A stretch of 25,571 nt of DNA, taken from positions 1-25,571 of the IMG/VR virus record IMGVR_UViG_3300017752_004844; one strand, given 5' to 3'. How positions within the stretch are numbered: position 1 is the first letter of the stretch; every line of letters begins with the position of its first letter. The translations under genes and the position numbers were made by a program. Shown one piece after another: positions 1-25,571 of the stretch. This DNA is from a virus. Under the pieces are notes generated by a model. That model made no database searches, was not told the origin of the DNA, and saw nothing but the letters and a program-made list of their open reading frames with translations.

Positions 1-483
1 AGAGAACTTGGTGGTCAAAAGCACAAACTGGTGCATCCTATACATCATACGTTTCCTGTGTATAGACAACGATTTACTCGTGAGGTGAAAACATCACTTT
101 TGGCACCATATGATTCCAGGTTTATACCTAATTCAAATGTGTTTAATGTAGAGCATTATTATTATGTACAATTTCTAAAGGCGATGTTTGCAACAGTGAC
201 CTATAATGATCATAAAGGTTGGGATACTATGCATGTGTACGAGATTATAGCATCACATTGTGTGCCATACTTTCCAGACATAAAGAAAAAACCTAAATAC
301 ATAATGCACGACTACCCGGTGGATCTACAATTAAAGGCTAATAAGTTATTTGAATCATTGATCATCGGCGACAAACAAATATCAATAACCCAGGAATATC
401 ACGACATCCGAGACGAATTTGAGGAATGGTTCCAAGAATGCGGTACAAGTTACATTTATCATAAAATGTTTCAGCCAACGTAA
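1..483 (+). CDS. Glycosyltransferase-like protein, C-terminal part (5' truncated by window edge)
   Basis: The reading frame is open from base 1 with no start codon before a GTG at 31, so the gene begins outside the window and about 160 C-terminal residues are visible. The segment 'GWDTMHVYEI...HCVPYFPDI..KPKYIMHDYP' resembles the 'W-D-x-x-R-x-Y-E-I...C-x-P-Y-F-P-D' block of exostosin/CgeB-type glycosyltransferases, where the acidic and aromatic residues surround the sugar-nucleotide site. The neighbouring methyltransferases (1580-2886) would fit a surface-glycan modification set. The family match is by eye and the catalytic N-terminal half is not visible, so only a family-level call is made. 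A promoter for the next gene follows directly after the stop. Confidence 0.5.
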   Translation, partial: RELGGQKHKLVHPIHHTFPVYRQRFTREVKTSLLAPYDSRFIPNSNVFNVEHYYYVQFLKAMFATVTYNDHKGWDTMHVYEIIASHCVPYFPDIKKKPKYIMHDYPVDLQLKANKLFESLIIGDKQISITQEYHDIRDEFEEWFQECGTSYIYHKMFQPT

Positions 484-491
484 TTTTTTTG

Positions 492-520
492 TTGACATTC
501 GTAAATGGACGTGATAGTAT
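492..520 (+). promoter_or_regulatory. Sigma70-type early promoter
   Basis: TTGACA (492-497), 17-bp spacer, TAGTAT (515-520). It lies 16 bases upstream of the start codon at 536 and has the same TTGACATT form as the other early promoters of the window. Confidence 0.7.
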
Positions 521-535
521 AGTGGAGAACAAACA

Positions 536-745
536 ATGCTAATAGACAATACAAATGGTGAGAACATGGGTTCAATGGAAAATAGAATGGAATCTCTAGT
601 CCGAAAGCATCGGGATCTGGATCAACGTATTATTGCAATGGAAGCTGAAAAGGCTCCGGATCTGTACATTAATACACTTAAAAGAGAAAAGCTTCTCTTA
701 AAAGATGAAATTACCAAAACGGAAAAAATTCTCCTAGAGGGATAA
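536..745 (+). CDS. DUF465/YdcH-like small helical protein
   Basis: This 69-residue protein has the DUF465 (YdcH) pattern: 'H-R-D-L-D-Q-R-I' followed by an acidic stretch and 'L-K-R-E-K-L-L-L-K-D-E-I'. In bacteria these are short two-helix proteins, mostly of unknown role, common in alphaproteobacteria. The ATG at 536 is preceded by GGAGAAC at good spacing. A second possible start, ATG at 566, is also preceded by a purine-rich GGTGAGAAC. The gene has its own promoter (492-520) and is followed seven bases later by tRNA-Arg, so the two are probably co-transcribed. Family assignment comes from motif memory and is moderately sure. A phage copy could be an acquired host gene. Confidence 0.6.
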   Translation: MLIDNTNGENMGSMENRMESLVRKHRDLDQRIIAMEAEKAPDLYINTLKREKLLLKDEITKTEKILLEG

Positions 746-752
746 AAGTTAA

Positions 753-830
753 GTCTCCTTAGCTCAGTTGGATTAGAGCAACGGTCTTCTAAACCGTAGG
801 TCGCAGGTTCGAGTCCTGCAGGGGACGCCA
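753..830 (+). tRNA. tRNA-Arg (anticodon UCU)
   Basis: Complete cloverleaf: acceptor GTCTCCT (753-759) pairs with AGGGGAC (820-826) with one G-U. The anticodon stem ACGGT/ACCGT (781-785/793-797) holds the loop CTTCTAA with anticodon TCT at 788-790. The T-arm has GGTTCGAGTCC, and a discriminator G is followed by an encoded CCA at 828-830. It reads AGA, a codon expected to be frequent in an AT-rich phage. It shares the promoter at 492-520 with the DUF465-like gene. Confidence 0.97.
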
Positions 831-861
831 ATATTAAATAAAGCAAATTATAAGGAGTTCT

Positions 862-1122
862 ATGAAGGCACTTAACGACTACGTAATCGTAATTGAGGAT
901 AGTCGCAAAAAAGAAAATAAAACAGCAGGTGGTATTATTATGACTACTGAAGTTGAAACTGGACATAAGCCCGCACTAATTCTTGGGGTAGGTCCAAATG
1001 TTTATAGTGTTAAACCAGGACAAAGATGTTTCCTGAAGTGGAATGAGGCCATGCCATTTACTGATGAGGATCAAAAGATGGCGGCTGTAAAGGAAGAAGC
1101 AATATTTGCTGTATTTGATTAA
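862..1122 (+). CDS. GroES-like co-chaperonin (gp31-type)
   Basis: This 86-residue protein has GroES architecture: N-terminal strand 'LNDYVIVIEDSRKK', a flexible loop region around 'ENKTAGGIIMTTEVETGH' that corresponds to the GroEL-binding mobile loop, then 'PALILGVGPNV' and 'V-K-P-G-Q-R-C-F-L', and a C-terminal 'KEEAIFAVFD' strand. T4 gp31 and cyanophage GroES-like proteins replace host GroES for folding the major capsid protein; that role is taken from the family. The start ATG has a good TAAGGAG site eight bases upstream. It is slightly shorter than cellular GroES (about 95 residues), mainly in the dome. Confidence 0.85.
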   Translation: MKALNDYVIVIEDSRKKENKTAGGIIMTTEVETGHKPALILGVGPNVYSVKPGQRCFLKWNEAMPFTDEDQKMAAVKEEAIFAVFD

Positions 1123-1143
1123 AAGTTAAACAAGGATCGGACG

Positions 1144-1221
1144 ATGGATATAGATACTTTTATACACCATTGGATTGATGACCCATGCGATGATGTAACA
1201 CACTGGATAGGATTTATGTAA
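1144..1221 (+). CDS. Possible 25-residue mini-protein
   Basis: A short ORF starts at ATG 1144 with AAGGATCGG just upstream. It ends in TAA directly abutting the ATG of the next ORF (TAA|ATG at 1219-1224). The product is acidic and His/Trp-containing (begins MDIDTFIHHWIDD). No family is recognised. Support is the ribosome-binding site and the head-to-tail coupling with the two following small ORFs. It could also be only a leader ORF for them. Confidence 0.4.
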   Translation: MDIDTFIHHWIDDPCDDVTHWIGFM

Positions 1222-1392
1222 ATGTGGACTTTAATAATTTTCAGTATTGTCACCGACATGGATGATTATGGTATTAGACATACAATGTATGACGATTATA
1301 AAACCAGAGAGGCTTGCTTGATTCAAGCCTCTGTTCTGGAAGCAACATTTGAGGAGAAGGAAATAACTCTTTGTTATTTTGATGATGAATAA
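1222..1392 (+). CDS. Small conserved phage protein, 56 aa (paralogue of next ORF)
   Basis: The ORF begins MWTLIIFSIVTD and ends CYFDDE. It starts immediately after the previous stop and ends immediately before the next ATG (TAA|ATG), so translation is probably coupled; there is no clear ribosome-binding site of its own. It shares with the next ORF the start MWTL, a Y-D-x-Y-(K/N) segment, a central Cys within a helix with an Arg-Glu-Ala context and a C-terminal C-x-Y. I read the pair as tandem duplicates. Function is unknown. Confidence 0.6.
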   Translation: MWTLIIFSIVTDMDDYGIRHTMYDDYKTREACLIQASVLEATFEEKEITLCYFDDE

Positions 1393-1578
1393 ATGTGGAC
1401 ATTAGTTTTTATATATCTTTATGAAGGAATTTCATATTCTGAAACATATGATACATATAATAAAATGACAGATTGTTTTTATGCTAGAGAAGCATTAGGG
1501 CACGAACACACCGGAAGATCAGGTCATTTTATTCCTGGGACACAGGCGGTTTGTGTATATATGGGAGACCCGGATTAG
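1393..1578 (+). CDS. Small conserved phage protein, 61 aa
   Basis: This 61-residue protein begins MWTLVFIYLYEG and has 'MTDCFYAREAL' followed by 'FIPGTQAVCVYMG'. The 'C-F-x-A-R-E-x-L' and 'PGTQAVC' blocks are familiar to me from small hypothetical proteins of marine T4-like phages. It directly follows its apparent paralogue (1222-1392). The hydrophobic N-terminus is too short to call a membrane anchor with confidence. Function is unknown. Confidence 0.7.
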   Translation: MWTLVFIYLYEGISYSETYDTYNKMTDCFYAREALGHEHTGRSGHFIPGTQAVCVYMGDPD

Positions 1579-1579
1579 A

Positions 1580-2185
1580 ATGAATTACGATTTTATAGAG
1601 ATTGGAACATCTGATTTTGACACGTGCATTCAGGCTAGTAAAGGCGGTGAAGTCGGGCTATCAATTGAACCATTAAAGGTTTACCTTGACAGATTACCAG
1701 ACAAGCCAAATGTTACAAAACTAAATTGTGCAATTTCGCTTGACGGCACAGAATATAAAGATAAAATATATTGGATACACCCAGATGATCTTGCAAAGAA
1801 TGGTTTGCCTGGTTATATAAAGGGCTGTAATAGAATTGGTGAGCCTCATATTCAGCATTTGACCGATAGGGTAAAGAACACAAATGCCGAGGTGCTTGCA
1901 ACAGAAATTGATATGATCCCACTGTCAAAGATCTTTGATGACTATAATGTCGAAGGGGTTAAATTACTAAAACTAGATACAGAAGGTGCTGATGTTCATA
2001 TACTGAAATCATTTTTACCTTATTTGTCAGATCGTCCTAGGGAACATAAACCAGACGAAATATTCTTTGAAGCAAATCAGCTCACGGCAGACGAATTAGT
2101 TTTGGAAACAATCGACCTATATAAAGATATAGGATATAGAATGGCACAACGGACTTACCAGAATGTCCGACTATTAAAGGTTTAA
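1580..2185 (+). CDS. FkbM-family SAM-dependent methyltransferase
   Basis: This 201-residue protein starts at ATG 1580, two bases after the previous stop, with GGGAGA upstream inside the preceding gene. The N-terminal 'FIEIGTSDFDT' is the SAM-binding loop, followed by 'GLSIEPLKVYLDRLP' (acidic ribose contact). 'CAISLDGTE', 'IPLSKIFDDYNVEGVKLLKLDTEGADVHIL' and a C-terminal 'FFEAN' match the FkbM order, in which the 'K-L-D-x-E-G-x-(D/E)' block is diagnostic. FkbM enzymes O-methylate sugars or small metabolites. Here, beside a glycosyltransferase-like gene and a second methyltransferase, modification of a surface glycan or virion sugar is plausible, but the substrate cannot be read from sequence. 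Confidence 0.85.
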   Translation: MNYDFIEIGTSDFDTCIQASKGGEVGLSIEPLKVYLDRLPDKPNVTKLNCAISLDGTEYKDKIYWIHPDDLAKNGLPGYIKGCNRIGEPHIQHLTDRVKNTNAEVLATEIDMIPLSKIFDDYNVEGVKLLKLDTEGADVHILKSFLPYLSDRPREHKPDEIFFEANQLTADELVLETIDLYKDIGYRMAQRTYQNVRLLKV

Positions 2186-2187
2186 TA

Positions 2188-2886
2188 ATGAGTGATTTGC
2201 ATAGATATGCTTTAAACAATAATGGAAAAATGCTTCAGAAATGGTTGCATTACTTTGACATTTACGAGAGACATTTCTCAAAATTTAGAAACAAAAGCCC
2301 AGTGATGCTTGAAATTGGTGTTCAGGGTGGTGGTTCATTAGATATGTGGAAATGGTATTTTGGCGAAGGGTGTCAGATTATAGGAATTGATATTGACCCA
2401 AATTGTAAGCAATATGAATCCGATAATGTAGACATCTTTATCGGTAGTCAATCTGATCCTCAGATCCTTAAAAAGATTATGGCTAAGTATCCACAGATTG
2501 ATATAGTGTTGGACGATGGTAGCCACTTCTCTAGCGATATGAAAGATTCCTACGATATGTTATATCAACATGTGGACGAGGATGGTGTGTATTTTATTGA
2601 GGACACACACGCTTGTTATTTGCCCATGCCACCCTATAACGGTGGCCCTAAAAAGCCTGATAGCTTTATGGAATTCGCCAAGGACAAGATTGATGATCTT
2701 CATGCAAACTCAATCCACACATGCATGACAAATACAATAAAACGTAGAAAACAAAACATACCTTACGGACCAGCAATATCTGATATTACTAGGTCAACTG
2801 ATAGCATTCATTTTTATGATAGCATTGTGGTGTTTGAAAAGAGACGCCAAGGAGATCGTAGGCAAATCATCACTCAAAGTCTCTGA
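2188..2886 (+). CDS. Class I SAM-dependent methyltransferase
   Basis: This 232-residue protein starts two bases after the FkbM gene. Motif I is 'VMLEIGVQGGGSLDMW' (residues 39-54), followed by 'IIGIDIDPNC' (acidic residue for SAM ribose) and 'IDIVLDDGSH' (motif IV with Asp-Asp-Gly-Ser-His). 'GVYFIEDTHACY' follows. The 'LE-G-V-x-x-G-G-S-L' plus 'DDGSH' and 'EDTH' combination resembles the CmcI/macrocin (MycE/TylF-like) sugar O-methyltransferases, where the Asp/Glu/His residues bind a metal. The substrate is unknown. The gene ends 54 bases before a strong terminator and closes the plus-strand unit. Confidence 0.8.
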   Translation: MSDLHRYALNNNGKMLQKWLHYFDIYERHFSKFRNKSPVMLEIGVQGGGSLDMWKWYFGEGCQIIGIDIDPNCKQYESDNVDIFIGSQSDPQILKKIMAKYPQIDIVLDDGSHFSSDMKDSYDMLYQHVDEDGVYFIEDTHACYLPMPPYNGGPKKPDSFMEFAKDKIDDLHANSIHTCMTNTIKRRKQNIPYGPAISDITRSTDSIHFYDSIVVFEKRRQGDRRQIITQSL

Positions 2887-2939
2887 TGTATCTTCTCGGG
2901 AGGAAGTAAAACACGCCCTGGTCGGGCTCGACGGCAGTA

Positions 2940-2968
2940 GGGGGAAGCAATTGCTTCCCCCTTTTTTT
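2940..2968. terminator. Bidirectional intrinsic terminator
   Basis: Perfect 22-base palindrome (2940-2961; arms GGGGGAAGCAA and TTGCTTCCCCC) followed by seven T. It separates the convergent units ending at 2886 (plus) and 2967 (minus). The minus unit's last stop codon overlaps the T-run, so the palindrome can serve both strands. Minus-strand transcripts have no T-run directly after it, so it should work better for the plus strand. Confidence 0.9.
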
Positions 2969-3122
2969 AATCTTCTTTTTTCCAGATTGTCCATGCACCG
3001 TAAAAGATACATGCATATGCAATCAAGTCAACAGGAACAAGAATCATAGCAACACCTGCACCAATTAGAACAGCACCATCAAGTGTAGTTCTTTCTGTTA
3101 ATCTTTTCATTATCCAATTCAT
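2967..3122 (-). CDS. Small membrane protein, 51 aa
   Basis: The ORF starts at ATG 3122, overlapping the stop of the upstream gene (ATGA), with AAAGGAGAG upstream of the start. The product begins MNWIMKRLTERT, has a hydrophobic stretch from 'GAVLIGAGVAMILVPV' through 'LIAYACIFYGAWTIW', and ends in charged 'KKED'. This is one long or two short membrane segments. It is the last gene of the minus operon and its stop lies in the terminator T-run. Function unknown; a holin- or lysis-accessory role is possible by size and position only. Confidence 0.75.
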   Translation of the reverse strand: MNWIMKRLTERTTLDGAVLIGAGVAMILVPVDLIAYACIFYGAWTIWKKED

Positions 3123-3316
3123 TTTTTTCTCTCCTTTAAAATATCAGTCATTACATTAGTAGCTGTATGTGTAAAACATCTAGGCGCAACAGCATGTATC
3201 AACAAGGCAGGCACAAGTAATTGTAATCTAATAGCAGCCTTTACCGCATGCTTAGCATGTTGCAATCCTGTTTCACCAACTTCTTCCAAATGCATTTTAC
3301 ATTGTTTACTTAACAT
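3119..3316 (-). CDS. Small His/Cys-containing protein, 65 aa
   Basis: The start ATG at 3316 lies inside the end of the upstream gene (11-base overlap) and its TGA overlaps the next ATG, so it sits in a translationally coupled chain. The product begins MLSKQCKMHLEEVGETGLQH, has an alanine/leucine-rich middle (residues about 25-45) and a lysine-rich end. The middle might be an amphipathic or membrane-associated helix. No family is recognised. Evidence for it being real is the unbroken overlap pattern on both sides. Confidence 0.6.
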   Translation of the reverse strand: MLSKQCKMHLEEVGETGLQHAKHAVKAAIRLQLLVPALLIHAVAPRCFTHTATNVMTDILKERKK

Positions 3317-3599
3317 TTTTCTTTTTGCTTTCTAACTTTTGTATCCGTGTCTCCAAATCATCAATCTTTTTGGTGACTTTTGGATATCGTTTACGCCATG
3401 CCTCTGGATCATCCTGAAGCCATTCCCATCCAAAGCGGTCCACCAGGTGGTCCAATAGACCATCAAATTTGCTCATCAAATATAGAGCAGCCTTTGTATT
3501 ACGGAACCATGCCAGAAATGCGGCACCTACAATAGATCCACCAATAGCAGTATAGATCCACAGTGTATCTCCAAACATCCTTGTGAGCATTTCCATCAT
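3306..3599 (-). CDS. Membrane-anchored coiled-coil protein, 97 aa
   Basis: The start is set at ATG 3599, which overlaps the lipase TGA (ATGA); upstream alternatives lie inside the lipase gene. A membrane segment spans roughly residues 14-34 ('IYTAIGGSIVGAAFLAWF'). It is followed by a Trp-rich amphipathic stretch ('RFGWEWLQDDPEAWRKRYP') and a C-terminal coiled coil ('KKIDDLETRIQKLESKKK'). Its topology of one TM plus a cytoplasmic or periplasmic coiled coil is seen in holin-like and spanin-like proteins, but no signature settles this. It is coupled to the lipase upstream. Confidence 0.7.
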   Translation of the reverse strand: MMEMLTRMFGDTLWIYTAIGGSIVGAAFLAWFRNTKAALYLMSKFDGLLDHLVDRFGWEWLQDDPEAWRKRYPKVTKKIDDLETRIQKLESKKKNVK

Positions 3600-4306
3600 T
3601 TTACATCCTTCGTACACTTGGTATAGTTATTCATTCCGTGATCGGCTGCACCATCCAAGAAACCGGATCTCCAACCTCTCCATCTATCCTTAAGTAATTG
3701 CCAACCAGTCATTTTACGAACGTTTCCATAAAAGTTAATGTACTGTAATGCGCCGTGATGCTTGTAGCCCATAATGAACAATGGCACCTTGGTGACAATA
3801 TCATTATTATTAACATACCTAAGGTGAGTCGTAGAAATATTTTTTACAAATTTACGAGTACCAACTCTTGGTGAGCCGAAGGTGGTTAATTGTTCTACCT
3901 TACGTTCCTCTTCAAAGCGAGATGTAGCAATAGTAGCCATCGCAGCACCTAATGAGTGCCCAGTGATGTACATTCTCTTTGTTTTGTGATTATTATGGTG
4001 TTTTACTATATCAGCCCAGAGTTTATCACATTCATTTCTGAAACCTGAATGTACCAAACCGTGAGTCATAGCACCTCGTGGAATAGCATTTAAATCTGCT
4101 AATACATCACTTAGTTCTGAAGGTTCTGTACCTCGGAATGCAAGGACATATTCCTCTTTGTTCCATACAGCATGGCATTGAGCACCATCATTTTCAAAGA
4201 ATTTATGACCCGTGTAACCCAAGGCCTTCATTTTTGGTTTTGCCTTTGCACTATCCAAATATGCAAGTTCAGCTAATTGTGCCATTTTATGACAAACGTT
4301 TGACAT
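3596..4306 (-). CDS. Class 3 lipase (alpha/beta hydrolase)
   Basis: This 236-residue protein has the lipase class 3 hallmarks: 'YVLAFRGTE' (oxyanion strand, residues 53-61), the nucleophile elbow 'ITGHSLGAAMA' with Ser118, 'TTFGSPRVGTRKF', the catalytic Asp169 in 'NNNDIVTKVP', and a candidate catalytic His183/184 in 'YKHHG'. Class 3 lipases hydrolyse acylglycerols or phospholipids. No signal peptide is seen, so the enzyme would start in the cytoplasm. The start ATG has a strong AGGAGG seven bases upstream. It lies in the late minus operon next to small membrane proteins, so a role in membrane breakdown at lysis or in lipid use is a reasonable inference. Confidence 0.9.
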   Translation of the reverse strand: MSNVCHKMAQLAELAYLDSAKAKPKMKALGYTGHKFFENDGAQCHAVWNKEEYVLAFRGTEPSELSDVLADLNAIPRGAMTHGLVHSGFRNECDKLWADIVKHHNNHKTKRMYITGHSLGAAMATIATSRFEEERKVEQLTTFGSPRVGTRKFVKNISTTHLRYVNNNDIVTKVPLFIMGYKHHGALQYINFYGNVRKMTGWQLLKDRWRGWRSGFLDGAADHGMNNYTKCTKDVK

Positions 4307-4321
4307 TTAGTCCTCCTAGTA

Positions 4322-4546
4322 TCACCCGCCTGGAACAAATCCTTTGGGCTTATAAAATATTTTTTGGTCGTGTATTCGGCCGAGAAGTTCTTGGATCTCG
4401 TGCATCTCATACTTTAATGCTGCAGATGTTTCACCATTTGCAATGGCCATGCCTCTGCGTCCAGCTTTTGCTCTTAATGCCTGTTCAATTATTTCAATAT
4501 CCCTTACACCTAATGTAAAGTTTTTATTTGGCTTTGTTGTCATCAT
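4322..4546 (-). CDS. Hypothetical protein, 74 aa
   Basis: The ORF starts with two consecutive ATG codons at 4546, nine bases after the upstream stop, and ends 15 bases before the lipase start. The product begins MMTTKPNKNFTLGVRDIEIIEQAL, a predicted soluble helical protein ('RDIEIIEQALRAKAGRR...YEMHEIQELLGRIHDQ') with a basic centre. A 'D-I-x-I-I-E-x-A-L' helix followed by an Arg-rich turn is seen in some small DNA-binding proteins, but there is no clear helix-turn-helix. Function unknown. Confidence 0.7.
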   Translation of the reverse strand: MMTTKPNKNFTLGVRDIEIIEQALRAKAGRRGMAIANGETSAALKYEMHEIQELLGRIHDQKIFYKPKGFVPGG

Positions 4547-4555
4547 TTAAATCCA

Positions 4556-4867
4556 TTATAATTTGCTTTTATTTAACTTTTCCTTGAGTAACTCACTATT
4601 ACTTATCTCCTGACCGGCTTCGTGTGGTAATCTGGATTGGGAGTTTTGCCGTCGAAGGTTACTACTGGACTGTACTTGTTTGGAGATATCTTCTTTATGA
4701 AGTGGCTGTGACGGAAGATATGCTTTCCTGAGCTCAGCAATTCTTCTTGCTGTTTCATTATGCTTTTGAGTCCAATATCGTTCAATCATATTCTCCTTGA
4801 ACCTACGGTCTATCTCTCCCTCAATATAATCCTTCAATAGCCAATCAAACAGAAATTGTTTAATCAT
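4556..4867 (-). CDS. Hypothetical protein, 103 aa
   Basis: The start is placed at ATG 4867, which overlaps the stop of the Cys-rich mini-gene (ATGATTAA); the longer reading frame upstream would only be a shadow of that gene. The N-terminal half is helical and aromatic ('MIKQFLFDWLLKDYIEGEIDRRF...IERYWTQKHNETARRIAEL'), while the C-terminal half is polar, Ser/Gln/Lys-rich and probably disordered. A second same-strand frame (4603-4785) is also open in the low-complexity half. Function unknown; it belongs to the late operon. Confidence 0.65.
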   Translation of the reverse strand: MIKQFLFDWLLKDYIEGEIDRRFKENMIERYWTQKHNETARRIAELRKAYLPSQPLHKEDISKQVQSSSNLRRQNSQSRLPHEAGQEISNSELLKEKLNKSKL

Positions 4868-4979
4868 GTTTCTTACATTCACATTTGGTACATACATCAT
4901 TAATGCAGTTCTTGCAGTCAGGTGCATAGCAATGGCATCGATGCCCACAACTCTTACACGTTCTTTCAGGTCCTTGCAT
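4860..4979 (-). CDS. Cys-rich zinc-ribbon-like mini-protein, 39 aa
   Basis: The ORF starts at ATG 4979 with AGGAG eight bases upstream, just after the stop of the previous gene. The product carries nine Cys and three His in 39 residues, with 'C-K-S-C-G-H-R-C-H-C', 'C-K-N-C' and 'C-T-K-C-E-C' groupings, so it very likely binds one or two zinc ions. Its stop overlaps the next gene's start. Such mini-proteins occur in T4-like marine phages; the function is unknown. It is easily missed because of its length and because a longer frame runs across it. Confidence 0.8.
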   Translation of the reverse strand: MQGPERTCKSCGHRCHCYAPDCKNCINDVCTKCECKKHD

Positions 4980-4995
4980 TATTATCTCCTATTTA

Positions 4996-5541
4996 TTAGT
5001 TTCCTGATAATGGATTATCCAATGCTTCTTGTAATGTTTTTCTTAGATCTGTATCCAGTTTAATCATTTTGTCATCCATGCGTTCTTCTGTTTCACGCAT
5101 TGTATCTCTAACATCCTTTTCTGATTCTCTTGTCAGATCAGATAATTGTCTTAGTCGAGCATCAATGTCATCCTGGATTTTCTTTACACGTGTACTGGTT
5201 GAGTCAGTAACTCTTTCTACCCTAATAATGTCATCTTTTAAACTGTTTTTAATGTCCCGTGTATAATCAATTGCATCATCAAGCTTTCGTTCGATGGCAA
5301 GATTCCTGGCTTCTACAGCTTCGAGGTCCAACACCTCTAGTTTTTCACTCATTTCCTGAAACGCTTTATATGATTCAAATGCTCCATATAGGGTTCCTAA
5401 CAATGCACTCAGAACAGCGAACAGTGCACCAATGGTGGATGGTGTGAGTGTAATTCCAAATAACTTCATTTTGGTTTTCTTGAGGTTCTCCACCTCATTT
5501 TCGAAAGCTTCTAATCCTTCTCCGAGATCTTTGTCAGCCAT
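4996..5541 (-). CDS. Membrane protein with long coiled coil, 181 aa
   Basis: An acidic N-terminus is followed by a membrane segment at about residues 34-54 ('STIGALFAVLSALLGTLYGAF'), then about 120 residues of heptad-like charged helix (through 'VKKIQDDIDARLRQLSDLTRE' to the end). A single TM with a long coiled coil resembles phage holin-accessory or inner spanin designs, and also scaffold-like membrane proteins. No lipobox partner is adjacent. The start ATG has AGAGGTAAC upstream. The gene lies 9 bases after its upstream neighbour and 16 bases before the Cys-rich mini-gene. Confidence 0.75.
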   Translation of the reverse strand: MADKDLGEGLEAFENEVENLKKTKMKLFGITLTPSTIGALFAVLSALLGTLYGAFESYKAFQEMSEKLEVLDLEAVEARNLAIERKLDDAIDYTRDIKNSLKDDIIRVERVTDSTSTRVKKIQDDIDARLRQLSDLTRESEKDVRDTMRETEERMDDKMIKLDTDLRKTLQEALDNPLSGN

Positions 5542-5550
5542 AAGTTACCT

Positions 5551-5973
5551 CTAGTTTTCAAATTGTAATTGTCTTAATTGTTGTATTTCCTGTTCTAATT
5601 TCATTACTTCCAGCCTTTTCTTTTTTAATTCAAGCTGATACAATTCATTACAATTAATTCTAGCTTTAGGTTTAGCACCAAGCGGAATAACTATTCTAGC
5701 ATATACCCCAACATCCTTAGGGCTACTACCAAGACTGTCATTATAATCATTAAAGCCATTATTATTTTGGTTCCTAGATATAATACCTGTGACTCCAAAT
5801 TCAGTATATGTAGCTGAACCAATAGCATTCTGACAGTCCAAATCCCCTGCTCTGAATTTATCATATTGATGATTTCCAGGCGCAGTTGGGATTTGAAGGT
5901 TTAGTGAACTTGAATCTGCGTTTGCAATAGATACCATGCATAACGTAGCAGTCACTACCAAAAATCTCAACAT
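5551..5973 (-). CDS. Exported protein with C-terminal coiled coil, 140 aa
   Basis: A clear Sec signal peptide (MLRFLVVTATLCMVSIANA, cleavage after ANA) is followed by 'DKFRAGDLDCQNAIGSATYTEFGVTG' and 'DVGVYARIVIPLG.KPKARINCNELYQLEL'. The end is a heptad helix ('KKKRLEVMKLEQEIQQLRQLQ'). Two Cys (in 'DLDCQ' and 'RINCN') could form a disulfide. The 'EFGVTGI...DVGVYARIVIPLG' parts read as beta strands of a small outer-membrane or periplasmic protein. I recall similar sequences beside curli-like export genes in marine myoviruses, but cannot verify this here. It is the fifth exported product in a row of the operon. Confidence 0.7.
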   Translation of the reverse strand: MLRFLVVTATLCMVSIANADSSSLNLQIPTAPGNHQYDKFRAGDLDCQNAIGSATYTEFGVTGIISRNQNNNGFNDYNDSLGSSPKDVGVYARIVIPLGAKPKARINCNELYQLELKKKRLEVMKLEQEIQQLRQLQFEN

Positions 5974-5983
5974 CTCATTTTTC

Positions 5984-6370
5984 TCACTTTACTTTAGAAC
6001 ATATTTTTGAGGAGACAACGGTAGGCCCTCCCCCCTTTAGTAATTTAGATCTTGTACAAACATACCCAACCATATTAACATCTCGATCTCTAATGAATAC
6101 TGTAAATGATTTTCTAGCTAAATAATTTACTTTAAAGATTCGTTCAGTTGAAGCAAAAGGAATTTGCTTCCAGTCTTTGTCAAATACTGATATTTCATAA
6201 TAGAGTACATCTGCTCTTCTATTAAATAGTTTAAGATTAAGTTGTTTAACCTCCGGCATATATGAATTTCTAAGTTCAGGATACGCCGGAGTCATTTCAT
6301 GTGACATTGCCTTGTTAGCTAGAAAAAGCATTATAAGACAAATCAGCACCGATAAAATCAAATATCTCAT
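5984..6370 (-). CDS. Exported Ig-fold, periplasmic-chaperone-like protein, 128 aa
   Basis: An N-terminal hydrophobic signal (residues 1-23, ending 'NKAMSHEM') is followed by a beta-rich domain. 'LKLFNRRADVLYYEISVFDKDWKQI' and 'ERIFKVNYLARKSFTVFIRD' recall the first strands of PapD-type pilus chaperones, which cap secreted subunits by strand donation. Two late Cys ('GYVCTRSK', 'SKICSK') could pair. It lies directly downstream of a possible secreted subunit gene (6386-6904). The fold suggestion is by pattern only, and the protein is shorter than classical two-domain PapD (about 220 residues). Confidence 0.6.
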   Translation of the reverse strand: MRYLILSVLICLIMLFLANKAMSHEMTPAYPELRNSYMPEVKQLNLKLFNRRADVLYYEISVFDKDWKQIPFASTERIFKVNYLARKSFTVFIRDRDVNMVGYVCTRSKLLKGGGPTVVSSKICSKVK

Positions 6371-6385
6371 AATAAAAGCCTATTT

Positions 6386-6904
6386 TTAGTTAGCGATGCA
6401 TTCTGCTTCAACGATAGAGGTATATGTACCTGCAGGAAATGCAGTATTAAACCCATACGTAGCTGCCGAGGTTACTGAAAACCAGGTAGTTCCTGCCACA
6501 GATAAATCATATTCTGTTGCGTTATCAAATTCTACCTTTGCCGCTTCATACCCAGCCATATTAACATCTGATGTATTAGAAACAGTTGTGGATCCAGTCC
6601 AAGTAACTGTATCAGTTAGGCTCGGCGATGTCGAGAAGGACAATGGGTGTCTAATCCTTGCCGTATAGAAATCTGCCTGAGCAACATCAAATCGAATGAC
6701 GGGGTTGACACCACCATCAGCACTCTCGGTGCTCAACTCGTTGGGGGTAGGGTTACCATACACTCCTGAGGTGTCGGTAAAGATTGAACACTTAGCCTGT
6801 ACGTTCCCTACAATAGGTACGTCTTCTGCCGCTGCCACCGAAACATAACCAATTGCAGAAGCTAGGCTTATTCCTAATCCTGTAATTATTGGTTTGATAT
6901 TCAT
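6386..6904 (-). CDS. Exported pilin/fimbrial-subunit-like beta protein, 172 aa
   Basis: A signal peptide (MNIKPIITGLGISLASAIGYVSVAAAED) is followed by a Thr/Ser/Gly-rich beta protein. Cys near the start of the mature chain ('VQAKCSIFTD') and near the end ('SIVEAECIAN') could be joined. The ending 'FPAGTYTSIVEAECIAN' is like the last strand of fimbrial or spore-coat-U type subunits ('P-x-G-x-Y-x-x-x-V-x-x-x-C'). The ribosome-binding site is CGGAG. Its neighbour is the chaperone-like 5984-6370 gene. Function is inferred only as a secreted structural subunit. Confidence 0.6.
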   Translation of the reverse strand: MNIKPIITGLGISLASAIGYVSVAAAEDVPIVGNVQAKCSIFTDTSGVYGNPTPNELSTESADGGVNPVIRFDVAQADFYTARIRHPLSFSTSPSLTDTVTWTGSTTVSNTSDVNMAGYEAAKVEFDNATEYDLSVAGTTWFSVTSAATYGFNTAFPAGTYTSIVEAECIAN

Positions 6905-6925
6905 AAATTTACTCCGTTTATAGTT

Positions 6926-7852
6926 TTAGTTTTTGTATTGCGATCTGACCATATCACTATGGACCTGATCTGAAGCCAAATTACGGAGAGCTCTTCTATT
7001 GTCGGGAATATCCGAGTCTGGTAATTTAACTGTTTCTGGATAGGCACCTCCAGGAATCTGTGCCTGATAATAAGTATTAAACTGCGGTACCGCTGATAAT
7101 CGTAACATTCTTTCCTGTTCTTTTGCAGTAGTAACAAAGCCTTCTATATCCATACCAGCATTTAGTTCCCTGATAGGATCTTCTGCACTTGCATCTTCCT
7201 CACGTTCTTCTCTTTGTTCTCTGTCACTCAAGTCTTCCTCTTCATCATCCATCTGATCCCTATTTACCACCAATTGAACGTATTCATCATAGTAAGGGTC
7301 ACCTGGTTGTGGAGGAGCTTCAAAGAGTCCTTGGTCCTGCATCCACGTAAATAAAGCATCCTCGTAGCCAGGACATTCTGGATTTGAAATCACCACATAA
7401 CATTCATCATATTTATAGCTGTATATGACAGTAGGATCACTAATAGTACCTGCACCTTCCGTTTCAATGGATCCGGTACCAAAAGCCGTTGCTGGTGTAT
7501 TTTCAATCGAAATGAGCCTACTAATTGTGTTGCCAGGTAAACCAGACCAATCGTCGGTACTTCTGAAAACATAGCCTGGCCCTTGCGCATTTTCATTCTG
7601 CACGTGAACTAATAAATTATCGGCTGCCTCTTTGTCTACTGTATAACGATAAAAAACATTACCGATGGTCAAGCCGGTCTGTGCTGGTAGTATGTTAGCC
7701 ATTACCCAGCTAAGTCCATTTGCGGCCGCATTGTTTGTGGTACTGTAGACCTCAGTTCCCGTCCCTGTTACTGCTGATTCCTCAGAGTAACAAAAGGAGG
7801 AGGAGAGTGCCCAAAATACCACCGCCGATAAGAGTGCTCTTTGTCTCTTCAT
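6926..7852 (-). CDS. Large exported protein, 308 aa
   Basis: A signal peptide (MKRQRALLSAVVFWALSSSFCYS) is followed by a domain rich in Thr/Asn/Gly (residues about 25-150). A segment with paired Cys ('YDECYVVISNPECPGYEDALF') and a very acidic Glu/Asp/Arg stretch (about residues 195-225) come next, then a polar C-terminal part. No family is recognised. Its start overlaps the end of the upstream gene by 71 bases in another frame, so the signal peptide is encoded antiphase to the hydrophobic tail of 7782-8351. Such tight overlap supports co-expression. It is the largest secreted product of the cluster. Confidence 0.7.
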   Translation of the reverse strand: MKRQRALLSAVVFWALSSSFCYSEESAVTGTGTEVYSTTNNAAANGLSWVMANILPAQTGLTIGNVFYRYTVDKEAADNLLVHVQNENAQGPGYVFRSTDDWSGLPGNTISRLISIENTPATAFGTGSIETEGAGTISDPTVIYSYKYDECYVVISNPECPGYEDALFTWMQDQGLFEAPPQPGDPYYDEYVQLVVNRDQMDDEEEDLSDREQREEREEDASAEDPIRELNAGMDIEGFVTTAKEQERMLRLSAVPQFNTYYQAQIPGGAYPETVKLPDSDIPDNRRALRNLASDQVHSDMVRSQYKN

Positions 7853-8351
7853 TTACTACCTTATTTTTGTTTCCAGGCATTTTATCCTGGTTTTCTTCCC
7901 AAGCAGCTTTAGCGTCTACACCAATTTTCCCATCAAAGGGACATGGTGTGCCGGCATTCATCATTGCATCAAAAACACGTTCGTCCTGACACATTACAGA
8001 AACAGCTGCCACCTTCATACCCATATCATATAGAGTCTTAGCATTTTTTAACTTTTCGCAATTCATATCACGAACAGTTTTACCTGCTGAGATACCCAAT
8101 ATCTGAGTCTGCACTGCCCCGGCAATACCTACAGTACACAGATCAGAGTTCGCCGTATTGATCTGTGGAGATATAGCTGAGGGAGGAGCAGTTTTTACTG
8201 TTGTGGTGGAATCACTTGTTGAGTTAATTGTACTCTGTGTTGTAGATTCCGTTTTAATAACATCACTTGCTGTGCTGTCTGCTTCCTGCCCGAATGCAAG
8301 ACTAGGCAGACATAACACCATTAACAATAACATTAATTTAGATTTAATCAT
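7782..8351 (-). CDS. Exported protein with C-terminal membrane anchor, 189 aa
   Basis: A signal peptide (MIKSKLMLLLMVLCLPSLAFG, cleavage near FGQ) is followed by a Ser/Thr-rich linker (residues about 25-65). A helical domain with four Cys ('SDLCTVGIAGAV', 'VRDMNCEKLK', 'VMCQDERVF', 'TPCPFDG') comes next, and a C-terminal hydrophobic tail ends in seven leucines after 'IGGGILGT'. The mature protein would be periplasmic and tail-anchored. It is the first gene of the minus operon, 39 bases downstream of a TATAAATA late-promoter motif. No family is recognised with certainty. Confidence 0.75.
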   Translation of the reverse strand: MIKSKLMLLLMVLCLPSLAFGQEADSTASDVIKTESTTQSTINSTSDSTTTVKTAPPSAISPQINTANSDLCTVGIAGAVQTQILGISAGKTVRDMNCEKLKNAKTLYDMGMKVAAVSVMCQDERVFDAMMNAGTPCPFDGKIGVDAKAAWEENQDKMPGNKNKVVNEETKSTLIGGGILGTLLLLLLL

Positions 8352-8389
8352 AGTATCAATCCTGTGTATTCATTATTTTTTCACATGTT

Positions 8390-8397
8390 TATTTATA
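8390..8397 (-). promoter_or_regulatory. T4-late-type promoter motif (TATAAATA)
   Basis: Exact TATAAATA on the minus strand, 39 bases upstream of the first ATG of the thirteen-gene minus operon. T4 late promoters consist of this box, read by gp55 sigma with gp33 and the gp45 clamp. A gp33-like gene is present in this window. Confidence 0.7.
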
Positions 8398-8443
8398 TAT
8401 CTTCCCAGCCTATTTCTGCGAAAACTGACAGATAGCCTCAGAT

Positions 8444-8467
8444 CACCGTGTCACAAATGTGACGGTG
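8444..8467. promoter_or_regulatory. Imperfect dyad between divergent promoters
   Basis: CACCGTGTCACA and TGTGACGGTG form a 10-bp inverted repeat with a 2-base bulge and almost no loop. It lies between the minus late promoter (8390) and the plus early promoter (8490). No T-run follows on either side, so an operator-like dyad is as likely as a terminator. Confidence 0.4.
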
Positions 8468-8489
8468 CAATTTGGTCAAAACTTTGACA

Positions 8490-8518
8490 TTGACAAATTG
8501 ATTTTGATGTGTTAATAT
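8490..8518 (+). promoter_or_regulatory. Sigma70-type early promoter of the permease gene
   Basis: TTGACA (8490-8495), 17-bp spacer, TAATAT (8513-8518). A second TTGACA directly precedes it (8484-8489). The expected start of transcription is near 8525, at the foot of the first leader hairpin. Confidence 0.7.
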
Positions 8519-8525
8519 ATACATA

Positions 8526-8578
8526 GGCAGTGGGTAAAGCTCTGCCGATTTCAATGTGAGCGACAGTGTAAAGCTGTC
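8526..8578 (+). promoter_or_regulatory. Tandem stem-loop leader with repeated TAAAGCT loops
   Basis: Two hairpins lie in the 5' leader: GGCAG/CTGCC (8526-8530/8542-8546) and GACAG/CTGTC (8562-8566/8574-8578). Both contain CAGTG and TAAAGCT in stem and loop, so one looks like a copy of the other. The second ends seven bases before the AAAGGAG ribosome-binding site of the permease gene. Confidence 0.55.
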
Positions 8579-8595
8579 AAACAAAGGAGAAAGAA

Positions 8596-9561
8596 ATGGA
8601 ACTTCTAACAATGTGGTCCTTAGTGGGCTTTTTACTAGCCGCATATGCGGTTATTGCCAATGATTCAGTACAGACTCTCGGTACTTGGATGGCATCTAAC
8701 AATGAGAGATTTAACTTTAAAGTATTATGGGCCGCAGCTTCTGCGGTTTTATTGTATACACTATGGTATGGTTGGTATATGAATGGCGGTGATATATCCT
8801 ATGGCCGTTTGAATAAGATCCCATTCCAAGAAGTACAATGGTATCATGCGGCAGCACCAGCTATCCTTGTTTTACTTACACGGATGGGTGTACCAGTTTC
8901 GACATCATTTTTGGTGCTATCGGTATTTGCTTCAACCTTTGTGTTGGAAAAGATGCTTATGAAATCAATTATGGGTTATGGTGTGGCAGCAACATTTGCT
9001 TATGCTGTATGGTTTGCCATTCACAAATACTTTGGTAAATGGTACGATGAAACACAACCAGTATCTGAAGGCAATAAAAAGTTTTGGAGAGTAGCCCAAT
9101 GGGTTGCCACCGGCGGTTTATGGTTTACTTGGTTGTCGCATGACATTGCTAACATTGCAGTATTCTTGCCACGAGCAATTCCTGTAGATCTAATGGTGTT
9201 TATCAGTCTTGTGTTTGTCACTGGCCTGTTCTTTATGTTTAGAGAAAAGGGTGGTAGGATCCAAAAGATTGTTTTGGAAAAACATAATACCCGATATGTA
9301 CGATCAGCAACATTAATTGACTTATTCTATTGGTTATGTCTGTACTTTTTCAAAGAACTGAATGATATTCCTATGAGTACCACGTGGGTATTTGTTGGGC
9401 TACTTGCAGGGCGTGAATTGGCTATGGCTACATACTTTGGTAAAAAGAAAACAAAATCAGTATTTCCATTGGTCGCTAAAGACTTTGGTAAAATGATGGT
9501 TGGTCTTGGTGCCTCGGTTGCGTTAGTATTACTGATTCATTATGTTATAAATCCGTCATAA
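8596..9561 (+). CDS. Pit-like (PHO4 superfamily) phosphate permease
   Basis: This 321-residue protein has about nine hydrophobic segments. It has two inverted copies of the Pit signature: 'VIANDSVQTLGTW' (residues 19-31) and 'LSHDIANIAVFLP' (180-192). 'GVPVSTSFLVLS' (98-109) and 'MSTTWVFVGLLAGRE' sit at the places of the PVSTTH motifs. Pit transporters move inorganic phosphate with protons or sodium across the inner membrane. The protein is shorter than bacterial PitA (about 500) and lacks the large central loop. The canonical G-A-N-D is I-A-N-D here. It has its own promoter and a structured leader. Raising phosphate supply during infection is the obvious inferred role; another anion is possible. 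Confidence 0.75.
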   Translation: MELLTMWSLVGFLLAAYAVIANDSVQTLGTWMASNNERFNFKVLWAAASAVLLYTLWYGWYMNGGDISYGRLNKIPFQEVQWYHAAAPAILVLLTRMGVPVSTSFLVLSVFASTFVLEKMLMKSIMGYGVAATFAYAVWFAIHKYFGKWYDETQPVSEGNKKFWRVAQWVATGGLWFTWLSHDIANIAVFLPRAIPVDLMVFISLVFVTGLFFMFREKGGRIQKIVLEKHNTRYVRSATLIDLFYWLCLYFFKELNDIPMSTTWVFVGLLAGRELAMATYFGKKKTKSVFPLVAKDFGKMMVGLGASVALVLLIHYVINPS

Positions 9562-9566
9562 ATTTG

Positions 9567-9595
9567 TTGACATTCCTCCTGTATTGATATATAGT
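9567..9595 (+). promoter_or_regulatory. Sigma70-type early promoter
   Basis: TTGACA (9567-9572), 17-bp spacer, TATAGT (9590-9595), followed by ACTATAG at the expected start of transcription. It lies directly after the permease stop codon and drives the 9619 gene. Confidence 0.75.
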
Positions 9596-9614
9596 ACTAT
9601 AGAGATACAGGAGG
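9575..9614 (+). promoter_or_regulatory. Inverted repeat covering a promoter spacer and the Shine-Dalgarno site
   Basis: CCTCCTGTAT (9575-9584, in the promoter spacer) is exactly complementary to ATACAGGAGG (9605-9614, containing the AGGAGG ribosome-binding site of 9619). RNA read through from upstream can fold and hide the site. RNA started at the local promoter (near 9602) lacks the left arm. Confidence 0.65.
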
Positions 9615-9618
9615 ATAT

Positions 9619-9855
9619 ATGTCAGATTATGATATTCAAGAAATAGCTGGAAGGTTGGCTTGGGATATTTTAACTAACGAAACCTACAGACCAGTAGATC
9701 GTAATGGAAAAGCATGCCGAGAAAATATACACGACGCAATTGTGATAGCAATGTACAAAGGTGAGCTTCAACCATTAACTGAAGAAATTATTGAGGCAGC
9801 ACTTGAAACTGTCGATGAAGTTCTCTGGCAGATGAGAACACAACAAAAAGATTAA
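9619..9855 (+). CDS. Hypothetical acidic protein, 78 aa
   Basis: The ATG has a perfect AGGAGG upstream and its own promoter. The product begins MSDYDIQEIAGRLAWDIL and is helical and acidic, with 'RENIHDAIVIAMYKGELQPLTEEIIEAALETVDEVLWQ'. No cysteines, membrane segments or signal peptide are seen. No family is recognised. It is followed 15 bases later by the 2OG oxygenase and is probably co-transcribed with it. Its initiation site lies in the inverted repeat at 9575-9614. Confidence 0.8.
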   Translation: MSDYDIQEIAGRLAWDILTNETYRPVDRNGKACRENIHDAIVIAMYKGELQPLTEEIIEAALETVDEVLWQMRTQQKD

Positions 9856-9870
9856 TAATGAGGTTATATA

Positions 9871-10437
9871 ATGAGACAACCGATATGGATAACTACACTC
9901 GGTACCCATAATATTAAAGGTCTTGAGCAAGAATTAGCAGATGTAATGGACCGCGGTGTGGAATTCCTAGACGATGCCACCCTTGCAGGCGAAAATTCTC
10001 CGAGTGAGGAGATGCGCAAAAGTAAAATCAAATTCCTAAGAAATCCCCTAATTCGTGAAATGGTCACGGATATTTTTCGGAGAGCAAATAAGGAAGCCTT
10101 TGGCTTTGAAACCGATTATGTATGGGATATTCAGTATACGGAATATTCAGCAGACCGACAGGATCACTTTGACTGGCACCTTGATGTTGACTGGGGTGGC
10201 CAAACGCAGCACGATCGAAAGTTGAGTATGTCGATACAATTATCAGATGCTGATGAATATGAAGGTGGTGATTTAGAATTTGACGGTATTACTACAGATC
10301 CTGCTCAGGTCTTGGCACAAAAACAAAAAGGAGTTGTGATCGTATTCCCTTCCTATCTACAACATAGGGTAACAACATTAACGAAAGGATCTCGTAAGGC
10401 ATTGGTATGCTGGATGGAAGGTCCACGGTGGAGGTAA
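9871..10437 (+). CDS. 2-oxoglutarate/Fe(II)-dependent dioxygenase (prolyl-4-hydroxylase type)
   Basis: This 188-residue protein has the double-stranded beta-helix iron site: 'YSADRQDHFDWHLDVD' gives H103-x-D105, 'LQHRVTTLTKGSRKALVCWMEGP' gives the distal His165 and the 2OG-binding Arg175. 'RKLSMSIQLSDADEYEGGDLEF' is the typical strand before it. The N-terminal 'SKIKFL' region precedes the core. Such small 2OG-FeII_Oxy/PKHD-type enzymes are frequent in T4-like marine phages and hydroxylate proteins, nucleic acids or small molecules; the substrate here is unknown. It lies in an early-gene group, six bases before the next ORF. ATG 9871 was chosen; the ribosome-binding site is GAGG. Confidence 0.9.
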   Translation: MRQPIWITTLGTHNIKGLEQELADVMDRGVEFLDDATLAGENSPSEEMRKSKIKFLRNPLIREMVTDIFRRANKEAFGFETDYVWDIQYTEYSADRQDHFDWHLDVDWGGQTQHDRKLSMSIQLSDADEYEGGDLEFDGITTDPAQVLAQKQKGVVIVFPSYLQHRVTTLTKGSRKALVCWMEGPRWR

Positions 10438-10442
10438 CTTAA

Positions 10443-10670
10443 ATGCAAGTTGAAATTGAAGATATTGTTTTGGACGAAATTGTAGCTCAAAGGCTTAAAA
10501 GCGATGCTGAGATTATTGATGGAGATCTCACACAGCTACAAGAAAAAATGAAAATGGTAGGGCTCACAGATGATGAGGATGTAGAATATATGTGGTTGGT
10601 TAATACCCTGGACGCCTTGAATACATCATTAAAGTACTACACTGGCGTTGGTTGGCCACAGAGAGAGTAA
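10443..10670 (+). CDS. Hypothetical acidic protein, 75 aa
   Basis: The product begins MQVEIEDIVLDEIVAQRL and is a strongly acidic, helical protein with 'LTQLQEKMKMVGLTDDEDVEYMWLVNTLDALNTSLKYYTG'. It starts six bases after the oxygenase stop, with GGAGG in the end of that gene at usable distance. Its stop codon lies at the start of a 38-base direct repeat that carries the next promoter. No family is recognised. Confidence 0.75.
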   Translation: MQVEIEDIVLDEIVAQRLKSDAEIIDGDLTQLQEKMKMVGLTDDEDVEYMWLVNTLDALNTSLKYYTGVGWPQRE

Positions 10671-10706
10671 AAAAGTTAAAATAAATGTAAAAAAATGGTT
10701 GACATT
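10669..10706 (+). repeat. 38-base direct repeat carrying an A-rich upstream element and -35 box, copy 1
   Basis: Identical to 11056-11093. It comprises an A-tract, GTTAAAATAAATGT, a second A-tract, ATGG and TTGACATT. The A-tracts are in the position of an UP element just before the -35 box. The copy also overlaps the stop codon of the preceding gene. Confidence 0.9.
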
Positions 10707-10727
10707 CGTTACTACCTGTGTTATTAT
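10699..10727 (+). promoter_or_regulatory. Sigma70-type early promoter
   Basis: TTGACA (10699-10704), 17-bp spacer, TATTAT (10722-10727), preceded by the A-rich direct repeat. It drives the 10755 gene. Confidence 0.75.
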
Positions 10728-10748
10728 GTATATATGATAACAAAAGGT
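10714..10748 (+). promoter_or_regulatory. Weaker inverted repeat reaching the ribosome-binding site
   Basis: TGTTATTAT (10719-10727) pairs with ATGATAACA (10734-10742) with one G-U. Outside it, ACCT (10714-10717) pairs with AGGT (10745-10748), which is part of the AAGGTGA ribosome-binding site of 10755. The left side overlaps the -10 box, as in the two neighbouring genes. Confidence 0.45.
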
Positions 10749-10754
10749 GATGAT

Positions 10755-11066
10755 ATGACTAAGTTTCAAAAAGAATTGTTCCAGTGGGACGGAATGTACT
10801 TAATGTACAAAGGCGACTACAAAGGTTCAGTATTGATGAATGAAGCTCATCCAAACTGCCACCCTTCATGGATAGGCAAAGTCAAACCTGCATTTATTGC
10901 TCGGTTCAAATACGGACAAAAACCTTGGAAATCCTGGGTCAAATGTCTGGTAGAAAACTATACTGTTGAGAGCTACCTGGCTGAGGTTAAAGCAACCAGT
11001 CCATTGGCAGCAGTTCAAAAGGTTGGTTATGTTGGCCGTGGTAGATACCTTCGTAAAAAAAGTTAA
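10755..11066 (+). CDS. Hypothetical basic protein, 103 aa
   Basis: The start was chosen at ATG 10755 because AAAGGTGA precedes it. An in-frame ATG at 10734 is only a few bases past the -10 box and would leave almost no leader. The product begins MTKFQKELFQWDGMYLMYKGDYKGS, is Trp/Tyr/Lys-rich ('KYGQKPWKSWVKCLVENYTVESYLAEVKA') and ends in basic 'GRGRYLRKKS', suggesting nucleic-acid contact. No family is recognised. The stop lies inside copy 2 of the 38-base repeat. Confidence 0.75.
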   Translation: MTKFQKELFQWDGMYLMYKGDYKGSVLMNEAHPNCHPSWIGKVKPAFIARFKYGQKPWKSWVKCLVENYTVESYLAEVKATSPLAAVQKVGYVGRGRYLRKKS

Positions 11067-11093
11067 AATAAATGTAAAAAAATGGTTGACATT
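11056..11093 (+). repeat. 38-base direct repeat carrying an A-rich upstream element and -35 box, copy 2
   Basis: Exact copy of 10669-10706, here overlapping the last codons of the 10755 gene and supplying the -35 region of the next promoter. Confidence 0.9.
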
Positions 11094-11114
11094 TGGTTCA
11101 ACCGGTGTTATATT
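11086..11114 (+). promoter_or_regulatory. Sigma70-type early promoter
   Basis: TTGACA (11086-11091), 17-bp spacer, TATATT (11109-11114), followed by AGTAGTATAAGG, the start-site element shared with other promoters of the window. Confidence 0.8.
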
Positions 11115-11151
11115 AGTAGTATAAGGTAAATAAAGGAAAACCAAATGTCAA
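11086..11151 (+). promoter_or_regulatory. 13-bp inverted repeat pairing the -35 region with the start codon
   Basis: TTGACATTTGGTT (11086-11098) is the exact reverse complement of AACCAAATGTCAA (11139-11151), which contains the ATG of the 11145 gene. Only RNA that reads through from upstream contains both arms; RNA from the local promoter starts near 11121. Confidence 0.7.
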
Positions 11152-11420
11152 GAATTACTCATTTAAAAGACGGCTCAATGATCAAAGCAGATGTTGTGGA
11201 ATCTTTCGACAGTGCAATTGCTAATCCTACGAATTCCTATACTGATGGCTCTATCAATTGGAACTTTGTAGAAGCTGATATGCACCTTGACTGTGGTTAC
11301 TATTCAGCTTCATACATCGCCGAATGCTTTGACAAACTGGCTGATGATTATGATCTTGATGTAGCCTGGGATCGGTTGCAAGTTCTTAAAACTGATTATC
11401 TTGGAATGGAGGCAGTATAA
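11145..11420 (+). CDS. Hypothetical acidic protein, 91 aa
   Basis: The ATG at 11145 is preceded by AAAGGAAAA. The product begins MSRITHLKDGSMIKADVVESFDSAI and is acidic ('ADMHLDCGYYSASYIAECFDKLADDYDLDVAWDRL'). Its N-terminal 'T-H-L-K-D-G' turn and the pairs of Asp suggest a small mixed alpha/beta fold. It is followed by 11422-11661 with one base between. No family is recognised. Early expression is indicated by its promoter. Confidence 0.8.
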   Translation: MSRITHLKDGSMIKADVVESFDSAIANPTNSYTDGSINWNFVEADMHLDCGYYSASYIAECFDKLADDYDLDVAWDRLQVLKTDYLGMEAV

Positions 11421-11421
11421 T

Positions 11422-11661
11422 ATGACACCTTGGATTCAATCAACCCGCAATGGCTTTGAAATGGCTGAAGAAGAAATGAATCGCCTTGATGCTCAAACTG
11501 CTCAAGGTGAGCAATCAGTAATGGTTCAACGTGACATGAAAGCATGGGCTTTGGATAAAGGTCTGTGGCCAAATGAGCCATATAAAGATATTGTTGTTCT
11601 TCATGCCATTGACCGTGGCTGGTTACAAGCAAACTTTACTGGGCTAGAGGTCTGCGAATAG
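11422..11661 (+). CDS. Hypothetical protein, 79 aa
   Basis: The start is set at ATG 11422, one base after the previous stop, because GGAGG lies nine bases upstream; a longer frame from 11401 overlaps the neighbour and lacks a site. The product begins MTPWIQSTRNGFEMAEEEMNRLD and is helical with Trp residues in the second half ('KAWALDKGLWPNEPYKDIVVLHAIDRGW'). The last 26 bases overlap the end of the convergent lipoprotein gene. No family is recognised. Confidence 0.75.
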   Translation: MTPWIQSTRNGFEMAEEEMNRLDAQTAQGEQSVMVQRDMKAWALDKGLWPNEPYKDIVVLHAIDRGWLQANFTGLEVCE

Positions 11662-12130
11662 ACAAGGCCCTTGCCGAGGGGTAGAGTTCATAACTCACCT
11701 TATCATCCTGATTACCACCTAGAATAACATAATACTCTATACCAGTGACTGAATATGTTGAAATATAAAATCCTACATGGCCTTGCCAATCTGAATTACC
11801 TCTTGGAAACACAATGATGTCTCCTCGTTTTGGTTCAGATACTTTTTCACCCCAGCGCAAGAAACTTCTTGCCATCAAGGGATGTTCACTAACAGATTCA
11901 GATCCTGGTATATTGTTAACCTCTAGTACAGAATTTACAAATGCAGCACACCATTCATATCGGACTGGATCTACACCAAGAAATTGCTTTAACTCTGCTC
12001 GGTCCTTAGTTTCGCTAGAGTTTAAAAAACCTCGAGCTGTTCTGATTGAGTCCGTAGTAGGATTCTCCAGCTCAAATTGCTCACAACCGGAAACTATAAA
12101 GAGAAATGGAAGTAATAAATAAAAACGCAT
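11636..12130 (-). CDS. Lipoprotein with NlpC/P60-like (TIGR02594-type) peptidase domain
   Basis: The start is at ATG 12130, since the product then begins MRFYLLLPFLFIVSGC, a lipoprotein signal with lipobox V-S-G-C16. The domain has catalytic Cys61 in 'YEWCAAFVNSVL', 'PKRGDIIVFPRG' and His118 in 'QGHVGFY', followed by 'YYVILGGNQDDKVSYELYP', matching TIGR02594 cell-wall hydrolases. The mature enzyme would be tethered to the outer membrane and cut peptidoglycan peptides. It is 164 residues. It runs against the plus-strand early genes and has a TATAAATA-like box upstream (12184-12191, minus), so late expression and a role in lysis are likely. Confidence 0.8.
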   Translation of the reverse strand: MRFYLLLPFLFIVSGCEQFELENPTTDSIRTARGFLNSSETKDRAELKQFLGVDPVRYEWCAAFVNSVLEVNNIPGSESVSEHPLMARSFLRWGEKVSEPKRGDIIVFPRGNSDWQGHVGFYISTYSVTGIEYYVILGGNQDDKVSYELYPSARALSIRRPLAQ

Positions 12131-12136
12131 TTTTTG

Positions 12137-12165
12137 TTGACATACCAATCATAATGGGTTATAGT
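12137..12165 (+). promoter_or_regulatory. Sigma70-type early promoter
   Basis: TTGACA (12137-12142), 17-bp spacer, TATAGT (12160-12165). It drives the 12222 gene and begins only seven bases from the divergent lipoprotein start codon. Confidence 0.7.
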
Positions 12166-12183
12166 AATATTAATGTGCAACTT

Positions 12184-12191
12184 TATTTATT
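12184..12191 (-). promoter_or_regulatory. Late-promoter-like box (AATAAATA)
   Basis: One mismatch to TATAAATA on the minus strand, 54 bases upstream of the lipoprotein ATG. The spacing is like that of the exact boxes at 8390 and 14050 (39 and 50 bases). Confidence 0.4.
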
Positions 12192-12221
12192 GGTCCGAGA
12201 AGGATTACAGAGGAAGAAAAA

Positions 12222-12683
12222 ATGAAAAATAAATTAATTGCTTTTGCCCTGGCAGGATCCATATGCACACCTGCATTTGCGGATTCCGTTGCCAAGGTTC
12301 GTGATGTCTATATTGACATTGAGCAGAGCACTCCTTTTCAGGAAAGACGCTGTCGACAAGTTGAGGTGCCTGTGTACGAGAGACAACAAACAGAAGGTGA
12401 TGCAGCCGGTGGCGCATTGCTAGGTATGATCCTTGGTGGTGTAATTGGCAAGGGTGTTACAGGTGACGACGGTGGTGCCGCAGCAGGAGCAGTAATGGGT
12501 GGCCTTATTGGTGCTGATAAGGGTTCACAACAAAGTAAAAATGTCATCGTTGGTTATAAGGAAAGCACACATTGTGATTATGTGACTACATGGAAAACTT
12601 CTACTGTAACAGAATATAGCCACAGTGAGGTTACTTTTAAAACTGATGGAAAAGTATATACTCTGCGATTTTTAAAAGATTAG
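12222..12683 (+). CDS. Exported glycine-zipper outer-membrane protein (17-kDa antigen-like)
   Basis: A signal peptide (MKNKLIAFALAGSICTPAFA, cleavage after AFA) is followed by 'DVYIDIEQSTPFQERRCRQVEVPVYE'. Next comes a glycine-zipper two-TM segment ('AAGGALLGMILGGVIGKGV...GAAAGAVMGGLIGADKG', residues about 67-107) and a beta-rich C-terminal part with a second Cys. This is the layout of Rickettsia 17-kDa-antigen and YMGG/Gly-zipper family envelope proteins, except that it is not a lipoprotein. The family is common in alphaproteobacteria, and a host origin is plausible. A role in envelope modification early in infection is inferred from its early promoter. Confidence 0.75.
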   Translation: MKNKLIAFALAGSICTPAFADSVAKVRDVYIDIEQSTPFQERRCRQVEVPVYERQQTEGDAAGGALLGMILGGVIGKGVTGDDGGAAAGAVMGGLIGADKGSQQSKNVIVGYKESTHCDYVTTWKTSTVTEYSHSEVTFKTDGKVYTLRFLKD

Positions 12684-12728
12684 CAGGCTTCTAAATATAT
12701 TTGTTATTAATAAAGTGAGGAAAGAAAT

Positions 12729-13541
12729 ATGAAAACAATTGCAGTATTTGGTTGTGGCTTTGTTGGCGGCACAACAGCTGAGTTTTTGGAAATGACTGGC
12801 TCTAAGGTAATTAGAGTCGATCCCGTAAAATATCCTGATACAGTACCAGAGATTGCTATCAGACAAGCAGACGGAATTGTAATTGCAGTCCCTACTCCTA
12901 TGGGAGATGATGGTCGGTGTGATGATTCCATTGTTCGAAGTCTCTTTAAAAAGATGGGGCCGCAAAAGCGTATCCTCTTAAAAAGCACAGTAACGATGGA
13001 TAATATTGCAGACTATCCAAAGAATGTAGTTTACAATCCTGAGTTTCTTCGTGAACGGTGTGCAATGGAAGACTTTAAGGCAGCAGAGTTTCAAATTTTT
13101 GGATCAGCCGATAAAGGCAACAGCCTTGCAGATACAATGTGGTGGGCTGATTTGTTTGAAGACTCATATAAAGTCTTAGGTAGGTTTATTGAATCTGTAT
13201 TTACAGATAGAGCAACCGCAAGTATGATTAAATATGTACATAATTCATGGTTGGCAACAAAGGTCGCATGGTTTCATGAACTCTATGCAAATTTACCAGA
13301 GGGCATAGACTATAAGTCACTGACTGCTACTCTTGGTATGTTTGACCGTATTGGTCCTGACATGATGGCAGCACCTAATCATGAAGGAAGTCTAGGTTAT
13401 GGTGGGGCTTGTTTCCCTAAGGATGTGAGTGCTCTATTGCAGATACTACCTCACTCAATTTTGGAAAAAGTTCACTCAACTAATTCTGAATTAAATAAAT
13501 TTAGAGCAGAGCATAAGCAAAGTATACTGGAGGTGGCATGA
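12729..13541 (+). CDS. UDP-glucose/GDP-mannose dehydrogenase family protein (short form)
   Basis: This 270-residue protein begins with the NAD-binding 'IAVFGCGFVGG' (residues 4-14). 'IVIAVPTPMGDDG' (50-62), 'VVYNPEFLRE' (100-109) and 'MIKYVHNSWLATKVAWFHE' (166-184) follow, with Lys168 and Asn172. The catalytic cysteine motif is 'GYGGACFPKD' (C228). The family oxidises UDP-sugars to uronic acids. The usual C-terminal sugar-nucleotide-binding Rossmann domain (about 120 residues) is missing; the chain stops shortly after the central helix. No frameshift is seen, so this is a natural short form seen in phages. The ribosome-binding site is TGAGGAAAG. It may act with the glycan genes at 1-2886. Confidence 0.85.
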   Translation: MKTIAVFGCGFVGGTTAEFLEMTGSKVIRVDPVKYPDTVPEIAIRQADGIVIAVPTPMGDDGRCDDSIVRSLFKKMGPQKRILLKSTVTMDNIADYPKNVVYNPEFLRERCAMEDFKAAEFQIFGSADKGNSLADTMWWADLFEDSYKVLGRFIESVFTDRATASMIKYVHNSWLATKVAWFHELYANLPEGIDYKSLTATLGMFDRIGPDMMAAPNHEGSLGYGGACFPKDVSALLQILPHSILEKVHSTNSELNKFRAEHKQSILEVA

Positions 13542-13651
13542 ATCTAATAAGATCTTTATTCCAAAGAATGTTATTTTGGAATTATTCTTTTTTGGAAAAT
13601 GTTGTAATCGCGGCTATGCTGATAACAGTATTAGGGCTGGCTTATATTTAA
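13538..13651 (+). CDS. Small membrane protein, 37 aa
   Basis: The ATG at 13538 overlaps the dehydrogenase stop (ATGA) and has a strong GGAGG five bases upstream. The product begins MNLIRSLFQRMLFWNYSFLEN and continues with a membrane segment 'VVIAAMLITVLGLAYI'. Positive residues precede the segment, predicting an N-in orientation. The stop codon lies in the downstream terminator stem. No family; function unknown. Confidence 0.65.
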   Translation: MNLIRSLFQRMLFWNYSFLENVVIAAMLITVLGLAYI

Positions 13652-13659
13652 GCCAACCC
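13634..13659. terminator. Intrinsic terminator between convergent genes
   Basis: GGGCTGGCTTA (13634-13644) pairs with TAAGCCAACCC (13649-13659) with one C-A mismatch, followed by TTTAATATTT. It sits exactly between the stop at 13651 and the minus gene ending at 13668. Confidence 0.7.
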
Positions 13660-13667
13660 TTTAATAT

Positions 13668-14000
13668 TTACTTTTTGGCAGAATATGCATTCGCACCAAA
13701 GAATACTGATACCAAGGCAGAAATAGCAACAAAGTATGTTGGTGCAATATCACCTACAATACCTGCTGCACCGTCCAAGCCTAGATAAGCAGTGAACATA
13801 ATAGTAGCTGGATAGAGCAACATGCCAAACAATGCGAACCATGTCATTTTACGCATGGCATCCCGTTGGGCATCTTGATCTTCTAGTTCTCTACGTTTAA
13901 ATTCTAGGTGCATGTTCATTTCTTCTGTTGAAATGTGTCCGTCACCGTTTGCGTCAACGCCTTCTACTGCATCCGCATCAATCGTTTTCTTTGCAGCCAT
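13668..14000 (-). CDS. EF-hand, two-TM membrane protein, 110 aa
   Basis: Residues 16-27 'DANGDGHISTEE' form a canonical EF-hand calcium loop (D16, N18, D20, G21, I23, S24, E27), followed by a charged helix ('MHLEFKRRELEDQDAQRDAMRK'). Two membrane segments follow: 'WFALFGMLLYPATIMFTAYLGL' and 'YFVAISALVSVFFGANAY'. Only one EF-hand is present, whereas they usually pair, so dimerisation is possible. The start ATG has AGGAGGTTG upstream. A TATAAATA box at 14050-14057 (minus) suggests late expression. The role is unknown; a calcium-sensing holin-like regulator is only a guess. Confidence 0.75.
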   Translation of the reverse strand: MAAKKTIDADAVEGVDANGDGHISTEEMNMHLEFKRRELEDQDAQRDAMRKMTWFALFGMLLYPATIMFTAYLGLDGAAGIVGDIAPTYFVAISALVSVFFGANAYSAKK

Positions 14001-14049
14001 TGTGCAACCTCCTTTTTATTATGATTATTATATGCACTTGCACAAATTT

Positions 14050-14057
14050 TATTTATA
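14050..14057 (-). promoter_or_regulatory. T4-late-type promoter motif (TATAAATA)
   Basis: Exact TATAAATA on the minus strand, 50 bases upstream of the EF-hand gene's ATG. Confidence 0.6.
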
Positions 14058-14075
14058 AAAAAATTAAAATAATGG

Positions 14076-14103
14076 TTGACATTTGCTCAAGATGGTATAT
14101 ATT
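14076..14103 (+). promoter_or_regulatory. Sigma70-type early promoter
   Basis: TTGACA (14076-14081), 16-bp spacer, TATATT (14098-14103), then AGTACTATAA. The 42 bases from ATGGTTGACA to ACTATAA match the promoter at 14333-14360 with three differences, so one is a copy of the other. Confidence 0.8.
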
Positions 14104-14129
14104 AGTACTATAAACAGAAAGGATACACA

Positions 14130-14303
14130 ATGGAAATGTTTAAAAGATTCTATGAGATCACAATCACATCTCCTGACGGAACACTTTTGGATACAAGAGA
14201 GGAATACTCTGGTTATGCTACATCAGAAGAAATCATGTATCTGAAAAGAGAATATCCTGGATGTACAGTTGAGGCTGAATTCAAAGAACTTAAGGTCTCA
14301 TAG
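14130..14303 (+). CDS. Hypothetical small protein, 57 aa
   Basis: The ATG at 14130 has AAAGGATA upstream and a dedicated promoter. The product begins MEMFKRFYEITITSPDGTLLDTREEY and ends 'EAEFKELKVS'. It looks like a beta-hairpin ('FYEITITSPDGTLLDTRE'), a helix ('TSEEIMYLKREYPG') and a last strand ('CTVEAEFKEL'), a compact fold of the kind common among early phage proteins. No family is recognised. Confidence 0.75.
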   Translation: MEMFKRFYEITITSPDGTLLDTREEYSGYATSEEIMYLKREYPGCTVEAEFKELKVS

Positions 14304-14332
14304 AAAAAATGAAAATAAATGCAAATAAATGG

Positions 14333-14360
14333 TTGACATTTGCTCTAGATGGTGTATATT
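14333..14360 (+). promoter_or_regulatory. Sigma70-type promoter of the structured RNA/tRNA-Pro unit
   Basis: TTGACA (14333-14338), 16-bp spacer, TATATT (14355-14360), followed by AATACTATAAGG. The expected start of transcription falls at or just before the left foot of the long terminal stem at 14371. Confidence 0.8.
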
Positions 14361-14370
14361 AATACTATAA

Positions 14371-14564
14371 GGACTATTTTTCTCATACGTCCGTGCGGAG
14401 GGAAGGCCACCTGAAAACACAATCTCGCGAGAATAATTCGCCTGTGAAATATCAGTGTCGTGAAAACGTGGAGATGTTAGTTTCAATCAAACTAGAGCGG
14501 CAATGTCAATAAGGCCGTGCGGAGAGATTGGAGATACTAGCTGGGCGTATGAGGAAAATAGTCC
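14371..14564 (+). ncRNA. Unassigned structured RNA, about 194 nt, closed by a 19-bp terminal stem
   Basis: Bases 14371-14389 pair with 14546-14564 in a 19-bp stem with one G-U. Inside, CAATCTC (14420-14426) pairs with GAGATTG (14524-14530). Local hairpins include GCGA/TCGC (14427-14441), CGT-GAAA-ACG with a GNRA tetraloop (14459-14468) and TAGTTT/AAACTA (14478-14494). The 10-base sequence CCGTGCGGAG occurs twice (14391-14400, 14515-14524). No ORF with a ribosome-binding site is seen. It starts at a good promoter and ends five bases before tRNA-Pro, so it is likely cut from a common precursor. It lacks RNase P, 6S and group I intron signatures that I know. Confidence 0.7.
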
Positions 14565-14569
14565 TACTA

Positions 14570-14646
14570 CTCGGTGTAGCTTAGTCTGGTAAAGCGCCTG
14601 GTTTGGGACCAGGAGACCGTAGGTTCAAATCCTACTACCGAGACCA
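14570..14646 (+). tRNA. tRNA-Pro (anticodon UGG)
   Basis: The acceptor CTCGGTG (14570-14576) pairs with TACCGAG (14636-14642) with one G-U. The anticodon stem CCTGG/CCAGG encloses TTTGGGA with anticodon TGG. The T-arm has GTAGGTTCAAATCCTAC, and CCA is encoded at 14644-14646. It reads CCA and other Pro codons by wobble. Confidence 0.97.
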
Positions 14647-14671
14647 ACATAACTCTTTTGGAGACTTTATT

Positions 14672-14836
14672 ATGACTGAACTTATGACTGATATTGGTGT
14701 TATTGAATCTGCATTAATCGCCTTTAACGAAGGTGCCACCGATGAGAAATATGCGGCACTTTACTCTTTGGAAAAACTTCTGTTGGAAAAGAAGGACATG
14801 GTTGCAAAATTTGAAGCAACCGCATGTGACCTATAA
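14672..14836 (+). CDS. Hypothetical small helical protein, 54 aa
   Basis: The start ATG 14672 has GGAG eight bases upstream; the longer frame to the left runs through tRNA-Pro and is not credible. The product begins MTELMTDIGVIESALIAFNEG and is nearly all helical, ending 'EKKDMVAKFEATACDL'. It is transcribed from the same unit as the structured RNA and tRNA-Pro and lies just before the tmRNA. No family is recognised. Confidence 0.7.
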   Translation: MTELMTDIGVIESALIAFNEGATDEKYAALYSLEKLLLEKKDMVAKFEATACDL

Positions 14837-14899
14837 GTCACATAACAATGTTATATGTTGGCTTTTGATATATAACATAATAAATACTATGTAATCGTT

Positions 14900-15190
14900 G
14901 ATACAATTCAACATGCATGCTGGACTCGGGGGCAGTACCCGACAGCTCCACCATAAAGATACTAGTGTCCAGTTAAGTTTGGAACGCATCTGATAAAGCG
15001 GCTAGTATCTTTATGATGGGGCTGAACTAGGATCGACAGGTGTATAGAGATGAGAGTAGATTACCGTGGTGGCTTACGACATTCGGCCAAACAAACTAAA
15101 CGCAAACGATAATGTTGCACCTTCAGGTTATGCACTAGCGGCATAAGTTGACGGGCTGGTCACTTGCCTCGGAACAGAAAAGTGACACTT
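14900..15190 (+). ncRNA. ssrA: Circularly permuted (two-piece) tmRNA, ssrA
   Basis: The acceptor piece comes first: T-stem TCGGG/CCCGA followed by CAGCTCCACCA ending at 14953. The coding piece begins GGGGCTGAAC at 15018, and GGGGCTG pairs with CAGCTCC as in all tmRNAs; 'GGATCGACAGG' is the D-domain signature. The intervening segment (14954-15017) is bounded by a 14-bp perfect inverted repeat (14952-14965/15002-15015) that would present both mature ends for processing. The tag frame 15102-15146 reads GCA AAC GAT AAT ... GCG GCA TAA = ANDNVAPSGYALAA. A 7-bp hairpin (15159-15165/15180-15186) ends the coding piece. The 5' limit (about 14900) is uncertain. Two-piece tmRNA with an ANDN...AA tag is typical of alphaproteobacteria. 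The RNA rescues stalled ribosomes together with host SmpB. Confidence 0.92.
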
Positions 15191-15199
15191 TATTCTAAT

Positions 15200-15229
15200 G
15201 ACTCGTCAGTTTTGACGGGTCTTTATTTT
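15200..15229 (+). terminator. Intrinsic terminator of the tmRNA unit
   Basis: GACTCGTCA (15200-15208) pairs with TGACGGGTC (15213-15221), with a GTTT loop and a TTTATTTT tail (15222-15229). Confidence 0.85.
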
Positions 15230-15259
15230 GCTTTAATACACACAAGGAGATTTTCAAGG

Positions 15260-16045
15260 ATGAAAAATCTATTTTTAACTACCGCAGCAACGGCTTTGAT
15301 GGCCTCAACTGCTTTTGCCGCTGATGTCACTGGTGACATTAAATTGGACCTTACACAAAATGCAGATGATGATATCGTCGCCGCACAAACACTGGAATTC
15401 GGTATTGACGCTATGGCCGGGGATGCAGGTATTGGATTCGCAATGAACGGAGATACCGTAACCGTGGATTCATGGCATATGGGAGTAGCAACAGGAGATA
15501 TTGCTTTCTCATTTGGCGATCAAGGTGACTTGCTAGGTGACTTTGGTGGAATCACAGAAAATGTTGGCGGAACAACTTTGGCCAATCCATCTGATGAGGG
15601 TGAAAGCCTAATCGCAAGTGCATTTGGCGCACGCGTTATGATTGGTCTCACTGATATGACAGCTGATGTAACTGATGTAAAAAATGTACAAGGTACATAT
15701 GGCATGAATGTAGCTGGTGCTAGTGTCGGTGTAGGTTTGGACTATAATATGGATTCAGAGGAATTTGTATACATGGGCTCTGCCGGTGTAACTAGATCCA
15801 TCGTAGGTACTGAAGCTAGTGTTGGCACAACATTTACATACGGTGCCGAGACATTTGCTTATGAGACAGATGTAACCGTATTCGGTGTTACAGGTTTTGT
15901 AAACGGTGACGAAAACGACACACTGCAAAATGTAGGTGGCGGTTACTACACTAACGTACAAGGTTTGGATGTATATGCTGAAACTTCATACAACCTTGAC
16001 AGCGAAGAGTTTACTCCATCCGCAGGCGTTGCATTCTCGTTCTAA
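15260..16045 (+). CDS. Phage-encoded outer-membrane porin-like beta barrel
   Basis: The start is set at ATG 15260, preceded by AAGGAGATTTTCAAGG; the longer frame runs back through the tmRNA. A signal peptide (MKNLFLTTAATALMASTAFA) is followed by about 240 residues of alternating strands rich in Gly, Asp and Thr, with no Cys. The protein ends 'SAGVAFSF', the terminal-Phe beta-signal recognised by the BAM assembly machinery. Strand/turn repeats such as 'GLDYNMDSEEFVYMGSAGV' and 'ETSYNLDSEEFTPSAGVAF' are alike, suggesting duplicated hairpins. At 261 residues it would make a barrel smaller than classical trimeric porins. Inferred roles are nutrient uptake, superinfection exclusion or altered outer-membrane permeability. 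Confidence 0.75.
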   Translation: MKNLFLTTAATALMASTAFAADVTGDIKLDLTQNADDDIVAAQTLEFGIDAMAGDAGIGFAMNGDTVTVDSWHMGVATGDIAFSFGDQGDLLGDFGGITENVGGTTLANPSDEGESLIASAFGARVMIGLTDMTADVTDVKNVQGTYGMNVAGASVGVGLDYNMDSEEFVYMGSAGVTRSIVGTEASVGTTFTYGAETFAYETDVTVFGVTGFVNGDENDTLQNVGGGYYTNVQGLDVYAETSYNLDSEEFTPSAGVAFSF

Positions 16046-16061
16046 AGAACAAATACACACA

Positions 16062-16089
16062 CAAGGTGGGCAGGATTCTTGCCCCCTTG
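16062..16089 (+). terminator. Stem-loop after the porin gene (possible terminator)
   Basis: CAAGG-GGGCA pairs with TGCCCCCTTG (16062-16072/16080-16089) with one bulged T and a 7-base loop. No T-run follows, so it may protect the mRNA end rather than terminate. Confidence 0.45.
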
Positions 16090-16094
16090 GACCT

Positions 16095-16102
16095 TATAAA
16101 TA
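16095..16102 (+). promoter_or_regulatory. T4-late-type promoter motif upstream of ho1
   Basis: Exact TATAAATA on the plus strand, 64 bases before the ho1 start and directly after the porin stem-loop. No TTGACA-type promoter is seen in this gap. Confidence 0.5.
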
Positions 16103-16165
16103 AGTTCAAAAGTTGCATGAGCGAACTTTGTAATTAACACTCACAATTTGGAGGAATTAGATTTT

Positions 16166-16783
16166 ATGGCAAACAACTTAAAGGAACTTACATGGGAACA
16201 CCACAAATCAGCAGAACGTACTGAGTTTACTCAAATTTTGTTAGGTGGTGAAATTAGCCCAGAACTTTATCACAAATATCTTTGCAGCCAATTAATTTGC
16301 TACACTGCTCTTGAAGAGGCGGTGACACTTCCTGAAGAGTATCAGTCAGTGTTTAGACAAACTGGATTAGAAGAAGATATTGCGGAATTGGAAAGCATTT
16401 ATGGTATTGAACCATGGGATGATCCTTTAACAGCAGTAGTTGAATATGTTGATCATATAGGTTATCTTGCAAAAAACAATGATAACGATGGTCTCCTGGC
16501 TCACTTATATGTTCGCCATTTTGGTGATATGAGTGGCGGCCAAATTATAAGAACCAAGGTTCCAGGTGATGGCACATTCTATGACTTTGAAGACATTGAT
16601 GCATTAAAATCTGGTATCAGAGGATTGTTACACAATGAAATGGCTGTAGAAGCTGGCATTTGTTTCCAATATGCTGAACAAATGTTTGGTGAATTGCTAG
16701 ACACAACACCATATTATTTTAATACTGAATATGCAATGTCAGAAGGTTTACCATACGAACCTGCTGATGGTGAAGAAGAATAG
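16166..16783 (+). CDS. ho1: Heme oxygenase (biliverdin-forming)
   Basis: The start is ATG 16166 because GGAGGA lies upstream at 16150-16155. The 205-residue protein has the HO fold signatures: proximal heme ligand His13 in 'LTWEHHKSAERTEF', and the distal-helix motif 'VRHFGDMSGGQII' (residues 116-128) with the Gly residues that bend over heme. The family cleaves heme to biliverdin IXalpha, iron and CO using ferredoxin electrons. The length matches phage-type HO (cyanobacterial HO1 is about 240). The next gene follows after three bases and encodes a bilin reductase, so biliverdin is passed on within one operon. Confidence 0.93.
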   Translation: MANNLKELTWEHHKSAERTEFTQILLGGEISPELYHKYLCSQLICYTALEEAVTLPEEYQSVFRQTGLEEDIAELESIYGIEPWDDPLTAVVEYVDHIGYLAKNNDNDGLLAHLYVRHFGDMSGGQIIRTKVPGDGTFYDFEDIDALKSGIRGLLHNEMAVEAGICFQYAEQMFGELLDTTPYYFNTEYAMSEGLPYEPADGEEE

Positions 16784-16786
16784 CAT

Positions 16787-17464
16787 ATGGAAATAGTAAA
16801 TAAACTAAATAAATTTACATCCGATACGAAAACTCTTTTTTCCAATAACATGGAAAGAACTATGCCTGACTATAAGGTAGAGCAATTTCCTGGATGGTCG
16901 GATCAGTTTTGGAAAAAGCCAGGACTGATTAGAAAATGTCATTTAAAAACAATAGATCTAATTGAAGAACGAAACCTTTGGCTTCTGCACATTAACATCT
17001 TTCCAGAGTTTGGGCTTGATTTGCCTATATTAGGATGTGATGTGGTTGCAGGTCCAAATAAAATTAGTGGTTCGTTCTTTGATTTCTCTCCTATTGTTAA
17101 ACAACACCATCCAATGATTAATCACTTCGCCGAACAAACTGGTGAGGTGTCTTGGAAACGGGAACGAAAATTGCCACCGTGGGCAACAAAGATCTTTTCA
17201 AATCATATGGTAGCCGCTGGTGCGGTTCGTAATGAGGAAGTGGATCAGTTCACAGAGTTGACATTTTCTCTTATGGAATATTATATGGCCCAGATGGAAA
17301 CTCTTGCCGAACAGACTATGCTGGATACAAAGGCGATCCAGAATACCTATTGCAAAAATCAGAAAAAGAATCCTAAGTTGCACAGTTCAATTGCTGCAAT
17401 GGGGATTCCAGAACATAAGAAAAATTATTACGTAGATCGAATTCTTTTTGAAGAAATTGGTTGA
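16787..17464 (+). CDS. pcyX: Ferredoxin-dependent bilin reductase, PcyA/PcyX type
   Basis: This 225-residue protein aligns by eye with PcyA. 'RKCHLKTIDLI' is followed by 'WLLHINIFPEFGLDLPILGCDVVAGPNKISGSFFDFSPI', where His68 and Asp85 match PcyA His88 and Asp105; then 'RKLPPWATKIFS' and a C-terminal 'YYVDRILFEEIG'. PcyA Glu76, needed for full reduction of the D-ring vinyl group, is Lys54 here, and the PcyA N-D-K segment reads N-P-K (195-197). Loss of Glu76 fits PcyX, the phage enzyme reported to turn biliverdin into phycoerythrobilin. The PcyX call over PcyA rests on these residues, the ho1 neighbour and the absence of cyanophage genes. The stop codon overlaps the TTGACA of the next promoter. 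Confidence 0.85.
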   Translation: MEIVNKLNKFTSDTKTLFSNNMERTMPDYKVEQFPGWSDQFWKKPGLIRKCHLKTIDLIEERNLWLLHINIFPEFGLDLPILGCDVVAGPNKISGSFFDFSPIVKQHHPMINHFAEQTGEVSWKRERKLPPWATKIFSNHMVAAGAVRNEEVDQFTELTFSLMEYYMAQMETLAEQTMLDTKAIQNTYCKNQKKNPKLHSSIAAMGIPEHKKNYYVDRILFEEIG

Positions 17465-17489
17465 CATTTCTTATAGTACGTGATATAGT
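17461..17489 (+). promoter_or_regulatory. Sigma70-type early promoter of the replication block
   Basis: TTGACA (17461-17466, overlapping the bilin reductase stop), 17-bp spacer, TATAGT (17484-17489). It drives the gp33-gp59 genes, decoupling them from ho1-pcyX. Confidence 0.75.
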
Positions 17490-17524
17490 AATAGTATTAC
17501 CAATCAAATAGGAGATAGGTTTTT

Positions 17525-17761
17525 ATGGTCGTTACAATGACACCTGAAAAAATACATCATGCAATCTCGGTAATGGTTTCTCAAGGTGTTCCTTATATTG
17601 ATGCGCTAGTGACATACGCAGAAAATAATGGACTCGAAATTGAGACTATTGCTGCGGTAATAAAGAAATCCTCTATACTTAAAGAAAAAGTACGTACAGA
17701 GGCAGTTCAGTTGAAAATGGTGAAAAAAGATGAAGATGACCTCACCGACCTTTGCAAATGA
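17525..17761 (+). CDS. 33: gp33-like late-transcription accessory protein
   Basis: This 78-residue protein begins MVVTMTPEKIHHAISVMVSQGVPYIDALVTYAE and ends in a charged tail (KKDEDDLTDLCK). Size, the helical 'I-x-x-x-V-x-x-G-x-P-Y-I-D-A-L-V-x-Y-A-x-x-N-x-x-E-I-E' block and position directly upstream of gp59 and gp32 match gp33 of T4-like marine phages. T4 gp33 bridges the RNA polymerase beta-flap to the sliding clamp and activates late promoters through its C-terminus. AGGAGA lies upstream of the start. Its presence supports reading the TATAAATA boxes of this window as real late promoters. Confidence 0.75.
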   Translation: MVVTMTPEKIHHAISVMVSQGVPYIDALVTYAENNGLEIETIAAVIKKSSILKEKVRTEAVQLKMVKKDEDDLTDLCK

Positions 17762-18332
17762 GGAATCATTTAGTGCTTATGTAAAATATCTTGCTTTTAA
17801 AAGACATTTTACTACAGACTCATATGATTATTTCAAATACAATGGAAAAGTTAGAGCTTCGATTGATTCATTTCAGTCGAGAAATGATTCGTTTTTCTTT
17901 CTGAAACTAGCAAGAAAAGACGATTATGAAAATATAATTCTGGCTAATATGATTGAAAAGCCAGATATATGGGTACGTGATATATTAGAGCAGGAGGGAC
18001 ACAATCGCTATATAAAATGGAAAAAAAGAATGGACTCGTTAGGGTATATCTTCAAAAGTGATATAAATAATATGTTGGATGAATACGAAGATAATTTTGT
18101 AGTTCGTGATGGGCAACACCCACATATAATGACTATGATGCTACAGAAAAAGATATCCTTGGAAACATTCACAATCATGACTCACTTGTCAAATATTTTT
18201 CCTTATTGGGACAAAAAAATTGTTGACAAAGTTGTGTCACGTGATATAATGAAAAAATCAAGGAAGTATAAACCTTTCTTGGATCTTGATTGGAATAGGT
18301 ACAAGACATATGTCAAAGATCAATTCCTTTAA
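17730..18332 (+). CDS. 59: gp59-like replicative helicase loader
   Basis: This roughly 200-residue basic helical protein aligns with T4 gp59. 'FSAYVKYLAFKRHFTTDSYDYFKYNGKVRASIDSF' is the N-terminal HMG-like DNA-binding part, where T4 has 'Y-D-V-I-K-Y-N-W'. 'R-N-D-S-F-F-F-L-K-L-A' and 'E-N-I-I-L-A-N-M' follow, then the C-terminal 'K-K-I-S-L-E-T-F-T-I-M' block. gp59 loads gp41 onto gp32-covered DNA at forks and D-loops; gp32 and gp41 are both encoded downstream. It overlaps the end of gp33. Either ATG 17730 or ATG 17736 could be used; neither has a strong ribosome-binding site, so coupling to gp33 is likely. A promoter for gp32 lies near its 3' end. Confidence 0.88.
   Translation: MKMTSPTFANEESFSAYVKYLAFKRHFTTDSYDYFKYNGKVRASIDSFQSRNDSFFFLKLARKDDYENIILANMIEKPDIWVRDILEQEGHNRYIKWKKRMDSLGYIFKSDINNMLDEYEDNFVVRDGQHPHIMTMMLQKKISLETFTIMTHLSNIFPYWDKKIVDKVVSRDIMKKSRKYKPFLDLDWNRYKTYVKDQFL
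18223..18250 (+). promoter_or_regulatory. Perfect-consensus sigma70 promoter inside gp59, for gp32
   Basis: TTGACA (18223-18228), 16-bp spacer, TATAAT (18245-18250), both hexamers exact. It lies in the last 110 bases of the gp59 gene and gives gp32 a leader of about 130 nt with an A/T-rich unstructured end. Confidence 0.65.
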
Positions 18333-18390
18333 CGAAGATATAAAACGCAATAAAACTACTATACAACGCTAAATTAGGAGAAATAAAACC

Positions 18391-19320
18391 ATGACTATGG
18401 ATTTCAACGCACTAAAAAAGAATCGTTCTTCGTCACTAGACAAACTGAACGCTCAACTCGATAAAATCACCACAAAATCTTACTCCGACCCGAACGAGGG
18501 TAAATTCTGGAAACCAACCCGTGATAAGGCTGGTAACGGTTTTGCCATTATTCGTTTCCTCCCACCTTCACAAGGTGAAGAGATGCCATTCGTCCGCATT
18601 TGGGATCATGGCTTCCAAGGACCTAACGGTCAATGGTACATTGAGAACTCACTGACAACTCTTGGTCAGGATGATCCAGTCTCCGAGTACAATTCCAAAT
18701 TATGGAACTCTGGCCTGGAATCAGACAAGGACCTTGCACGTAAACAAAAACGTCGACTGAAATATGTGGCAAACATTTATGTGGTCAAGGATTCTGCTAA
18801 CCCAGAAAACGATGGTAAAGTATTCCTTTATCAGTTTGGTAAAAAGATCTTTGATAAACTCAATGATCTAATGAATCCATCATTTGAGGATGAGAAACCA
18901 GTCAACCCATTTGATCTATGGGAAGGCGCTAACTTCCGCCTCAAAATTCGTCAATTCGAAGGTTATCCTAACTATGACAAATCAGAGTTCGATGGACCGA
19001 CCTCATTGTTTGACGATGATGACAAACTAGAGTCTACTTGGAAATCTCAGCATTCTCTCCAGGAATTGCTAGATCCTAAAAACTTCAAATCATATTCTGA
19101 ACTCAAAACAAAATTGTATCGTGTTCTTGATCTTTCAGAGGATGCAGGACCAACTGCATCTAGCCGAATGGAAGAGTCCACTACGGACAATGATTTGGAT
19201 CTGAGCAACATGGGTAACACACAGGCTTCTGCGGAACCTGCACCGGCACCCGTGAATATGTCCATGAACGATGATGATGATGACGATTTGTCAATCTTCA
19301 AAGAACTTGCACGCTCATAA
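18391..19320 (+). CDS. 32: gp32-like single-stranded DNA-binding protein
   Basis: At 309 residues it is near T4 gp32 (301). The N-terminus has the basic cooperativity (LAST-like) segment 'LKKNRSSSLDKL'. The OB-fold core shows 'FAIIRFLPPSQGEEMPFVRIWDHGF', 'GQWYIENS', 'LKYVANIYVVKDSANPENDGKVFLYQFGKKIFDKL' and 'WEGANFRLKIRQFEGYPNYD', all matching T4. The C-terminus is an acidic tail ('NDDDDDDLSIFKEL') for binding gp59 and polymerase. The T4 zinc cysteines (Cys77, Cys87, Cys90) have no counterpart; the segment reads 'TTLGQDDPVSEYNSKLW'. ATG 18391 has AGGAGA upstream; ATG 18397 is an alternative. Confidence 0.95.
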   Translation: MTMDFNALKKNRSSSLDKLNAQLDKITTKSYSDPNEGKFWKPTRDKAGNGFAIIRFLPPSQGEEMPFVRIWDHGFQGPNGQWYIENSLTTLGQDDPVSEYNSKLWNSGLESDKDLARKQKRRLKYVANIYVVKDSANPENDGKVFLYQFGKKIFDKLNDLMNPSFEDEKPVNPFDLWEGANFRLKIRQFEGYPNYDKSEFDGPTSLFDDDDKLESTWKSQHSLQELLDPKNFKSYSELKTKLYRVLDLSEDAGPTASSRMEESTTDNDLDLSNMGNTQASAEPAPAPVNMSMNDDDDDDLSIFKELARS

Positions 19321-19334
19321 TTAAGTAAATACCT

Positions 19335-19369
19335 AAGGGGGCTCAAATCATTGGGCCCTCTTATTTTCA
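19335..19369 (+). terminator. Intrinsic terminator after gp32
   Basis: AAGGGGGCTC (19335-19344) pairs with GGGCCCTCTT (19353-19362) with two G-U pairs and an 8-base loop, followed by ATTTTCA. Probably partial, since the next gene has no separate promoter that I can see. Confidence 0.65.
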
Positions 19370-19382
19370 TTGGAGAAAAAAC

Positions 19383-19664
19383 ATGTCAACAGTATCAGAA
19401 GATATTTTAGATTTTGATTTTGGATTTACTGCAGTAGATGCTGATGAGCTTGAGGTTGTACGGACTGCAACCGAAAAATCAGAGGAACTATCTGCCCAGG
19501 TAGAATCCACAAGTGCAAAAGCAGAACTCGTTTATAATGCGGTTATCCCACTTCTTAATAATCTAAAGGCAAATCCTGAAAAGGATTATATTTACTGGCC
19601 TAATCGCCACGAAAAGATTGATGCTTTTGCCGACAAGCTTTATGCAATTATGAACGGGAGTTAA
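19383..19664 (+). CDS. Conserved T4-like marine phage protein, 93 aa
   Basis: The product begins MSTVSEDILDFDFGFTAVDADEL, has a long acidic helix ('VRTATEKSEELSAQVESTSAKAELVYNAVIPLLNNLKANP') and ends 'DYIYWPNRHEKIDAFADKLYAIMNGS'. The 'Y-I-Y-W-P-N-R' ending and position just before uvsX match a small conserved protein of cyanophages and pelagiphages. Its function is unknown. It is two bases from uvsX, so the two are co-translated. The ribosome-binding site is TGGAGAAA. Confidence 0.8.
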   Translation: MSTVSEDILDFDFGFTAVDADELEVVRTATEKSEELSAQVESTSAKAELVYNAVIPLLNNLKANPEKDYIYWPNRHEKIDAFADKLYAIMNGS

Positions 19665-19666
19665 CT

Positions 19667-20731
19667 ATGAGTCTATTAGACAAACTTGTCAAAAACAGCA
19701 CAATTAAAATGACGGCTCAACTTACTGAGTCGAAGGTTTTTGGTAAAAAAGAAATGGCAACAACACCGGTCCCTATGGTGAATGTTGCCCTATCAGGTGA
19801 TCCTGATGGTGGTTTAAGCCCAGGTTTACTGGTACTTGCTGGGCCATCAAAACATTTTAAATCGGCATTTGCACTCTTAACTGCATCAGCATATATGAAA
19901 AAATATGACGATGCTGTTTTGTTGTTTTATGATTCCGAATTTGGAACCCCTCAAGCTTACTTTGAAACATTTGGTATTGATATGGACCGTGTTGTTCATA
20001 CACCAATTACCAATGTTGAGGAACTTAAGTTTGATATTAGTAACCAATTGGATCAGATTGAGAAAAAAGATCATGTAATTGTGATCATTGATTCTGTGGG
20101 TAACCTTGCCTCGAAGAAAGAGGTTGAGGATGCAATGAACGAAAAGAGTGTCGCCGATATGTCTCGGGCCAAGTCACTTAAATCTTTGTTCCGTATTGTT
20201 ACACCACATCTTAATCTCAAGGATATCCCACTCATTGCCGTAAACCATACATACCAGGAAATTGGTTTGTTCCCTAAGGCAATTGTTTCAGGTGGTACAG
20301 GGATTTATTATTCAGCAGATGCTATTTGGATTATCGGTCGCCAACAGGACAAGGTTGGTACGGAAATTCAAGGTTATCATTTTGTGATTAATATTGAAAA
20401 ATCTCGCCATGTGAAAGAGAAATCCAAGATTCCAATTTCAGTATCTTGGGAAGGTGGTATCGTCAAATGGTCAGGTCTTATGGATGTGGCTGAAAAGGGT
20501 GGATATCTCAATAAGCCAAAGGTTGGTTGGTATGAAGCCGTGGATCCATCCACTGGTGAAATTATATCAGACAAACTGATGAGAGCAAAAGATGTAAATA
20601 ATAATGAAGAGTTCTGGCAGATGATGTTTGCAAAAACTGATTTTAAAGAATACATTAGAAAATTATTTACAATAGGTGCCTCTGGCAGTATTATGGGTGA
20701 AGATGATATTGTTACTGAGGTTGTTGAATAA
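19667..20731 (+). CDS. uvsX: UvsX-like RecA-family recombinase
   Basis: This 354-residue protein has the UvsX Walker A 'GPSKHFKS' (residues 59-66; T4 has GPSKSFKS). It also has 'LLFYDSEFGTPQAYFETFGID', Walker B 'HVIVIIDSVGNLASKKEVEDAMNEKSVADMSRA', 'IPLIAVNHTYQEIGLFPKAIVSGGTGI' (L2 loop) and 'VINIEKSRHVKEKSKIPISV'. UvsX forms filaments on ssDNA and drives strand exchange for recombination-dependent replication, replacing gp32 with help from UvsY. It sits between gp32 and gp41, as in related marine phages. Confidence 0.96.
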   Translation: MSLLDKLVKNSTIKMTAQLTESKVFGKKEMATTPVPMVNVALSGDPDGGLSPGLLVLAGPSKHFKSAFALLTASAYMKKYDDAVLLFYDSEFGTPQAYFETFGIDMDRVVHTPITNVEELKFDISNQLDQIEKKDHVIVIIDSVGNLASKKEVEDAMNEKSVADMSRAKSLKSLFRIVTPHLNLKDIPLIAVNHTYQEIGLFPKAIVSGGTGIYYSADAIWIIGRQQDKVGTEIQGYHFVINIEKSRHVKEKSKIPISVSWEGGIVKWSGLMDVAEKGGYLNKPKVGWYEAVDPSTGEIISDKLMRAKDVNNNEEFWQMMFAKTDFKEYIRKLFTIGASGSIMGEDDIVTEVVE

Positions 20732-20736
20732 ACCTA

Positions 20737-20765
20737 TTGACTTTTCCTATGATTAATGATATTAT
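20737..20765 (+). promoter_or_regulatory. Sigma70-type promoter upstream of gp41
   Basis: TTGACT (20737-20742), 17-bp spacer, TATTAT (20760-20765), followed by AGGTACTATAAAAC, the start-site element shared with the other promoters. Confidence 0.7.
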
Positions 20766-20784
20766 AGGTACTATAAAACAAACC

Positions 20785-20815
20785 GGTGGTGGCATTTGTC
20801 ACCACCTATCTTTTT
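20785..20815 (+). terminator. Terminator hairpin in the gp41 leader (possible attenuator)
   Basis: GGTGGTG (20785-20791) pairs with CACCACC (20800-20806), followed by TATCTTTTT. It lies only about ten bases after the expected transcription start of the promoter at 20737 and 17 bases before the gp41 start. Confidence 0.7.
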
Positions 20816-20831
20816 ATAATATAGGGACAAC

Positions 20832-22271
20832 ATGCTAGAAAAGTCTATTTTATCAAATTTAATCTTCAACGAGGAATATTACCGAAAGGTTTATCCTTAT
20901 GTGAAGGGCGAGTATTTTGACGACTCGAATCACGAGCGTATTTTTTCCACATTTAGTGAATATGTAGAAAATTACAAGGAGGCTCCTTCAATCGAGGCTC
21001 TTAAATTATCACTTGACAAACGTAAGGATCTCAACGAAGACTCATATAAAAATGTAATGTCTGCGGTTGATGGCTTTCGTATTGATGAGGAAACAAATAC
21101 TGAGTTCCTTATTGATGAAACAGAAAAATTCTGCCAAAACAAAGATCTCTACAATTCAATCCGCAAGGCCATTCTTATTCTGGATGGTGAGGATAAACAA
21201 AATGACAAGGGATCCATTCCTAAAATCCTATCAGATTCTCTCGGCATTACATTTGACCAAAGTGTGGGTCATGATTTTCTTGAGGATTATGAAGGACGAT
21301 ATGAATATTATCACAAAAAAGAAGAGCGGTTACCATTTGATATTGACCTGTTAAACAAGGTTACCAAGGGTGGCTTACCTCGTAAATCAATGACAGTTCT
21401 ATTGGCAACAACCGGTGGTGGTAAATCTTTGGTAAAATGTCACATGGCTGCAAATTATTTGATGTATGGCAAGAATGTCTTATATATAACCATGGAGCTT
21501 GCTGAGGAAGAGGTTGGTCGTCGAATTGATGCCAACATTATGGATGTTACTCTGGACGAAGTGTCAATTACACCACGTGATGTTTTTGAAAAACGGATGA
21601 ACAGATACAGATCCAAGACTCCTGGCAAACTCATTGTTAAGGAATACCCAACCGGTTCTGCTCACGTAGGACATTTCCGACATCTATTAAACGAATTGGA
21701 AATGAAAAAAGGTTTTAAACCGGATGTGGTCTTTGTTGACTACATTAACATCTGCGCTTCTGCTCGAGTTAAAGGTGCAGCCGCAGCTAACTCTTACACA
21801 CTTGTCAAATCTATTGCGGAGGAAATTCGTGGTCTGGCTATGGAATTTAATTGTGCCGTTGTTACTAGTTCTCAGTTTAATAGGGACGGTTACGGCAACT
21901 CTGATGTTGATCTCACCAACACCTCTGAGTCTATGGGTATTACTCACACTGCTGATTGTATCCTTGGACTTATAACGTCGGAAGACCTAGACAGTCTAGG
22001 TCAGTTGATGATCAAACAACTTAAAAATCGTTGGGGCGATTTAGGATATTATCGTAGGTTTCTTGTAGGTATCGAACGTGCCAAAATGAAAATCTATGAT
22101 CTTGAGGAATCAGCCCAACAAAACGTACAAAATACGGATGGTAATAACCAGTCGCAGTCAAACAATGATACCCCTGCGTTTGACAAGACCTCATTTGGTC
22201 AGGTTGTTACTATGAATAATAGAGGCAAAAGTCGTAAAAATGTATTCGAGGACATGGAAGGATTCAAATAA
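20832..22271 (+). CDS. 41: gp41-like DnaB-family replicative helicase
   Basis: This 479-residue protein has an N-terminal DnaB-like helical domain ('LEKSILSNLIFNEEYYRKVYPYVKGEYF'). The RecA-like motor has 'LPRKSMTVLLATTGGGKSLVK' (Walker A at 192-199), 'NVLYITMELAEEEVGRRIDANIM', Walker B 'DVVFVDYINIC', 'SSQFNRDGYGNSDVDLTNTSESMGITHTADCILGL', and the arginine-finger region 'LKNRWGDLGYYRRFLVGIERAKM'. It is a hexameric 5'-3' helicase loaded by gp59. The C-terminal 50 residues are Asn/Gln-rich and flexible. The start ATG has AGGGACAAC upstream. Confidence 0.95.
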   Translation: MLEKSILSNLIFNEEYYRKVYPYVKGEYFDDSNHERIFSTFSEYVENYKEAPSIEALKLSLDKRKDLNEDSYKNVMSAVDGFRIDEETNTEFLIDETEKFCQNKDLYNSIRKAILILDGEDKQNDKGSIPKILSDSLGITFDQSVGHDFLEDYEGRYEYYHKKEERLPFDIDLLNKVTKGGLPRKSMTVLLATTGGGKSLVKCHMAANYLMYGKNVLYITMELAEEEVGRRIDANIMDVTLDEVSITPRDVFEKRMNRYRSKTPGKLIVKEYPTGSAHVGHFRHLLNELEMKKGFKPDVVFVDYINICASARVKGAAAANSYTLVKSIAEEIRGLAMEFNCAVVTSSQFNRDGYGNSDVDLTNTSESMGITHTADCILGLITSEDLDSLGQLMIKQLKNRWGDLGYYRRFLVGIERAKMKIYDLEESAQQNVQNTDGNNQSQSNNDTPAFDKTSFGQVVTMNNRGKSRKNVFEDMEGFK

Positions 22272-22475
22272 ATGAAATACGAAATAACATTATCACGGAC
22301 AGGGGTATACGGTATTTTAGAGAACACAACTGGTACTTTTATAAATATGTCAAATACCAAAAAAAGTACCATAGAGACAGTCTGTGATAATTTAAATTGG
22401 GGCTCTGGGTTTCAAGGACACACCCCCAATTTTGTTGCCAACTTTTCTCCTTTGGTGAAACAAAAAAGAGAATAA
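22272..22475 (+). CDS. Hypothetical protein, 67 aa
   Basis: It begins directly after the gp41 stop (TAA|ATG), so translation is coupled. The product begins MKYEITLSRTGVYGILENTTGTF, reading as a beta-hairpin, followed by 'TKKSTIETVCDNLNWGSGFQGHTPNF' and a Lys/Arg-rich end. No family is recognised. It is probably an early/middle gene in the helicase transcript. Confidence 0.75.
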   Translation: MKYEITLSRTGVYGILENTTGTFINMSNTKKSTIETVCDNLNWGSGFQGHTPNFVANFSPLVKQKRE

Positions 22476-22478
22476 GAA

Positions 22479-23921
22479 ATGCCTCGTAATTTTAGAAACT
22501 ATTTGAATGAAGCTTCTATATTAAAACCTGACTATGTCGAAGGCCATAAATTTGCTTGGAATGGCAAAGGTATAAAGGAATTTGACCAGGCAGGCTATAA
22601 ACGTAATGACATATTTACTGTAGTTACTGGTTCGGACGGTGCTATCCTTATTGGAAGCCAGGATGCTGAGAATGAAAAGTATCTGAAAGGACCTGATGGT
22701 AAGGTATGGCATTTTAAAGGTGGCCTAAGTTTTAAGGCATCTTCTTTCACCCACGTCAAAGAATCTGGTGGAACGCCTAGTGGTGCCGAATGGGAAAACC
22801 TCATTGTATTTGCCTATAATAATCTCAAAGGTACTGTTACAGATGAGGAAACAAAAGAAGTTGCTCTCAAATATTGGGAGCGTTATGGTAAGATTTCAGA
22901 TGAGATTGCTAAAAACTTTGATGTAAATCTTAAGGCAAAGCAGTTAGTACAAACAGGCCGAGGTTTGGGTAATGTAAAACTTGGAAGGTTTTGGAAGGCA
23001 GCTGGTGCCACAAATAAGACACCAAAAACTGATATCGCATCATCCAATTTTGTAGAAAAGATTTCTCTCAAAAAAGGTGGTGGGTCTCAGCTTATTTCAG
23101 CAGAGAAAAAAGAAGCACTTGCAATTGTCAATGCTGCCCTATATGAAATGGGTAGTGATGCATCATTTGCCAAAAAGTTAACTGGTGCCATTGAAGATAA
23201 AATGACCAGGCTCATTACAACCGAAGCGGCATCATCCCTACAGAAACGTTCTTTAATGGGTGATAAAGACGCTGGTGTGATTGATTATCAGAAAAAGGAT
23301 AAGGATCATAAGGAATTATCTGCGATGCTCAAGGATGCTATTAGAGGCGCATCAGAGAAAAATAACCTATTTGCTCGACATATTGTACTAGAGGCAGCCA
23401 CTGGAAACAATAAATTTGGTGGTGCTAACTCAAAGGCAGCCGCAAATGTTTTAGGAAAATTTGATATTAGAACATATGAGGTAGATGTAAAAGGTATTAC
23501 ATCCATTAACGATCCCATTATCATAGAGTATGCACAAAAGGTTCGTCCATATGTTGCCTTTAAAAAAGGCTCTGCAGGTTCTGCTGCCTATTCAGCAATG
23601 CGCTTAGGTTTATCCGAAGGTTATACCTTACAAAAACTGGTCACTGAAGAACTTTCAAACATCCAAGGTTTTTATCTCACAGAGGATATTCTAAATGAAG
23701 GTCCAATGGGTATGATTAGACGGGCTGGTAAATTTGCCAAGACTGCAGGTGCCGCAGTTAAAAAGGCATTGGATATGGCAGTCAAAAAGATTATTTTAAA
23801 ATTAAAAAAGGTATTTACAGCCATTGCCAAAAAAGGTAAAAACATGATGGCAGCTCTTATGAAGTTCCTAGGGGTTGAGTTAGGTACGGCAACAGGAATT
23901 CCAGCAGAGGTAAGTCTATAA
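22479..23921 (+). CDS. Large protein with T4 internal-protein-like N-terminus and cationic C-terminal tail
   Basis: This 480-residue protein begins MPRNFRNYLNEAS. T4 internal proteins begin with a capsid-targeting sequence of the form M-K-T-Y-Q-E-F-I-x-E|A, cut by the gp21 prohead protease after (L/I)-x-E; here L9-N10-E11|A12 fits exactly. A second perfect site, L-N-E407|G408, precedes a 73-residue tail rich in Lys, Ala and Met ('RRAGKFAKTAGAAVKKALDM') that forms amphipathic cationic helices. The middle part has no family I recognise. TAATG coupling joins it to the next gene, which has a similar N-terminus. A capsid-packaged, injected protein is inferred; structural or scaffold use is the alternative. 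Confidence 0.6.
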   Translation: MPRNFRNYLNEASILKPDYVEGHKFAWNGKGIKEFDQAGYKRNDIFTVVTGSDGAILIGSQDAENEKYLKGPDGKVWHFKGGLSFKASSFTHVKESGGTPSGAEWENLIVFAYNNLKGTVTDEETKEVALKYWERYGKISDEIAKNFDVNLKAKQLVQTGRGLGNVKLGRFWKAAGATNKTPKTDIASSNFVEKISLKKGGGSQLISAEKKEALAIVNAALYEMGSDASFAKKLTGAIEDKMTRLITTEAASSLQKRSLMGDKDAGVIDYQKKDKDHKELSAMLKDAIRGASEKNNLFARHIVLEAATGNNKFGGANSKAAANVLGKFDIRTYEVDVKGITSINDPIIIEYAQKVRPYVAFKKGSAGSAAYSAMRLGLSEGYTLQKLVTEELSNIQGFYLTEDILNEGPMGMIRRAGKFAKTAGAAVKKALDMAVKKIILKLKKVFTAIAKKGKNMMAALMKFLGVELGTATGIPAEVSL

Positions 23922-25174
23922 TGAAAAGATTTAAAAATTATATTGCCGAGGAGATCCTTACAGAAGATAAGAATCTCCACATGACTCATCTTGAAGATGC
24001 TGTCATTGATGGTGGTGTTATAGGTACAAGAAATGTGATTAATTATTTAAGAGCATTACGAGATATGTTAGGTGGTAATACCAAAGCACCCATAAATGTC
24101 TCTGTAAAATGGGATGGTGCTCCTGCAATTTTTGCGGGTAAAGATCCATCCGATGGCAAATTCTTTATTGCCAAAAAAGGTGTTTTTAATAAGAATCCTA
24201 AAATATATAAAACAGAAGCTGAAATTGACAATGATATATCAGGTGACCTTGCCTCAAAGTTTAAGGTTGCTTTAAAAGAGTTTAGTAAACTCGGCATTGA
24301 AGGAGTGGTACAGGGTGATTTCTTATATACGAATGATGATTTACAAACGACTAATATTGATGGAGAGTCGTATATTACTTTCCATCCTAACACGATTGTT
24401 TATGCGATACCAACGAAAAGCAAACTTGCAAAAACAATTTCAGGATCCAATATCGGTGTGGTCTTCCATACAACATACCGAGGAGATTCATTTGAAACAA
24501 TGTCAGCAAATTTTGGAAAGGAGATTGTACCTTCTCTCAAGAAAGTAAAATCAGTCTGGGCGGTAGATGCAGTATTTGAAGATAAGTCAGGTAATGCCAC
24601 ATTTACAGCTGCAGAAACAAAAGCATTAAATGCTATCCTAACCAAGGTAGGTTCACTGTTCAGAACAATTAAAAAAGAAACTTTGAACGGCCTGTCGAAG
24701 GCGAACAATGAGGAACTTAATATACGTGTAAATGTATATGTAAATCAAAAGGTCCGAGCTGGAGAACGCATTGGGAATCCTAAACAGTTTGTGGCTGGTC
24801 TTACAAAATATATTAATGATTATTATGGCAAAGAGGCAGATAAAAAGAAAACCCAGCGCGGCAAGGATACACAGACCGGAAAACGTGATGCGGCTCTAGC
24901 CTATTTTGCAAACAATAATAAAAAAGAAATAGAACGTTTGTTTGAGATGTACAACCTATTGGTTGATGCCAAACTTATGGTTATTTCAAAATTAAATCAT
25001 GTGGATGGATTACAAACATTTCTTAAAACCACTAAAGGTTTTGAGGTTACTGGTCAAGAGGGCTTTGTCGCCATTGATCATATGGGTAAGAATTCACTTA
25101 AACTTGTAGACAGACTACAATTCAGTAAAGCTAACTTTAGTACAGAATATATTAAAGGGTGGGAGAAGAAATAA
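23921..25174 (+). CDS. Nucleotidyltransferase/ligase-like phage protein (DUF6267-like)
   Basis: This 417-residue protein begins MKRFKNYIAEE, a capsid-targeting-like start. Residues 61-71 'SVKWDGAPAIF' hold K63-x-D-G, the lysine motif I of DNA/RNA ligases and capping enzymes; 'FFIAKKGVFNK' follows where motif Ia is expected. 'GVVQGDFLY' (128-136) resembles motif III, and 'SYITFHPNTIVYAI' motif IIIa. Near the end 'QEGFVAIDHMGKNSLKLVDR' (379-398) gives motif IV (E-G-F-V) and motif V (K-L-V). About 190 residues separate motifs IIIa and IV, more than usual. Close relatives occur in many marine T4-like phages as uncharacterised proteins. The motif reading is mine and no activity is established. Confidence 0.65.
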   Translation: MKRFKNYIAEEILTEDKNLHMTHLEDAVIDGGVIGTRNVINYLRALRDMLGGNTKAPINVSVKWDGAPAIFAGKDPSDGKFFIAKKGVFNKNPKIYKTEAEIDNDISGDLASKFKVALKEFSKLGIEGVVQGDFLYTNDDLQTTNIDGESYITFHPNTIVYAIPTKSKLAKTISGSNIGVVFHTTYRGDSFETMSANFGKEIVPSLKKVKSVWAVDAVFEDKSGNATFTAAETKALNAILTKVGSLFRTIKKETLNGLSKANNEELNIRVNVYVNQKVRAGERIGNPKQFVAGLTKYINDYYGKEADKKKTQRGKDTQTGKRDAALAYFANNNKKEIERLFEMYNLLVDAKLMVISKLNHVDGLQTFLKTTKGFEVTGQEGFVAIDHMGKNSLKLVDRLQFSKANFSTEYIKGWEKK

Positions 25175-25443
25175 TGGCGTGGGTACCAGTACCAGGGAGT
25201 GGTGGACTTTGGGAGTACGGTAATAACCCTACTCTTGGAACATTAGCACCAGGGGCAAAAGTACACCCTGATGATGATTACTATAGGGAAGCTAACGGCA
25301 CAGTTACTGCTGGAATTAGATCGTTTACCCCTCCTGGTGGAAACCTTCAACAGACCTATGTTAAATGTAGAATGGTTGGGGACGGCAATGACGACGGTCC
25401 TTGGTCTGAATTAAGCAAAAACTATTACGACGGGAAAATCTAA
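25174..25443 (+). CDS. Small structural-looking protein, 89 aa
   Basis: The start is ATG 25174, overlapping the previous stop (TAATG) with GGGAGAAG upstream. The product begins MAWVPVPGSGGLWEYGNNPTLGT and is rich in Gly, Pro, Asp and aromatic residues without helices or Cys pairs ('TAGIRSFTPPGGNLQQTYVKCRMVGD'). That composition is typical of phage virion decoration or tail-fibre-associated proteins. It overlaps the next start by one base. No defined family is recognised; a virion role is inferred. Confidence 0.7.
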   Translation: MAWVPVPGSGGLWEYGNNPTLGTLAPGAKVHPDDDYYREANGTVTAGIRSFTPPGGNLQQTYVKCRMVGDGNDDGPWSELSKNYYDGKI

Positions 25444-25571
25444 TGGCAATTTGGAACAAACTAACACAAGCATATTTAACTGGTAACAAAACTCTGTTTG
25501 AAGCATTTATGCTCGCAGACAAAGATGGCAATATCATCAATACATTTGGATCGGCTTCAAACATTCCTATC
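25443..25571 (+). CDS. Virion-protein-like gene, N-terminal part (truncated by window edge)
   Basis: The ATG at 25443 overlaps the previous stop (TAATG). The visible 43 residues begin MAIWNKLTQAYLTGNKTLFEAF and continue 'MLADKDGNIINTFGSASNIPI', open to the edge. Sequences with 'D-K-D-G-N-x-I-x-x-F-G' appear in phage structural proteins of this neighbourhood. Too little is visible for a firm call. Confidence 0.55.
   Translation, partial: MAIWNKLTQAYLTGNKTLFEAFMLADKDGNIINTFGSASNIPI

Follow-up and report, generated by a model that had tools for sequence, protein, structure and literature searches.

The window analysed here is a complete IMG/VR record of 25,571 bases, and at 14891-15189 on its plus strand ARAGORN and two Rfam models concur in placing a permuted tmRNA of the alphaproteobacterial type. 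ARAGORN delimits a permuted tmRNA at 14860-15237 with the tag ANDNVAPSGYALAA, RF04321 (tmRNA_permuted) matches 14891-15146 at 121.5 bits (E 1.3e-23; gathering score 47) and RF01849 (alpha_tmRNA) matches 14844-15189 at 108.6 bits (E 4e-29; gathering score 50). As in both Rfam families, the acceptor piece is encoded 5' of the coding piece. A sequence-only reading of this DNA had described a two-piece permuted tmRNA of alphaproteobacterial type, to be checked with a covariance model, and a 64-base intervening segment (IVS) delimited by a perfect inverted repeat of 14 bp; the design and the type are borne out by ARAGORN and by two model scores above their gathering scores, and the IVS with its repeat was found at 14954-15017. 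The start it gave needs a slight correction, as the acceptor piece begins at about 14891, upstream of the claimed 14900. The features of the locus are collected in Table 1.

Table 1. Features in and around the tmRNA gene, in window coordinates.
Feature	Position	Strand	Evidence
Sigma-70-like promoter, TTGACA-16-TATATT	14333..14360	+	11/12 consensus match; consensus match alone
tRNA-Pro(UGG), upstream of the tmRNA, same direction	14570..14646	+	ARAGORN; Rfam tRNA, 70.5 bits
Small ORF, 54 aa, between tRNA-Pro and tmRNA	14672..14836	+	Same place in relatives
tmRNA acceptor piece (P2 5' strand, T arm, acceptor-stem 3' strand, CCA)	14891..14953	+	RF04321 and RF01849 alignments; covariation
IVS, 64 nt, presumably removed in the mature RNA	14954..15017	+	RNA fold; covariation
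IVS base helix	14954-14966 pairing with 15001-15013	+	RNA fold; covariation
IVS tip module, three-way junction (hairpins 14968-14983 and 14985-15000)	14967..15000	+	Covariation; covariance model R1
UGAU leader of the coding piece	15014..15017	+	Pairs with A-C-C-A, one A.C mismatch
tmRNA coding piece, 5' end GGGGCUGA	15018..15189 (end approximate)	+	RF01849 match reaching 15189
Tag reading frame ANDNVAPSGYALAA and stop	15102..15146	+	ARAGORN; tag kept in relatives
Terminator-like hairpin, then T-rich tail	15200..15221	+	
Porin-like predicted beta-barrel protein with signal peptide	15260..16045	+	Adjoins the tmRNA in nearest relatives

The acceptor stem, GGGGCUG with CAGCUCC, pairs fully in the window and the CCA is present, a pairing which yields the alanine identity pair G3-U70. 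This pair (T-G) is invariant in 164 of 164 phage sequences, consistent with an alanine-type acceptor stem. The tag has 14 residues, with a resume site and a hydrophobic degron end, and is identical in the relatives L121-L124 (L numbers are our locus labels) and nearly identical in L125-L136. Its likeness to alphaproteobacterial tags (ANDN...LAA), from which the sequence-only reading had drawn a clue to the host, holds in general terms, given that 89% of sampled bacterial tags start with ANDN. No SmpB gene was recognised among the scanned proteins of the window. We conclude that this marine T4-like phage, a relative of Melnitz, carries a complete two-piece tmRNA of alphaproteobacterial type which is probably working; taken as a tmRNA it is one more member of an already-known kind.

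The promoter-like site is the probable start of a unit comprising a non-coding RNA, tRNA-Pro, the 54-aa ORF and the tmRNA, and the stretch holding it is 98% identical in the sister phages L121, L122 and L124. The 54-aa ORF is without a Pfam match and is 96% identical in the L121 group and 81% in the L125 group. Between the promoter-like site and tRNA-Pro lies a strongly structured RNA (14370-14566, z -5.75, closing helix of about 20 pairs), whose slot is taken by an ORF in L121 and by a smaller hairpin in L125; relatives of this RNA were found neither by phage BLAST, nor by an exact IMG/VR pattern, nor among the fetched loci. Downstream of the tmRNA, the porin-like protein occupies the same place in L121-L136 at 52-85% identity, and AlphaFold2 models it (mean pLDDT 63.6) with about 17 strands and a helix at the N-terminus; it has no match in Pfam, PHROG, NCBIfam or 50,697 phage records. 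Homologues of T4-like gp33, gp59, gp32, UvsX and gp41 follow, which bears out the placement of this tmRNA in a phage, and the order tmRNA-porin-gp33-gp59-gp32 recurs in L121, L125, L129 and L136. As both the slot and the gene order are conserved in relatives, the tmRNA gene is a stable resident of the lineage rather than a stray host fragment. In the window itself, the porin and gp33 are separated by genes for heme oxygenase and bilin reductase; the pair (16148-17464; the reductase ferredoxin-dependent, the pair of pcyX/pcyA type) is kept in L121-L128, and such gene pairs are known in pelagiphages (PMC11480375).

The search for a host gave no exact match: a 33-base 5' pattern returned 0, and a looser pattern matched one Sphingosinicella MAG, which we do not take for a donor because its IVS is unrelated. 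When the tmRNA was compared by BLAST with 385 alphaproteobacterial genomes, the matches listed covered mostly the T arm and CCA, the others being short stretches of the coding piece. Pelagibacter was considered as host and not adopted; the G+C content of the window (38.7%) and the occurrence of its type of module in a roseophage bear on this, neither being decisive.

The sequence-only reading held a permuted phage tmRNA to be rare, which is contradicted both by published counts and by our scans: such genes are common in aquatic phages. In a survey of 18,146 genomes, Buchholz et al. (2022; PMC9004378) counted 402 phages that bear a tmRNA. The unique tmRNAs numbered 133, of which 53 are two-piece and, within these, 50 aquatic. 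Our IMG/VR scans, each with a fixed range of IVS length (17-47, 48-78 or 79-109), returned at least about 120 loci each. The closest described system is that of Melnitz (L138), a Methylophilales phage of the Kyanoviridae, and related pelagimyophages, which are marine and T4-like and likewise carry a permuted alphaproteobacterial-type tmRNA (PMC9004378). The slot is the same in Melnitz (tmRNA-gp33-gp59-gp32; its gp32 is 58% identical), except that in the window the porin, heme oxygenase and bilin reductase genes separate the tmRNA from gp33. Melnitz has a glutamine riboswitch with its tmRNA, a trait that does not define the group, whereas the window is without one (no Rfam match anywhere in it, nor at E up to 10 within 14000-15400), and the Melnitz IVS has 142 nt and a possible micro-ORF, whereas that of the window is a structured 64-nt module. 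Two further isolates carry unannotated sequences of this kind: DSS3P8 (L139) has a permuted tmRNA with a 106-nt IVS, and Phosso (L141) has tmRNA-like matches. Two loci hold two permuted tmRNA genes each, L118 at 8159-8493 and 9090-9481, and L176 at about 3560-3760 and at 6604-7002.

With the alphaproteobacterial tmRNAs of RF01849 and RF04321 the window shares the order of the parts, the T arm, the acceptor stem and the type of tag, but its RF01849 score of 109 bits is well below those of bacterial chromosomal copies (143-313). The phage IVS differs as well, being longer than the bacterial one and having a covarying helix that runs through the CCA; among 28 tmRNAs from genomes drawn evenly across Alphaproteobacteria, the IVS has a median of 33 nt and a helix of at least 8 pairs in 25%.

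Selection on the mature RNA was assessed in 164 different phage sequences whose identity to the window across the paired regions is 70% or more. In this set pairing in the acceptor stem is 99-100%, and the two pairs of this stem that vary covary strongly; in the T stem pairing is complete (100%) and as many as four pair types occur. The inner P2 pair, which joins the two pieces, varies on both sides (TA 99, AT 51, CG 10); conservation of the outer P2 pairs of the window is limited to near relatives. The pairing between the pieces that the two-piece design predicts in related phages is thereby found, and both the acceptor stem and the inner P2 show compensatory changes. Judging from these alignments, the mature tmRNA is under selection. 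They also bear on the idea that the phage RNA is a decoy blocking trans-translation in the host, in the manner of phage DS6A with its tagless tmRNA; the precedent is a report that a tagless phage form inhibits the endogenous tmRNA in E. coli (PMC11915505). As the resume region, the 14-residue tag, the stop, the acceptor identity pair and the helices between the pieces are all present here and conserved in relatives, we consider a decoy highly improbable.

What may be new at this locus is the significance of the inverted repeat, which the sequence-only reading had seen and passed over. The repeat pairs CATAAAGATACTAG (14952-14965) with CTAGTATCTTTATG (15002-15015) and hence includes the CA of the CCA end. 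In the predicted precursor the acceptor stem extends through A73-U(-1), a C74.A(-2) mismatch, C75-G(-3) and A76-U(-4) into 13 IVS pairs, and the resulting hairpin (14943-15024) has a folding energy of -39.2 kcal/mol (z -7.6), with none of 200 shuffles folding as well. The helix is general among phages: in 223 distinct phage IVS of at least 36 nt ending in GAT, a choice that fixes the last three letters, pairing at IVS positions 2-11 is 89-100%, with as many as six pair types, versus 52-89% in shuffles, which leave the kinship among the sequences in place. G-U pairs are commoner in this helix than non-pairs (for example 51 T-G versus 3, and 37 G-T versus 8), an excess which points to selection on the transcribed strand. 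The TGAT leader is found in 234 of 284 phage IVS of at least 30 nt versus 8 of 48 bacterial IVS. In tRNA precursors RNase P works best on a leader ending in A(-2)U(-1), and pairing of the leader with RCCA kinetically hinders RNase P in some tRNAs (PMC9433436); the window likewise pairs its UGAU leader with ACCA and keeps A(-2)U(-1), but whereas the hindrance concerns some tRNAs, the leader pairing of most phage tmRNA precursors belongs to a long helix. Why a phage buries its CCA end in a helix before maturation would now become a testable question. Certain bacteria share the phage-like IVS helix (L165, L220-L222), and one order, represented by 10 genomes, includes members that have it, so phages did not invent it.

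Above the base helix, the tip of this IVS forms a module of its own. A three-way junction was derived from 18 distinct sequences, in which 99.2% of cells are paired and 8 pairs have changed on both sides; its covariation score of 0.323 (0.175 in shuffles) was equalled by none of 500 shuffles, the loop CUGAUAAA of hairpin 14985-15000 is invariant, and RNAalifold returns the same helices minus two pairs in gapped columns. Copies in IMG/VR occupy at least 27 tmRNA IVS besides that of the window and at least 4 places that are non-tmRNA or degraded. The covariance model R1 finds four loci outside an intact tmRNA, none of them in its training set: L506, L507 and L512 carry the module on a long hairpin 3' of a reading frame, with no tmRNA, and L497 looks like a decayed tmRNA. 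R1 also recovers, again outside the training set, an unannotated stand-alone module in the isolate Roseobacter phage CRP-143 (L140, 42061-42113; 53.3 bits) and the divergent tmRNA IVS of L073 (41.6 bits). The module is without an Rfam family and is absent from 385 alphaproteobacterial genomes, in which the single match (E 0.009), inside a coding frame, was taken as chance.

A second module, consisting of two adjacent kissing hairpins, behaves in a similar way. Among the matches listed from an IMG/VR scan it occurs mostly in tmRNA IVS (30 parsed and at least 6 further by eye); the scan also placed it in the 5' leader of tRNA-Pro(UGG) in at least 11 cases, and the remaining copies are mostly stand-alone, on a different long stem. 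Examples in tRNA-Pro(UGG) leaders are L034 at 11499-11550, L196 at 8074-8127 and L210 at 6154-6207. That modules lie at several sites inside long inverted repeats (L506, L507, L512, CRP-143 and upstream of tRNA-Pro) would suit mobile DNA hairpins of the repeat type, inserting at the tmRNA hairpin and elsewhere, with the RNA structure a by-product of the palindrome. We think this improbable, as G-U pairs far exceed all non-pairs, pointing to selection on one strand as RNA, and as the complementary six-base loops of the second module covary.

The tips are exchanged between phages. Twenty-three distinct relatives, counting the window, were picked on the basis of the coding piece only; every one retains a base helix of 9-16 pairs, and yet their IVS lengths lie between 29 and 149 nt and their tips are unrelated. 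Among 22 sampled tmRNAs at least 80% identical to that of the window, its tip recurs in L034 only. Where both 300-nt flanks of two loci are at least 80% identical, the IVS differ in 159 of 311 pairs. L129 and L136 have flanks 99.3 and 99.7% identical and IVS of 29 versus 102 nt, L204 and L210 have flanks 99.3 and 99.3% identical and unrelated IVS of 74 and 73 nt, and the window differs in its IVS from L121 at flanks of 93.7 and 95.3%. Conversely, a near-identical IVS core is found in 200 pairs whose tmRNAs are less than 72% identical, and the same tips are found on tmRNAs merely about 50-70% identical. The first sample held 16 tip families of at least 3 members, and singletons make up 111 of the 142 phage IVS tip clusters sampled. 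Taken together, these comparisons of genomes show the IVS to be modular, the tip being replaced wholesale while the base helix is kept. None of 14 loci tested has an Rfam family for its tip, and no publication on IVS exchange was found in a search of largely open-access literature.

It could be argued that this is an ordinary phage tmRNA with a neutral spacer, its base helix kept as a processing aid and its tip varying and swapped by ordinary recombination in the flanks. Mature two-piece tmRNA lacks the IVS, and the flanks offer short conserved homologies at each side. Some phage IVS are nearly empty (29-39 nt), so that a cargo is not essential for the tmRNA, and bacterial IVS are variable as well: among pairs with mature RNA 90% alike, the IVS is less than 60% alike in 40% of pairs in one bacterial genus and in 50% in phages. 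Because bacterial IVS also vary fast, variability alone was not used as evidence, and we relied instead on IVS replacement in situ between flanks 99% identical, on tips shared by different backgrounds, on covariation and on copies that stand alone. A neutral spacer is at odds with the compensatory changes and the invariant loops of the tips, as it is with the persistence of the same modules in tRNA-Pro leaders and alone on other stems, for which a spacer offers no explanation, and we regard this account as unlikely.

We therefore favor, at a probability of about 0.6, a working two-piece tmRNA whose IVS is an exchange site for structured RNAs, with a small RNA released by processing. In this proposal the tmRNA would be transcribed as one precursor, in which the IVS base helix prolongs the acceptor stem through the CCA end. 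From what is known of tmRNA biology, RNase P would cut before GGGG and other nucleases would trim to the CCA, leaving two pieces that would remain paired through the acceptor stem and P2; host AlaRS would charge the RNA with alanine, host SmpB would be its partner, and stalled proteins would be tagged with ANDNVAPSGYALAA and passed to proteolysis. The IVS would serve as a site where small structured modules replace one another on a retained base helix, and the phage would express from its pre-tmRNA a small stable RNA, presumably freed by tRNA-type processing. We infer that the IVS, once excised, has or had a function as a small RNA, which the very processing that makes the tmRNA would set free. 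Stable RNAs to which no function has been assigned occur in phage tRNA clusters, for example RNA C and RNA D of T4, and by description alone these are comparable in that they too are small structured phage RNAs adjoining tRNA genes.

More tentatively, and at clearly less than even odds, aquatic phages may use the pre-tmRNA IVS as a cassette for the expression and processing of exchanged small non-coding RNAs, or in some lineages of micro-ORFs, that act in infection, for example as sRNAs or counter-defence RNAs. By itself, the tmRNA confirms that many phages of aquatic habitats carry a ribosome-rescue RNA of their own, whereas the IVS result would mark a site in the genome at which structured RNAs are rapidly exchanged amid unchanged surroundings, and reading the segment between the tmRNA pieces would offer a ready route to phage non-coding RNAs. 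In several IVS we observed micro-ORFs that follow a ribosome-binding-site-like sequence and continue into the tmRNA coding piece: those of L280, L284, L292, L323 and L333 form a family with a common protein pattern that ends in ...YICINNYS..HARL, and others lie in the IVS of L183/L215 and, as a possible case, of Melnitz.
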